DNA of 64,000 nucleotides, taken from the NCBI GenBank assembly GCA_001508155.1, contig LGFI01000002.1, positions 1-64,000 on the forward strand. Reading direction: 5' to 3'. Numbering within the stretch: position 1 is the stretch's first letter; every line of letters starts with the position of its first letter. Origin of the DNA: Acetothermia bacterium 64_32 (GTDB taxonomy: Bacteria; Bipolaricaulota; Bipolaricaulia; Bipolaricaulales; Bipolaricaulaceae). The notes under the pieces are model-generated. The model worked only from the letters and a program-made list of their open reading frames with translations. It ran no database searches and had not been told where the DNA came from. Shown here piece by piece: positions 1 through 64,000 of the stretch. The position numbers and the translations under genes are program-made.

Positions 1-1110
1 ATCTGGCTCGTCCTTGAGCTGACCGGCTCCGGGGCGGCTGTCGGCACAGTGGTAGCGGTCTACACCGCCGCGGCCCTCATCTTCGGGCTCCCCGGGGGAG
101 CGCTGGCCGACCGCTGGGACCGGAAGAAGTTAATGATCCTCTCGGGAATCTTCTCGGCTCTGTTTGTAGCCATGATCCCTGTCTTTTACACGAGCTTGGG
201 GCTATCCATCCCCCTGCTCGCCGGGCTGGTCTTCCTCCTTTCCACCGCCTCCCAGTTCTTCGAGCCCGCCTTGGACGCCACCATCCCAAACATCGTCCCC
301 GAATCCGAGCTCATGAGCGCAAACGCCCTTAAGATGACCACCCGCCAGTTAGGGCAACTCCTTGGCCCGGCCTTGGGAGGGGTTCTAGTGGGCGCCATCG
401 GCATCGCCAACGTTCTCTACCTCGATGCCATCTCTTTCCTGATCATGGCCGTCGCCGTCCTCCTAGCACGGCTACCCCCCAGCCGGGCGGGGGAAAAAAC
501 GAGCCTAAAGTGCCTCCTCGCCGATATCGGTGAAGGGCTCTCGTTTGTAAAAGGCCAGAGGGTCCTGCTTTCCGTCGTCCTGATGGCCATCGTGGCCAAC
601 CTGGCCTTCGGGCCCCTGTCGGTGATCTCACCGCTCCTTGTAAAAAAAGATTTACAGGCCGGCCCGGAGGGGTTTGGTTACCTCATGTCCTGCTTTGGGC
701 TGGGGACCTTGGCCGGGATGCTCCTCCTGGGAGCCCTGGGAGGAAAGGCCCCCAAGGGCAAGGCCATAATCGCAGGCTTCGCCCTCGCTGGGATGGCGGC
801 CGGGCTGACAGCCCTCACCTCTGAGCTTTACCAAACCTTAGCCTGCTTTTTCCTCCTCGGCGTGGGGGTGGCCCTGGTCAACGTGCCCTTTGTGACGCTT
901 GAGCAGCTCCTGTCACCTGACAGGCTGCGCGGCAAGGTGCTAAGCACCGACAGGACTCTCTCCATGGCCGCCACGCCGGTCAGCCAGGCCGGGGCGGGGT
1001 TCATCGTGGAGTGGACTGGGACCAGGCCCTTCTTCGGGATCCTAAGCGGCGTCTTGCCGGCCTGCGCCATCGCGGGCATGCTGGTCGGCGACCTCCGCAA
1101 AGCCCGGTAA
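1..1110 (+). CDS. MFS efflux transporter (5' truncated)
   Basis: The reading frame is open from base 1, so the gene starts upstream of the window; 369 residues remain. The visible part holds a major-facilitator motif A (GALADRWDRKK) after the second helix, then about ten hydrophobic helices. A conserved loop ESELMSANALKMTTRQLGQLLGP resembles the MFS_3/enterobactin-exporter (EntS-like) group, whose members export drugs or siderophores by proton antiport. The substrate cannot be read from sequence. The next gene is convergent, 4 bp away, so this ends its transcription unit. Confidence 0.85.
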   Translation: MWLVLELTGSGAAVGTVVAVYTAAALIFGLPGGALADRWDRKKLMILSGIFSALFVAMIPVFYTSLGLSIPLLAGLVFLLSTASQFFEPALDATIPNIVPESELMSANALKMTTRQLGQLLGPALGGVLVGAIGIANVLYLDAISFLIMAVAVLLARLPPSRAGEKTSLKCLLADIGEGLSFVKGQRVLLSVVLMAIVANLAFGPLSVISPLLVKKDLQAGPEGFGYLMSCFGLGTLAGMLLLGALGGKAPKGKAIIAGFALAGMAAGLTALTSELYQTLACFFLLGVGVALVNVPFVTLEQLLSPDRLRGKVLSTDRTLSMAATPVSQAGAGFIVEWTGTRPFFGILSGVLPACAIAGMLVGDLRKAR

Positions 1111-1114
1111 GCCC

Positions 1115-1576
1115 TCACAGGAGGGAGAAAAGGCCCAGGCTGGCGGCCAGCACGATCCCCCCGGCGAGGAGGACCCCGAGCGTGATGAGGGGGAAGGCCC
1201 GGCGGGGAGGGATCCCAAGGAGGGTGGCCAAAAGCGCCCCGGTCCAGGCCCCGGTGGCCGGAAACGGCACCGCCACCACCAGAACCAGCGCCACGTCCCC
1301 CAGGCGGGAGAACTTCCGGGCGTGTCTTCTTCTCTGCCAGGAAAGGTAGCGGGCCGCCCACCCCCCGATCCGGCCCGGAAGCCGCGGGAGGAACGGCACG
1401 AGCCGCCCCAGCCCCAAAAGGAGGAAGGGCACGGGGAGGAGGTTTCCAGCGACCGAAAGCAGGTAAGCAGCCGCCGGATGCATCCCCAGGGAGAGCGCAA
1501 GCGGAAGCCCCCCGCGAAGTTCAGCCACCGGCGCCGCCGAAAGCCCCACCACCTTCAGCGCAGAAACCACATCCAT
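1115..1576 (-). CDS. Small multi-drug export family membrane protein (COG2426)
   Basis: A 153-residue membrane protein with about four hydrophobic segments. The signature PVAELRGGLPLAL near residue 17 matches the small multi-drug export family (consensus P-x-E-x-RG-x-P). A basic cytoplasmic loop (SWQRRRHARKF) lies mid-protein. Transport activity in this family is poorly established, so the name is a family label. It is convergent with the MFS gene and divergent from cysS. Confidence 0.7.
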   Translation of the reverse strand: MDVVSALKVVGLSAAPVAELRGGLPLALSLGMHPAAAYLLSVAGNLLPVPFLLLGLGRLVPFLPRLPGRIGGWAARYLSWQRRRHARKFSRLGDVALVLVVAVPFPATGAWTGALLATLLGIPPRRAFPLITLGVLLAGGIVLAASLGLFSLL

Positions 1577-1640
1577 GGCCCCATTCTAGGCGCTGCCTTC
1601 CTAAGCTACCACGAGGTCACCAAGTCCTGAAGTTCGTTTC

Positions 1641-1669
1641 TTGTACCAGGGCGGGGCGGCATCTACACT
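1641..1669 (+). promoter_or_regulatory. Putative cysS promoter
   Basis: Candidate -35 TTGTAC at 1641-1646 and -10 TACACT at 1664-1669 with a 17-bp spacer. The start point would fall near 1676, just before the strong Shine-Dalgarno GAAAGGAGGT (1675-1684). The -35 match is weak. Confidence 0.35.
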
Positions 1670-1690
1670 TGGGAGAAAGGAGGTGGTGGG

Positions 1691-6241
<4,551 letters not shown>

Positions 6242-6245
<4 letters not shown>

Positions 6246-8032
6246 GAACGCTCGCGGTTATTTTTCTAATCGGGCTTTTGGGCGGGCAAGTGGCCGGAGC
6301 CCCCCCGGAGATCATCCCGCTTTCCCAAATCCAGGCGGGGATGAAGGGTTGGGGGCTCACGGTGGTGGCGGGGGACGAGGTGTCCCGGTTCGAGGTAGAG
6401 GTGATCGGGGTGATAGACGAGCCGGGGGAACAGAACGACTTCGTGGTGGTCCGAGCCTTTGGGGAAGCCATCGAGCGTTCCGGGGGGATCTCCCAAGGCA
6501 TGTCGGGAAGCCCGGTCTACCTGGAGGGAAAGCTGGCCGGGGCCCTATCCCGGGCGGCCATGTGGTCGGCTGAGCCCGACCGCCCGCTGGGGCTGGTCAC
6601 CCCAATTAAGGCCATGCTCAAGGTGCTGGCCGAGGTGAAGGGGAAGGGGCCTGAGGCCCCGCCCCAGGAGGAGATACCCGTACCCAAGGAGCTTCGGAAG
6701 ATGGGCGTCCTGCGGCTTCGGTTCTGTGCCTCCCCCCCAGGGACCCCCGAGCCCGGGACCCTGTATTCCTGGCCGCTTTCCACCCCGGTGGTGGCGGGTG
6801 GCCTCTCCCCTCGGGCGCTTTCCATCCTGGCCGAGGGATTGGAGCTGCAACTTCAGGGAAACCCCTTGGGCAGCCTTTTGCCCCCATGGCGGGCCCGGCT
6901 CCCCGGGCTTTCCGGCCCCGGGGTGGGAAGGATCGTCCAGGCCCCTTCCTCCACCGGCTCGGAAGGGGGCCTGCCCTTTTCCCCAGGGGCACCGGTGGGC
7001 GTGGGGCTCCTCTCCGGCGACGTGTCGCTGGGGGCGCTGGGTACCGTGACCCTGGTGGACGAGGAGGCGGTGCTGGCTTTCGGGCACCCGTTCCTTTTCT
7101 CCGGCCCCACCGACTACTTCCTCACCTCGGCCCACGTCTTCGACACCGTGGCCGCCCTGGACGCCCCCTACAAGCTGGGCAGCCTGGGCGAGGTGCGGGG
7201 GGCCGTGCTGGCCGACCGTTGGGCCGGGATCGGCGGCCTAGCCGGAAGATCCCCCAGCGTGGTGCGGCTGAACTTCTCGGTGTGGGACGAGGCCCGCGGG
7301 GAAGGAACCCAGCTCTCCGCCGACATGGTCCGGGAGGCCCGCTATTCTGCCCTCCTCGCCTATGTGACCGGACTTGAGGCCACAGATCGGGCCCTGGACC
7401 GCATCGGCCCGGGCACGGTCAGCGTCCGTTACCGGATCCACGGGCAGGGGCTGCCCCGCCCCCTGGAACGACACAACGTGTTCCTCTCCACCGAGGACAT
7501 CGCTGTGTACGTGCCTTGGGAGGCGGCCGTCGTGGCCGATATCCTTGAGTACAACGAGTTTGCGGACCCAGGCCTCCTGGAGATCGACCTGGACGCCACC
7601 GTCTCGGACGAGCTTGCCGCCGTCCGCATCCTGGACCTGGTGGTGGACAAGGAGGCCTGCTCCCCCGGGGACGTGGTCCGGTTCATCGTTTTCCTCCAGG
7701 ACTGGCGAGGAGAGCAGACCTCCTGGTCGGGTGAATTCCTCATCCCTCAGGACCTGGACACCCCGTATGTGGAGCTGAGGGCCTACGGCGGCCCCAGGGA
7801 GGTGGAAAAGGGGGAACAGGCCCCGGTGATCGACTCCCTGGAGGCCCTCGTGGATTACATCGAGGGGATCCCCTCCTATGACACCCTCACTGTAGAGCTG
7901 TTCGCCCTGGATCCCATCTCCGAGCTCATGGGCCAGCCCTGGCTGTATGGGGTGAGCGAGGTCTCGGTTTCGGTGGGGCGGGCGGTGGTGTACGATCAGG
8001 TGTCGTTGATCATCCCGGTTAGGCGAGAATAG
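6242..8032 (+). CDS. SpoIVB-like S55 family peptidase, secreted
   Basis: 596 residues starting with a signal peptide (RTLAVIFLIGLLGGQVAGA). The S55 peptidase domain carries the nucleophile motif SQGMSGSPVY near residue 85 and a later GHP motif (LAFGHPFLFSG) typical of SpoIVB. No N-terminal PDZ domain is evident. The C-terminal 200 residues look like a beta-rich accessory domain and are unassigned. SpoIVB in Bacillus activates sigma-K processing, but S55 proteins also occur in non-sporulating bacteria. Placement between sucC (4-bp overlap) and murF suggests an envelope role; that is inference. Confidence 0.8.
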
Positions 8033-8034
8033 TC

Positions 8035-9387
8035 ATGTGGGATCTGCGTCAGGCAGCGGAACTTTTGGGGGCGAGCCTCATCCGGCCGCGGGCGCCGTTT
8101 GTGGCATCAGGGGCGGCCTGTGATTCCCGGCAGGTGGAGCCTGGGCAGGTGTTTGTGGCCCTTAGGGGGAAGCGGCATGACGGCCATGAATTCCTAGCCG
8201 AGGCCTTTTCCAGGGGGGCGATCGGGGCCCTGGTCTCCCGGGATCCGGGCCATGGCCACAACCTGCTTTTGGTGGACGACGTGGAGGGCGCCCTGTGGGA
8301 ACTGGCCAGCTGGCGGAGGGATGGGCTGGCCATCCCGTTCGTAGGGGTGGCTGGCTCCTTCGGCAAGACCACCGCCAAGGAGCTCGCTGCCGCCGCCCTT
8401 TCGGTGCGGTATCGGGTGTTCCGTGCCCGGGCTTCCTACAACACCGAGATCGGGGTGCCCCTGGAGATCCTCTCCGTGCCGAGCGATGCCGAGGTGGCCG
8501 TTTTGGAGCTGGGGGAGGAGGCCCCGGGGGACATCCGCCGCCTGGCGGAGCTGGTACGGCCCTGGGCCGGGTTCATCACCGGGGTGGGGGAGGCCCATCT
8601 GGCGAGGTTGGGGGATCTGGAGGGGGTGGCGAGGGTCTTATGGGAGTTGGCCGAGGCCCTCCCGGAGGAAGGGGTGCTTGCACTGAACTGGGACTCCCCG
8701 CAGCTGCGGGCCCGGGCCGGGGCCTGCCAGGGGGTGTGTGTGAGGTTCGGAAGCGGCCCACAGGCCGACTTCTACCCCCGGCAGGTGGCGGCGGATTCCC
8801 CCCAGGGGGTGACCTTTCTGGCGGTGACCCCCCGGGGCGAGCTCCGGGTGGGGCTGAAGCTCTTGGGGGAGCACGTGGCCACGTTGGCCTGTGGGGCCCT
8901 GGCCTTGGCCTGGGGCATGGGGGTGCCTGAGGAGGCGGCCGCCCGGGCCTTGGGAAAGGTACGCCCCCTGCCACACCGGCTGGAGCTACTCCCCGCCCCC
9001 TTCGGCTGGATCCTGGACGATTGCTATAATGCCAACCCGCTTTCCGTGCGGGCGGCGCTCAAGGCCCTGGTCTCCCTGGAACTGCCGGTGGAAAGGCGCG
9101 CCGCCCTTTTGGGGGACATGCTGGACCTGGGCCCGGAGGAGGCCCGTTACCACCGGGAGGCGGTGGAGGAGGCGCGCTGGCAGGGGGTGGACGTGCTTTT
9201 TGCCTACGGGCCCCGGATGAGCGAGGCGTTCTCCGCCTGGGGAGGGCCGGGGGCGGCGGAGCCGGAGGACCTGGATGCCTTGCTGAAAAAGGTCCGCCAG
9301 GAGTTAAACCGCCTGCCCACCCTGCTCTTGATCAAGGGCTCCCGGGGCATGGTCCTGGAACGGGCGGTGACCGCCCTGGCCGGCTGA
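8035..9387 (+). CDS. murF: UDP-N-acetylmuramoyl-tripeptide-D-alanyl-D-alanine ligase
   Basis: 450 residues, usual MurF size. It adds D-Ala-D-Ala to the UDP-MurNAc-tripeptide in cytoplasmic peptidoglycan precursor synthesis. The N-terminal substrate domain includes DSRQVEPGQVFVALRG. The Mur ATP-binding loop is GSFGKTTAKE (usually GxNGKTT), and the MurF-specific DDCYNANPLSVRAAL follows near residue 325. It starts 2 bp after the S55 peptidase gene, in the same operon. The other mur ligases are not adjacent. Confidence 0.95.
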   Translation: MWDLRQAAELLGASLIRPRAPFVASGAACDSRQVEPGQVFVALRGKRHDGHEFLAEAFSRGAIGALVSRDPGHGHNLLLVDDVEGALWELASWRRDGLAIPFVGVAGSFGKTTAKELAAAALSVRYRVFRARASYNTEIGVPLEILSVPSDAEVAVLELGEEAPGDIRRLAELVRPWAGFITGVGEAHLARLGDLEGVARVLWELAEALPEEGVLALNWDSPQLRARAGACQGVCVRFGSGPQADFYPRQVAADSPQGVTFLAVTPRGELRVGLKLLGEHVATLACGALALAWGMGVPEEAAARALGKVRPLPHRLELLPAPFGWILDDCYNANPLSVRAALKALVSLELPVERRAALLGDMLDLGPEEARYHREAVEEARWQGVDVLFAYGPRMSEAFSAWGGPGAAEPEDLDALLKKVRQELNRLPTLLLIKGSRGMVLERAVTALAG

Positions 9388-9439
9388 ACGCACGGGGTCA
9401 GGTCGATGTAGAAGGGGTGCGCCTCCCAAAGAGGGGCCC

Positions 9440-10657
9440 TCATGGGCCCAGGTACCGGCGCTGCCCGGGGGTGAGGGCGTCGATCTGGACGTTGAACGAC
9501 TCCAAGAACAACCTTGCCACCCGCTCGTCCACCTCGGGGGGAACCGGGTAGACCCCGGGGGGAAGGCCCGCCCCCCCTTGGGCAAGCCATGCCAGCGACA
9601 GGGCCTGGAGGGAAAACGAGAGGTCCATGATCTCCACCGGATGGCCGTCCCCGGCTACCAGGTTCACCAGCCTCCCCGCGGCCAAAAGGTAAACCCGCTT
9701 CCCACCCGGGAGCGTGAACTCCTCCACCTCCTCCCGCACCCGGCGGCCACGGGCACGCCCCCTGAGCCCCCGCACGTCTATCTCCACGTCGAAATGGCCC
9801 GCATTGGCCAAAATCAGGCCGTCCTTGGCCGAAAGCAGGTGCTCAAAGGTCACCACGTCCCGGCAGCCGGTGGCGGTCACGAGAAGGTCCGCCTTCCTTA
9901 TGGCCTGGGCCATGGGGGCCACGGAAAAGCCGTCCATCAGGGCCTCGGCCGCCCGTACCGGGTCCACCTCACACACCGTGACCCTAGCCCCCAGGCCCCG
10001 GGCCCGGAGGGCAATCCCCCGACCACACCAGCCGTAGCCGGCCACCACCACCTCTTTTCCCGCCACCAAGAGGTTTGTGGCCCGCATGATGGCATCCCAG
10101 GCAGACTGGCCGGTGCCATAGCGGTTGTCAAATAGGTGCTTCATCCGCGCGTCGTTAACCGCCACCACCGGCCAGCACAGCCGGCCTCGGGCGGCCAACT
10201 TCCGCGCCCGGACCACCCCGGTGGTGGTCTCCTCACAGATGCCCAGGAGTTCCCTTCCAAGTTCCTTGTACTCCCCATGCAGCAGGGCGGTGAGGTCCCC
10301 GCCGTCGTCCAGCACCACTTGAGGCTGGATGGAGAGCGTCTCCCTGAGGTGTTCCAGGTATTCCTCCGGGCTTTCCCCTCGGCGGGCGTTCACCCGGATC
10401 CCTTCCTTCGCCAGGGCCAGGGCCACGTCGTCCTGGGTGGACAGGGGGTTGGAGCCGCTTACGGCCACCTCTGCCCCGGCCTGCCGGAGCGCCAGCGCAA
10501 GGCAAGCTGTTTTGGCCTCGAGGTGGACGCTGATCGCTACCCGTAGGCCGGCCAGGGCCCCCGAGCGGGCGAGCTCCCGGGCCACCCGGGAGAGAACGGG
10601 CATGTGGGCCTGCGCCCAGGCGATCTTCCCCTTTCCCATCTCTGCTAGCTCCGCCAT
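9440..10657 (-). CDS. ahcY: Adenosylhomocysteinase
   Basis: 405 residues from ATG at 10657, the shorter prokaryotic form of SAH hydrolase. It splits S-adenosylhomocysteine into adenosine and homocysteine, recycling the product of methyl transfer. Visible motifs: DDGGDLTALLH, EETTTGVVRA, the NAD-binding GYGWCGRG, NAGHFDVEIDV and the C-terminal QRRYLGP. The frame is open 54 bp further upstream, but that stretch overlaps the transporter gene and lacks family similarity. It is the third gene of a minus-strand set with the DMT transporter and patatin genes. Confidence 0.95.
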   Translation of the reverse strand: MAELAEMGKGKIAWAQAHMPVLSRVARELARSGALAGLRVAISVHLEAKTACLALALRQAGAEVAVSGSNPLSTQDDVALALAKEGIRVNARRGESPEEYLEHLRETLSIQPQVVLDDGGDLTALLHGEYKELGRELLGICEETTTGVVRARKLAARGRLCWPVVAVNDARMKHLFDNRYGTGQSAWDAIMRATNLLVAGKEVVVAGYGWCGRGIALRARGLGARVTVCEVDPVRAAEALMDGFSVAPMAQAIRKADLLVTATGCRDVVTFEHLLSAKDGLILANAGHFDVEIDVRGLRGRARGRRVREEVEEFTLPGGKRVYLLAAGRLVNLVAGDGHPVEIMDLSFSLQALSLAWLAQGGAGLPPGVYPVPPEVDERVARLFLESFNVQIDALTPGQRRYLGP

Positions 10658-10664
10658 GGCCCCA

Positions 10665-11522
10665 TCATAACCCGGTCGCCCGCAGGACACGAACGATCCC
10701 AGCCAAGACAAGGAGCATCCCCACCCCTTGCACCGGCCCGATCCCCTCGCCGAACAACAGGTACGCCCACAGGGTCGCCCCCACCGGCTCCCCCAAAACG
10801 GCCACTGCCACCGCCGAGGCGGGAAGGGACCTGAGGGCGCGGTTCACGCTGGTGTGTCCTAGGAGCTGGGGGCCCAGCGCCAAAAGGCCGATCCAAAGCC
10901 AATCCTCCCTCATGGGCAAAGCGCCATCGGCAAGGAGGAAGGTACCCCCAACGAGGAGCAACGCAGCGGTGGAGTAGGCGATCCCCACGTAGGGGAAAAG
11001 CGGCCCGTGATGCCGCATCCTGCGCCCGATCATAAGGTATCCCGAGGCCATGATCGCCCCCACCAGGGCCAAGAGGTCCCCCCACAGGGCACTACCCCCC
11101 AACGAGAAGTCCCCCCAGCCGATCAACACGCCCCCTAGGGTGGCAAGCCCGATCCCCTGCCACAGGGCCCGAGAGGGGGGTTCCCCCAAGAAAAGAGAGA
11201 AAAGCCCTACAAACAAGGGGTTCGTGTTCACAAGCACCACCGAGCTTGCCACCGTGGTATGACGCAGGGACTCGATCCAGGTAGCGAAGTGAAGCGCCAA
11301 AAAAGCCCCGGAGAGGAGGGAAAGCACAAGGCCCCGGCCCGAAAGCCTCCCCCGAGCCAACCCCCAGGGGAGGAGCACAACCGAAGCCAAAACGAGCCGC
11401 CAGGCGGCTATTACAATAGATGGCGAGTGAGTTACTCTAATTATAATAGAGCCGAAGGAGAGGGCTATAACTCCGAGGGCAAGTATCAAGCCGGACTTGC
11501 CTTTCAAGTTCTTATGCTTCAA
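10665..11522 (-). CDS. EamA/DMT-family transporter
   Basis: 285 residues with about ten hydrophobic helices in two EamA repeats, for example LALGVIALSFGSIIIRVTH at the N-terminus and a second repeat near residue 140. Members export amino acids or other metabolites. The substrate is unknown. The TTG start at 11522 has AAGGA five bases upstream and overlaps the patatin stop by 11 bp, pointing to translational coupling. An alternative TTG lies at 11507. Confidence 0.85.
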   Translation of the reverse strand: MKHKNLKGKSGLILALGVIALSFGSIIIRVTHSPSIVIAAWRLVLASVVLLPWGLARGRLSGRGLVLSLLSGAFLALHFATWIESLRHTTVASSVVLVNTNPLFVGLFSLFLGEPPSRALWQGIGLATLGGVLIGWGDFSLGGSALWGDLLALVGAIMASGYLMIGRRMRHHGPLFPYVGIAYSTAALLLVGGTFLLADGALPMREDWLWIGLLALGPQLLGHTSVNRALRSLPASAVAVAVLGEPVGATLWAYLLFGEGIGPVQGVGMLLVLAGIVRVLRATGL

Positions 11523-12294
11523 GCAGTTCCTTCAGGTGTGGCAGGGCGGCCTGCATGGCCCGATAGCCGGCCTCCACCCCCTGACCCACGTCGGAGTAGG
11601 TAGGGGGGTGGTTGCCGAAGTCAGGGGAGATGAGGACCTCCGGTGAGTGGACCTGGGCCTCAAGCTGGGACAGACGTTTCTGGAAGATGGTGGCCATCTG
11701 GAAGAGCACGGAGAACACGTTGGGGCGCACAGGGGGCCTTTCGCTGGGGGGGACCAAGACGTCCACCGCCACCACCACCTCCGCCCCCAGGGCGCGGGCC
11801 ACGTCCACGGGCAGGGGGTTTGTCACCCCGCCGTCCAAGAGGAGCCTGTCCCCCAGCTGGGCGGGGACGAACAGCCCCGGCACGGACACCGAGGCCCGGA
11901 TGGCGTCCACCAAGGGCCCGTGGGTGATGGCCACCGACTCCCCGGTTCTAAGGTCCGTGGCCACGGCGGCGTAGCGGACCGGGAGCTGTTCGATGGTCAC
12001 GTCCCCCACCAGGGGGTAGAGGGTCCGCCGCACCTCCTCCCCCGAGGACCAACCCCGCCAGGGGAAGGTGGGGAGGAGCCCCCTGGCCAGCCGGGTGAAC
12101 CCCATCTCCCCCCACAGGCGGGCGATGTCGGAAAGCGACACCCCGGCGGCGTAAAGCCCCCCCACCTGGGCCCCCACACTCGCCCCGGCAATAGCGTAAA
12201 CCGGGATCCCGGCTTCGGAAAGGGCCTGAAGCACCCCTACATGCGCCACCCCCCGCGGCCCCCCCGAGCTGAGCGCCACCCCCAGCCGCCTCAT
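11512..12294 (-). CDS. Patatin-like phospholipase (RssA/NTE type)
   Basis: 260 residues. The nucleophile elbow GASVG places Ser39, and the partner Asp lies in LLDGGVTNPLPVDVA near residue 155, forming the patatin Ser-Asp dyad. The oxyanion loop reads SSGGPRGVAHVG rather than GGGxKG. Such proteins hydrolyse acyl esters of membrane lipids in the cytoplasm. The C-terminus has a predicted helical stretch (FQMATIFQKRLSQLEAQV). It is the first gene of the patatin-DMT-ahcY set. Confidence 0.88.
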   Translation of the reverse strand: MRRLGVALSSGGPRGVAHVGVLQALSEAGIPVYAIAGASVGAQVGGLYAAGVSLSDIARLWGEMGFTRLARGLLPTFPWRGWSSGEEVRRTLYPLVGDVTIEQLPVRYAAVATDLRTGESVAITHGPLVDAIRASVSVPGLFVPAQLGDRLLLDGGVTNPLPVDVARALGAEVVVAVDVLVPPSERPPVRPNVFSVLFQMATIFQKRLSQLEAQVHSPEVLISPDFGNHPPTYSDVGQGVEAGYRAMQAALPHLKELLEA

Positions 12295-12300
12295 AACAGG

Positions 12301-12334
12301 AAAACGGGGCAGGCACCCGGGCCCGCCCCGTTTT
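12301..12334. terminator. Bidirectional hairpin terminator
   Basis: Ten-base inverted repeat AAAACGGGGC (12301-12310) and GCCCCGTTTT (12325-12334) with a 14-base loop. It is T-rich on leaving in both directions. On the minus strand it ends the ferredoxin transcript just before the patatin gene. Confidence 0.75.
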
Positions 12335-12337
12335 TCC

Positions 12338-12520
12338 TCACTCCTTGCTGATCGCCCCCACCGGGCACTGGTCGACGGCCTCCTCTACACAGGGGAGCGA
12401 TTCGTCCGCACCCGACTTCACATGCGAGTAGCCGTCGTCCCCCATCTCAAAGACCTCAGGACACACCTGCGCGCAAAGACCGCACCCGGTGCACAGATCC
12501 AAATCCACCTTGATCGCCAT
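12338..12520 (-). CDS. Single [4Fe-4S] ferredoxin
   Basis: 60 residues. Cluster ligands are Cys10, Cys13, Cys16 and Cys52 (CTGCGLC and QCP). Cys20 and Cys44 are additionally present in the places that form a disulfide in the 60-residue Thermotoga maritima ferredoxin, and the whole layout matches that protein. It is a low-potential cytoplasmic electron carrier and a plausible partner of the hydrogenase encoded downstream of it. It has its own promoter (12550-12579) and terminator, so it is a single-gene unit. Confidence 0.93.
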   Translation of the reverse strand: MAIKVDLDLCTGCGLCAQVCPEVFEMGDDGYSHVKSGADESLPCVEEAVDQCPVGAISKE

Positions 12521-12549
12521 GATCCCTCCTTTGAATCTGGATTGGACGA

Positions 12550-12579
12550 ACTATAGCATGTCCAGGCGGCTTCTGGCAA
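12550..12579 (-). promoter_or_regulatory. Ferredoxin gene promoter
   Basis: Minus strand: -35 TTGCCA (12574-12579), 18-bp spacer, -10 TATAGT (12550-12555), about 30 bp before the ATG. An AAAGGAGG ribosome site follows. Confidence 0.6.
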
Positions 12580-12581
12580 CC

Positions 12582-12610
12582 TTGCCCGCCCTGTACCCCC
12601 CGCATATAGT
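12582..12610 (+). promoter_or_regulatory. TatT-like gene promoter
   Basis: -35 TTGCCC (12582-12587), 17-bp spacer, -10 TATAGT (12605-12610). It is back to back with the ferredoxin promoter, 3 bp apart. The start point would be near 12617 and the ATG is at 12638. Confidence 0.6.
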
Positions 12611-12637
12611 GAGAAAAAGCCTCATGGGGGTGGTAGC

Positions 12638-13471
12638 ATGAAAAGCCTTCTTAGCGTGGTCGCGGTGGGGCTTTTGGGCCTCAGTTCACTTCCCCAATCC
12701 GTGGAGGACCTACTGGGATCGGCGGACGGGATGTTCCAGGAGGTGTGGGCCAGCGAGTACACCCAGGAGAAGCATCTCGTCCTGGAGTCAAGGCTCCGGG
12801 AGGCCATCGCCCTCTATGAGGAAGCCATCTCCCAAGAGGAGACCAACGTCCACGCCCTCACCATGCTCGCCCGCTGTTATTACACCCTGGCCGACGTCTT
12901 CCTCCTTGAGGACGAGGAGAAGAAGGCCGCTTATGTGGCCGGGCAGGGCTATGGGGAACGAGCCCTGCGCGCCACCCCTGGGTTTGTGGAGCGGGAAGAA
13001 GAAGACGGCTTTGTGGCCGCCGTGAGGGCTTGCCAGGAGGTGGGGGCCCTTTATTGGACCTATGCCAACTGGGCGAGGAAGGACGAATACGACAAGCTTG
13101 GGGCCATCTTCCGGGGGGACGCCCCCAAGCTGGAGGCCCTCATCCTGCGCTGTGCCGAACTCGACCGGGGGTACATGTGTGCCGGGCCTTTGCGGGCCCT
13201 GGGGGCCTTCTGGGGCGGGCTCCCCCGCTTGCCCTTTGGAACCTACAGGCAGAACCTGGACCGCGCCCATCAGTACCTGTCACAGGCGGTGGAGCTGTGC
13301 CCCGAATACCTGGAGAACCTGCGGTTCATGGTGGAGTTCTACCTGGAGCCCAAAGGGGAGGAGGAAGAGGCCCAAGCCCTGCTTGAGCGGATCGTGAAGG
13401 CCCCGCTTGGGGATTATCCGCTTTACAACTCCCTCACCAAGCTTTGGGCCTGGCAAAGGCTTTCGGGCTAG
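12638..13471 (+). CDS. TatT-like TPR lipoprotein/periplasmic protein
   Basis: 277 residues: a signal-peptide-like N-terminus (KSLLSVVAVGLLGLSSLP) and then helical repeats resembling TPRs (EAIALYEEAIS, AHQYLSQAVELCP). The segment RALGAFWGGLP followed by a repeat ending CPEYLENLRFMVEFYL resembles the TatT (TRAP transporter T-component) family. No TRAP transporter genes lie nearby, so the partner is unknown. It stands alone on the plus strand and converges on the ribokinase gene, 2 bp away. Confidence 0.6.
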   Translation: MKSLLSVVAVGLLGLSSLPQSVEDLLGSADGMFQEVWASEYTQEKHLVLESRLREAIALYEEAISQEETNVHALTMLARCYYTLADVFLLEDEEKKAAYVAGQGYGERALRATPGFVEREEEDGFVAAVRACQEVGALYWTYANWARKDEYDKLGAIFRGDAPKLEALILRCAELDRGYMCAGPLRALGAFWGGLPRLPFGTYRQNLDRAHQYLSQAVELCPEYLENLRFMVEFYLEPKGEEEEAQALLERIVKAPLGDYPLYNSLTKLWAWQRLSG

Positions 13472-13473
13472 GG

Positions 13474-14406
13474 TCAACCGACCGGGTGGCGGTAGGGGTG
13501 GCGGAGGAAGTCCTGTACCTCGGCCCGGGTGGGGAGGGAGGAGGCGGCGCCCTTGCGGGTGACGGTGATGGCTGCGGCAGCGTTGGCGTAGCCGATGGCC
13601 TCGTAGGTCCCCTTCCCCTCGGCGAGCGACACCGCCAGGGCAGCATTGAAGGCGTCCCCGGCGGCTGTGGTATCCACCGCCTTCACCTTGTAGGCGGGGA
13701 AGTGGGTCACCCCACCGGGCTCGGCCAGGTACGCCCCATCCTGGTCCGCCTTCACCACCAGGTGCTTGGCCCCGGTGCCGAGGAGGAGCTGAGAAAAGCG
13801 CATAAGATCATCTTTTTTCTTAACCGGGGCCCTGCAAAGGGCGCCCAGTTCCTCCCGGTTTGGGGTTAGGTAGTCCACCCGGTGGAGGGGAAGGGGGGTC
13901 AGGTCCTGCACCGGGGCCGGGTCCAGGACCACCAGGGGGTGATCCTCTGGGAGCCGGCGGAGCAGGAAGGCGAGGGGGGAGATGGGGATCTCCAGCTGTA
14001 GGAGGAGCACATCGGCGCTCCGGACCCGGGGGAGGATCGCCTTCACAAAAGCCTCGTCGATCCGGCCGTTGGCCCCGGGGGCATAGGCGATCTGATTCTG
14101 CCCGTCCCGCCCCACCAGGATCAGGGCCACCCCGGTGATCTCCCCCGGGAGCGCCTCCACCCCGGAGGTGTCCACTCCGGCCGCCCGGGCCACGGAGAGC
14201 AGCTCCTCCCCGTAACGATCCTGCCCGACCCGGCCGAACAGGGCCACCTCGGCCCCCAGGCGGGCGGCTGCGATGGCCTGGTTGTTCCCTTTGCCCCCGG
14301 GGTAGCGGGAAAAGGAGGTGCCGGCGACCGTCTCCCCGGGCCGGGGAAGGCGCTCCACCTCCATCACCAGGTCCATGTTCAGGCTGCCCAACACCGCGAT
14401 CCTCAT
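13474..14406 (-). CDS. rbsK: Ribokinase (PfkB family)
   Basis: 310 residues. The N-terminal GSLNMDLVMEVERLPRPGET and substrate loop YPGGKGNNQAIAAARLG match ribokinase. The C-terminal PfkB signature DTTAAGDAFNAAL contains the catalytic Asp. It phosphorylates ribose at O5; related sugar kinases cannot be excluded from sequence alone. It is the last gene of the long minus-strand run; its ATG overlaps the stop of the beta-CASP gene by 4 bp. No ribose transporter is adjacent. Confidence 0.85.
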   Translation of the reverse strand: MRIAVLGSLNMDLVMEVERLPRPGETVAGTSFSRYPGGKGNNQAIAAARLGAEVALFGRVGQDRYGEELLSVARAAGVDTSGVEALPGEITGVALILVGRDGQNQIAYAPGANGRIDEAFVKAILPRVRSADVLLLQLEIPISPLAFLLRRLPEDHPLVVLDPAPVQDLTPLPLHRVDYLTPNREELGALCRAPVKKKDDLMRFSQLLLGTGAKHLVVKADQDGAYLAEPGGVTHFPAYKVKAVDTTAAGDAFNAALAVSLAEGKGTYEAIGYANAAAAITVTRKGAASSLPTRAEVQDFLRHPYRHPVG

Positions 14407-15734
14407 AGATCTACCGTCTCACGCCAGCCCGGCACGTATACGGAGAGGCCATGTCCGGAGAGCCTTTCCGACAGGGCCTGAAGGGCGGGTTCCTCCCCGT
14501 GCACCAGGAACACCTGTCCCGGGTCGGCGTGTAGGGCCCAGTCCACCAGGATGGGCTGGTCGGCATGGGCCGAGAGCCCGTCTATACGCCAGATGCGGGC
14601 CCGTACCGGCACGATGGAGCCCAGGATCTCGACCCGGGGGGCGCCGTCCAGGATCTGGCGGCCCAGGGTCCCCACCGCCTGGAAGCCCACGAACACCACG
14701 GAGGACTCCGGTCGGGGCAGGTTCTTGCGCAGGTGATGAAGCACCCTCCCCCCGGTACACATGCCGCTCCCGGCGATGACGATGGCCCCCCCCTCGTCCG
14801 AGGGGATGCGCTTGGAGGCCCTTTTGGTGAGGGTGTACTCGAGGAGCTCAAAGTCGAACGGGTCCTTTTTCTTGCGGAAAGTCCTTCGGGCCGGCTCCGG
14901 AAACCGGTCCGTGTAGCGCTCGAATATCCTGGTGGCATGGGTGGCCAGGGGGGAATCCAGGTAGATGCGGCACTTGGGGATCCTCCGCTCCCGCCACAGC
15001 CTGAACAGGATGTACAGCACCTCCTGGGTCCTCTCCAGGGCGAAGGAGGGGATGATCACGTTCCCCCCCGCGGAAAAGGTTTCCACTATGGCCTGGCGCA
15101 AAAGCTCTATCGACTCCTCTATCGGCCGGTGCACCCGGTCCCCATAGGTGGACTCCAAGACCAGCACGTCGGCCTTAGGGGGGTAGGTGGGGTCCTCCAC
15201 CAGGGGCTTCCCCCGGTTCCCAAGGTCGCCGGAGAACACTATGGTCTTCCCCTCTACCTGAAGCTCCACGAAGGCGGCCCCCAGGATATGGCCCGCGTCC
15301 TTGAACTTGGCCTGGATCCCCCCAGGGAGGGGGAGGGGCTCCTCGTATTCCAGGTGGACCTGGAATCGGTCCAGGGCAGCTAGGGCGTCCTCCCCGGTGT
15401 AAAGGGCCGCCTCCCCCTCCTCCTCCTGGATCCGGGCGGCGTCCATGAGCATGATGTGGGCGATGTCCCGGGTGGGAACGGTGGAAGCGACCCTACCCCG
15501 GAAGCCCTCCCGCACCAGCCTGGGGATGAGCCCCAGGTGGTCCAGGTGCCCGTGGGTGAGGAGGAGCCAGTCGACCTCCTTCGGATCAAAAGGGAAGGGC
15601 TCGTAGTTCCTCTCCTCCAGGTCCGGCGGGCCCTGGAACATGCCGCAGTCCACCAGGATCTGGCTTCCCCCAGCCTCCAGGTGGAAGCAGGAACCGGTGA
15701 CGGTGCCGGCGGCCCCGGCGAAGGTGAGCCTCAC
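14403..15734 (-). CDS. Beta-CASP metallo-beta-lactamase-fold ribonuclease
   Basis: 443 residues. The MBL core shows LTHGHLDHLGL (HxHxDH zinc motif), and the CASP region begins around VLVLESTYGDRVHR. The C-terminal FLVHGEEPALQAL carries a conserved His. It resembles the YSH1/CPSF-type RNA exonucleases (COG1236) rather than RNase J. The GTG start at 15734 has AGGAGGT five bases upstream and a 4-bp GTGA overlap with the NuoF stop; the open frame further upstream lies inside the NuoF gene in another frame. An RNA nuclease at the end of a hydrogenase run is unusual. Confidence 0.88.
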   Translation of the reverse strand: MRLTFAGAAGTVTGSCFHLEAGGSQILVDCGMFQGPPDLEERNYEPFPFDPKEVDWLLLTHGHLDHLGLIPRLVREGFRGRVASTVPTRDIAHIMLMDAARIQEEEGEAALYTGEDALAALDRFQVHLEYEEPLPLPGGIQAKFKDAGHILGAAFVELQVEGKTIVFSGDLGNRGKPLVEDPTYPPKADVLVLESTYGDRVHRPIEESIELLRQAIVETFSAGGNVIIPSFALERTQEVLYILFRLWRERRIPKCRIYLDSPLATHATRIFERYTDRFPEPARRTFRKKKDPFDFELLEYTLTKRASKRIPSDEGGAIVIAGSGMCTGGRVLHHLRKNLPRPESSVVFVGFQAVGTLGRQILDGAPRVEILGSIVPVRARIWRIDGLSAHADQPILVDWALHADPGQVFLVHGEEPALQALSERLSGHGLSVYVPGWRETVDL

Positions 15735-17344
15735 CGGTACACCTCCTGGGGTTCCCGACAGTGGGGACAGGGCCCCCCGAAAAGGTGACCTTCGAACTCC
15801 CCCCGGAACCGACTCAGGCAGGTCTTCACCGGCAGGGCCACCGACTGGCCAAGCGGGCACAGGGAGGCCAGGCTCATGGCATCCACCGTCTCCAGCATGA
15901 GCTCAAGTGTACGCCTGTCCCCCTCCCCCCGGCGAATCGCCTCCACCAGGCGCACCAGGGCATCGGTCCCGGCCCGGCAGGGGGTGCACTGGCCGCACGA
16001 CTCATGCCGGAAGAAGCGCAGCACCGAGGCCAACATGTCCACCATGCAGGTCGATTCGTCCATGACCAACACCGCCCCCGAGCCCAGGGCGGCGGCCAGC
16101 TCCCTGAGGGAGTCGAAGTCCATCCGGACGTCCAGGTCCTGGGGGGAGAGGAAGGCCCCTGCTGCCCCCCCGACCAGCACCCCTTTGAGCCTGCGCCCCT
16201 CCGGGAGCCCACCCCCGAGCTCGTAGACCAGTGTCCGCAAGGGGGTGCCCATCTCCACCTCCACCAGGCCCGGGAACCGCACATGCCCCAGGATGGTGTA
16301 CACCTTGGTGCCCGGACAGGTGGGGGTGCCCAAGGTGCGGTACCAATCGGCCCCCTGCCGGAGGATCTCCGGGACGCTGGCCAGGGTCTCCACGTTGTTC
16401 ACCACCGTGGGCCGGCCCCATAGGCCGCAGGTGACGGGGTAAGGGGGTCTGATCCTGGGCCAGCCGCGCTTGCCCTCCAGGGATTCGATGAGGGAGGTCT
16501 CCTCCCCGCACACGTAGGCCCCGGCCCCGGGCCGCACCTCAAGGTCGAAGGAGAAGTCCGTGCCCAGGATGTGCTCGCCCAGAAGGCCGCACTCCCTGGC
16601 CTGGGAGATGGCCCGCTCCATCCGGGCTATCGAAAGGCCGTACTCCCCCCGGATGTAGATGAAGCCCTTCTTCGCCCCCACGGCGTAGCCACAAAGCAGC
16701 ATCCCCTCGATGAGCTTTTGGGGGTCCCCCTCCAGGATGAGCCGGTCCTTGAAGGTACCGGGCTCCCCCTCGTCGGCGTTGCAGATCACGTATTTCTCCT
16801 GCCCGGGGGCGCGGCGCACCGCCTCCCATTTTATCCCGGTGGGAAAACCCGCCCCGCCCCGGCCCCGGAGCCCGGACCGCTTTATCTCCCCGAGCACCTC
16901 CTCCGGGGTCATTTCCCTGAGGGCCCGCTCCAGGCCGGCATAGCCCCCGGCGGCGATGTACTCCTCGATCTCCTCGGGGTCTATCACCCCGCAGTTCCTC
17001 AGGACCACCCGCACCTGCCGGCCCAGGACCTGGCGGGGCTCGGTCTGGGGCACCGCAGCGGGAAGCCTGAGCCTCTCCACCGGCCGCCCCTTCAGGAGGT
17101 GCTCCTCCACTATCTGGGGGACGTCCTCCGGGGTCACCCCGGCGTAGTACACCCCCTCCGGGTAGACCACGAGCACCACCCCCCGGCCGGAGATCCCCAG
17201 GGTGCCCGTCTCCACCACCTGGACCTCTTCCTCCAGCCCCACCCGGGAGAGCCCCTCCCGCAGGGCGGAGATCACCTGGTCCACCCCGGCCAGGCGGGCC
17301 TCCTCGTCCACCCCCACCAGCACATGTGCCCGCGCGATCCTCAT
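15731..17344 (-). CDS. Second NuoF-like NADH/FMN subunit (Cys-poor N-terminal domain)
   Basis: 537 residues. Residues 1-100 look like a thioredoxin-fold domain but lack the four Fe-S cysteines (VGVDEEARLAG and ETGTLGISGRG where paralogs have Cys). Then comes an intact NuoF core: FMN loop [14 protein letters not shown] loop CNADEGEPGTFKDR, and [4Fe-4S] ligands in ESCGQCTPC plus SLCPLGQS. The C-terminus ends in a short CPHC tail instead of the two ferredoxin clusters found in the neighbouring NuoF. It is a flavin subunit, probably of a second diaphorase module. The ATG overlaps the NuoE stop by 4 bp; upstream open frame is rejected. Confidence 0.85.
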   Translation of the reverse strand: MRIARAHVLVGVDEEARLAGVDQVISALREGLSRVGLEEEVQVVETGTLGISGRGVVLVVYPEGVYYAGVTPEDVPQIVEEHLLKGRPVERLRLPAAVPQTEPRQVLGRQVRVVLRNCGVIDPEEIEEYIAAGGYAGLERALREMTPEEVLGEIKRSGLRGRGGAGFPTGIKWEAVRRAPGQEKYVICNADEGEPGTFKDRLILEGDPQKLIEGMLLCGYAVGAKKGFIYIRGEYGLSIARMERAISQARECGLLGEHILGTDFSFDLEVRPGAGAYVCGEETSLIESLEGKRGWPRIRPPYPVTCGLWGRPTVVNNVETLASVPEILRQGADWYRTLGTPTCPGTKVYTILGHVRFPGLVEVEMGTPLRTLVYELGGGLPEGRRLKGVLVGGAAGAFLSPQDLDVRMDFDSLRELAAALGSGAVLVMDESTCMVDMLASVLRFFRHESCGQCTPCRAGTDALVRLVEAIRRGEGDRRTLELMLETVDAMSLASLCPLGQSVALPVKTCLSRFRGEFEGHLFGGPCPHCREPQEVYR

Positions 17345-17805
17345 CTTTCCTCCCGATAGCGCGTCAGGATCCCCTTGAGCCTCTCCGGGGTAAGGTTGCC
17401 ATAGACCTCGTCGTCGATCATCATCGCCGGCGCCACCCCACACACCCCAAGGCAGCTGGTGAGCTCCAGGGTGAACAGGCCGTCCTTTGTGGTCTCGCCC
17501 ACGTCAATCCCCAGCTCCTCCCGCAGGGCGGCCAAAACCGACCAGGCCCCGGCCAGATGACAAGGGGGGGAATCACAAAGCCTGATGATATGCCTTCCCC
17601 GGGGCACAAGCGAGAACATTGAATAGAAGGTGACCGCGTCGTGCACCGCAGAGAGCGGAAGCGAAAGGTATTCGGCCACCAAGCGCAGGTCCTCCCCGGT
17701 CAGATAATTACGCGGGTTTGCTCGCTGAAGCTCATGTAGGATCGCAAGAAGCTGGTCCCGTTCCTTCGGGAAGCGATGGATGATCTCAAGCTTTTCCACG
17801 GTCAC
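17341..17805 (-). CDS. NuoE-like [2Fe-2S] subunit (HydC/HoxE type), second copy
   Basis: 154 residues. A helical N-terminus is followed by the thioredoxin-like [2Fe-2S] domain with ligands in CDSPPC (C-x4-C) and SCLGVCG (C-x3-C). In HydC/HoxE proteins this cluster takes part in electron flow at the NAD(H) end of the complex. The GTG start at 17805 forms a GTGA overlap with the HydB-like gene. It lies between two NuoF genes, so it could serve either. Confidence 0.88.
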
Positions 17806-19592
17806 CCCTTTCTCCCAGGAAGCCTCTCTATGGCCCCAAACGGGCAGGCGGCCTGGCAGGCCCCACACCGGATGCACAGGGACTGGTCGATTCGGTAGGG
17901 GGGGCTGCCCGGGGTGCCGCTGATGGCCCCGGTGGGACAGGCCCGCCGGCAGGCATCGCAGCCCCGACACAGCTCGGGGTCGATCCGGTAGTGGATCAGG
18001 GCCGGGCACACCCCGGCCGGACACGCCCCCTCCCGGATGTGGGCCAGGTACTCGTCCCGGAAGTAGCGCAGGGTGGAAAGGACGGGGTTCGGCGCCGTCT
18101 GCCCCAGCCCACACAGGGAAGCGCTTTTCACAAGCTGCGCCAGCTCCTCAAGGCGCTGCAGGTCCTCCTCGGTGCCCTCGCCGCTTGTTATCCGATTCAA
18201 TATCGAAAGCATCGTCTGGGTGCCCACCCGGCAGGGGGTGCATTTGCCGCACGATTCCTCGGCGGTGAACTCCAGGAAGAACTTGGCCACGTTCACCATG
18301 CAGGCCGAGTCATCGAGCACGATCACCCCCCCGGAGCCCATGATCGCCCCGTGCCCGCGGAGGGACTCGTAATCCACGGGGACATCGAGGAGCCCCTCCG
18401 GAAGACACCCCCCCGATGGCCCTCCGATCTGAACCGCCTTGAACTTCCGGCCCTCTGGGACCCCGCCGCCCACGTCGAAGATCAGCTCCCTGAGCGTGAT
18501 CCCCATGGGAACCTCCACGAGCCCCGTGTTTCGGACCTGCCCGGCCAGGGCGAACACCTTGGTGCCCTTGCTGGTTTCAGTGCCGATGGCGGAAAACCAG
18601 TCGGCGCCGTTTTGGATGATGTGCCGGACGTTGGCGAAGGTCTCCACGTTGTTTATCAGGGTTGGCTTTCCCCACAGGCCGGACTGGGCTGGGTAGGGAG
18701 GCCTGGGGCGGGGCTCCCCCCGGCGGCCCTCGATAGAGGCGATGAGGGCGGTCTCCTCCCCGCACACGAAAGCCCCGGCCCCCATGCGGAGCTCCACGTT
18801 GAAGGAGAAGCCCGTCTCCAGGATGTCCTCCCCCAAAAGCCCCAGCTTTCGAGCCTGGGAGATGGCCTCCTCCAGGCGTCGGATGGCCAGGGGGTACTCG
18901 GCCCGCACGTAGATGTAGCCTGATTTGGCGCCCACGGCGTAGGCGGCGATGGCCATCCCCTCCAGCACCGCGTGGGGATCCCCCTCCAGGATGGCCCGGT
19001 CCATGAACGCCCCGGGGTCCCCCTCGTCCGCGTTGCAGATCACGTACTTCTCGCCCCCAGGGGCCTTCCGCACGAGCTCCCACTTCGTCCCGGTGGGGAA
19101 GCCCGCGCCGCCCCGGCCCCGGAGCCCGGACCGCTTTATCTCCTCGATCACCTCCTCTGGGGACATCTCGGTGAGGGCCCGCCCCAGGGCCTCATAGCCC
19201 CCGGCGGCGATGTACTCCTCGATCCGCTCGGGGTCGATCACGCCGCAGTTTGACAGGACCACCTTCCTTTGGCGGGAGAAGAAGGGAAGCTCTTGGGGGC
19301 TTGGGGCCCCTTCCCTCCACAGGAGCCGGGCCACGGGCCTGCCTTTGAGGAAGTGCTCCACTACGATCTCCTCGGCGTCCTGGGGCCGGACCTTGATGTA
19401 GAAGGTGCCCTCCGGGTAGATCAGCATCACCGGGCCTAGCTCGCAGGGCCCCATGCAGCCCGTCTCCACGATCCTCACCTCTTCCGCGAGGCCGTGGGCG
19501 GCCAGGGAGGAAAGCAGGGCCTTTTTCACCTCCTGGGCCCCGGAGGACAGGCAGGCGGTGCCGGAGCAGAGGAGCACCTCGAGCCGTCTCAT
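17802..19592 (-). CDS. HydB-like NuoF subunit with extra Fe-S domains (bifurcating type)
   Basis: 596 residues in three parts. The N-terminal thioredoxin-like [2Fe-2S] domain has all four Cys (LLCSGTAC and ETGCMGPC). The NuoF core has [24 protein letters not shown] and a [4Fe-4S] set ESCGKCTPC plus SLCGLGQT. The C-terminus has two [4Fe-4S] ferredoxin motifs ([12 protein letters not shown] and [12 protein letters not shown]). This layout is that of HydB/HndC of electron-bifurcating hydrogenases, not of plain HoxF. It should bind FMN and oxidise or reduce NAD(P)H. The ATG overlaps the maturation protease stop by 4 bp. Confidence 0.92.
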
Positions 19593-20017
19593 GTCCTCCC
19601 CCCTCCCAGGTAGGCCATGAGCCTCCCCACCAGCCCCTGGGCGGCCCGCAGGGTGGGGCGGGAGAACCCCTCCCCGAAGGAGAGGTCCCGCGCCGGCACC
19701 GTGACCAGCCATGCCTCCGGGACCCTTCCGAACAGCCTCTGGGCCCAGGAGAGGAGGCCCTTTGGGGAGAAGGAGTGGAGCAAGGAGGGCTCCGGGCCGG
19801 GCCGGAGCCGCTCCCAGCGCACCGGGCCCGCCCCCACCCGCGCGTCCACGAAGATGGCAAGGTCGGAGGTGGCGATCTTGGGGATGAGCTCGGGGACCAG
19901 GGCCTGGGCGGTCACCACCTCCACCCCGGGCAGGCCCTCCAGCCTCCGGGCCACCCACAGGCCCACGCCGTCGTCCCGCCGCAGGGGGTGGCCAAACCCC
20001 ACCACCAGGGTCTTCAT
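19589..20017 (-). CDS. Hydrogenase maturation protease
   Basis: 142 residues of the HyaD/HycI family. The N-terminal [13 protein letters not shown] corresponds to the Ni-binding GxGNxLxxDDGxG; Asn is replaced by His here. A second acidic ligand lies in IFVDAR, and a downstream SFSPKGL segment matches the usual HxLSP region loosely. It should remove the C-terminal peptide of the large subunit after Ni insertion. It sits directly behind the large subunit gene with ATGA overlaps on both sides. hypA-F genes are not in the window. Confidence 0.9.
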
Positions 20018-21435
20018 CTCTCCCTCCAGGAGATCAGTTCCCCCCGGGGGCCGTAGAGCTCCACCCGCAGGGGGAGCCTGCCCACCGCGTGCACCGAGCA
20101 GGAAAGGCACGGATCGTAGGCCCGGATCCCCCCCTCCAGGCGGTTGAGGAGCCCTTCCGTGATCTCGCGCCCGGTGAGGAAGTGCTGGGCGATCTGGGCT
20201 ACAGTGCGGTTCATGGCCAGGTTGTTGTGCCCGGTGGAGACGATCAGGTTTGCCCACCGGATGACCCCGTCCTCGTCCACCCGGTAGTGGTGCAGCAGGG
20301 TCCCCCGGGGGGCCTCGTGGGCCCCCACCCCCTCGAGCTCGTTGATCCCCGCCTCGGCCCTCACCCTGGGGGAAAAGAGGTCCGGATCATCCAGATGCCT
20401 TTCGATCCTTTCCAGGGCGGCCAGGATCTCGATGAGGCGGGCGTAGTGGTAGTGGAAGGAGGAGGTGACGGCCTTGCCCTCAGCCAGGGCCCGGAAGCGG
20501 GCCAGGGCCTCGTCCGCCAAGGGGGTCCCCATCCGGTCACAGCAGTTGAGGCGCGCCAGGGGCCCCACCCGGTATAGGCCCTCTGGGTAGCCTGCCTCCT
20601 TGTAGTAAGGGAACTTTAGGTAACTCCAGCCCTCGGTCTTTTCGGCGATGTACTCCCCGTAGCGGGCTGGGTCCAGCCCGTCGGCCACCACGTTGCGCTC
20701 TGCGTCCACAAACCTGATCCGCCCGGAGTAGTGCTCCCAGGTGCCGTCCGGGGCCACCAGGGCCATGAACAGGCTGGGGAAGTCCCCGAAGGTGGCGATC
20801 TCCTCTTGCCAGGCATCTAGGTGTGACTCGTAAAGGGAGATGGCGTCCTGGGCGATGCGCAGGGCCTCGGGGAGGCCGGCGGCCAGGGCGTCCCTGGCCT
20901 CCTCGGAAAGCGGGGCCCTCACCCCCCCGGGCACGGCCCAGGCAGGATGGATCCTCCTGCCCCCCAGGGCCTCGATGACCCTTTGGCCGTAGGCCCGAAG
21001 CCGGATCCCGTCCAGAGCCAGCTCCGGCTTCTCCTCCGCAAGGCCAAGCACGTTCCGGCGGGCGGGGTCGTAGTCCCAGCCCAAAAGGAGGTCGGGGCTG
21101 GAGAGGTGGAAGAAGGAAAGGGCGTGGGACTGGACGAACTGGCCCAGGTTCATGAGCCGGCGGAGCTTGTCCGCCGCCCGGGGGACCCTGACCGCCAGGA
21201 TCGCATCCCCGGCCTTGGCCGAGCACAGGAGGTGGGAGACCGGGCAGATGCCGCAGATGCGGGCGGTGAGGGCGGGCATCTCCCACAGGGTGCGGCCCCG
21301 GCAGAACCGCTCGAACCCACGGGCCTCGGTCACGTGGAACTTGGCCTCCTTTACCCTTCCGTCCTCCCCCAGCCGCAGGGTGATAAGCCCGTGCCCCTCA
21401 ATGCGCGTAACCGGGATCTTTATCCTCTTCATCAT
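20014..21435 (-). CDS. hoxH: [NiFe]-hydrogenase large subunit (group 3d/HydL-like)
   Basis: 473 residues. The proximal nickel motif is [10 protein letters not shown] near residue 60 and the distal motif [10 protein letters not shown] lies about 30 residues from the end. Protease cleavage after that His would remove a tail of roughly 25 residues. These motifs match soluble bidirectional (HoxH-type) enzymes and the large subunit of bifurcating HydABCSL. Two consecutive ATGs occur (21435, 21432) after GAGGGGG. It follows the small subunit gene by 6 bp. Confidence 0.95.
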
Positions 21436-21441
21436 TCCCCC

Positions 21442-21981
21442 TCAGCCAAACCTAAGGTCTTCCCCGGACAAGGTGAGGGCCTCCCCGGAAAGGAGCCTCT
21501 GGATGAACCGCCAGATCCGCTCGGCCGGGGGGGGACAGCCGTGGAGGAAGCCATCCACCGGCACCACCATGGAAAGCGGCAGGGCCCGGGGGAGGAGCTT
21601 GGGAACCTCCCCCTCTTCCAGCCCCGGTACCTCCCCCTCCCCGTAGACCTCGTGGAGGACCTCCTCCCTGGGGATCGGGTTGCGCATGGAGGGCACGTTG
21701 CCGGTCACAGCACAGTCCCCCAGGGCCACCACCAGCCTGCTCTTCTTCCGGATCTCCTGGATCAGGTGTAGGTGCTCGGCGTTCCCCACCGCCCCCTCTA
21801 CAAAGGTGACGTCCACCCCGTCCGGGAACCCCTTTATGTCCACCACCGGGGAGTAGACGAGCTCTACCTTCCTTGCCAGCTCCAACAGGCGTTCATCCAG
21901 GTCCAAGAGCGACATATGGCAGCCAGAGCAGCCGGAGAGCCACACGGTGGCCACGCGCACCTTGCCCTTCGCCTCAGACAC
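21442..21981 (-). CDS. hoxY: [NiFe]-hydrogenase small subunit (HoxY/HydS-like)
   Basis: 179 residues, the short soluble form without a Tat signal. Proximal [4Fe-4S] ligands appear in [29 protein letters not shown] and FLHGCPPP. It transfers electrons between the Ni-Fe site and the HoxU-like subunit. It overlaps the preceding HoxU gene by 8 bp. Confidence 0.95.
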
Positions 21982-22675
21982 GGGGCCTCCTTTCCGTCAC
22001 CTCGGCCAGGACCTGGGGGCGTTTTTCCTGCTCGGCCGTGGCCACCCCCCGCTCGGCCAGGGCGCCCACCGGGCAGGCCTGTACGCACTTCCCACATCCC
22101 GTACAGGTCTCGGACTCCCCCCAGGGCCCTCCCAGGTCGGGCTCCACCAGGGTATTCACCCCCCGGCCGGCAAAGCCCCAGGTCATCGCCCCCTCCACCT
22201 CGGAGCAAGCCCGCACACACCGCCCACAGAGCACACACCTGTTCGGGTCGTACACGAACTTCTCATGGCTGGCGTCCAGGGAGAGCCCCGGGAAGCGGTA
22301 GGGGAAACGCACCGCGTCCATCCCCAGCTCGCAGGCCAGGTCCTGGAGCTCACAGTGGCCGTTTGAGACGCAGATGGAGCAGATGTGGTTCCGCTCGGCG
22401 AACAGCAGCTCCAGGACCATCCTCCGCAGCTCTTTTAGGCGCTGGGAGCCCGTCACCACCCGCATCCCCTCCTCTGCCGGGGTGGCGCAGGCCGGGACCA
22501 GCTTTCCGTTCCAGTTTGCCACCTCCACCAGGCACAGGCGGCAGGAGCCGCGTGGGGAGAGCCCCTCCAGGTAGCACAGGGTGGGGATGCGGATCCCGGC
22601 GGCCCGGGCCGCCTCCAGGATGGTCTGGCCCGGACGGGCCTGCACAGTCCTGCCATCTATCTCCAAGGTGATCAT
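21974..22675 (-). CDS. hoxU: HoxU-like Fe-S subunit of the hydrogenase
   Basis: 233 residues. An N-terminal [2Fe-2S] ferredoxin domain ([15 protein letters not shown] with Cys later in PACATP) is followed by a NuoG-type His/Cys [4Fe-4S] segment ([12 protein letters not shown]). Two [4Fe-4S] ferredoxin motifs follow ([11 protein letters not shown] and [12 protein letters not shown]). It links the small subunit to the flavin subunit and corresponds to HydA of HydABCSL. The ATG overlaps the preceding gene stop by 4 bp. Confidence 0.93.
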
Positions 22676-23040
22676 CCCTCCACCTTTCGCACCTCGATCA
22701 CGTGGTCTTGGATGGGCCGACCGTTCACCACGTGCTCGGCCACCAGGCGGCGGGCCAGGGCCTCGTCCACTTCCCCGTACACGGTGATGCGGCCCTCCTC
22801 GTGTATCTCCACCACCGGTTCCTTGGCTGCCAGGCCCCGCTCCCCGGTCTGGGTGACGATCACGTCCCCCAGGCCCCGGCGGGCCAGCTCGTCCATGATC
22901 GCCCGCAGGGTCTGGCGGGCCCCGGCGGCCAGGCCGGACGTCCCCATGCCAACCACGATCTTCACCCGGGCGGTCCCGCCCCGCAGCCGCAGCCTCTCCT
23001 TGGCCCGCTCCCGGATCCGGCGCAACTCCTCAAGGTTCAT
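22672..23040 (-). CDS. HndB-like thioredoxin-fold protein without cysteines
   Basis: 122 residues. It matches the stand-alone (2Fe-2S) thioredoxin-like proteins next to hydrogenases (KIVVGMGTSGLAAGARQTL, EHVVNGRPIQDHVI). However, the residues that are Cys in iron-binding members are Ser, Glu and Ala (MGTSGLAAG, QTGERGLAAKEP), and there is no Cys at all. It therefore should not bind an Fe-S cluster and may be structural. ATGA overlaps on both sides lock it into the hydrogenase operon. Confidence 0.75.
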   Translation of the reverse strand: MNLEELRRIRERAKERLRLRGGTARVKIVVGMGTSGLAAGARQTLRAIMDELARRGLGDVIVTQTGERGLAAKEPVVEIHEEGRITVYGEVDEALARRLVAEHVVNGRPIQDHVIEVRKVEG

Positions 23041-23558
23041 TCCTCCTCCTTTAACCCCACCTGGCCCAGGCCCCGGCGCAGCCTCCCCTCAAGCTCCCTC
23101 AACCCCCCCACCCTGTCCCCTGAGGTGAGGGTCCAGGTACGCCCCTCCCCCGCGAACCTGAGGGTGAACTCCACCTGGGGGTTGGAGAGGACAAGCGGCG
23201 CCACGGTGCCGGCCAGGTCCCCCAAGGGGGGGCGATCTGGGTGCCCGTAGGGGACGACGAGCCTTACCTTGGTCCCCCGGCCCGGGGCCGAGTCCACATC
23301 CAGCCGGCCCCCCAGCTCCTCTGCGGTCTGCCGCACCAAGGCCAGGCCCAGACCGATCCCATGGGGGGCGTCCTTGGTGGTGAAAAACGGGTCCAGGGCA
23401 CGGGAGACCTCCCCTTCGGACATCCCCCGGCCGTCATCCTCCACCTCCAGCACAAGAAACCCCCCACTCCTTTCCAAAGAAATCTTGATCCTCCTCGCCC
23501 CGGCACGCAACGCGTTCAATATGAGGTCCGCCACGTGCAGGGATAGGTCCTCGATCAT
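23037..23558 (-). CDS. HATPase (histidine-kinase-like) protein in hydrogenase operon
   Basis: 173 residues. The N-terminal 100 residues are a GHKL ATPase: N-box HVADLILNALRAGA, G1 VEDDGRGM, G2 GIGLGLALVRQTAEELGG, and GRGT near the end. There is no phospho-acceptor His domain and no sensor. The last 70 residues are a variable beta-rich segment of unknown role. Similar proteins occur beside [FeFe]-hydrogenase genes in Thermotogae and Firmicutes. ATGA overlaps join it to NuoE and to the HndB-like gene. Confidence 0.8.
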   Translation of the reverse strand: MIEDLSLHVADLILNALRAGARRIKISLERSGGFLVLEVEDDGRGMSEGEVSRALDPFFTTKDAPHGIGLGLALVRQTAEELGGRLDVDSAPGRGTKVRLVVPYGHPDRPPLGDLAGTVAPLVLSNPQVEFTLRFAGEGRTWTLTSGDRVGGLRELEGRLRRGLGQVGLKEEE

Positions 23559-24025
23559 CCCCGGCGGAGCCCCCGCAGGATGTCCCGGGCCCGCCCTGGA
23601 GTCAGGCGCCCGTAGACCTCCTCGTCCACCATCATCACCGGCGCAAGGCCGCAAGCCCCAAGGCACCTCACCCCTTCCAGGGTGAACAGGCCATCGGCGG
23701 AGGTCCCCCCCAGGTCCACCCCCAGCTCCTCCCGCAGCGCGTCCAGCACCCGCCCGGCGCCCCGCACATAGCAGGCAGTGCCCAAACACAGCCTGATCAC
23801 GTGCTTCCCCACCGGCTGGGTGCGGAAGAAGTGGTAGAAGGTGACCACCTCGTGCACCTGGGAGGGGGGGACGCCCAGGACGCGGGCCACCGCCTTCTGG
23901 ACCTCCAGGGGCAGGTGGCCCAAAACCCCCTGCACGCGGTGCAGCGCTTGGATCAGCTCCGAAGGCCTGCCGGCATAGGGCTGCAGGAGTTCAGCCACCC
24001 TGGCTTCGATCCCCGCTGGCATCAT
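23555..24025 (-). CDS. NuoE-like [2Fe-2S] subunit (HydC type), first copy
   Basis: 156 residues, complete NuoE layout: helical N-terminus (LIQALHRVQGVLGHLP) and thioredoxin-like domain with CLGTAC (C-x4-C) and RCLGACG (C-x3-C). It is the likely HydC partner of the bifurcating hydrogenase. A start at the second ATG (24022) is equally possible. The gap of 51 bp upstream contains a small hairpin (24046-24060), the largest break inside this part of the operon. Confidence 0.88.
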   Translation of the reverse strand: MMPAGIEARVAELLQPYAGRPSELIQALHRVQGVLGHLPLEVQKAVARVLGVPPSQVHEVVTFYHFFRTQPVGKHVIRLCLGTACYVRGAGRVLDALREELGVDLGGTSADGLFTLEGVRCLGACGLAPVMMVDEEVYGRLTPGRARDILRGLRRG

Positions 24026-24045
24026 CCCTCCCCGAAACTATCTTG

Positions 24046-24060
24046 GGGCAGATTCTGCCC
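24046..24060 (-). other. Short inter-gene hairpin in hydrogenase operon
   Basis: GGGCAG / CTGCCC inverted repeat with a 3-base loop between the second DRTGG gene and NuoE. There is no T-run after it, so a terminator is unlikely; RNA processing or stability is possible. Confidence 0.35.
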
Positions 24061-24076
24061 GAATAGTCCCTTCGGA

Positions 24077-24415
24077 TCAAGCTTCTCCTTGCAGGAGCCG
24101 AAACAGCCTTCCGGCGAGCTCGAAGGTATCCTGGCGGGAGAGGAGGAAGGCCACCCCCTCGGCCCTGGCCCGGGAGAGGACCTCCGGGCTTGGGGCAAGC
24201 CCCCGCACGCACACCACCCCTGCCACCCCGGTGAGCTTGGCCACAGCCACCACGTTCAGGTGCCGCTGGTGGGTGAGCCAAAGGTCCCCTTCCCCGGCGT
24301 GGGCCAGGGCATCCGAAAGGAGGTCGGAGCAGAAGCCCCAGCGCACCTGGCGGCCAGGGTCGGGGAGTACCAGCCCCTTAAGCTCAAGCCTCTTTGCCAC
24401 TTCTCCCAAGGTCAT
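24077..24415 (-). CDS. DRTGG-domain protein (second copy)
   Basis: 112 residues consisting of one DRTGG-type domain (GFCSDLLSDALAHAGEGDLWLTHQRHLNVVAVA...GVVCVRGL). ATG at 24415 is chosen because AGGAGG lies four bases upstream; a GTG at 24418 is too close. It overlaps the RsbW-like gene by 32 bp. DRTGG domains are found near phosphotransacetylase, CBS and hydrogenase genes; the ligand is unknown. Probably a regulatory or sensing component. Confidence 0.78.
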   Translation of the reverse strand: MTLGEVAKRLELKGLVLPDPGRQVRWGFCSDLLSDALAHAGEGDLWLTHQRHLNVVAVAKLTGVAGVVCVRGLAPSPEVLSRARAEGVAFLLSRQDTFELAGRLFRLLQGEA

Positions 24416-24854
24416 CACGCCTCCTGTAGATGGTGGCCCGGATCACGGTTCCCTGGCCCACCCGGGAGAAGATGTGGAACTCGTCCGAGTTCTTCTCCAT
24501 GTTGGGGATGCCCATCCCGGCCCCGAACCCCAGCTCCCTGGCCCAGTCCGGGGCGGTGGAGTAACCCGGCTGTTTCACGAGGTCGATATCGGCGATCCCC
24601 GGCCCCCGATCCGAGAAGAGGAGCTCCACCCTGTCTTCCCGCACCACCAGGACGATCCTCCCCCCCTTGGTGTACAGGGCGATGTTCATCTCCCCTTCGA
24701 AGCAGACTATGCCCGCCCGCCGCACCACCTCCGGCTCCGCCCCCATCCCCCGCAGGAGGCGCCGCACCTCGGTGGAGGCCTTCCCCGCCTCCTCGATGGC
24801 GTCCGGGGGCACCGGGAACACCCGGCGCAGGAGGATGGACGGCTCAGCCGGCAT
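24384..24854 (-). CDS. RsbW-like ATP-binding anti-sigma-type protein
   Basis: 156 residues. A GHKL-type fold with a Glu-Asn pair (FEGEMNIALYTKGG), FSDRGPGIADIDL, the conserved LGFGAGMGIPNMEKNSDEF and GQGT. This is the serine-kinase/anti-sigma-like family often encoded with DRTGG proteins and NuoE beside hydrogenases. No cognate anti-anti-sigma or sigma gene is nearby. ATG at 24854 overlaps the upstream DRTGG stop by 11 bp. Confidence 0.8.
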   Translation of the reverse strand: MPAEPSILLRRVFPVPPDAIEEAGKASTEVRRLLRGMGAEPEVVRRAGIVCFEGEMNIALYTKGGRIVLVVREDRVELLFSDRGPGIADIDLVKQPGYSTAPDWARELGFGAGMGIPNMEKNSDEFHIFSRVGQGTVIRATIYRRRDDLGRSGKEA

Positions 24855-25215
24855 AATCCGAAAGATGGCGGAACTCGGTGGGCCGCAGGCCATGCCCGTA
24901 AAGGATCCCGCAGGTCTCAAACATCCCCTTTTCGGTGGCAAGGAGCGGGATGCCGGCCTCCCTAGCGTAGTCCACCACCTTGGGTGGGGGGCGTTTCCCC
25001 CGCACCACGAGCACGGCACAGGCGTTCATCACATCGGCCACCCGCACCGCCTGGGGGGTGACCATCCCGGTGATCAGGAGGAACCCCTCCTCCGTGACCG
25101 ACAGGACGTCGGACAGGAGGTCCGCCCCACAGCCCTTGTCCACCCTTCGGCCCAGGAGCTCCTCCCCGGCCAGCACCTCCGCCCCCACCAGCTCACACAC
25201 CTCGGCCAGGGTCAC
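24844..25215 (-). CDS. DRTGG-domain protein (first copy)
   Basis: 123 residues, one DRTGG domain (GCGADLLSDVLSVTEEGFLLITGMVTPQAVRVADVMNACAVLVVRGK). Its CGADLLSDVL matches CSDLLSDAL of the second copy. The GTG start at 25215 follows a G-rich ribosome site and lies 10 bp after the apgM stop. Paired DRTGG genes around an RsbW-like gene form the regulatory front of the operon. Confidence 0.78.
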   Translation of the reverse strand: MTLAEVCELVGAEVLAGEELLGRRVDKGCGADLLSDVLSVTEEGFLLITGMVTPQAVRVADVMNACAVLVVRGKRPPPKVVDYAREAGIPLLATEKGMFETCGILYGHGLRPTEFRHLSDYAG

Positions 25216-25225
25216 GCCCGCCCCC

Positions 25226-26464
25226 TCAAGCGCCGAACTTGGGGCCGAAGTCGCAGTAGGAGAGGAGCTGGGGGACAAGCCGCCCGGAGAACCTCCCCAG
25301 CCCGCCCTCCCCTGCCGCCCGTTCCGAGAAGCCCGTGGTGCGATCGGGGCGGATGGCCGGGCCGAAGAACAGGGCCGGCACGGGGTCCGCGGTGTGCTCC
25401 CCCACCGCCGGAGGGGTGGTGTGGTCCCCGGAGAAGACCAGATGAAAGCCCCCCGGCTCCAGGCCCTCAAGGAGGGGCCCGAAGAACTCGCGGTCGATGC
25501 GTTCGATGAACCCCAGCTTTGCCTGGGCATCGCCGTCGTGGCCGGCGTTGTCCGTGCCCTTTATGTGGACGAACACAAAGTCATAGCTTTCCAGGGCCTC
25601 GAGGGCCGCCCGAGCTTTGCCAGCCAGGTCCGTCCCAAGGTCGCCGGTGGCACCGGGCACGGGAAGCACCTCTAAGCCCGCCGCCCGGGCCACCCCCTTA
25701 TAAAGCGCCCCCCCGGCGATACAGGCACCCCGGATCCCGTACTTTTCCGTCACCGGCTCGAGGTGCGGCATGACGGCGGCCCCGCGGAGGAGGAGGGCGT
25801 TTCCTGGGGGCTTCCCCTCCTCCCTTCGGCGCCGGTTCACCGGGTGATCCCGCAGGGCCTCGTACGCCCGACGGGAAAACTCGTTCAGGACCTCGGCGGT
25901 ACGACGGGCGGCCTCCGAGTCCTCCAGGGGACGTGCCTCGGCCAGGGGGACCTCGGTCTCATGGGGGTCGGTATCCGAGACCGCAGCGCAAAGCCCCTCC
26001 CCCCGCAGGACCAGGGCTCCCCGGTGCTCGGTGGAGGCCCGAAAGCTGAAACCCACCCCCAGGTCCGAGAGATCCAGCTGGTTTATCGCCCCCTCAAGCT
26101 CCCTTCCCTCGGCCAGCCGACCGGCCCTGCGGTCCACAACGATGAGCCTCCCGTCCCTCTCCTCCACGGTGGCGAAGTTGGCCCGGAAGCACACGTCCCC
26201 GCCCCGCACCTCCATCCCGATCCCCAGGGCCTCAAACGCCCCCCGGCCGGTGTAGACCCGGAGGGGATCGTAGCCGAAGATGGAAAGGTGCGAGGTGTCC
26301 GAGCCCGGCCGCACCCCCGGGGCGATGGGGTCCATGAGCCCCAAAGCCCCCTTCCTCGCCAGCTCGTCCAAATTGGGCGTGCGCGCACGTTCAAGACAAG
26401 TGGCACCCCCCATATCGGTTGGGCGCCCCCCAAGCCCGTCTGCAATGACAAGAATTGCCCTCAT
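25226..26464 (-). CDS. apgM: 2,3-bisphosphoglycerate-independent phosphoglycerate mutase, archaeal type
   Basis: 412 residues, the size of the archaeal-type iPGM (alkaline phosphatase superfamily). Metal-site motifs: IADGLGGRPTD at the N-terminus, TPNLDELA, GSDTSHLSIFGYDP with the phosphorylated Ser region, and FVHIKGTDNAGHDGD plus FSGDHTTP near the C-terminus. It interconverts 3- and 2-phosphoglycerate in the cytoplasm. It is the first gene of the run leading into the hydrogenase genes. Its predicted promoter is face to face with that of asnA. Confidence 0.93.
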   Translation of the reverse strand: MRAILVIADGLGGRPTDMGGATCLERARTPNLDELARKGALGLMDPIAPGVRPGSDTSHLSIFGYDPLRVYTGRGAFEALGIGMEVRGGDVCFRANFATVEERDGRLIVVDRRAGRLAEGRELEGAINQLDLSDLGVGFSFRASTEHRGALVLRGEGLCAAVSDTDPHETEVPLAEARPLEDSEAARRTAEVLNEFSRRAYEALRDHPVNRRRREEGKPPGNALLLRGAAVMPHLEPVTEKYGIRGACIAGGALYKGVARAAGLEVLPVPGATGDLGTDLAGKARAALEALESYDFVFVHIKGTDNAGHDGDAQAKLGFIERIDREFFGPLLEGLEPGGFHLVFSGDHTTPPAVGEHTADPVPALFFGPAIRPDRTTGFSERAAGEGGLGRFSGRLVPQLLSYCDFGPKFGA

Positions 26465-26485
26465 CGATCCTCCTTTTCCGGGGGA

Positions 26486-26514
26486 AGGCTACCGTTCCAG
26501 TCCCCGGCGGTCAA
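26486..26514 (-). promoter_or_regulatory. apgM / hydrogenase operon promoter (putative)
   Basis: Minus strand: -35 TTGACC (26509-26514), 17-bp spacer, weak -10 TAGCCT (26486-26491). Its -35 abuts the asnA -35, and together they form the palindrome GTCAACTTGAC (26510-26520). Confidence 0.45.
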
Positions 26515-26515
26515 C

Positions 26516-26544
26516 TTGACTTCCCCGGGGGTACCCGGTAAAGT
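26516..26544 (+). promoter_or_regulatory. asnA promoter
   Basis: -35 TTGACT (26516-26521), 17-bp spacer, -10 TAAAGT (26539-26544). The start point would be near 26551, giving a leader of about 190 nt before asnA. Confidence 0.6.
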
Positions 26545-26571
26545 CCCCCCCAAGAAAACTCGGCGGGGGTG

Positions 26572-26655
26572 ATGCTCATGGTGAGTTTTAGGTATCCAGC
26601 ACAAAGGACCTTCCCCTTGGGCCCCGCCAATACCAACGCCCCGCTCGGGGCGTAA
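26572..26655 (+). CDS. Candidate leader peptide of asnA
   Basis: A short ORF with in-frame ATGs at 26572 and 26578 (27 or 25 residues) after a GGGGGTG ribosome site. It ends APLGA-stop, with codons AAT ACC AAC (Asn-Thr-Asn) six residues before the end. A GC-rich hairpin (26637-26652) covers its last codons. The position before asparagine synthetase suggests ribosome-mediated attenuation by Asn supply. The hairpin lacks a T-run, so the termination step is not evident. Inference from layout only. Confidence 0.4.
   Translation: MLMVSFRYPAQRTFPLGPANTNAPLGA
26637..26652 (+). promoter_or_regulatory. Hairpin in asnA leader
   Basis: CGCCCC / GGGGCG six-base stem with a GCTC loop, starting at the last base of the second Asn codon of the leader ORF. 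A second small hairpin CTGTC-TTTG-GACAG follows shortly before asnA. Confidence 0.45.
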
Positions 26656-26741
26656 CCTGAAAACACCCTCCTTAAAAGAGCTCAAGCAGGCGCCCTGTCT
26701 TTGGACAGGTGGAACTTGGTTTGATCCCAAGGGGGTTTGAA

Positions 26742-27641
26742 GTGGCGTATGAAAGGGAAGCTGCGATCTTGGAAGTGACCAGCGTCGTTTTGGGCGCGGC
26801 CAGGGACTTCCTGTGCCGGGAGGGGTTTGTGGAGCTGTTGCCGGTGATGCTGGCACCGGTCACCGATCCGCTCCGCCACACCACGGATCGGGCCATCCTC
26901 GAGGCTTACGGGACGAGCTGGCACCTCACCCGCAGCATGATCTTCCACAAACAGGCGGCGGTGCGCGTCTGCCGGCGGATCTTCTCCTTCTCCCCCAACG
27001 TGCGGCTCGAGCCAGCCGAGTGGGGGAAGACGGGGAGGCACCTCTTCGAGTTCGTCCAGCTGGACCTGGAGCTGCGCGATGCCACCCGGCAGGAGGTGAT
27101 GGCCCTGGGGGAGCGCCTGTTCCTGTACGTTATGGAAGCGGTCCGGGCAAGGTGTAAAGGGGAGCTCGAGCTCCTGGGCCGAAGGCTGCCCAGCTTCCAA
27201 GCCCCCTTCCCCAAGGTGACCTACCAACAGGCTAAGGAGCGCTACGGGGAGGATTTTGAGCAGAAGCTCTCCCAGGAGGCGGAGGCCCCGGTTTGGGTGG
27301 TGGACTTCCCCATAGAGGTGCGGGAGTTCTACGACCGGGAGGACCCGACCCGGCCGGGGATCCTGCTTGACATGGACCTAGTTTACCCTGAGGGGTATGG
27401 GGAGGCGCTATCGGGGGGCGAGCGGGAGCACGAGCCGGGACGTATCCTGGCCCGCATAGAAAGGCAAGGGCTGGATCCTAAGGCCTATCGGCCCCTTCTG
27501 TCCCTGGCAGAAGAGGGCCTGCCCCCCTCCGCCGGCTTCGGGATCGGGATAGAGCGTTGGGTGCGTTATCTGTGCGGTCTTGCACATGTGAGGGAGGTGC
27601 GCCTGTTCCCCCGGGTCCCCGGGGAACCCTCCCTGCTTTGA
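26742..27641 (+). CDS. asnA: Archaeal-type asparagine synthetase A (AspRS-like)
   Basis: 299 residues; a class-II aaRS catalytic core without an anticodon domain. Motif 2 region RLEPAEWGKTGRHLFEFVQLDLEL and motif 3 region GFGIGIERWVRYLCGL are clear. The C-terminus HVREVRLFPRVPG closely resembles the archaeal AsnA of Pyrococcus, which makes asparagine from aspartate, ammonia and ATP. GTG at 26742 is preferred (AAGGGGG six bases upstream); the frame is open to a GTG at 26709. It stands alone between a divergent apgM and a convergent RHH gene. The alternative, an AspRS2-like paralog, is less likely. Confidence 0.85.
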   Translation: MAYEREAAILEVTSVVLGAARDFLCREGFVELLPVMLAPVTDPLRHTTDRAILEAYGTSWHLTRSMIFHKQAAVRVCRRIFSFSPNVRLEPAEWGKTGRHLFEFVQLDLELRDATRQEVMALGERLFLYVMEAVRARCKGELELLGRRLPSFQAPFPKVTYQQAKERYGEDFEQKLSQEAEAPVWVVDFPIEVREFYDREDPTRPGILLDMDLVYPEGYGEALSGGEREHEPGRILARIERQGLDPKAYRPLLSLAEEGLPPSAGFGIGIERWVRYLCGLAHVREVRLFPRVPGEPSLL

Positions 27642-27650
27642 GGGGCAAGG

Positions 27651-27677
27651 ACGGGGGCCGGCCCCCGGCCCCCGTCT
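27651..27677. terminator. Hairpin between convergent asnA and RHH genes
   Basis: GACGGGGGCC (27651-27660) and GGCCCCCGTC (27668-27677), a ten-base perfect stem with a 7-base loop, immediately after the RHH stop codon. The T-runs on both sides are weak. Confidence 0.55.
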
Positions 27678-27998
27678 TCAGCTCAACCGGAAGCGGGACT
27701 GTATCGCCAGGGCCCTTTCCACCGCCTCGGGGGAGACCAAGCCCTCGGCGATCAGGATCTCCCCCAGGGGCCTGCGTTCCTCGTCTTCCCTTTGCCTGGC
27801 CAGGCCCTGCTCCACCTGTCGGGGGTTTACAACCCCCATGTCCACCAGGATCTCCCCCAGGCGCTTGTCGCGCTCGAAGTACTCCTCCAGTATGGAAAGG
27901 ATGACAGCCGAGCGCGACTTGCGCTCCCGGCGGGCCACCTGGTCCACCAGGTCTATCAGGTACTGATCTTCTTCGCTGTAGTAAACGGTGGTCTGCAC
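27678..27998 (-). CDS. RHH DNA-binding protein with two MshEN/GspE-N-like repeats
   Basis: 106 residues. Residues 1-45 look like a ribbon-helix-helix domain (TTVYYSEEDQYLIDLVDQVA...SRSAVILSILEEYF). Two near-identical repeats follow: 47-69 (LGEILVDMGVVNPRQVEQ) and 78-100 (LGEILIAEGLVSPEAVER). They match the short helical motif at the N-terminus of GspE/PilB-type ATPases, which in MshE binds c-di-GMP. The combination is unusual. The GTG start follows GAAGGGA. Its own promoter carries an inverted repeat. Confidence 0.7.
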   Translation of the reverse strand: MQTTVYYSEEDQYLIDLVDQVARRERKSRSAVILSILEEYFERDKRLGEILVDMGVVNPRQVEQGLARQREDEERRPLGEILIAEGLVSPEAVERALAIQSRFRLS

Positions 27999-28031
27999 TC
28001 CCTTCCCCCCTTCAAAGCACGTTTACATTAC

Positions 28032-28060
28032 AAACTAGCACTTTCCAGGGCCGAAGTCAA
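28032..28060 (-). promoter_or_regulatory. Promoter of the RHH-MshEN gene
   Basis: Minus strand: -35 TTGACT (28055-28060), 17-bp spacer, -10 TAGTTT (28032-28037). It begins directly after the stop of the upstream gene. Confidence 0.55.
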
Positions 28061-28069
28061 GCGCTAGTT
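28033..28069. promoter_or_regulatory. Candidate operator: inverted repeat around the RHH promoter
   Basis: AACTAGC (28033-28039) and GCTAGTT (28063-28069), perfect 7-base arms centred 30 bp apart. The left arm covers the -10 and the right arm lies just upstream of the -35. This is a plausible autoregulatory site. Confidence 0.45.
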
Positions 28070-28525
28070 ACATGCCTTGAGGAGCTCCTGCAGGGCGGTG
28101 GTCCAGGGGGCCAGGTAGCGTTCGGTGCTGGCAACGAGGAGTCCCCCGCTGGGGCGGGCCACGTGCAGGGTGACCAGCCACCGGTCCGGCGGCTGGCGCA
28201 GCCGCGCCAGCTCCACCCCGGGGGGGCGGACGGCCTGGGGGTCGAAGGGGGGGATGCGGGGCGCGGGGACCAGCCGATCACCCTCCGCAAGCCGCCACAG
28301 GCCGGGGGAGGCACCCCCCCTGGGGCGCCGGCAGGCGGACAGAAGCCCCCGGACCAGCTCCTCCAGGGTATCAGCACCACAATGCCTGATCTCCCCAGCC
28401 GCCTTCCAAGACGGCCCAGGGCGGCCACTGGGGAAAAGACGCACGTAAACAGGGGGAAGATAGGGGAAAAGGGCATGGGCCCGCCTCCACCTGCTTCCCT
28501 GCTTGAGCCATAGGGCCATGGCCAC
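28064..28525 (-). CDS. Hypothetical protein
   Basis: 153 residues, no family recognised. It is rich in Arg, Pro and Leu. The C-terminal half reads like a folded domain (ELARLRQPPDRWLVTLHVA, LLVASTERYLAPWTTALQELLKAC). No signal peptide or membrane segment is evident. A near-consensus promoter (28656-28684) lies upstream. The overlapping alternative frame (28057-28596) has Pro/Ser-rich noise-like composition and is rejected. Confidence 0.5.
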   Translation of the reverse strand: MAMALWLKQGSRWRRAHALFPYLPPVYVRLFPSGRPGPSWKAAGEIRHCGADTLEELVRGLLSACRRPRGGASPGLWRLAEGDRLVPAPRIPPFDPQAVRPPGVELARLRQPPDRWLVTLHVARPSGGLLVASTERYLAPWTTALQELLKACN

Positions 28526-28655
28526 CCCGATTTTATGACCCCCTCCCCCTGAAAGACAAGCGCCCCGGCCCCCCTCACCGGGACGCCCAAACCCAAATTA
28601 CGGCCTCAAGGCCAGCTCAGCGGGCACTCGCCGAGCGGTTCTCTATCCAAAACTG

Positions 28656-28684
28656 ATTATAGACATTATAGGACAAGAAGTCAA
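28656..28684 (-). promoter_or_regulatory. Near-consensus sigma-70 promoter
   Basis: Minus strand: -35 TTGACT (28679-28684), 17-bp spacer, -10 TATAAT (28656-28661). It is the best promoter match in the window and reads toward the hypothetical gene at 28525, with a leader of about 120 nt. Confidence 0.75.
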
Positions 28685-28734
28685 CTGCTGGGGAAAGTTC
28701 AGTTGAGGACGGGAAGGCCTTGAGGTGGGGTTGG

Positions 28735-29364
28735 GTGGCCGGTAAAGTTTCAAAGGCGGTGCAAAAAGAAGCGATTGTGACGCTAGAGGGCCTTGCCGAG
28801 CAGGCCCAGGGGTGTCAGCGTTGTGGGCTGGCCCAGGGCCGTACCAACCTGGTGTTCGGGGAGGGGGATCCCCGGGCGGAGCTGATGTTCGTGGGGGAGG
28901 GGCCAGGGGAGGTGGAGGACCAGACCGGCAGGCCGTTTGTGGGCCCCGCCGGCCAGCTGCTAACCCAGATCCTGGCCTCGGTGGGGATCGACCGCAAGGA
29001 GGTCTACATCACCAACGTGGTCAAGTGCCGTCCCCCCGGCAACCGCGTCCCCACCCGCCAGGAAATGGATTCCTGCTGGGAGTGGCTGGCGGCACAGATC
29101 GCCCTGATCAACCCCAGGATCATCGTTACCCTGGGGAACGCGGCCACCCAAAAGCTCCTCGGGCGGCCCGAGGGGATCGGACAGTTGCGGGGCCGTTTCT
29201 TCCGGTGGAAGGGGGGGATAGAGGTCTTCCCCATGTTCCACCCCAGCTTCCTCCTCCGGAACCCCAGCCGAAAAAAGGGGAGCCCAAAGTACTTGACATG
29301 GCTGGACATAAAGGCGGTGAAGGACAGGCTCTCACTCCTCCGCTCCCAGAGCCAGGCAAGCTGA
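28735..29364 (+). CDS. udg: Family 4 uracil-DNA glycosylase
   Basis: About 209 residues. It removes uracil from DNA as the first step of base-excision repair. The motifs are clear: GEGPGEVEDQTGRPFVG, NVVKCRPPGNR and HPSFLLRNP. The four [4Fe-4S] ligands are Cys27, Cys30 (CQRC), the Cys of VKC and the Cys of SCWEW. This thermophile-type enzyme tolerates heat. Start is uncertain: GTG 28735 has GAGGTGGGG upstream, but TTG 28720 and GTG 28759 are also possible. The 3' end overlaps a TPR gene. Confidence 0.9.
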   Translation: MAGKVSKAVQKEAIVTLEGLAEQAQGCQRCGLAQGRTNLVFGEGDPRAELMFVGEGPGEVEDQTGRPFVGPAGQLLTQILASVGIDRKEVYITNVVKCRPPGNRVPTRQEMDSCWEWLAAQIALINPRIIVTLGNAATQKLLGRPEGIGQLRGRFFRWKGGIEVFPMFHPSFLLRNPSRKKGSPKYLTWLDIKAVKDRLSLLRSQSQAS

Positions 29365-29825
29365 CCCAGAAGGAGCGGGAGAAGCTATGCGCACGGGCCC
29401 TGGCCCAGGCGGAGGAGCTTCGCCGGGCCGGTCGGCACCAGGAGGGCATCTCCCTCTTGGTGGACGTGCTCAAGTACGGGATCGACAAGGCCCAGGTCTA
29501 CTTCCGACTGGGCAACCTATATTTTGACTCCGGGGACCTTTCCCGGGCCGAGTACGCCTACCAGCGGGCCATCCAGGAAGACCCCAAGCACGCCTCAGCC
29601 CATCACAACCTGGGGGTCGTGTATCGCAGGCAGGGGAAGATCTCCCAATCCGTGAAGATGCTCAAAAAAGCCCGGAGGCTGGAGATCCGCTACCCCAGGC
29701 GGGTGGAGCTCACCCCCGAGCAGAAGTCCTTTGCCAGGCGGCTGGCCCTGCCCATGCTGGCCGTCCCGGTCCTGGCCTTGGTGTTGATCCTCCTCCTCAT
29801 CTACCTCCTAAGCCGGCTCATCTAG
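29298..29825 (+). CDS. Tail-anchored TPR protein
   Basis: About 175 residues. Two to three TPR repeats (QVYFRLGNLYFDSGDLSRAEYAYQRAI-type and HHNLGVVYRRQGKISQS) are followed by a basic linker and one C-terminal transmembrane helix (LALPMLAVPVLALVLILLLI) ending five residues before the C-terminus. That suggests a membrane-anchored cytoplasmic scaffold. The only ATG in frame (29298) lies 67 bp inside the UDG gene; a CTG at 29361 would remove the overlap. Translation is probably coupled to UDG. Confidence 0.7.
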   Translation: MAGHKGGEGQALTPPLPEPGKLTQKEREKLCARALAQAEELRRAGRHQEGISLLVDVLKYGIDKAQVYFRLGNLYFDSGDLSRAEYAYQRAIQEDPKHASAHHNLGVVYRRQGKISQSVKMLKKARRLEIRYPRRVELTPEQKSFARRLALPMLAVPVLALVLILLLIYLLSRLI

Positions 29826-30822
29826 CGATGTACCGGTCGTAGAGGGCCTGTGCCCGGGCCGGGTCCCTTACCCCTTTTATCAGGGCCCTCCCGTCGGGGA
29901 ACACGGTGAGGGATGCCCCTTCCACGGTGGCCACCAACACCCCCCGGCGCACCTCCGCCCGGCCCAGGGGGGCTAGCTTGGCCGCCAGCGCCCCCAGGTC
30001 GATCCGTCCCGGCCTTGTGGGGAGCACCTGGACGGCGTCCCCACACAGGAGGGCAGCCCGCGAGGGGCGGGAAAGGAACGGGTATTCGCCTTTCTCGCAG
30101 GTGGGGCAGCCAGGGGCCTGTTCGACCTGGATGGCGCTCCAGCTGCGGGACCACAGGTCAAGGTAGACGAGGTTCCCTGGGGAGAGCTCCGGGGAGCCCA
30201 CCAGGATCTGAATGGCCGAGACGGCCTGGAGGGCGGCCAGGGCCTGGGGCACCGGGCCCAGGATCCCGGCGCTGGCACAGGTGGGGAGCGCCCCCGGGGG
30301 TGGTGGGGAGGGGAATAGGCACCGGAGGCAGGGGCCCTCCCCGGGGAGGATGGGCATGGTCATACCATAGGTGGAGAGCACCGCCGTGTAGATCCAGGGC
30401 ACCTTGTACTTGACGCAAACCTCGTTCACCAGGTACCTGGACTCAAGGTTATCAAGCCCATCCACCACCAGGTCCACCTCGGGGATGATCCGCTCGGCCT
30501 CCTTGGGGCCCAAATGGGCCACGTGCACGGTGAGCTCGGCCTCCGGGTAAACCCTTCCCAGGTGATCAGCCAACGCCTCCGCCTTGGGCCTGCCCAGGTC
30601 GGCTGACTTGAGCTCCGCCACCCGGTGCAGGTTCGACCCCTCCACCACATCCCGGTCCACCAAAACCAGGTGGCCCACCCCGGCCCGGAGGAGGGCCGAG
30701 GCGGTATGGGACCCCAGCGCCCCACAGCCGGCCACCAGCACCTTCGCCCGGGCGAGCCGCCCCTGCCCCCGTTCCCCCACCCACGGCAACACCATCTGTC
30801 GGGAGAACCTGTCGCGGTCCAT
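29818..30822 (-). CDS. ThiF/MoeB/HesA-family adenylyltransferase (E1-like)
   Basis: 334 residues. The N-terminal Rossmann ATP site is VAGCGALGSHTASALLRAGVG, with DRDVVEGSNLHRV and DGLDNLESRYLVN downstream. Zinc cysteines are CLRC and CPTC, and the catalytic-Cys region is PTCASAGILGP. It adenylates the C-terminal Gly of a ThiS/MoaD-like sulfur carrier. The last 75 residues form an extra domain (VFPDGRALIKG). No thiS, thiG or moaD gene is in the window, so the partner is unknown. It converges on the TPR gene with an 8-bp overlap. Confidence 0.88.
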   Translation of the reverse strand: MDRDRFSRQMVLPWVGERGQGRLARAKVLVAGCGALGSHTASALLRAGVGHLVLVDRDVVEGSNLHRVAELKSADLGRPKAEALADHLGRVYPEAELTVHVAHLGPKEAERIIPEVDLVVDGLDNLESRYLVNEVCVKYKVPWIYTAVLSTYGMTMPILPGEGPCLRCLFPSPPPPGALPTCASAGILGPVPQALAALQAVSAIQILVGSPELSPGNLVYLDLWSRSWSAIQVEQAPGCPTCEKGEYPFLSRPSRAALLCGDAVQVLPTRPGRIDLGALAAKLAPLGRAEVRRGVLVATVEGASLTVFPDGRALIKGVRDPARAQALYDRYIAR

Positions 30823-30866
30823 GGCTCCTGGATTTTGACAGCCTTCCCCCCCTTGGGCCAGCCCCT

Positions 30867-30895
30867 TTGGCCCACGGGGGCTTGGCCGCTAGAAT
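30867..30895 (+). promoter_or_regulatory. lemA operon promoter
   Basis: -35 TTGGCC (30867-30872), 17-bp spacer, -10 TAGAAT (30890-30895), followed by AAGGAGG ahead of the ATG at 30914. Confidence 0.5.
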
Positions 30896-30913
30896 GACCC
30901 CAAGGAGGCCTTC

Positions 30914-31471
30914 ATGATCGGATGGATAGTAATCGGGTTCCTTGTGGTCCTCTTCCTGTGGGTGGTGGCCACCTACAACCGCCTGATCCGCCTGCAGATA
31001 AGGTCGGAGGAGGCCTGGCGCGACATCGACACCCTGCTCAAAAAAAGGGCCGATCTCATCCCCAACCTGGTGGAGACGGTCAAGGGCTACGCTGGGCACG
31101 AGCGGGAGCTTTTCCAGAAGGTGGCCGAAGCCCGCTCCGCCTCCCTCAAGGCCGGCACCCCTCGGGAACAAGGACAGGCCGACGACTTCCTCCAGTCCAC
31201 CTTGAAAAGCCTGCTTGCCGTGGCCGAAAGCTATCCCGAGCTTAAGGCAAACCAGAACTTCCTCGACCTCCAGAGGTCGCTGGAGGATTTGGAGACGGAG
31301 ATCGCCCGCTCCCGCCGCTACTACAACGCAGTGGTACGCGACCTTAACACCAAGATCAAGGTCTTCCCCTCAAACCTGATCGCAAACCTCTTCGGGATCA
31401 GGGAGCGGGAGTTCTACGAGCTCCCCTCCGAGGGGGCGCGGGAGCCCCCTCAGGTTTCGTTCGCCCGATGA
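30914..31471 (+). CDS. lemA: LemA family protein
   Basis: 185 residues. One N-terminal transmembrane helix (IVIGFLVVLFLWVVATYN) is followed by the LemA helical bundle with signature AWRDIDTLLKKRADLIPNLVETVKGYA and the C-terminal IANLFGIREREFYEL. Function is unknown. LemA genes commonly precede a DUF2207/YgcG-type membrane protein, as here. The stop overlaps the next start by 4 bp. Confidence 0.92.
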   Translation: MIGWIVIGFLVVLFLWVVATYNRLIRLQIRSEEAWRDIDTLLKKRADLIPNLVETVKGYAGHERELFQKVAEARSASLKAGTPREQGQADDFLQSTLKSLLAVAESYPELKANQNFLDLQRSLEDLETEIARSRRYYNAVVRDLNTKIKVFPSNLIANLFGIREREFYELPSEGAREPPQVSFAR

Positions 31472-33129
31472 AAAAGATCCTCTCTCTTGTGGTGCTTTTC
31501 GCTCTCCCCGGGTTCGGGGAGTGGATCCAAAACTACAGGGTTGACCTTGCTATCGAGAAGGCGGGCTACGTTACGGTCACCGAGGAGATCGACGTTTTCT
31601 TCGACGTGTCAAGACATGGCATCTACCGCAAGGTCCCTTACTCCTATCGCCTGCCCACAGGGGAGCGCTACAAGCTGAGGATCTCGCTTCAGGAGGTCCT
31701 GGCCGATGGCAAGGCCGTGCCGGTACTCAGGACCCGGGAGGGAGGGGACCTGGTGTTGCGTATCGGCGACCCCGACAGCCTGGTGCAGGGGCAGGTGACC
31801 TACACCATCCGCTACCGGGTGGCCCGGGCCCTCAGGGCATACGGGGAGGAGGTGGAGCTTTACTGGAATGCAATCGGCACGGAATGGGAACTTCCCATAG
31901 CGGACGCTCAGGTGAACGTGACACTTCCCCAAGGGGTGGCGGGGGAAGGCGTGCGGGCGGTGGGCTATCAGGGCCGCCTGGGGGGCCGGTCCCCGTTTGA
32001 GCTTTCCTGGTCGGAAGGGAAGCTCACGGGAAAGGCGGACGGCCTTGCCCCGGGGGAGGGGATCACCTTGGCCGTGCGATTCCCCAAGGCTTACGTCAGC
32101 CTCCCTGGCCCCTGGCAAGGGTTCCTGTGGTTCCTTGAAGACAACGCCTACGCGGGGATCCCCATCCTGGCGCTCTTGGGGATGACCGTCTTGTGGTGGT
32201 TTAAAGGGCGTGATCCCAAGAAGGGGACCATCGCCCCGGCGTTTGCGCCGCCCAAGGGGATCGGGCCCGCGGAGGCCGGGGTGCTGGTGGACGACCGGTT
32301 CGATCCCCGGGACCTGTCCGCCGGGCTGGTGGGCCTGGCCACAAAGGGGCACCTGGGGATCCAGGAGATATGGGAGGGAGAGGGAAAGGAGCCTGATGAT
32401 TTCCTGCTTTTGCGTCGCCAGTCCCGGGAAGCCCTAACGCGCTTTGAGGAGGGGCTCCTGGAGGCCCTGTTTGAGGGAGGGGTAAAAGAAAGGCGGCTCT
32501 CGGAGCTGAAGTACAAGTTCTATGAGAAACTCCCCGGCTTGGGGGCACGGGTTTACATGGAGCTTACGGACAAGGGGTATTATGTGGCCAACCCCTCCCG
32601 GGTGCGGTCCCTTTACCTGGGGTTGGGGGTTGGCGGCCTCTTACTGGGGGTGTTGGTTGGGGTGCTCGTCCGGTCGGTTTATCTTGGGGCGGCGCTTGCT
32701 GCCGGTGGGGCAACGGTAGCCCTGTTTTCCCCTATCATGCCCAAGAAGACCGGGCAGGGGATCAAGGCCCTGCGGGAGGTGTTGGGGTTGGAGGAGTACA
32801 TTCGCCGGGCGGAGGTGGGGAGGATCGAACTGGCCGCGGCGGAGCGGCATTTCGAGGAGCTTTTGCCCTACGCCATGGCCTTTGGCCTGGTAGAGGCCTG
32901 GACGCAGGCCTTCCGGGGGCTTGTAAGGAAGCCCCCTGACTGGTACCAGGGGAGGTTCCCCACCTTCGCGCCCCATCGGTTCGGCTGGCGGTTGGCTTAC
33001 CTCCATCGGCTGGCGCGCGACTCGGCCCTGGCCAAGCCCCGATCCGCCAAGGGAGGTTGGGGAGGCGGCTCCGGGTTTGGGGGTTTCTCCGGCGGGGGGA
33101 TGGGCGGTGGGGGAGGGGGGAGCTGGTAG
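31468..33129 (+). CDS. DUF2207 membrane protein (YciQ-like)
   Basis: 553 residues: signal peptide (KKILSLVVLFALPGFGEW), a large extracytoplasmic beta domain (YRVDLAIEKAGYVTVTEEIDV, RHGIYRKVPY), a helix near residue 230 (IPILALLGMTVLWWFKGRDP), a cytoplasmic part, a two-helix hairpin near 380, and a Gly-rich tail ending GGGGGGSW. This is the DUF2207 layout. It is encoded with LemA in many bacteria and may form an envelope complex. Confidence 0.88.
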   Translation: MKKILSLVVLFALPGFGEWIQNYRVDLAIEKAGYVTVTEEIDVFFDVSRHGIYRKVPYSYRLPTGERYKLRISLQEVLADGKAVPVLRTREGGDLVLRIGDPDSLVQGQVTYTIRYRVARALRAYGEEVELYWNAIGTEWELPIADAQVNVTLPQGVAGEGVRAVGYQGRLGGRSPFELSWSEGKLTGKADGLAPGEGITLAVRFPKAYVSLPGPWQGFLWFLEDNAYAGIPILALLGMTVLWWFKGRDPKKGTIAPAFAPPKGIGPAEAGVLVDDRFDPRDLSAGLVGLATKGHLGIQEIWEGEGKEPDDFLLLRRQSREALTRFEEGLLEALFEGGVKERRLSELKYKFYEKLPGLGARVYMELTDKGYYVANPSRVRSLYLGLGVGGLLLGVLVGVLVRSVYLGAALAAGGATVALFSPIMPKKTGQGIKALREVLGLEEYIRRAEVGRIELAAAERHFEELLPYAMAFGLVEAWTQAFRGLVRKPPDWYQGRFPTFAPHRFGWRLAYLHRLARDSALAKPRSAKGGWGGGSGFGGFSGGGMGGGGGGSW

Positions 33130-33131
33130 CC

Positions 33132-33683
33132 ATGTCCATCGCCATCATAGTTATCCTGGCCCTTTTTGTGTGGATCGGCTATTCGGGCTGGCGGGCCTCC
33201 CGTCGGCTCAGCCGGGGGGAGGAGAGGCTGGAGGAGGCCTGGAGGCGGGTGGAGGAGGCCCTGACCAGCCGTGAGCAGGCCCTGCGGGGGTTCTGCTCCA
33301 CCTTGGCCTCCCTGGGGCTGGTGCCCGAGGGCCGCAGGAGGCTCGAGGAGGCGCTGGGGGAGGTCAGCAGGGCGGCCAGCCCGGCCGCCCTGGCCGAGGC
33401 GGACGAAAGGCTGAAGATCGCCCTGCGGGAGGTGTACGGGGGGCTCCCCCGTACCCGCCCCCCCGCCCTCAAACAGGCGCAGAACGCCCTGGCCGAGGCA
33501 GAAGACGAGTTGGAGTTTGCCCGCCGACGCTACAACGAGCTCGTCATGGACTGGAACGAGCTCTTCTTGCGCCGAACCTATCGATACCTGGCAAGGAGGA
33601 AGGGCCTTTCCCGTCGCGAGCTCTATCTCCTCCCGGGGGAGGAGGAGGCGTTCAGCCGCCACCGGGGGCCGAGCCTTTATTAA
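33132..33683 (+). CDS. Second LemA-like protein
   Basis: 183 residues with an N-terminal membrane helix (SIAIIVILALFVWIGYSGW), then helices rich in Glu and Arg. RLEEAWRRVEEALTSREQALRGFCSTLA mirrors the LemA signature, and LEFARRRYNELVMDWNELF matches the LemA SRRYYNAVVRDLN segment. It is a diverged paralog in the same operon, starting 2 bp after DUF2207. The earlier frame opening at 33057 lies inside DUF2207. Confidence 0.75.
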   Translation: MSIAIIVILALFVWIGYSGWRASRRLSRGEERLEEAWRRVEEALTSREQALRGFCSTLASLGLVPEGRRRLEEALGEVSRAASPAALAEADERLKIALREVYGGLPRTRPPALKQAQNALAEAEDELEFARRRYNELVMDWNELFLRRTYRYLARRKGLSRRELYLLPGEEEAFSRHRGPSLY

Positions 33684-34729
33684 AGGGCGGAAAGCGGCCC
33701 GGAAAGGGCCTCCCTTACCTCCAAAAGGTCGTGTAGGAAAAACGGGTAGGCGCGGCCAGGAAGCCTCCTTTCCCCGCTGGGCTCCGGCAGGAGGAAGGTG
33801 CCGGAAAGCCAACCCCACGGGGGCGGCTCCATCCCGAATACCTCGCGGAAAAGCAAGTCCACCCCTGGCTCGTAACCCGCCCCCCCAGCCCCGTGTAGGA
33901 AGAAATCGCACACCACCGCCCGCAGGAAGAACGTGAGGGTGAGCGCCCGGGGGAGCTGTGCCTCCCCGGGGGCCCTGGCGGGCCCCCGCTTCCCCCCCTC
34001 CAGGCGCCAGAAGGGCAGCTCCCCGGGGGAAAGGGAAGGAAGTCCACACAACCGCACCGCCTTCCCGTATGCGGAAAGGAACCCCTCCTTTTTGCAGAGA
34101 AGAAGGGAGACGAAATCCTTAAAGGCCTGCGAGGCCGCAAGCTCGCTCACCTGGATCACCCTGACCCCAGCGAGGCCGGCGAGCCGCCCTTTTGCCTCCT
34201 CCCACCACCCCGGCCAGGGTCCTTCAGGGGGAGGGAGCCTTTTCCAGGCCTCCTCCGCACGCCTCAGGATCCCCTGGTTTTTCAGGGTGGAGAGCCGGGC
34301 CTCCATGAGCTCCCAGGCTCGGGCCAGGGCCTTTTGGCCCGGGGCCGGACGGGCTGCCAGCACCAGCCGGTTTGGGTTCCTGAGCAAAACGAGTTCGTGG
34401 TGGGTGTAGCCGCGGCGGCGCAGGGGCACCGGGAAGGAGATGGCCCCCGGGGCGTCCGAGTCCACCGAGATCCAGACCCGGGCCACATCTTGAGGCAGGG
34501 CGGCCAGGAAAAGCTGCCTGAGGAGGATCCCGGGGTGAACGGGGAGCGGCTGGTGCCCCGAGGCCACCACCGGCTCCCCTTGGGGGAGCGAAAGCCCCCG
34601 CCGCGCCTCCTCCCGCAGCTCGGAAAGCCCCTCGGGGAAGGAGGCACCCGTCTTCCGGGCGGCCTCCAAAAGCCCCCCTTCCCAGCCCCAACTGACCTCG
34701 CCGTGCCGGACCGGGATCCTCGGCCTCAC
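33680..34729 (-). CDS. BshC-like protein (divergent)
   Basis: 349 residues. SGHQP at 57-61 followed by HPGILLRQLFLAAL and then VWISVDSDAPG parallels BshC, where G(Q/H)QPG-x-GPLYxxxK is followed by FWxxxEDHD. BshC adds cysteine to GlcN-malate in bacillithiol synthesis. Our protein is much shorter than BshC (about 540 residues) and lacks the coiled-coil region. The gene next to it (4-bp overlap) encodes a BshB-type deacetylase, which supports the idea. The assignment is tentative; it could belong to a separate family with the same motif. Confidence 0.5.
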   Translation of the reverse strand: MRPRIPVRHGEVSWGWEGGLLEAARKTGASFPEGLSELREEARRGLSLPQGEPVVASGHQPLPVHPGILLRQLFLAALPQDVARVWISVDSDAPGAISFPVPLRRRGYTHHELVLLRNPNRLVLAARPAPGQKALARAWELMEARLSTLKNQGILRRAEEAWKRLPPPEGPWPGWWEEAKGRLAGLAGVRVIQVSELAASQAFKDFVSLLLCKKEGFLSAYGKAVRLCGLPSLSPGELPFWRLEGGKRGPARAPGEAQLPRALTLTFFLRAVVCDFFLHGAGGAGYEPGVDLLFREVFGMEPPPWGWLSGTFLLPEPSGERRLPGRAYPFFLHDLLEVREALSGPLSAL

Positions 34730-35463
34730 GGGGGAAGGAGGTGGACCGGGTCCCAGATGGGGAGCTCCTCCGGGGAGAAGATAGGCTCCCCGTAGGCCAC
34801 CCCGATCTTCCCCCCGTAGAACTTGGCCGTGGTGGTCAGCCTGTCCACAAGCTCTTCCTTGCGCCAGCCGAACTGGCTTTGGTAGGCGAGGACGGCCTTT
34901 AGCTTCCGCTGGAAGGCGCTGGAGATGTCCACCACGGCGCTGGGGAGGAGGACCCGGCGCAGGTGGCTGGTGGCGTAGCGGAAAAGCAGGGGTGGGTAGT
35001 AGGGGTCGCCGGGCATGTCGGTCTTGGTGAGCTTGGCGTAAAAGCGGGCGTTCAGGGCGATCTCAGCCGCCGCCAGGTGGTCCGGGTGCTGGTCCTGCGG
35101 CAGGAGCCCGAACACGACCATGGGCCGGAGGGTGCGGTATACCTCGGCCAGGGCCCTCCTGGCTTCCACCGTGTCCCGAAGGTAGCGGTTGGGGAGGCCC
35201 AGGGTGAGGCGCTGGGCCGCCCCCAGGATCTCGGCCGCCTGTTGGGCCTCCTTGCGGCGGGTTTGGGGATCCCCGTATGGGGTGGGTTCCCCGTCGGTGA
35301 GGTCCACGATCCCCACCCGGAGGCCGCCTGTGGCCAGGCGGGCGATGGTGCCCCCCAGGCCGATCTCGGCGTCATCCGGATGGGCACCTACGACGAGGAC
35401 GTCCAGCGCAGGGCCCTGGCCGCCGCCTCCAGATACACCGCTAGCCTCTCTTGGGCCGGACAA
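34726..35463 (-). CDS. PIG-L family deacetylase (BshB1-like)
   Basis: 245 residues. Zinc motif AHPDDAEIGLGGT near the N-terminus, then DLTDGEPTPYG, and QDQHPDHLAAAEIA in the middle. The TKTDMPGDPYYPPLLFRYA segment and a C-terminal QSQFGW motif fit the BshB1 subgroup, which deacetylates GlcNAc-malate. The TTG at 35463 is the only non-CTG start in frame; it overlaps the GT2 gene by 76 bp. It forms an operon with a glycosyltransferase and a BshC-like gene. Confidence 0.82.
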   Translation of the reverse strand: MSGPREASGVSGGGGQGPALDVLVVGAHPDDAEIGLGGTIARLATGGLRVGIVDLTDGEPTPYGDPQTRRKEAQQAAEILGAAQRLTLGLPNRYLRDTVEARRALAEVYRTLRPMVVFGLLPQDQHPDHLAAAEIALNARFYAKLTKTDMPGDPYYPPLLFRYATSHLRRVLLPSAVVDISSAFQRKLKAVLAYQSQFGWRKEELVDRLTTTAKFYGGKIGVAYGEPIFSPEELPIWDPVHLLPP

Positions 35464-36083
35464 CGTCCCACCCCCTTGTCGAAGTCGTAGTATATGAGCG
35501 GCACCGGGATCTCCTCCACGGAGAGGCCGGCACGGGCTGCCTTTATCCAGAGCTCCACCGGAAAGGCGTACCCATCCTCCGAAAGCTCAAGCCGGCTCAG
35601 GGCCGCCAGGCGGTAGGCCTTGAACCCGCAGAAGGAGTCGGTGAGGGGGTAGCCGGTGACCTCCCGCAAGAGGGCGGTGACCGCCCGGTTTACCCACAGG
35701 CGATCCTGGGGGCGCGGCCCTTGGGAGAGGCGGGGGTCCAGGTACCGGGAGCCGGAGATGATGTCGGCCGCCCCCGCCCGGATCCTGGCCAGGAACCTGG
35801 GGAGGAAGGCCGGCTCGTGCTGGCCGTCGGCGTCCATGGTAATGGCCCACTCATATCCCATCTTTTCCGCCCAGGCAAGCCCGGAACGCAGGGCCGCCCC
35901 ATAACCCCGGTTGCGCCGGTGCTTGAGAAGGAGGGCACCCTCCCCCCGGGCGATCTCGGGGGTGGCGTCGGTGGAGCCATCGTCCACCACCAGGACCCTA
36001 CCTGGCCAGACGGCCCTCACCCCGGCCAGGACCCGGGGTAGCATGCCGCCTTCGTTGTATACCGGGATCACCAGGAGCACCAT
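35388..36083 (-). CDS. GT2 family glycosyltransferase (DPM/UDP-Glc:polyprenol-like)
   Basis: 231 residues. GT2 fold: VIPVYNEGGMLPRVLAGV, VVDDGSTDATPEIA, RRNRGYGAALRSGLAWA, then DADGQHEPAFLPRF (metal-binding DxD) and DSFCGFKAYRLAAL. No C-terminal membrane helices. This group usually moves sugars to polyprenol phosphate. BshA of bacillithiol synthesis is GT4, so this is not BshA. ATG 36083 or GTG 36080 may be the start (GGAGGG upstream). Confidence 0.85.
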   Translation of the reverse strand: MVLLVIPVYNEGGMLPRVLAGVRAVWPGRVLVVDDGSTDATPEIARGEGALLLKHRRNRGYGAALRSGLAWAEKMGYEWAITMDADGQHEPAFLPRFLARIRAGAADIISGSRYLDPRLSQGPRPQDRLWVNRAVTALLREVTGYPLTDSFCGFKAYRLAALSRLELSEDGYAFPVELWIKAARAGLSVEEIPVPLIYYDFDKGVGRCPAQERLAVYLEAAARALRWTSSS

Positions 36084-36136
36084 GGCCCTCCATGATACCA
36101 TAAGTGACCCAGTCCAATAATCCCGGAAGCTTTTTC

Positions 36137-36166
36137 TTGACGAAAACAGATAGAAGATGCTATAGT
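36137..36166 (+). promoter_or_regulatory. Amino-acid ABC importer promoter
   Basis: -35 TTGACG (36137-36142), 18-bp spacer, -10 TATAGT (36161-36166), followed by AAAAGGAGGT before the GTG at 36204. Confidence 0.7.
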
Positions 36167-36203
36167 TCCTGGATAGGTCAAATCCCAAAAGGAGGTGGGC
36201 AGG

Positions 36204-37109
36204 GTGAACAGGGCTGTGGGAGCGGTGCTGATCTTGGGGTTGCTTGTAGGCGTGGGGACGCTGGGGGCCGAGAAGTACATCGTGGCCTCGGACATCCCCT
36301 GGGCCCCCTTTGAGATGGTGAACGAGGCGGGGGAGTACCTGGGCTTTGACCTGGACCTGATGCGGGCCATCGCCCACGTGGCCGGTTTTGAGATCGAGAT
36401 CAGAAACATCGCCTTCGACGCCATCATCGAGAACGTCCGCACCGGCCGGGCCGACATCGGGGCCTCGGGCTTTACCATCACCGCCGAGCGGGAGCGGGTG
36501 GTGGACTTCTCCATCCCCTACTTCCTCTCCAACCAGGCGGTGGTGGTGCGCAAGGACTCGGGGCTCAACATCGTCACCGCCCTGGCCGGGCTGGGGCCGG
36601 CCAAGGCCATCGGGGCCCAGAACGGCACCACCGGCTTCTACTGGGTGGAGGACAACATCCAAGGGGCCGGGATCGAGGTGGCGCTTAAGGGGTACGAGAC
36701 GTATCCAGCGGCCATCCTGGACCTGGTGAACGGCCGGGTGGACGCGGTGATCCAGGACGAGCCGGCCTCCAAGGCCTCCCTGGCCGCCTATCCCGATGAG
36801 CTCGCCATCGCCGGGATCATCAATACCAATGAGTACTTCGGCTTCCTGGTGGCCGAGGGGGACCCTAAAGGGCTTCTTCCCCGGATCAACCAGGCCCTGG
36901 AGGAGCTGGGGCTCACGGTGCGGGAGCTCCCCGGGGGGATAAAGGAGCTCGTCATCGCGGAGGGGAGCTTCATCGCCGGCCTCCAGGAGATCTACTTCGG
37001 CCCGGACCTCGATGAGGTGACCGCCGCCTGGGGGAAGTGCAAGGGGTTGCTCTTCTCCGGGGACCTCTCCGGCTACATCCGGTGCATGAAGGCCGAGCTA
37101 GGGCTGTGA
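36204..37109 (+). CDS. Polar amino-acid ABC transporter substrate-binding protein
   Basis: 301 residues. A signal peptide (AVGAVLILGLLVGVGTLGA) precedes an SBP_bac_3 fold: PPF-like IPWAPFEM, GFDLDLMRAIA, GRADIGASGFTITAERERVVDFSIPY, then VNGRVDAVIQDEP. It binds an amino acid outside the membrane for the permease pair downstream. GTG 36204 lies seven bases after AAGGAGGT; GTG 36195 overlaps that site. A hairpin terminator separates it from the permease, a common way to make more binder than permease. Confidence 0.92.
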   Translation: MNRAVGAVLILGLLVGVGTLGAEKYIVASDIPWAPFEMVNEAGEYLGFDLDLMRAIAHVAGFEIEIRNIAFDAIIENVRTGRADIGASGFTITAERERVVDFSIPYFLSNQAVVVRKDSGLNIVTALAGLGPAKAIGAQNGTTGFYWVEDNIQGAGIEVALKGYETYPAAILDLVNGRVDAVIQDEPASKASLAAYPDELAIAGIINTNEYFGFLVAEGDPKGLLPRINQALEELGLTVRELPGGIKELVIAEGSFIAGLQEIYFGPDLDEVTAAWGKCKGLLFSGDLSGYIRCMKAELGL

Positions 37110-37130
37110 GCCAGCGCAGGGGCTGAGGCT

Positions 37131-37157
37131 AAGGGGCCCCTCAAAGGGCCCCTTTTT
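37131..37157 (+). terminator. Rho-independent (partial) terminator after the binding-protein gene
   Basis: AAGGGGCCC (37131-37139), loop CTCAAA, GGGCCCCTT (37146-37154), then TTT. It lies inside the ABC operon, 18 bp before the first permease gene, so partial read-through is expected. Confidence 0.8.
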
Positions 37158-37174
37158 GGAAAAGGGAAAGCGGG

Positions 37175-37864
37175 ATGGGATTCCTCGGGCAGCTGGGCCA
37201 GGTGGGGCACTACCTTCCCATGCTCCTCAGGGCCTCGCTGGTGAACCTGGAGCTCCTTTGGGCCCTGCTTCTGATAGGCTTTTCCCTTGGAACCCTGGTG
37301 GCCCTTCTCCAGGTTTACGGGGGACGCCTCCTGGGGACGCTGGCCTACATCTACGAGTGGGTTTTCCGCAGCGTCCCCGCCCTGGTGCTCCTGTTTTTGT
37401 TTTACTACGGCCCCTCCCACTTCGGCCTTGACATCCAGAGCTTCCTTGCGGCCTGCCTGGCCTTGGGCTTCCGCTCCTCAGCCTATCAATCCCAGATCTT
37501 CCGGGGGGCTATCCAGGCCATCCCCACCGGGCAGATGGTGGCCGCCCGCGCCCTGGGGATGTCCCGCCCCAGGGCCATCCTGCACGTGATCCTGCCCCAG
37601 GCGTTCCGCCTGGCCATCCCCGGCTGGTCCAACGAGTTCTCCTCCGTGACAAAGGACACCACCTTGGCTTACGCGGTGGGGCTTAACGAGATCATGCGAT
37701 ACGCCAAGATCGTCATGGACAGGCAGTATGAGCTCGCCATGGCCACGTTCATCGTGGTGGCGCTGGTGTTCTTGGCCTTCACCTATTCGGGCAACGCCCT
37801 TTTGGGGCAGCTTGAGCGCAGGTTCCGCATCCCGGGCCTGCAGATGCCGGGCGCGACGCTGTGA
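37175..37864 (+). CDS. Amino-acid ABC transporter permease, HisM/GlnP type (first)
   Basis: 229 residues, about five membrane helices. The ATPase-contacting EAA loop reads [27 protein letters not shown], typical of the HisMQ family. It forms a heterodimer with the second permease encoded 760 bp downstream. Confidence 0.92.
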
Positions 37865-37877
37865 GGGTGAAAGGGGG

Positions 37878-38630
37878 ATGAACGCTCTGCTTGTCGTAGA
37901 GGACCTGCACAAGAGGTACGGCAGGGAGGAGGTGCTGAAGGGGGTTTCCTTCGAGCTCGAGCGGGGGGAGACCAAGGTGATCATCGGCCCCTCTGGGACC
38001 GGGAAGTCCACCCTGCTCCGCTGCATAAACCGGCTCACCGAGCCTGACCGGGGGCGGGTTTGGCTCGATGGGGTGGAGGTGACCTCCCCCAAGACGAACA
38101 TCAACCGCATCCGGGCTCAAATCGGCTTCGTGTTCCAGGACTTCAACCTGTTCACCCACCTCACCGCGCTTGAGAACGTGCGGCTGGGGCCCATGCGGGT
38201 GTTGGGGATGAAGAAGGCCGAGGCCACAAGGCTCGCCATGGAGGAGCTGGCGCGGGTGGGGCTTGCGGACAAGGCAGAGGCCTATCCCGCCCAGCTCTCC
38301 GGGGGGCAACAGCAGCGGGTGTCCATCGCCCGCGCCCTGGCCATGAACCCGAAGTTGATCCTGTTCGACGAGCCCACCAGCGCCCTGGACCCGGAGCTCA
38401 TCGGCGAGGTGCTCACCGTGATGACCAAGCTTGCCCAAGAAGGGATGACCATGATCGTGGTCACCCACGAGATGGGGTTCGCCCGGTCGGTGGCCGACGA
38501 GATCATCTTCATGGAGAAGGGCGTGATCGTAGAGCAGGGCCCCCCGGCCCAGCTCTTCTCCTCCCCCAAGCACCCGCGTACGGCGGAGTTCCTGCGCAAG
38601 ATTACCGAGCTTTATGGGGGGGAGGGATGA
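37878..38630 (+). CDS. Amino-acid ABC transporter ATP-binding protein, GlnQ type
   Basis: 250 residues. Walker [13 protein letters not shown]-loop region [12 protein letters not shown], signature [15 protein letters not shown], Walker [15 protein letters not shown] and switch His in VVTHEMGFA are all intact. It drives import. ATG 37878 directly follows AAAGGGGG; the earlier open frame to 37728 lies inside the permease gene. It overlaps the second permease by 4 bp. Confidence 0.95.
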
Positions 38631-39207
38631 CGGGCTTTTACTTTGCGTGGGATTTCCTCCCCAAGCTCGCCCAAGGGCTCCTCCTCACGGTGGAGATCAC
38701 CGCAGCCTGCATCAGCCTGGGGTTCGTGCTGGGGCTCTTGCTCGCCCTGGGCCGCGTGTACGGCCCGAGGCCCATCTCCATCCCCTGCAGCGTCTACGTC
38801 CACTTCTTCCGGGGCACGCCCCTCCTCACCCAGCTTTTCATGGTGTACTTCGGCCTCCCAAATTGGGGGGTACATCTTTCGGCACTGACAAGTGGGATCC
38901 TCGCCCTGGGCCTGAACACCGCCGCCTATCAGGCGGAGTACTTCCGGGGGGCGATCCAGGCGGTGAAGCGGGGGCAGCTGCTGGCCGCCCGGGCCCTGGG
39001 GATGTCCCGCCTCCAGGCCATTCGGCACGTGATCCTGCCCCAGGCGTTCCGGATCGTGATCCCCTCCTGGTCAAACGAGCTCATCCTGATGCTCAAATAC
39101 TCCTCCATAGTTTTCTCCATCTCGCTCCTCGATCTCATGGGGATGGGGAAGCGCATCGCCGCCCGGCACTTTAACTACTTTGAGGTGTTCATCGTGGTGG
39201 CGCTGTT

Positions 39208-42601
<3,394 letters not shown>

Positions 42602-42609
<8 letters not shown>

Positions 42610-43819
42610 GGCAGATGAGCCTCGCAAACCGGTCGAAGAAGGGGGCGGCGTCGTGGGGGCCGGGGGAGGCCTCGGGATGGAACTGCACCGAGAAGGCGGG
42701 GAGCTCCCGGAGCCTCAGGCCCTCCAGGGTGCCGTCGTTTAGGGAAAGGTGGGTGATCTCCAGGGGGCCGAAGCCCAAGGGGCTTTCCCCCACCAGGGGC
42801 CCTGGGGGAAGGAGCTCGGCCATGGTGGCCTCCGGCGGGGGCGGCTCAAGGCCGGCCAGCACCTCGGGGCGGGAGGCCGCAAAGGCACCATCCAGGGGGA
42901 GCCAGGGGATCCCCAGGCTGGTTGGGTCGACGGCAAAGCCGTGGTTGTGGGGGGTTATGAGGACGCGGCCGGATGCAAGGTCCTTGACCGGGTGGTTCAT
43001 CCCCCGATGGCCGAACCGCATCTTGTAGGTCCTCCCCCCGATGGCCAGGGAGAGCAGCTGATGGCCCAGGCAGATCCCGGCCAAGGGGACCCCCCGCTCA
43101 AGGAGCTTCCTCACCAGGAAAACGGTGCGCCGCAGGGCGGCCGGGTCGCCAGGACCGTTTGAGACGAGCACCCCGTCGGGCCTAAGGCTGAGCAGTTTCT
43201 GGGGGTGGATATCGTAGGGAAGGCGGCTCACCCTGAGCCCCCGCCGCCTGAGCTCCCGCACGATGCTCCCCTTGGCGCCGCAGTCCACCAGGGCCACGTG
43301 CGGCCCATCACAAGCGGCCGGCAAGACGGAGCGGGGGCTGACCTCGGCCACAAGGTCCCGCCCCGCAAGGTGCGGGCTTTCCCGCACCCGGCGGACCAGG
43401 CTCCCTGAGTCCAGGTCCTCAGTGGAGATGCCCCCCCGCATCGCCCCCTGCTCGCGGATGTGACGCGCCAAGGCCCGGGTGTCCACCCCCTCGATGGCCA
43501 CGATGCCCGCCTCTTCCAGGTAGTCGGTGAAGGGGAGGGTGGCCCGCCAGCTCGATGGCCTCCTCACTGCCCGGTGCACCACAAATCCGGCCACCTGGAC
43601 CCGGGAGGACTCCACGTCTTCGGGGTTCACCCCGTAGATCCCGACCTCGGGATAAGTCATCACCACGATCTGGCCCCGGTAGGAGGGGTCGGTGAGCACC
43701 TCTTGATACCCCGTCATCCCGGTGTTGAAGACCAGCTCCCCAAAGGCCTCCCCCGGGGAACCGACCGAACGCCCCAGGAAGGTCTTGCCGTCCTCCAGGG
43801 CCAAGAGGGCTCTTTTCAC
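42602..43819 (-). CDS. carA: Carbamoyl-phosphate synthase small subunit (glutaminase)
   Basis: 405 residues. The N-terminal CPSase domain shows [22 protein letters not shown]. The class-I glutaminase shows the catalytic Cys in [10 protein letters not shown] and His/Glu in [13 protein letters not shown]. The segment between NHGFAVD and THLSLNDG is longer than usual (about 50 residues, Pro-rich). It supplies ammonia to CarB. The GTG start overlaps the lysK stop by 4 bp (GTGA). Confidence 0.95.
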
Positions 43820-44864
43820 CTTGTCCCCCCAGGAAGGTCTTTCAGGGCCCGTTCCAGCACCCTGATGGACCGGAGGAACTCCGGGAGGGGGATGTGTTCA
43901 TCCGGGGTGTGGTCCAGGGCAGAATCGCCCGGGCCGTAGGCGAGGATGGGGCAGCCCCAAGCCGGCCCCACCACGTTCATGTCTGAGGTTCCCGTCTTGA
44001 GCTTGAAGCGGGGCCGGCCCCCTTCCGCCCGGATGGCCTGGAGGAATACCCTCACCAATGGGGTGTTCTTGGGGGCGACGTAGGCCCTCTCCCCGCCCCG
44101 GAAGCTCACCGTCGCCCCGTCGGCCGCCTTCCGGATCTCCCCCTTCAGGGCCTCCACCGCAAGCCCGGGGGGAAGCCGGAGGGTTAGCCCCAGCTCCACC
44201 CGGTCCCGCAGGCCGTCGGAGGAGAAAAAGATGTGGCGGGGGGCCACGTCCAGCCGCTCGAAGGCCCTTTCCTTCCCCCGGCTGAGCCTGCGGGAAAGGA
44301 GCGAAATCCTCCTCCCGAAGACGAACGCCTGTTCCAGGGCCGAGGCCCCGGGGGAGGCGGAGTGGTTGGCGGGAAGCTCAAGGAGCCAGTCCACCACCAG
44401 CCTCCCTTTGTAGCCCAGGGTGATCCCCTGCCAGCCGCTCGGCTCCCCTATGATGGCCATCTTGGGCCGGAAGCGGGGGAGGATGTGCTTTGCCCCCACC
44501 CCTTCCGCCTCCTCCCCCACCGCCGCCACCAGCACCACCCCGGCCTTCCGGCAGCGGATGAGGGCACAGGAGAAGGCGCAGAGGGCCCCCTTGGCGTCCA
44601 CCGCCCCCCGGCCGTAGAGCCTTTCCCCCTCCTTCCGCACCCGGATGTGCCCGGGCACGGTGTCGATGTGCCCCAGGAGAAGGAGGTCCGGCCGGGCTGG
44701 TGGCTCCCCCCAGCTGGCGATCAGGTTCCCCACCTCGTCCACCTGGGTGGCCAGGCCCCAGCGGGAGAGCCGCCCGGCCAGGAAACCCACCGCCTCCTCC
44801 TCCCCCCCGGAGGGGCTGTAGCGGGAAAGAAGGCCCTTGAGGAGCCCTATCGCCTCCCGGTCGG

Positions 44865-44868
<4 letters not shown>
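43816..44868 (-). CDS. lysK: [LysW]-lysine / [LysW]-ornithine hydrolase
   Basis: 350 residues of the M20 metallopeptidase family. Metal motifs: LLGHIDTVPG, GRGAVDAKGALCAF, VGEEAEGVGA and the late TGTSDMNVVGPAWGCPILAYGPGDS. The domain order and small size fit LysK, which releases lysine (or ornithine) from the LysW carrier. It follows lysJ with a GTGA overlap. ArgE/DapE-type hydrolases are the alternative, but the cluster settles it. Confidence 0.92.
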
Positions 44869-47987
<3,119 letters not shown>

Positions 47988-48001
<14 letters not shown>

Positions 48002-48872
48002 CGCTACCCCCTTCTGTGACCCCGGCCCCGGAGAAGGCTTCCAGGGCGTAGCGGGCCATCTCCCCGGGGATGTCCACCCCGGTGGGCTGGAGGCTGTTTC
48101 GGAACTCCGGGGTGTGGTTCACCTCCCCCACCAAAAGCTCCCCTTTTGGGGACTCGAAGATGTCCACCGCCAGGATCCCGCCCCCCACCGCCCGGGCCGC
48201 CGCCTGTGACAGGCGGTCGATCTCCGGGGTCACCGGGCAGCCGACCGCCCTGGCCCCCCGGGCGGTGTTGGTGATCCAGTGCGGGGCGCTCCGGTAGATG
48301 GCCGCCACCGTCTTCTCCCCCACCACGAAGCTGCGGATGTCCCGGCCCGGCTTTTCCACGTACTCCTGCAGGTAGAAGACGGAGTGCATGTACCCCCCCA
48401 AGGCCTTCTTGTGCTCCAGGACCGCTTCGGCCGCCTCCCGATCGTTGAGCTTGGCAAGGAGCCTCCCCCAGGAGCCGTGCACGGGCTTGAGGACGGCCGG
48501 GAAGCCCAGCTCCCCCAGCGCCCGCAGCGCCGCCTGAGGGGAGAAGGCGAGGAACGTCTCCAAGGTGGGCACCCCGCCTTCCATGAGGGCCAGCGTGGTG
48601 AGGAGCTTGTCACCACAGACCTGTATCGTGTTGTAGGGGTTGAGCACCGGCAGCCCCTGGCTTTCAAGCACCTTAGCCGCATAAAGCGCCTGAAGGTGGC
48701 TTATACACCGGATGAGGACGCCCTGGAAGCCAGAAAGGGGGGATCTTGCCCCAAGCCGGAAGGGCAGCTCCTCTATCCGCACGAACTCCGCCTCGGCCCC
48801 CGCCTCCCTGAAAGCCTCAAGCAGCAGTTTCTCCTCAACCCTAACCCGCGAAACCAGAATACAAACACGCAC
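47988..48872 (-). CDS. lysX: LysW--2-aminoadipate ligase (LysX; ATP-grasp)
   Basis: 294 residues. The LysX opening [19 protein letters not shown], the ATP-grasp segments [16 protein letters not shown] and [20 protein letters not shown], then [15 protein letters not shown] and [12 protein letters not shown] are all present. It joins aminoadipate to the C-terminal Glu of LysW. The frame is open to 49040, but GTG 48872 has AAAGGAGG eight bases upstream and gives the family N-terminus. It is next to lysZ and homocitrate synthase, so lysine is the likely branch. It has its own promoter and leader ORF. Confidence 0.9.
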
Positions 48873-48955
48873 TGAAGCCCCTCCTTTCGACAGCCAAACA
48901 CAGAGGAAAAAATAGGAAACCTTACCGAAAGGGGAAATCCCCCTCGAGAAGGGCT

Positions 48956-48997
48956 TCAGCCACGCTTCATGGGGCCAAGGGGATAGTGAAGCCTCAT
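48956..48997 (-). CDS. Candidate lysX leader peptide (near-leaderless)
   Basis: A 13-codon [16 protein letters not shown], beginning about 3 nt after the predicted transcription start. Lys and Arg codons (AAG CGT) lie just before the stop. Short hairpins and a T6 run (near 48911) follow before lysX. Only one Lys codon is present, so an attenuator is possible but weakly supported. Confidence 0.25.
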
Positions 48998-49006
48998 AGC
49001 AAAACC

Positions 49007-49035
49007 AGTATAGCCACATCTTGTCCGGAAGGCAA
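49007..49035 (-). promoter_or_regulatory. Internal lysX promoter
   Basis: Minus strand: -35 TTGCCT (49030-49035), 17-bp spacer, -10 TATACT (49007-49012). It lies in the 167-bp gap after lysY and partly upstream of its stop, splitting the cluster into an argG-to-lysY part and a lysX-to-carB part. Confidence 0.6.
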
Positions 49036-49039
49036 GCCA

Positions 49040-50071
49040 TCAGATGGGGTGGAGCCCGGGGAACTCAAGGCCCATCCTTTCGGGAAGCCCGTACATGGCG
49101 TTCATCGTCTGGACGGCGTTCCCGGCCGCCCCCTTCATCAGGTTGTCGATGGCGGCTATCACCACCAATCTCCCTTCGGGGGCCAGCGCAAACCCGATGT
49201 CGCAGTGGTTGCTCCCCGTGAGGATCTTGGGCTCGGGGAACCGGTGGATCCCCCGCTTGGACCGGACGAGCCGCACGAACGGCTCCCCTTTGTACTCCTC
49301 CCGGTAGATCCCCCAGGCGTCCAGCTCCGCGAGGGGTTCTTTGAGGAGGCAGTGGCAGGTGGCCAGGGCCCCCCGCACCATCCCCACCGAGGTGACGGAG
49401 AAGTGGAGCCTTGGGTCTTCTTTCGGGAGGTGAAGCTCCTGGATGAGCTCGGCCAGGTGCCGGTGGCCGGTAGGGGCGTAGGAGCGCACCACCCCGGCCC
49501 GCTCCGGGTGATGGGAGGCGGGGCTGGGCTTGCTCCCCCCCTCCGAGGAACCCACCTTCACCTCCACCACGCACTCCCGCACCAGCCTCCGGCGGAAGAC
49601 CGGGAAGAGGGCGAGGATGGTGACGACGGCGTTACAGCCCACCCCGCTTGCATAGCGGGCCCCGAAAAGCTCCTCCCGATGGAGCTCAGGTAGGCCGTAG
49701 ATGAACTTGGAAAGCCACTCCGGGGCCGGATGCTCTCCGTAAAAGCGCCCGTAGAGCCCCAGGTCCCGCAGGCGGAAGTCGGCCGAAAGGTCCACGATCC
49801 TCTCGGCCATCCCCGAAAGCTCCCCGATGAGCCTTCCCGTGACCCCATGGGGAAGGCAGCAGAAAAGCAGCTCCACCGGCCTGAGCCTTTCCATGGGCGA
49901 AAAGACGAGGTCGGTGTAGCCCCGCAGGTTGGGGTGGACGAAGTGGACGGGCTTTCCCGCGTAGGACTCGGAGGTGACCTGGGTCACCTCGACCTGGGGG
50001 TGAAAGAGGAGGAGACGCAAGAGCTCCCCGCCGGTGTAGCCCGACGCACCCACGATCGCTGCCTCGATCAT
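49040..50071 (-). CDS. lysY: [LysW]-aminoadipate/glutamate phosphate reductase
   Basis: 343 residues, ArgC/LysY family. NADP loop [15 protein letters not shown] at the N-terminus, catalytic Cys in [13 protein letters not shown], His region near [11 protein letters not shown], and C-terminal [24 protein letters not shown]. It reduces LysW-bound acyl phosphate to the semialdehyde. The ATG overlaps the argX stop by 4 bp. Confidence 0.93.
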
Positions 50072-50919
50072 CTTCCCTCCTTGGCGAGCTCGATCACGTA
50101 ATCGGCAATCGCCCCGGGGACGTCCACGTCCACCGCCTCCATGGCGCCGTGGAACTCGGGGGTGTGGTTGACCTCCCCTATGAGGAGGCGGCCGTCCGCG
50201 GTCTCCAGGATGTCCACGGCCAGGAGCCCCCCGCCCACGGCCTGGGCGGCGCCCACGGCCAGCCGGGAGAGCTCCGGGGTGACCGGACAGGTTTTGGTCC
50301 GGCCACCCCGGGCGGTGTTGGTGATCCAGTGGTCCGACTCCCGGTACACCGCGTAGACGAGCCTGTGGCCGGCCACCAGGGCCCGGATGTCCCGACCCGG
50401 CTTTTCCACGTACTCCTGGAGGTACAGGGCGGAGTGCTGGTAGCTTCCCAGGGTGAGCTTGTGTTCTATGACCCCTTCGGCGGCGTGCCGGTCCGAAAGC
50501 AGGGCTACCAGCCTCCCCCAGGAGCCCACCACCGGCTTGAGCACCGCCGGGTACCCCATCCCCTCCAGGACCTGGAAGGCCGCCTGGCGGGACAGGGCCA
50601 GGGCGGTGTGGGGCTGGGGGAGCCCGGCCGCCGCCAGTGCCATGCTGGTGAGGAACTTGTCCCCGCAGGTGGCCACCACCGGGTGGCGGTTCACCGTGGG
50701 GATCCCCACCCCCGCAAGCCAGCGGGAGACGTAGAAGGCCTCCGTGTGGCTAACGCAGCGGAGTAGCACCGCGTCCAGCCCCTCAAGCCCCGGCCCCCCC
50801 ACCCACAGGGGAAGCCCCCTGGGGTCGATCCGCACCGCGTCAACACCCCGCTCCCTGAGCGCGGCGAGGATCAGCTTCTCCTCCACCCTCACCCGGGAGC
50901 AGACCACCCCAATCCTCAT
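50068..50919 (-). CDS. argX: Second LysX-family ligase, probable LysW--glutamate ligase (ArgX)
   Basis: 283 residues, the same ATP-grasp layout as LysX ([80 protein letters not shown]). Overall it is similar to the other ligase but clearly diverged. Its place between lysW and lysY, right behind argG and argH, suggests it loads glutamate for ornithine/arginine; the other copy would load aminoadipate. That split is inference from position. The ATG overlaps the lysW stop by 4 bp. Confidence 0.85.
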   Translation of the reverse strand: MRIGVVCSRVRVEEKLILAALRERGVDAVRIDPRGLPLWVGGPGLEGLDAVLLRCVSHTEAFYVSRWLAGVGIPTVNRHPVVATCGDKFLTSMALAAAGLPQPHTALALSRQAAFQVLEGMGYPAVLKPVVGSWGRLVALLSDRHAAEGVIEHKLTLGSYQHSALYLQEYVEKPGRDIRALVAGHRLVYAVYRESDHWITNTARGGRTKTCPVTPELSRLAVGAAQAVGGGLLAVDILETADGRLLIGEVNHTPEFHGAMEAVDVDVPGAIADYVIELAKEGR

Positions 50920-51080
50920 TCCCCCCAGTCCTCCTCCACCTCAGGGGCCAACTCCAGGGTGACGGGATCGAGGCCCGTCACCTCCAGCTCCACCCCGCAG
51001 TCGGGGCAGGTGACGATCTCCCCGAGCTCGGGTTCCGCCGACAAGGGGAGCTCCGCTCCGCATTCAGGACAGGTTGCCAT
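50916..51080 (-). CDS. lysW: Amino-group carrier protein LysW
   Basis: 54 residues. Zinc-ribbon cysteines are Cys4, Cys7, Cys25 and Cys28 (CPEC and CPDC), followed by an acidic tail ending EEDWGE. The terminal Glu carries the substrate amino group through an isopeptide bond, protecting it during the next four steps. It overlaps argH by 17 bp upstream and argX by 4 bp downstream. AGGTGGAGG lies just before the ATG. It is easily missed because it is so short. Confidence 0.96.
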   Translation of the reverse strand: MATCPECGAELPLSAEPELGEIVTCPDCGVELEVTGLDPVTLELAPEVEEDWGE

Positions 51081-52455
51081 CCTCCACCTCCTTTAGGGTT
51101 TTCTTCGCAAGCTCGATCTGCTGCCTCACGCGCTGGGGGGCGGTGCCGCCGGGGGAGGCCCTCCTCCCCACCGCCCGTTCGAAGTCAAGCCAACCGTAGA
51201 GGTCCTCCCCGAAGGCGGGGTGGATGCGGCGGTACTCCTCCAAGGGGAGGGCGGAGAGGCCCACCCCCAGTTCCAGGGCGCGCTTCACCGCCCCGGCGGC
51301 CGCCCGGTGGGCGGCCCGGAAGGGAACCCCCTTCCCCACCAGGTAGTCCGCCAGCTCCGTGGCCAAAGCCCCCTCTTCCAGGGCCTCCCTCATCCTCCGG
51401 GGCTCCGGCTCCAGGGCCTCAACCAGCCCGGAAAGGAGCGGCAACGCCCCCTTAAGCGTCCCCACCGCCAGGAAAAGGGGCTCTTTATCCTCCTGCAGGT
51501 CCCGGTTGTACCCGGAGGGAAGCCCCTTCAGGGTGGAAAGGAACCCACAAAGCTCCCCGATCAGCCTGCCCGCCCGCCCCCGGACGAGCTCCAAGGGGTC
51601 GGGGTTGGCCTTCTGGGGCATGAGGCTGGAGCCGGTCAGGAAGCGCTCATCCAGCTTAAGAAAGCCGAACTCCGGGCTGGAAAAAAGGATCAGATCCTCA
51701 GCCAGTTGGGAGAGGTGCACCCCGCAAAGGGCGGCGAAGAACAAAAGCTCGGCCACGAAATCCCTGTCCGAGACGGCGTCGAGGCTGTTCTCCGCCGCCC
51801 TTTCAAACCCCAGCTCCCGGGCGAGGTCCTCCCGATCGGAAAGCCAAGGGTTGCCGCCTATAGCCCCTGCCCCCAAGGGGAGCACCGCCGCCCTCCCCTT
51901 GAGGTCCCCCAGGCGGGCCCTGTCCCGCTCCAGGCGCCAGAAGTGGGAAAGGAGCCAGTGGGAAAAAAGGAGCGGCTGGGCCTGCCTGAGATGGGTGTAG
52001 CCGGGCATCAGGAGGCCCAGGTGCCCTTCCGCCTTCCCCACCAGCGCTTGCTCAAGCCCCACCAGGCCCGCCTCGATCCCGGGGAGCTCGGAAAGCAGCC
52101 ACAGCCTGAGGTCGGTGGCCACCTGGTCGTTGCGGGAGCGGCCGGTGTGGAGCTTGCCGGCTACCTCCTCCCCCACCAGCTCCGTGAGCCTCCTTTCCAC
52201 GGCGGTGTGGATGTCCTCGTCGCCCGGGGCCACCACGAACTGGCCCAGCTTGAACTCCACCAGGATCCGCTCCAGGCCCCTTTGGATGGCCACCCGCTCC
52301 TTTCGGGAGAGGACCCCGGCCCGCTCCAGGGCCCGGGCGTAGGCGATGCTCCCCTGGATGTCGGCGGCGTAGAGCCGACGGTCAAAAGGGAAGGAGTCGC
52401 AGAAAAGCCGCACCTTGGCGTCCGTCTCCGTAAGCCGGCCGGCCCACAGGGTCAT
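51064..52455 (-). CDS. argH: Argininosuccinate lyase
   Basis: 463 residues. The N-terminus [37 protein letters not shown], and the superfamily signature [15 protein letters not shown] with the catalytic Ser loop are present. It releases arginine and fumarate from argininosuccinate. The ATG at 52455 overlaps the argG stop by 4 bp; the frame opening further upstream is antisense noise. Confidence 0.96.
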
Positions 52456-53675
52456 CCGGCGCCCTCCTTGGCAGGCGACCTTTGCACCAGGGCCCTGATC
52501 CGCAGGGGGAGGCCGAACAGGTTTATGAAACCCTCGGCGTCCTTCTGGTTGTAGACGAGATCTGCCCCGAAGGTGGCGAACTCCGGGAGGTACAGGCTGT
52601 GGGGGGACTTCCTCCCCACCACGGTGCAGGAGCCCTTGTAGAGCTTGAGCCGTACGGTGCCGGAGACCGTCTTTTGGGTGGCGTCCACGAAGGCGTCCAG
52701 CGCCTCCCTCAAGGGGCTGAACCAAAGGCCGTAGTAGACGAGCTCCGCGTACTTGTGGGCGACGAGCTCCTTGTAGTGTAGGGTCTCCCGGTCCAGGCAC
52801 AGCTGTTCCAGGGCCTGGTGGGCGATGTAAAGCACGGTGCCACCCGGGGTTTCGTACACGCCGCGGGACTTCATCCCCACCAGGCGGTTCTCCACGAGGT
52901 CGGCCCGGCCCACCCCGTGCCGGCCGGCGAGCTCGTTCAGGGTCGACAGGAGCTCCACCGGGGGGAGGCGCTCTCCGTTCAAGGCCACCGGGACCCCGGC
53001 CTCGAACCCCAGGGTGATGTACTCCGGGGAGTCGGGGGCGGCCTCCGGGGAGGCCGTGAGGAGGAACATCCCGGGATCGGGCTCCTGCCAGGGGTCCTCC
53101 AATGGCCCGCCTTCGTGGGAGAGGTGCCATAGGTTCCCGTCCCGGCTGTAGATGGACTCCTCGTCTATCCCCACCAGGGGGATGCCGCGCTCCTTGGCAA
53201 ACAGCAGCTCCTCCTCCCGGGAGCGGAGCTTCCACTGGCGCCAGGGGGCGATCACCTGAAGGTCCGGGTCCAGGGCCTTGACCGAGACCTCGAACCTCAC
53301 CTGGTCGTTCCCTTTGCCGGTGCAGCCGTGGGCCACCGCCTGGGCCCCCTCCCGGTGGGCGATCTCCACCAGGTACTTGGCGATGAGGGGCCTGGCCATG
53401 GAGGTGCCCAGGAGATACTGGCCTTCATAGACGGCCCCGGCCTTGAGGGTGGGGAAGACGTAATCGGTCACGAACTCCTCCCTGAGGTCCATGACATAGG
53501 CCTTGCTGGCCCCGGCCTTCATGGCCCGGGCCTCGATCCCGGAAAGCTCCTCCCCCTGGCCCAGGTCCGCGGTGAAGGTCACCACCTCGCAGTTGTAGGT
53601 CTCCTTGAGCCAGCAGAGGATCACGGAGGTATCAAGCCCTCCTGAATAGGCCAAAACCACCTTTTTAAGCTTCAC
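52452..53675 (-). CDS. argG: Argininosuccinate synthase
   Basis: 407 residues. The PP-loop [17 protein letters not shown] is at the N-terminus, with [14 protein letters not shown] and the C-terminal [18 protein letters not shown] typical of ArgG. It condenses citrulline and aspartate with ATP. The GTG start follows AGGAGGGAAA. It is the first structural gene of the arginine/lysine cluster; a 215-nt structured leader lies upstream. Confidence 0.97.
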
Positions 53676-53702
53676 TTTCCCTCCTTTTAAACACTGACCT
53701 TC

Positions 53703-53721
53703 CCTGCCCCAGGGGCAGGGC
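53703..53721 (-). promoter_or_regulatory. Perfect palindrome upstream of argG
   Basis: CCCTGCCCCAGGGGCAGGG on the plus strand, nine-base arms around one base. It sits about 15 bases before the argG ribosome site. No T-run follows, so a standard terminator is doubtful; it may hide or expose the ribosome site. Confidence 0.5.
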
Positions 53722-53761
53722 CTCAGAGGAACCTCGGGCTTAACTGGGGTTGAGATGTGGG

Positions 53762-53777
53762 CCGGGCAGCGTCCCGG
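53762..53777 (-). promoter_or_regulatory. Second stem in argG leader
   Basis: CCGGG / CCCGG arms with a 6-base loop. The same arm sequences occur in the 53817-53852 hairpin, so the two structures could exchange strands. Confidence 0.4.
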
Positions 53778-53816
53778 ACCAGGTTGCAGGGAGGTTTAAA
53801 TAGGAAGGGCCGCACC

Positions 53817-53852
53817 TGCGTACGGTCCGGGGTCGCTACCCGGCCGTACGCA
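53817..53852 (-). promoter_or_regulatory. Long hairpin in argG leader overlapping the leader ORF
   Basis: Nine-base arms TGCGTACGG / CCGTACGCA plus an inner five-base CCGGG / CCCGG stem, one bulged base and a 7-base loop. The loop contains the TAG stop of the leader ORF, and the last Arg codon of the ORF (CGT) lies in its 5' arm. Confidence 0.6.
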
Positions 53853-53886
53853 CCCGCGGGTTTCGGCACAAGTAATTCTCGCTCAC
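53836..53886 (-). CDS. Candidate arginine-rich leader peptide of argG
   Basis: GTG-started 16-codon ORF, MSENYLCRNPRVRTAG, ending in TAG. Three of the last nine codons are Arg (CGA, CGG, CGT). It starts about 4 nt after the predicted transcription start, so it would be nearly leaderless. A ribosome stalled at these codons would cover the 5' arm of the 53817-53852 hairpin. This is the layout of a ribosome-mediated attenuator; no experimental or comparative support is available here. Confidence 0.4.
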   Translation of the reverse strand: MSENYLCRNPRVRTAG

Positions 53887-53896
53887 GGCAGTAGTA

Positions 53897-53925
53897 AAGA
53901 TACGAAAGCTTGCCCCACCTGTCAA
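53897..53925 (-). promoter_or_regulatory. argG operon promoter
   Basis: Minus strand: -35 TTGACA (53920-53925, consensus), 17-bp spacer, -10 TATCTT (53897-53902). It diverges from the thrC promoter about 45 bp away. Confidence 0.7.
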
Positions 53926-53968
53926 GCCCTGCCTTGGGTAGTGGACGCTGCTCGCTTCTGGCCCGGGG

Positions 53969-53997
53969 TTGCAGGGACGGGCCCCAGGGGTTACATA
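53969..53997 (+). promoter_or_regulatory. thrC operon promoter (putative)
   Basis: -35 TTGCAG (53969-53974), 17-bp spacer, -10 TACATA (53992-53997), 44 bp before the thrC start. Confidence 0.45.
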
Positions 53998-54040
53998 TGG
54001 GCCAAATTTGCCTTTCCCGGCTGCGGGAGAAGGGGTGAAG

Positions 54041-55312
54041 GTGTCCTACTTACTTAAGTGCATCGAGTGCGGGGCCGAGTTCCCCCAAGGAGAGGGCCGC
54101 ACGGAGTGCGATTGTGGTGGCCTCTTGGACGTGGTACACGATCTCTCCCCCCTAGCTGCCTTGCGGGAGCTTTTCGACCGGCGCCTCAGGTCGTGGGAGC
54201 CAGGCAACCCCATCTTTCAAAGCGGGGTGTGGCGCTTCCGGGAACTGGTGCTCCCGGTGGAGGAAACCCACATCCTCTCTCGCCCTGAGGGGAACACCCC
54301 CCTCTACCGCAGCCGGCGTCTCTCCCAGTGGACCGGGGTTGAAGACCTCATACTGAAACATGAGGGGGAGAACCCCACCGGTTCCTTCAAGGACCGGGGG
54401 ATGACGGTGGGGGTCACCCATGCCCGGCTATCCGGGGCGAAGGCGGTGGCCTGCGCCTCCACCGGGAACACCGCCGCTTCCCTGGCCGCCTATGCTGCCC
54501 TGGCCGGCCTCCCCGCCATCGTGTTCGTGCCCCAGGGGAAGGTGGCCTTGGGGAAGTTGGCCCAAGCCCTGGCTTACGGAGCGATCACCCTAGAGGTTAA
54601 AGGGGATTTCGACTCCGCCATGGCCCTGGTGCGAAAGAGCTCCCGCGAGCTCGGCCTATATCTCCTCAACTCCGTAAACCCCTTCCGGATAGAAGGGCAG
54701 AAGACCATCGTCTTCGAGCTCGTCCAGCAGCTTTCCTGGGAGCCCCCGGACTGGATCGTCTTCCCCGCCGGGAATCTGGGGAACACAGGTGCTTTCGGGA
54801 AGGCCCTGGCGGAACTGGCAGAGCTTGGGCTCATAGGGCGGCTGCCGCGCCTGGCCGCCGTCCAAGCCCAAGGGGCAAACCCGTTCTTCCGCAGCTTCCT
54901 AGCCGGCTTCTCCCGCAGGGAAAGGGTGGAGGCAAACACCATCGCCACCGCCATCAGGATCGGGGACCCGGTGAGCTACCCCAGGGCGGTGCGGGCCCTG
55001 AAGTTGACAGACGGCCTTGTGGTAGAGGTGAGCGACCAGGAGATCATGGATGCCAAGGCCCAGGTGGACGCCGCGGGGATCGGCTGCGAGCCGGCCTCGG
55101 CGGCGGCGGTGGCCGGGACGAGGAAGCTCGCCCGTCAGGGAATCATCAACCGGGGGGAGCAGGTGGTGGCCATCCTCACGGGGAACCTGCTCAAGGACCC
55201 CCAGACCACCCTCGCCTACCATCAAGGAAAGCTTGAGGGGATCAAATCCACTTATGCCAACCGTCCCCGGGCCATCGAGCCCACCCTGGAGGCGGTGAAG
55301 GAGGTGCTTTAG
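54041..55312 (+). CDS. thrC: Threonine synthase
   Basis: 423 residues. An N-terminal zinc-ribbon-like part (CIECGAEF and CDCGG) precedes the PLP fold. The PLP Lys is in NPTGSFKDRGM, the phosphate loop region is CASTGNTAASLAAYAAL, and the Gly-rich AGNLGNTGAF is present. It converts O-phosphohomoserine to threonine. GTG 54041 is preferred (GAGAAGG seven bases upstream); GTG 54035 is possible. It is the first gene of the thrC-lysC-hom-asd operon. Confidence 0.93.
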   Translation: MSYLLKCIECGAEFPQGEGRTECDCGGLLDVVHDLSPLAALRELFDRRLRSWEPGNPIFQSGVWRFRELVLPVEETHILSRPEGNTPLYRSRRLSQWTGVEDLILKHEGENPTGSFKDRGMTVGVTHARLSGAKAVACASTGNTAASLAAYAALAGLPAIVFVPQGKVALGKLAQALAYGAITLEVKGDFDSAMALVRKSSRELGLYLLNSVNPFRIEGQKTIVFELVQQLSWEPPDWIVFPAGNLGNTGAFGKALAELAELGLIGRLPRLAAVQAQGANPFFRSFLAGFSRRERVEANTIATAIRIGDPVSYPRAVRALKLTDGLVVEVSDQEIMDAKAQVDAAGIGCEPASAAAVAGTRKLARQGIINRGEQVVAILTGNLLKDPQTTLAYHQGKLEGIKSTYANRPRAIEPTLEAVKEVL

Positions 55313-56707
55313 GTGATTGTGATGAAGTTCGGCGGGACCTCGGTGGGGGACGGCGAGCGGATCAGGCGTGTGGCCGAGATCGTGGCCGAGCGCGCCACCG
55401 GGGAGGTCCTGGTGGTGGTCTCGGCCATGGAGGGGGTCACGGATGCCCTCATCCGGGCCGCCCGGGCCGCCGCGGGCCAGCAGGGGGATCTCCTCCACCG
55501 CCTCATCTCCCAGCTTTCCCTCCGGCACGAGCAGGCGGCAAGGGAGGTGGCCCCCCAAGGGGAAACCGACCTCCTCCTGGGGAAGATTCGGGCCCTGATC
55601 CAGGAGTTCAGACACCTTTGCTCGGCCATCCAGATCCTGGGGGAGCTCACCCCCCGGGGCCTGGACGCGGTGGCCTCCCTGGGGGAGAGGCTTTCGGTGC
55701 GGCTCCTGGCCGCCTCCATCCGCTCCTTGGGCCTCCCCGCCTGCCCAATCGAGGCCACCGAGCTCATCGTCACGGATAGCTCCCACGGGACAGCCTCCCC
55801 ACTTATGGACCTGACCCGGGAACGCACCCGCAAGACCCTGCTCCCCCTGCTGGAAAAGGGCGCCATCCCGGTAGTCACCGGCTTCATCGGGGCTACCAAG
55901 GAGGGGGCGATCACCACCCTGGGGAGGGGGGGAAGCGACTTCACCGCCGCCATCCTGGGGAGCTGCCTGGACGCCGACGAGGTCTGGATCTGGACCGACG
56001 TGGACGGGGTGATGACCGCCGACCCCCGGGTGGTCCCCGAGGCCCACACCCTGCCCGAGCTCTCCTACGCCGAGGCTGCCGAGCTGTCTTACTTTGGGGG
56101 GAAGGTGATCCACCCCAAGACCATCCTCCCGGCGGTGGAGAAGAACATACCCATCCGCATCAAGAACACCTTCAACCCGGACGGCCCCTCCACGCTGATC
56201 GTGGCCCGGCCCCGGGCGGAAGCCCCGCTCATCAAGACCATCACCTCCATCAAAGGGCTGAGCCTGATCACGGTGGAGGGGAGGGGGATGCTGGGGGTGC
56301 CGGGGATAGCGGCCAAGCTCTTCTCCGCGGTGGCCCACCAGGGGATAAGCGTCCTCATGATCTCCCAGTCCTCCTCGGAACAGAACATCTGTTTTGTGAT
56401 CCGGGAGGAGGAGACAAAGAGGGCCCTCCATGCCCTAAAAGAGGCCTTCTCCCCGGAGCTCTCCAGCCGGAATGTGGACCGGATCTGGGCGGAGCGCGGG
56501 GTGGCCATCGTGGCGGCGGTGGGCCAGGGGATCAAGACGGTGCCCGGGATTGCCGGGAAGCTTTTCGGGGCCCTGGGGAAGGCCGGGATAAACGTCATCT
56601 CCATAGCCCAAGGGTCTTCCGAGTACAACATCTCGCTGGTGGTAAGGCAGGAAGAGGTGGATCGGGCGGTGCGCGCTGTCCACCAGGAGTTCTTCCCCGG
56701 GGGTTGA
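55313..56707 (+). CDS. lysC: Aspartate kinase
   Basis: 464 residues, monofunctional. VMKFGGTSVGD at the N-terminus, FIGATKEGAITTLGRGGSDFTAAIL for substrate/ATP binding, and WTDVDGVMTADPR. Two C-terminal ACT domains (GVPGIAAKLFSAVAHQGISVLMISQ and TVPGIAGKLFGALGKAGINVISIAQ) should bind a feedback inhibitor. As lysine is made by another route here, threonine is the likely effector (inference). The GTG start directly follows the thrC stop, with AAGGAGG inside thrC. Confidence 0.95.
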   Translation: MIVMKFGGTSVGDGERIRRVAEIVAERATGEVLVVVSAMEGVTDALIRAARAAAGQQGDLLHRLISQLSLRHEQAAREVAPQGETDLLLGKIRALIQEFRHLCSAIQILGELTPRGLDAVASLGERLSVRLLAASIRSLGLPACPIEATELIVTDSSHGTASPLMDLTRERTRKTLLPLLEKGAIPVVTGFIGATKEGAITTLGRGGSDFTAAILGSCLDADEVWIWTDVDGVMTADPRVVPEAHTLPELSYAEAAELSYFGGKVIHPKTILPAVEKNIPIRIKNTFNPDGPSTLIVARPRAEAPLIKTITSIKGLSLITVEGRGMLGVPGIAAKLFSAVAHQGISVLMISQSSSEQNICFVIREEETKRALHALKEAFSPELSSRNVDRIWAERGVAIVAAVGQGIKTVPGIAGKLFGALGKAGINVISIAQGSSEYNISLVVRQEEVDRAVRAVHQEFFPGG

Positions 56708-57744
56708 AGGTGAGGGTCCCGCTCGTCCTCCTCGGTTGTGGCAGGGTGGGGCAGGCCCTCCTTGAGGAGGCCGCCTCCTTGGACCTCCAGTTCCTGGGGG
56801 TACTGGACAGCACGGGCGGGGTGGTGGACGGGGGGGGCATCCCACAGGGGAGGCTCTCCCAGCTCCTCTCCCGGAAGCGAGAGGGGGTGGCGCTTGGGGA
56901 GTTAGGGGTGCCCGGGGAGGGGGCCACCTCGGCCCTGCTTGCCCTCCTCCGGGAGCGACGGGGGCTTTTGGTGGACGTCACCGCCGCCGACACCCGTCCC
57001 TTTCTCTTCTCCGCCCTGGAGGCCGGCTGGGGGGTGGTGTTGGCCAACAAGCTCCCCCTGGTCGGTCCCTGGGAGGATTTTCGAAGGCTTTCCTCGGTGG
57101 GCTATGAGGCCACGGTGGGGGCCGGGATCCCACTGATAACCACCCTCAAGGCCCTCTTGGGGAGCGGGGACGAGGTCCACCTCATCCAGGGGGGGTTGAG
57201 CGGTACCCTGGGCTTCCTCCTGGCGGAGGTGGAAAGGGGGGAGGCCTTCTCCCAGGCGGTGCGCCGGGCCATGGCCCGGGGCTACACCGAACCACACCCG
57301 GCCGAGGACCTGTCCGGGGCGGACCTGGCCCGCAAAGGACTGATCCTAGCCCGCACCTTGGGGCTCCCCCTGGAGCTCGAGGAGGTGGAGCTGGAGCCCC
57401 TTGCCTCCCCCGCAGGGAGGGGGCTCCCGGTGGAGGGGTTCCTCCAGGGATTGAGGGCCCAGGACGCCGAGCTCCGCCGGCGCCTTGAAGGGGCCAAAAG
57501 GAGGGGGTTGACCTTGAGGTACGTGGTGGAGGTCTCATCCGCGGGCGTCCGGGCGGGCCTGAGGGAGGTGGACCGAAAGAGCCCCCTTGCCCGGGCCCAA
57601 GGGGTGGAGAACGTGGTCGTCATAAATACGCGCAGGTTCAAGGGGCACCCACTTGTCCTGGCCGGCCCCGGGGCCGGACCCGCCTCCACCTGCGCCGGCC
57701 TTCTCCTCGATATCTTCCGCCTGGCGCGGACTTTAGGGAGGTGA
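56704..57744 (+). CDS. hom: Homoserine dehydrogenase
   Basis: 346 residues. NAD(P) loop LLGCGRVGQALLEEA, ANKLPLVG, YEATVGAGIPLITTL with the catalytic region, GGLSGTLGFLL and GYTEPHPAEDLSGADLARK. It lacks a C-terminal ACT domain, so it is the short form. It reduces aspartate semialdehyde to homoserine. The TTG start gives a 4-bp TTGA overlap with lysC; GTG 56710 is an alternative. Confidence 0.94.
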   Translation: MKVRVPLVLLGCGRVGQALLEEAASLDLQFLGVLDSTGGVVDGGGIPQGRLSQLLSRKREGVALGELGVPGEGATSALLALLRERRGLLVDVTAADTRPFLFSALEAGWGVVLANKLPLVGPWEDFRRLSSVGYEATVGAGIPLITTLKALLGSGDEVHLIQGGLSGTLGFLLAEVERGEAFSQAVRRAMARGYTEPHPAEDLSGADLARKGLILARTLGLPLELEEVELEPLASPAGRGLPVEGFLQGLRAQDAELRRRLEGAKRRGLTLRYVVEVSSAGVRAGLREVDRKSPLARAQGVENVVVINTRRFKGHPLVLAGPGAGPASTCAGLLLDIFRLARTLGR

Positions 57745-57746
57745 AC

Positions 57747-58793
57747 ATGGAAAGGATCCCGGTAGGGGTACTGGGGGCCACCGGCATGGTGGGCCAGTGG
57801 TTCGTACGGCTGCTCTCCGGACACCCTTGGTTTGAGATCACGGCCCTGGCGGCCTCGGCCCGTTCGGTGGGGAAGCCCTACCAGGAGGCGGCGACTTGGG
57901 TGGTGCCCGGGGAGGTGCCGGAGGAGGTGGCCGGGCTCACCGTCCGCCCCTGCAAGCCGGACCTCCCCTGCCGGCTCGTCTTCTCCGCCCTGCCCGCCGA
58001 GGAAGCCGGCCCCATAGAGAAGGCGTTCGCCCGGGCAGGCTACATCGTCTCCTCCAACGCCCGGGCCCACCGCTACGACCCGGACGTGCCCATCCTCGTG
58101 CCGGAGGTGAACCCCGGCCACCTTGAGGTCACAAGGCTTCAGAGAAAGCAGCGGGGCTGGAGGGGGCTGATCGTCACCTGCCCCAACTGCTCCACGGCCC
58201 AGCTCGTCCTGGCCCTGGAGCCCCTGCGACGGGCGTTCGGCCTTGCGGCGATAAACGTCGTCACCCTGCAGGCCCTGTCCGGCGCCGGTTACCCCGGGGT
58301 CCCGGCCATCGAGATCCTGGACAACGTCATCCCCCACATCCCGGGGGAGGAGGAGAAGCTGGAACGGGAGCCGAGGAAGATCTGGGGGGAGCTTTCCCCG
58401 GATGGGATAGCGGAGGTGGAGCTTCCCATAAGTGCCCATTGCCATCGGGTGGCCACCCGCGATGGGCACCTGGAGGCGGTTTCGGTGTCCTTGGGGCGGC
58501 GGGCCACCCTGGAGGGGATCCTGGAGGCGCTTTCATCCTTCAGCTCCCTCCCTCAGGAGCTTGAGCTCCCCAGCGCGCCGGCCCGCCCGATCCTGGTGCG
58601 AACGGAGAATGACCGCCCCCAGCCCCGCCTGGACCGGGAGGCCGGCGGGGGGATGAGCGTGGTGGTGGGCAGGGTCCGCGAGTGCAAGGTGCTGGGCTGG
58701 AAGCTGGAGATCCTGGGACACAACACGGTGCGGGGGGCGGCCGGGGGGGCCATCCTCAACGCCGAGCTCCTCCTGGCCCAAGGGTATCTCTGA
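57747..58793 (+). CDS. asd: Aspartate-semialdehyde dehydrogenase (archaeal/fungal type)
   Basis: 348 residues. NADP loop GVLGATGMVGQWFVRLL, catalytic Cys in TCPNCSTAQLVLAL, QALSGAGYPG, and a late HCHRVATRDGHLEAV. The pattern fits the archaeal/fungal-type ASADH rather than the E. coli type. It reduces aspartyl phosphate made by LysC. ATG 57747 has GGGAGG at good spacing; GTG 57741 would give a GTGA overlap with hom. Confidence 0.94.
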   Translation: MERIPVGVLGATGMVGQWFVRLLSGHPWFEITALAASARSVGKPYQEAATWVVPGEVPEEVAGLTVRPCKPDLPCRLVFSALPAEEAGPIEKAFARAGYIVSSNARAHRYDPDVPILVPEVNPGHLEVTRLQRKQRGWRGLIVTCPNCSTAQLVLALEPLRRAFGLAAINVVTLQALSGAGYPGVPAIEILDNVIPHIPGEEEKLEREPRKIWGELSPDGIAEVELPISAHCHRVATRDGHLEAVSVSLGRRATLEGILEALSSFSSLPQELELPSAPARPILVRTENDRPQPRLDREAGGGMSVVVGRVRECKVLGWKLEILGHNTVRGAAGGAILNAELLLAQGYL

Positions 58794-58794
58794 G

Positions 58795-59889
58795 ATGGGC
58801 TACCGGAGGATGACCCTGGCCGAGCTCTTGGGGGACCTTGTGGCCTTCCGCAGCCTCACCCCCCAGGATGAAGGGCTCCCCGGCTTCCTCCAGCTGCGGG
58901 GAAGGCTGGGGCTTTCCGAGGAACACCCCCCCCGCAAGGGGGAGGCCGCCTACGCCCGGGTGGTGGTGGAGATCCTAAGGGAGGCCCAGGCCCGCCGGGG
59001 GGCCCGGCTCCACCGCCTCCTCTACCTGGGGGACACCAAAAGAAACGATGCCCTCACCATAAAAGCCCTCTCCCACCACCTCCCCATCCGGGGGTTCATC
59101 GCCGCCGAAAGCCTGGAGGAATCCCAGCGGATAGAAATTAAGACCCGGGTGATGTTCGCCAACCGCTGGGAGGGACTGGCCGCCTTCCAGGACTGGCTGG
59201 AGGACTTCCCGGTGGACGAGGGGACGGCCCTGATCCTGGACCTGGACAAGACCGCCTTCGGGGCCCGGGGGAGGAACGACGGGGCCGTCGACTCCGCCAG
59301 AATGGCCGCCCTATACCGCATGGCGGAGGAAACCCTGGGCCAGGACTTCCAAAGGGAATCCTTTAAAGCCCTGTACCTAAAGCTAAACAAACAAGAATAC
59401 CACTTCTTCACCCGCGACAACCAGGATTACCTCGCCTACATCTGCCTCATGGCGGTAGGGGGCGCCTATCCACCCTCCGCGCTCCTCTCCGACCTTTCCT
59501 CCGGCCGGCTGCACGACCTAGCCGGGTTCATCCGCCGCTGCCAGGAAAACGGCGTCCCCCGCCGGCTCCTTCCCATCCACCAGGAGGTCAGCCAGGGCCA
59601 CCTGCGCGGGGACCCCACGCCCTTCAAGGGCTTCCGCAGGTGGGAGTACCGCGAGACGGTGGCCAGGATGGACTGGCTCCCGGATACCACCTCCAGAGAG
59701 GAGCTCCTAAAAGGGGAGATCGTGCTTACCCCAGAGGTAATCGAGTTCTGCCACTGGGCTAAGGACAAAGGGGCACTGCTCTTCGGCCTCACTGACAAAC
59801 CCGACGAGGCCTCCCTCCCCACCCCCAAACTCCGAGCCCAGGGCTATCTGCCCCTACACCACGTCCCCATGAAGCTGGCGGGGCCCTAG
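58795..59889 (+). CDS. Conserved HAD-like protein of unknown function
   Basis: 364 residues. A central HAD motif LILDLDKTAFGARGRNDG puts the nucleophile Asp at 149 and the second Asp at 151. A later GLTDKPDEAS near residue 335 could supply the Lys/Asp motifs. Other conserved-looking blocks are LYLGDTKRND, FFTRDNQDYLAYICLM and GDPTPFKGFRRWEY. From memory, similar uncharacterised proteins occur in Chloroflexi. It starts one base after the asd stop. No homoserine kinase gene is in this operon, so a phosphoryl-transfer role on homoserine is a speculative option. Confidence 0.65.
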   Translation: MGYRRMTLAELLGDLVAFRSLTPQDEGLPGFLQLRGRLGLSEEHPPRKGEAAYARVVVEILREAQARRGARLHRLLYLGDTKRNDALTIKALSHHLPIRGFIAAESLEESQRIEIKTRVMFANRWEGLAAFQDWLEDFPVDEGTALILDLDKTAFGARGRNDGAVDSARMAALYRMAEETLGQDFQRESFKALYLKLNKQEYHFFTRDNQDYLAYICLMAVGGAYPPSALLSDLSSGRLHDLAGFIRRCQENGVPRRLLPIHQEVSQGHLRGDPTPFKGFRRWEYRETVARMDWLPDTTSREELLKGEIVLTPEVIEFCHWAKDKGALLFGLTDKPDEASLPTPKLRAQGYLPLHHVPMKLAGP

Positions 59890-59895
59890 TCGCGG

Positions 59896-60090
59896 TCAGC
59901 TCGCCTTGCCCTTCTCCTCCCTCTCCAGGTACTGCAGGATCGCCTCCACCACAAGGTAGTTGACCGAGCGATCCTTGGCCCGGGCCAGCTTCCGAAGCTT
60001 GGTCAAAACATCCATCCCCCCTTTGGCCGGCGGGATGTAAAGGGAAAGCTTGGCCGTGTTCTTGGCCGCCTGGCTCTTCGGTCTGGGCAC
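59896..60090 (-). CDS. Small ribbon-helix-helix regulator
   Basis: 64 residues. After a basic N-terminus (PKSQAAKNT), LSLYIPP forms the beta strand, followed by helices (MDVLTKLRKLARAKDRSVNYLVVEAILQYLERE), the CopG/Arc layout. Start GTG 60090 follows GAAGGAGGGG. No toxin gene is adjacent on this strand, so it is probably a stand-alone regulator. Its promoter overlaps a palindrome shared with the divergent holB promoter. Confidence 0.7.
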   Translation of the reverse strand: MPRPKSQAAKNTAKLSLYIPPAKGGMDVLTKLRKLARAKDRSVNYLVVEAILQYLEREEKGKAS

Positions 60091-60122
60091 CTTTCATCCC
60101 CTCCTTCATCACTTTCTATCCT

Positions 60123-60151
60123 AGCATAGCATGATTTGTTTTGCTTGTCTA
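60123..60151 (-). promoter_or_regulatory. Promoter of the small RHH gene
   Basis: Minus strand: -35 TAGACA (60146-60151), 17-bp spacer, -10 TATGCT (60123-60128). Confidence 0.5.
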
Positions 60152-60169
60152 GACTAACTTTCATAATGA
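60141..60169 (+). promoter_or_regulatory. holB promoter (putative)
   Basis: -35 TTGCTT (60141-60146), 17-bp spacer, -10 TAATGA (60164-60169). It is divergent from and overlaps the RHH promoter. Confidence 0.4.
60147..60154. promoter_or_regulatory. Palindrome GTCTAGAC in overlapping divergent promoters
   Basis: A perfect 8-base palindrome covering the -35 of the RHH promoter and abutting the -35 of the holB promoter. It is a candidate RHH operator; its CTAG core is shared with the operator of the other RHH gene (28033-28069). Confidence 0.4.
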
Positions 60170-60247
60170 GTGCGATTAGGGCACTGGAACCACTGTTCGT
60201 GACAGTTGTGCCTTGTATGGGCCGGTCGCGGCTCGTACCTTAAGGGT

Positions 60248-61114
60248 GTGGGAAAGGTGCCGAAGCTGTTTTTGGGGGAAGGGGCGGCCCGGGGGGCCTG
60301 GCGGGAGGCCCAAGGGCTGTTGGGGGAGTCGCCGGCCGGGCATCCCGACCTTCTGGCCGTGTCCCCCAAAGGGGGGAGCATCGGGATAGATCAGGTGCGG
60401 GAGGCCATCCGGTGGGCCCGCTACGGCCCGGTGCGGGCTCCCGGCAAGGTGGTGCTGATCGGCCCGGCCGAGCACCTCTCCCACGAGGCGGCCAGCGCCC
60501 TGCTCAAGACCCTGGAGGAGGCACCGAGGTATCTCTCCTTCATCCTCTACAGCTCCTCCCCCGACCTCTTGCTCCCCACAGTCCGTTCCCGCTGCGCCCC
60601 GGTATGGCACCCCCCCAGGGAGCTGTGGAGAAAGGAGCTTAAGGCCGCCTCCTACCAGGAACACGAGATAGACCTCATCATGGGCTTAATACAAGGAGAA
60701 GACGACGTAAGCTTCTTCACCAAGGAATACAGGCCGCCGGGGCGGGCCTGGGAGGAGGCCGAGGACGAGGTAGCCGGCCTTTCCTTGGTGGAGCTGGCCG
60801 AGCGGTTCCCCGGGTGGGCGGGTGACCCCATCCGCCGGAGGGCGCTAGTGATGGAGGTGGCAGGCCGCCTCCTCCAGGCGCCGGCCGACGAGGTCCTGCT
60901 TTTTGCCGAGAAACTGGCCACCTCCGGAAGGGAGGTGGCCCTGGGGTTCCTGCGGGAGCTGCTACACTCCCTGCTAACGGGAAGGCCTCCCCTGCCTTCC
61001 GAGCAGCTTGTGGCCTGGGCCAGGAAGATCTCCCTAGCCAAGGGGGAGCTTGAGGCCAACGTCAACGTTAAACTCCTTGTCGAGGTGATACTGCTTTGGC
61101 CGAGGAGAGGTTGA
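60248..61114 (+). CDS. holB: DNA polymerase III delta' subunit (HolB-like, reduced)
   Basis: About 288 residues. GSIGIDQVREAIRWARYGP, KVVLIGPAEHLSHEAASALLKTLEEAP and TVRSRC are typical of the delta'/gamma AAA+ clamp-loader family. The N-terminus is short: the usual nucleotide-binding segment (GxxGxGK) is missing and replaced by LFLGEGAARGAWREA, consistent with a non-ATPase delta'. Start is uncertain (GTG 60248 or 60257). It overlaps the RicT gene by 19 bp, the same order as in Firmicutes. Confidence 0.82.
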   Translation: MGKVPKLFLGEGAARGAWREAQGLLGESPAGHPDLLAVSPKGGSIGIDQVREAIRWARYGPVRAPGKVVLIGPAEHLSHEAASALLKTLEEAPRYLSFILYSSSPDLLLPTVRSRCAPVWHPPRELWRKELKAASYQEHEIDLIMGLIQGEDDVSFFTKEYRPPGRAWEEAEDEVAGLSLVELAERFPGWAGDPIRRRALVMEVAGRLLQAPADEVLLFAEKLATSGREVALGFLRELLHSLLTGRPPLPSEQLVAWARKISLAKGELEANVNVKLLVEVILLWPRRG

Positions 61115-61908
61115 AGGCGCTGGTGCGCCGCTGTGGCCCCCAGCCGGAGGTCCACCCGGCCGTGTGGGGGGGCGTCGTCGGGCGGACCGGCCAGTTTTGG
61201 ATCGAGGACGATGGCCGGGGAGCTTGGCTTGTGAGGGTCCTCCGTTCCCCGGTACGCGAGGGGCAGGGGGCGGAGGGCGTGCTCATTCGCCCGGCCACCG
61301 AGGCAGACCACCACCGCTTCCGGGAGCGATGCGCGGAGGTCCCCGAGCTTCTGAGCCGGGCCCAGGCCCGGGCCCGGGGGCTTTCCATGCGGTTTGTGTC
61401 CGGGGAGTTGGACCTGGAAGGGAGGTTCCTGAGGCTCTACTTCACCGCCCCGGGGAGGGTCGACTTCCGCAGCCTGCTGCGGGACCTGGGCAGGGAACTG
61501 GGGGTGCGGATAGAGCTGCGGCAGGTGGGCCCCCGGGACGCGGCCCGGCTGCTCGGGGGGGTGGGGCCGTGCGGGCGGCCGGTCTGCTGCCGCTCCTTCC
61601 TCAAGAGATTACGTCCCATCCCCCTGGAACTGGCCTTCGATCAGGGGCTGTTCTTCTCCCCGGAGAGGATCACCGGGCTCTGCGGCCGCCTCATGTGCTG
61701 CTTGGCCTACGAGCACCCGCAGTACCTCTCGGCGCTCCGCGGCCTGCCCAAGGTGGGGGAGGAAATCACCCTGGAAGGGAAAAAGGCGAAGGTGGTGGGG
61801 GTGAACATCTTCCACAACACCCTGTCCTTGGCCTGGGAGGACGGGACCCGCGGGGAGGTGGAGTGGAGCAGGCTCAGGAAAGCCCCCGGGCAAGAACCTA
61901 GGAGGTGA
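61096..61908 (+). CDS. ricT: PSP1-domain protein RicT/YaaT
   Basis: 270 residues. The core ELRQVGPRDAARLLGGVGPCGRPVCCRSFL and SPERITGLCGRLMCCLAYEHPQY is diagnostic for the YaaT/RicT family, with paired CC motifs that bind an Fe-S cluster in the Bacillus Ric complex. RicT acts in RNA maturation with RNase Y in Bacillus. The N-terminal 90 residues differ from the usual family start. TTG at 61096 is inside holB, implying coupling. Confidence 0.9.
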   Translation: MAEERLKALVRRCGPQPEVHPAVWGGVVGRTGQFWIEDDGRGAWLVRVLRSPVREGQGAEGVLIRPATEADHHRFRERCAEVPELLSRAQARARGLSMRFVSGELDLEGRFLRLYFTAPGRVDFRSLLRDLGRELGVRIELRQVGPRDAARLLGGVGPCGRPVCCRSFLKRLRPIPLELAFDQGLFFSPERITGLCGRLMCCLAYEHPQYLSALRGLPKVGEEITLEGKKAKVVGVNIFHNTLSLAWEDGTRGEVEWSRLRKAPGQEPRR

Positions 61909-63253
61909 TCCGGTCCCTCTCCTCTACCACGAGCCTTGCCTTGTGGAGGCGGCCCAGCCTGGCCACTGGGAGGGTGAGCTCGGCCAGCCCTTCCCCGTCC
62001 TTCCAGCTCACCCCCTGCAGCTGGCCCAGCCGGGAGAGCCAGGGGATGACCCCCTGCCGCCCAGGGGGGATGCGGACCTGAACGCGGGCGAAGTGCCCGG
62101 CCAAGATCAGGGAAACCTCCTCCTTGAGCTCCTCCATGTTCGTCCCCAAAAGGGCCGACACCGCAAGCGAAGGCACAGCCTCGAGCCCCAGCCGGGAAAG
62201 CAGGGCCTTCTGCTCGGGGGAGGATACCCGGTCCAGCTTGGTCAAAACGTGCAGCCGGGGCGGGAGCTGAGCCTCCCCGAAGATTTGGGCCAAGACCTTC
62301 CGCACGGTCTCAAGGTGCTCCAAGGCGAATGGCGATGAGGCGTCCACCGTGATCAAAAGGAGGTCCGCCTCCCTTACCGACTCCAGGGTGGCGCGGAAGG
62401 CGGGGATGAGCTGGTGGGGCAGTTTCCTTATGAACCCCACGGTATCCGCCGCCAGGGCCCATCTCCCCTGAGGCAGCTCCATGCGCCGCACCCGGGCGTC
62501 CAGGGTGGCGAACAGCTTGTCCTCCACCAGCACATCCGCCCCGGTCAGGGCCCGAAAAAGGGTGGATTTTCCCGAGTTGGTGTAGCCCACGATGGCCACC
62601 TGGGGCACCCCGGACTGGCGGCGCCTCTTGCGCCGGACCTCCCTGACCCGGTCGGCGTCGGAAAGGCGCCTGCGGATGGCCTGGATGCGCCGCTTCACCT
62701 TCCGGCGGTCCTGCTCCAGTCGGGTCTCCCCGGGCCCACGGGTGCCGATCCCGCCCCCGGGGTCGGTGAGGGCCTTGCCCCAGCCCCGGAGGCGGGGGAG
62801 CAGGTACTCCAGCTGGGCCAATTCTACGGCCAGCTCCGCCTCCCTGGTCCCGGCCCGCTGGGCGAAGATGTCCAGGATCACCTGGGTCCGGTCCACCACC
62901 TTGAGGCCGGTGGCCTCCTCCAGGTTGCGGGCCTGGGCAGGGGAGAGCTCGTCTCCCATCACCAGTACGTCCGCCGAGAGGTCTCTGGCAAGGGCAGCGA
63001 GTTCCTCCACCTTCCCCCGGCCCACGAAGGTGGCCGGGTCCGGGCGGGCCCGGCGCTGCACCACCCGGGCCAAGACCCGCACCCCGGCGGTCCGCACCAG
63101 GGCCTCGAGCTCCACCATGAGCTCCTCTTCCTCCCAGGACAGCCGGCCCGGGGGGAGCACCCCCACGAGGATGGCCCGCTCCTCCCGATAAACACGAGCC
63201 CTACGGCCAAGGTAGTCCTCGATCAGCGGGAGCTCTCCCGGCCTTCTTCCCAT
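61898..63253 (-). CDS. hflX: Ribosome-associated GTPase HflX
   Basis: 451 residues. The N-terminal HflX domain shows DPATFVGRGKVEELAAL and DRTQVILDIFAQRAGTREAELAVELAQLEYLLPRL. The G domain shows P-loop VGYTNSGKSTLFRALTG, DTVGFIRKLPHQL and TKLD. It splits stalled ribosomes under stress. ATG 63253 is preferred over GTG 63259. It overlaps the end of murA by 31 bp and the convergent ricT by 11 bp. Confidence 0.95.
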   Translation of the reverse strand: MGRRPGELPLIEDYLGRRARVYREERAILVGVLPPGRLSWEEEELMVELEALVRTAGVRVLARVVQRRARPDPATFVGRGKVEELAALARDLSADVLVMGDELSPAQARNLEEATGLKVVDRTQVILDIFAQRAGTREAELAVELAQLEYLLPRLRGWGKALTDPGGGIGTRGPGETRLEQDRRKVKRRIQAIRRRLSDADRVREVRRKRRRQSGVPQVAIVGYTNSGKSTLFRALTGADVLVEDKLFATLDARVRRMELPQGRWALAADTVGFIRKLPHQLIPAFRATLESVREADLLLITVDASSPFALEHLETVRKVLAQIFGEAQLPPRLHVLTKLDRVSSPEQKALLSRLGLEAVPSLAVSALLGTNMEELKEEVSLILAGHFARVQVRIPPGRQGVIPWLSRLGQLQGVSWKDGEGLAELTLPVARLGRLHKARLVVEERDRITS

Positions 63254-64000
63254 ATCCACGCCCCCAGTTCCCTAAGTTTTTCGGTTAGATTTTCATACCC
63301 TCTATGAATATGTTCCGTGCCCTCCACGTAGGTGGTGCCCTGGGCGACGAGGCCTGCCAGCACCAGGGCCGCCCCGGCCCGGATGTCCGAGGCCAGGGTT
63401 CGGGTCCCGGTCAGGCCCTCCACCCCCCGGATCAGGAGGCTGGCCCCTTGTCGCCGGATGGAAGCCCCCATCCGCAGCAGCTCCCCCACGTGCCCAAATC
63501 GGCCCTCGAACACGGTCTCCGTCACCAGCGATTCCCCCCTGGCCAGGGAAAGCAGGCTCACCATGGGGGGCTGCAGGTCCGTGGGGAAGCCAGGGTAGGG
63601 CCGGGTCTCCAGGTTCACCCCGCGAAGCCCCCCCTTTGCTGCCACCTCCACCCAGTCCCCACCCAGCTCCACCCCCACCCCCGCCTCCCCCAATTTTACG
63701 AGGAGCGCCCCCAGATGCTCGGGGATGACCCCTTCCACCCGCACCTTCCCCCCGGTGATGGCCCCGGCAAGCAGGAAGGTGCCCGCCTCGATGCGGTCCG
63801 GGATCACCTCCCAGCTGGCCCCTGAAAGCTCCCTTCCCCCCTTAACGGTCACCCGGTCTTCCTCCCAGTGGGTCTCGGCCCCCATGGCGGAAAGGAGGCG
63901 GGACAGGTCCACCACCTCGGGCTCCCGAGCGGGGTTGAGCACCACCGTCTCCCGGTCGGCCAGGGCTCCGGCAAGCAAGAGCTGCTCCGTTGCCCCCACC
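63223..64000 (-). CDS. murA: UDP-GlcNAc 1-carboxyvinyltransferase, C-terminal part
   Basis: The 3' portion (about 258 residues) of MurA; its 5' end lies beyond base 64000. GATEQLLLAGALA and AREPEVVDL belong to the mid-protein, PDRIEAGTFLLAGAITGG and YPGFPTDLQPPM follow, and ASDIRAGAALVLAGLVAQG plus HIHRGYENLTEKL close the protein. It transfers enolpyruvate to UDP-GlcNAc, the first committed step of peptidoglycan synthesis. The catalytic Cys loop is outside the window. Confidence 0.95.
   Translation of the reverse strand, partial: VGATEQLLLAGALADRETVVLNPAREPEVVDLSRLLSAMGAETHWEEDRVTVKGGRELSGASWEVIPDRIEAGTFLLAGAITGGKVRVEGVIPEHLGALLVKLGEAGVGVELGGDWVEVAAKGGLRGVNLETRPYPGFPTDLQPPMVSLLSLARGESLVTETVFEGRFGHVGELLRMGASIRRQGASLLIRGVEGLTGTRTLASDIRAGAALVLAGLVAQGTTYVEGTEHIHRGYENLTEKLRELGAWIWEEGRESSR

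Follow-up and report, generated by a model that had tools for sequence, protein, structure and literature searches.

A GHKL-DRTGG gene module linked to the NuoE/NuoF core of ferredoxin-NAD(H) coupling enzymes opens the operon of a predicted bifurcating [NiFe] hydrogenase in Acetothermia bacterium 64_32

Introduction

The bifurcating NiFe-HydABCSL hydrogenase of Acetomicrobium mobile is represented in the structure database by 7T2R (PMC8880783). Its operon, as described previously (PMC8880783, PMC9304861), encodes the core subunits and, by description, accessory HydD, HydP, and HisK, among which HisK and HydD are listed as assumed maturation or regulation factors (PMC8880783). For the Firmicutes version of the gene set studied here, a list of genes has also been published (PMC4237134). 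In that report, the [FeFe] HydABC operon of Halanaerobium hydrogeniformans (Halsa_1862-1871) contains an anti-sigma-type kinase, NuoE, a histidine-kinase-like protein, a ferredoxin-like protein, and NuoF. Moreover, a histidine-kinase-like ATPase adjoins the sensory hydrogenase TamHydS (PMC8163306). In the literature searched, which included few subscription papers, no description was found in which such a module accompanies a [NiFe], formate dehydrogenase, HdrA, or Rnf enzyme. A preliminary description of the DNA analyzed here (the window, a stretch of 64,000 nucleotides from Acetothermia bacterium 64_32) regarded the set as an [FeFe]-hydrogenase-style regulatory module attached to a [NiFe] hydrogenase. 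In this current study, the genes of the window and the neighborhoods of their relatives were compared.

Results

The module opens a [NiFe] hydrogenase operon on the minus strand. The genes from 26464 down to 15731 are listed below in the order in which they are read.

25226..26464, minus strand: archaeal-type phosphoglycerate mutase (NCBIfam PRK04024, 509 bits)
24844..25215, minus strand: DRTGG1, stand-alone DRTGG-domain protein, 123 aa, GTG start (Pfam DRTGG, E 1.8e-8)
24384..24854, minus strand: RsbW/SpoIIAB-like GHKL ATPase/kinase, 156 aa (NCBIfam spIIAB, E 1e-11)
24077..24415, minus strand: DRTGG2, second stand-alone DRTGG protein, 112 aa (Pfam DRTGG, E 2.3e-6)
24026..24076, minus strand: 51-nt gap, the site of a PHP gene (~250 aa) in most relatives (genome comparison)
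23555..24025, minus strand: NuoE/HydC [2Fe-2S] subunit (Pfam 2Fe-2S_thioredx, E 3e-51)
23037..23558, minus strand: stand-alone GHKL HATPase without a DHp domain, 173 aa (Pfam HATPase_c, E 3.9e-22)
22672..23040, minus strand: HydD-like, cysteine-free paralogue of the HydB thioredoxin-like domain (PDB HydB/NfnB N-termini, best E 3.5e-15)
21974..22675, minus strand: HydA/HoxU Fe-S subunit without an H-cluster domain (NCBIfam HoxU, 336.9 bits, cut-off 333)
21442..21981, minus strand: [NiFe] hydrogenase small subunit (NCBIfam VhuG-like)
20014..21435, minus strand: [NiFe] hydrogenase large subunit (best PDB match 7t2r_D, E 1.4e-160)
19589..20017, minus strand: putative hydrogenase maturation protease HydP (by position and conservation in relatives; function by resemblance)
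17802..19592, minus strand: HydB/NuoF (BfuB; best PDB match 7t2r_B, E 1.2e-272)
17341..17799, minus strand: second NuoE (Pfam, E 3.8e-48)
15731..17344, minus strand: second NuoF, without the C-terminal ferredoxin domain (Pfam Complex1_51K, E 9e-51)

Family matches placed the DRTGG, RsbW-like, DRTGG, and HATPase genes at the front of the operon, as the preliminary description had stated. All four are present, and the NuoE gene splits the module by standing between DRTGG2 and the HATPase. Adjacent genes overlap by 4-32 nt or are separated by 2-10 nt, apart from the 51 nt between DRTGG2 and NuoE. This gap falls exactly where most relatives in the window's phylum carry the PHP gene. The same gene order of the whole operon was found in about 20 relatives within the phylum, far beyond chance. 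In most of the phylum's relatives the phosphoglycerate mutase gene also lies directly upstream of DRTGG1, and it may be a member of the module. The sole promoter-like site in the region was located on the strand opposite to the operon.

The hydrogenase gene set was complete, comprising HydA/HoxU, the small and large [NiFe] subunits, the protease, and HydB/NuoF, followed by a second NuoE and NuoF. HydB/NuoF contains the thioredoxin-like, FMN/NADH, and C-terminal 2x[4Fe-4S] domains expected of NiFe-HydABCSL; HydA without an H-cluster is accompanied by HydC/NuoE, and the [NiFe] subunits are group 3-like. Given that the best solved relatives of HydB and of the large subunit are chains B and D of 7T2R, the window enzyme is, as judged from sequence, an electron-bifurcating [NiFe] hydrogenase of the known NiFe-HydABCSL (NiFe-Bfu) type, and a bifurcating reaction that couples H2 with NAD and ferredoxin is predicted for it. 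The [FeFe] H-cluster domain PF02906 was absent from the whole genome. With the A. mobile operon, as described in the papers, the window shares the core subunits and the HydD, HydP, and HisK accessory genes; it differs in having both the DRTGG/RsbW front genes and a second NuoE/NuoF pair. In the A. mobile nomenclature, the HATPase of the window corresponds to HisK.

The RsbW-like protein scored below the Pfam cut-offs (E 3e-5) and matched the SpoIIAB model. The curated equivalog cut-offs were missed, with 44.9 of 135 bits for spIIAB and 12 of 145 bits for RsbW. In its AF2 model (pLDDT 90), the best PDB fold match was SpoIIAB (1til/1l0o, target TM ~0.8). The motifs E-x-x-x-N, DxGPGI, and GFGxGxG were 93-100% conserved among 116 relatives, and the protein thus has a SpoIIAB-like GHKL fold with the N-box Glu/Asn and the G1 and G2 motifs. 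It shares this fold and these ATP-site motifs with the SpoIIAB/RsbW anti-sigma kinases, from which it differs in its scores below the equivalog cut-offs, in its redox-enzyme gene context, and in its genome, where neither a STAS protein nor a SpoIIE-type phosphatase was found. Because the genome is ~92% complete, this absence is likely rather than certain. Classical anti-sigma partner switching was considered and is unlikely in a genome without STAS and SpoIIE.

The HATPase was likewise well conserved, with a D-x-x-x-N box, DxGxG, and a C-terminal HxDxxPxG at 96-100% among 95 relatives. ATP binding by both the RsbW-like protein and the HATPase is well supported by these motifs, and the two may also be catalytic. 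Unlike a two-component histidine kinase, the HATPase gave only HATPase-type matches in its 173 aa, and no DHp domain with a phospho-accepting histidine was found.

Both DRTGG proteins exceeded the Pfam cut-off. A phmmer search of DRTGG1 against PDB sequences gave no match. In the fold search with its AF2 model (pLDDT 95), the best PDB entry was the DRTGG protein 2ioj, followed by the CBS-DRTGG regulatory region of the Clostridium perfringens pyrophosphatase (3l2b/3l31), a nucleotide-regulated enzyme; the fold also resembles the N-terminal domain of HPr kinase. The family II pyrophosphatases thus share the DRTGG fold with the window, but they combine CBS, DRTGG, and enzyme in one chain, whereas relatives of the module have CBS fused to RsbW and the window has no CBS. 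In the wide scan described below, a CBS pair and DRTGG were neighbors in most non-Firmicutes loci.

The preliminary description noted that a PHP gene was missing. This was confirmed for the operon, and no PHP relative was detected anywhere in the window genome or in G036, G038, G039, and G088, which have the rest of the operon. Among 97 PHP proteins the metal-ligand residues HxH, DHN, E, and DxH were 98-100% conserved, and three PHP-HATPase fusions were seen, linking PHP with the HATPase. The placement of the PHP-less genomes on the RsbW tree suggests at least two losses of PHP. PHP has been lost locally, and its absence is no trait of the [NiFe] version.

A neighborhood survey, as the preliminary description had proposed, was carried out with 122 loci that had at least 5 kb on each side: 22 from the window's phylum, 48 from a wide scan of public genomes, and 52 from a Firmicutes sample. 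The wide scan, made with an RsbW alignment, gave at least 567 confirmed places, of which the best 80 covered about 12 phylum-level groups; since these were ranked by similarity to one sequence, phylum frequencies among them are biased. The Firmicutes sample was less selected and drew on 200 genomes from the phylum to which Moorella (L141) belongs; the RsbW-like protein was present in 73 of them, and 60 of these neighborhoods were taken. Within 10 kb, NuoF was found at 101 of the 122 loci (83%), and NuoF or RnfC at 107 (88%), as were the module companions DRTGG (119/122), PHP (113/122), and HATPase (110/122). Co-location of NuoF by chance in 20 kb is about 2%, based on 120 PF01512 matches in ~125 Mb from 29 genomes (~1/Mb). 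Even at 5% expected, the binomial probability of the NuoF linkage was <1e-100, a value computed over loci that are not independent. At many loci, in several phyla, the module is embedded within the Bfu operon, with BfuB on one side and BfuA on the other; at a few loci the module, or RsbW-HydS alone, had no partner in the flank. Tree-distance correlations of RsbW with NuoF, NuoE, and NiFe were all positive, as any operon gives, and are non-discriminating. The co-occurrence is well beyond chance, and it bears out the proposal that the module tracks NuoE/NuoF rather than the catalytic metal site. These data show that the module follows the shared NuoE/NuoF ferredoxin-NAD(H) core and no single hydrogenase.

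The catalytic partners, as labeled from genes inside the analyzed flank, were [NiFe] at 37 of the 122 loci, [FeFe] at 36, Rnf at 13, formate dehydrogenase at 13, and HdrA at 11. Pfam and NCBIfam confirmed a formate dehydrogenase-type BfuA (L106), an HdrA-fused BfuA (L117), and RnfC (L154). The preliminary description's view that the set is known mainly beside [FeFe] hydrogenase genes holds for the Firmicutes sample ([FeFe] 27/52, [NiFe] 0/52) but not outside it, where a [NiFe] partner was present at 37 of the 70 loci with flank. Within the window's phylum, the RsbW-like protein occurred in 48 of 100 genomes and [FeFe] catalytic domains in 2. These counts do not support the idea that an [FeFe]-type module has been joined to a [NiFe] enzyme.

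Sensory inputs were scored at 175 loci. A CBS pair was fused to the RsbW N-terminus at 69, a HydS gene followed RsbW at 71, and 34 had neither; one locus (L209, beside Rnf) had both. The latter locus rules out strict exclusion between CBS and HydS, but a strong tendency remains. Where flank was available, HydS loci (n=61) had [FeFe] 35, Rnf 10, formate dehydrogenase 7, and [NiFe] 0; CBS loci (n=40) had [NiFe] 19 and HdrA 11; and loci with no input (n=21) had [NiFe] 18. On the RsbW tree, in which 47 of 112 branches were weakly supported and from which unknown partners were left out, at least 5 changes of input type and at least 15 changes of partner were counted. In these gene arrangements HydS and the CBS pair are interchangeable, predicted inputs to one RsbW-like family.

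The kinase-like ATPase beside HydS in the TmHydS and TamHydS systems (PMC10055695, PMC8163306) fits the surveyed RsbW-like family. In contrast to those systems, neither HydS nor any [FeFe] hydrogenase domain was detected in the window genome. Compared with the HydS-type [FeFe] module, the window has two DRTGG genes, the RsbW-like gene, and the HATPase beside NuoE/NuoF, and lacks HydS and PHP. Likewise, the Firmicutes [FeFe] HydABC operons contain a HydS-like hydrogenase, PHP, and an H-cluster HydA, whereas the window has none of the three and encodes a [NiFe] enzyme. The window's lineage has a stripped-down module, without HydS, CBS, and PHP.

Discussion

We infer that the module is regulatory. 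Irrespective of the catalytic site, the same GHKL/DRTGG set stands beside a core of NuoE/NuoF or RnfC, which makes this core the likely target. Operon linkage alone would also fit transcriptional control or assembly. The best explanation, which we favor tentatively and at somewhat less than even confidence, is an adenylate-responsive, nucleotide-gated protein switch whose target would be the NuoE/NuoF core. The RsbW-like GHKL protein would bind ATP or ADP, with the DRTGG proteins as its scaffold or target; it might bind or phosphorylate a subunit common to all partner enzymes (NuoE, NuoF, or the HydD-like protein) and in this way switch or throttle the core with the cellular energy state. HydS may contribute an H2 or redox input, or the CBS pair an adenylate input. 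Where a PHP protein occurs, it may undo the modification, and the lone HATPase may be a second nucleotide-dependent partner. Given that the window version lacks PHP, phosphorylation-dephosphorylation cannot be general, and in the window's lineage a reversible nucleotide-gated binding switch would be the simplest mechanism left. Considering the A. mobile holoenzyme (PMC9304861), any contact of the module with the enzyme would have to be transient.

An assembly or maturation role, in which the GHKL and DRTGG proteins would serve all Bfu enzymes as chaperones for the insertion of FMN or Fe-S clusters or for the docking of NuoE and HydB, is in our judgment improbable. Linkage that follows the shared core and not the metal site would suit it, as would the location of the HATPase and HydD genes between NuoE and HydA/HydB and the role assumed for HisK and HydD in A. 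mobile (PMC8880783). However, recombinant Thermotoga maritima HydABC produced in Escherichia coli was active once its H-cluster had been matured artificially (PMC7064455); if the module genes were not co-expressed, this speaks against a maturation role that is essential. Moreover, the RsbW-like gene is missing from roughly half of the genomes in the window's phylum that carry NuoF, and chaperoning leaves the attached HydS and CBS sensors unexplained. The constant NuoF/RnfC core, the attached sensor domains, and the active recombinant enzyme lead us to favor a post-translational switch over maturation.

Transcriptional control of the operon, with the RsbW-like protein as an anti-sigma factor or partner-switching kinase and HydS or CBS as sensor, would accord with its SpoIIAB/RsbW fold, but we consider it unlikely. 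The module includes no sigma factor or DNA-binding gene, the equivalog scores are far below the cut-offs, and the region's one promoter-like site is on the other strand. Because, moreover, no STAS or SpoIIE accompanies the module here, the nucleotide-gated switch is preferred over partner switching. Finally, hitch-hiking of a vertically inherited, independent neighbor without a functional link, to which the gene order inherited inside the window's phylum would conform, is extremely improbable, for the linkage holds across about 12 phyla despite shuffled orders, through repeated changes of partner, and with the module embedded in enzyme operons.

In the favored reading, the module of the window is the stripped-down member of a widespread accessory set of the NuoE/NuoF-type coupling core (Bfu enzymes, and Rnf in some Firmicutes). 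A broader reading, which we consider rather doubtful, is a previously unrecognized cross-phylum protein switch devoted to the whole class of ferredoxin-NAD(H) coupling enzymes (NiFe, FeFe, formate dehydrogenase, HdrA, and Rnf); it would combine a constant GHKL-DRTGG core with exchangeable HydS (H2) or CBS (adenylate) sensors and gate bifurcation post-translationally. The finding bears on the control of bifurcating hydrogenases and Rnf, and on signal relay from the sensory hydrogenase HydS. It predicts that HydS and CBS domains would be alternative inputs to one RsbW-like protein. With HydS, CBS, and PHP all missing, the window's lineage offers a minimal version that is useful for finding the essential contacts. 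The module may well serve as a general switch by which ferredoxin/NADH-coupled energy metabolism is controlled.

Accessory genes of the hydrogenase operon

Directly after HydB, the operon of the bifurcating [NiFe] hydrogenase was found to carry a second NuoE-NuoF pair, and a HydD-like protein is also encoded:

15731-17799, minus strand, second NuoE-NuoF pair
22672-23040, minus strand, HydD-like protein, a paralogue of HydB's thioredoxin-like domain that contains no cysteines

In the window, no C-terminal 2x[4Fe-4S] domain is present in the second NuoF, whose thioredoxin-like domain at the N-terminus apparently lacks the cluster cysteines. When gene neighbourhoods were compared, the second pair was also found in most relatives within the window's phylum; moreover, [NiFe] loci of Chloroflexota (e.g. 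L080, L082, L097, L099, and L112) carry it as well. With respect to the HydD-like protein, the corresponding stretch in Moorella (L141) reads GMGTCGIAAGA, and because of this, the cluster ligands may have been lost generally.

Gene neighbourhoods of the module

An archaeal-type phosphoglycerate mutase gene (25226-26464) lies directly upstream of DRTGG1, a position that is fixed across much of the window's phylum. In G039, a genome of this phylum, the frames of the RsbW-like protein, HydB, and the second NuoE appear broken (L053, 7543-7915), reflecting either sequencing errors or decay. A single fused PHP-HATPase protein was found in three loci (L122, L138, and L145), which are of Planctomycetota type by record title. 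In some Firmicutes (L146, 9596-18671; L148, L154, L209, L227, and L242), rnfC adjoins the module in place of a hydrogenase, and the whole rnf cluster is present in L146. At L194, L202, and L225, the RsbW-like gene is paired with HydS, a sensory [FeFe] hydrogenase, in a flank without DRTGG, PHP, or NuoF; these genes possibly constitute a free-standing H2-sensing pair.
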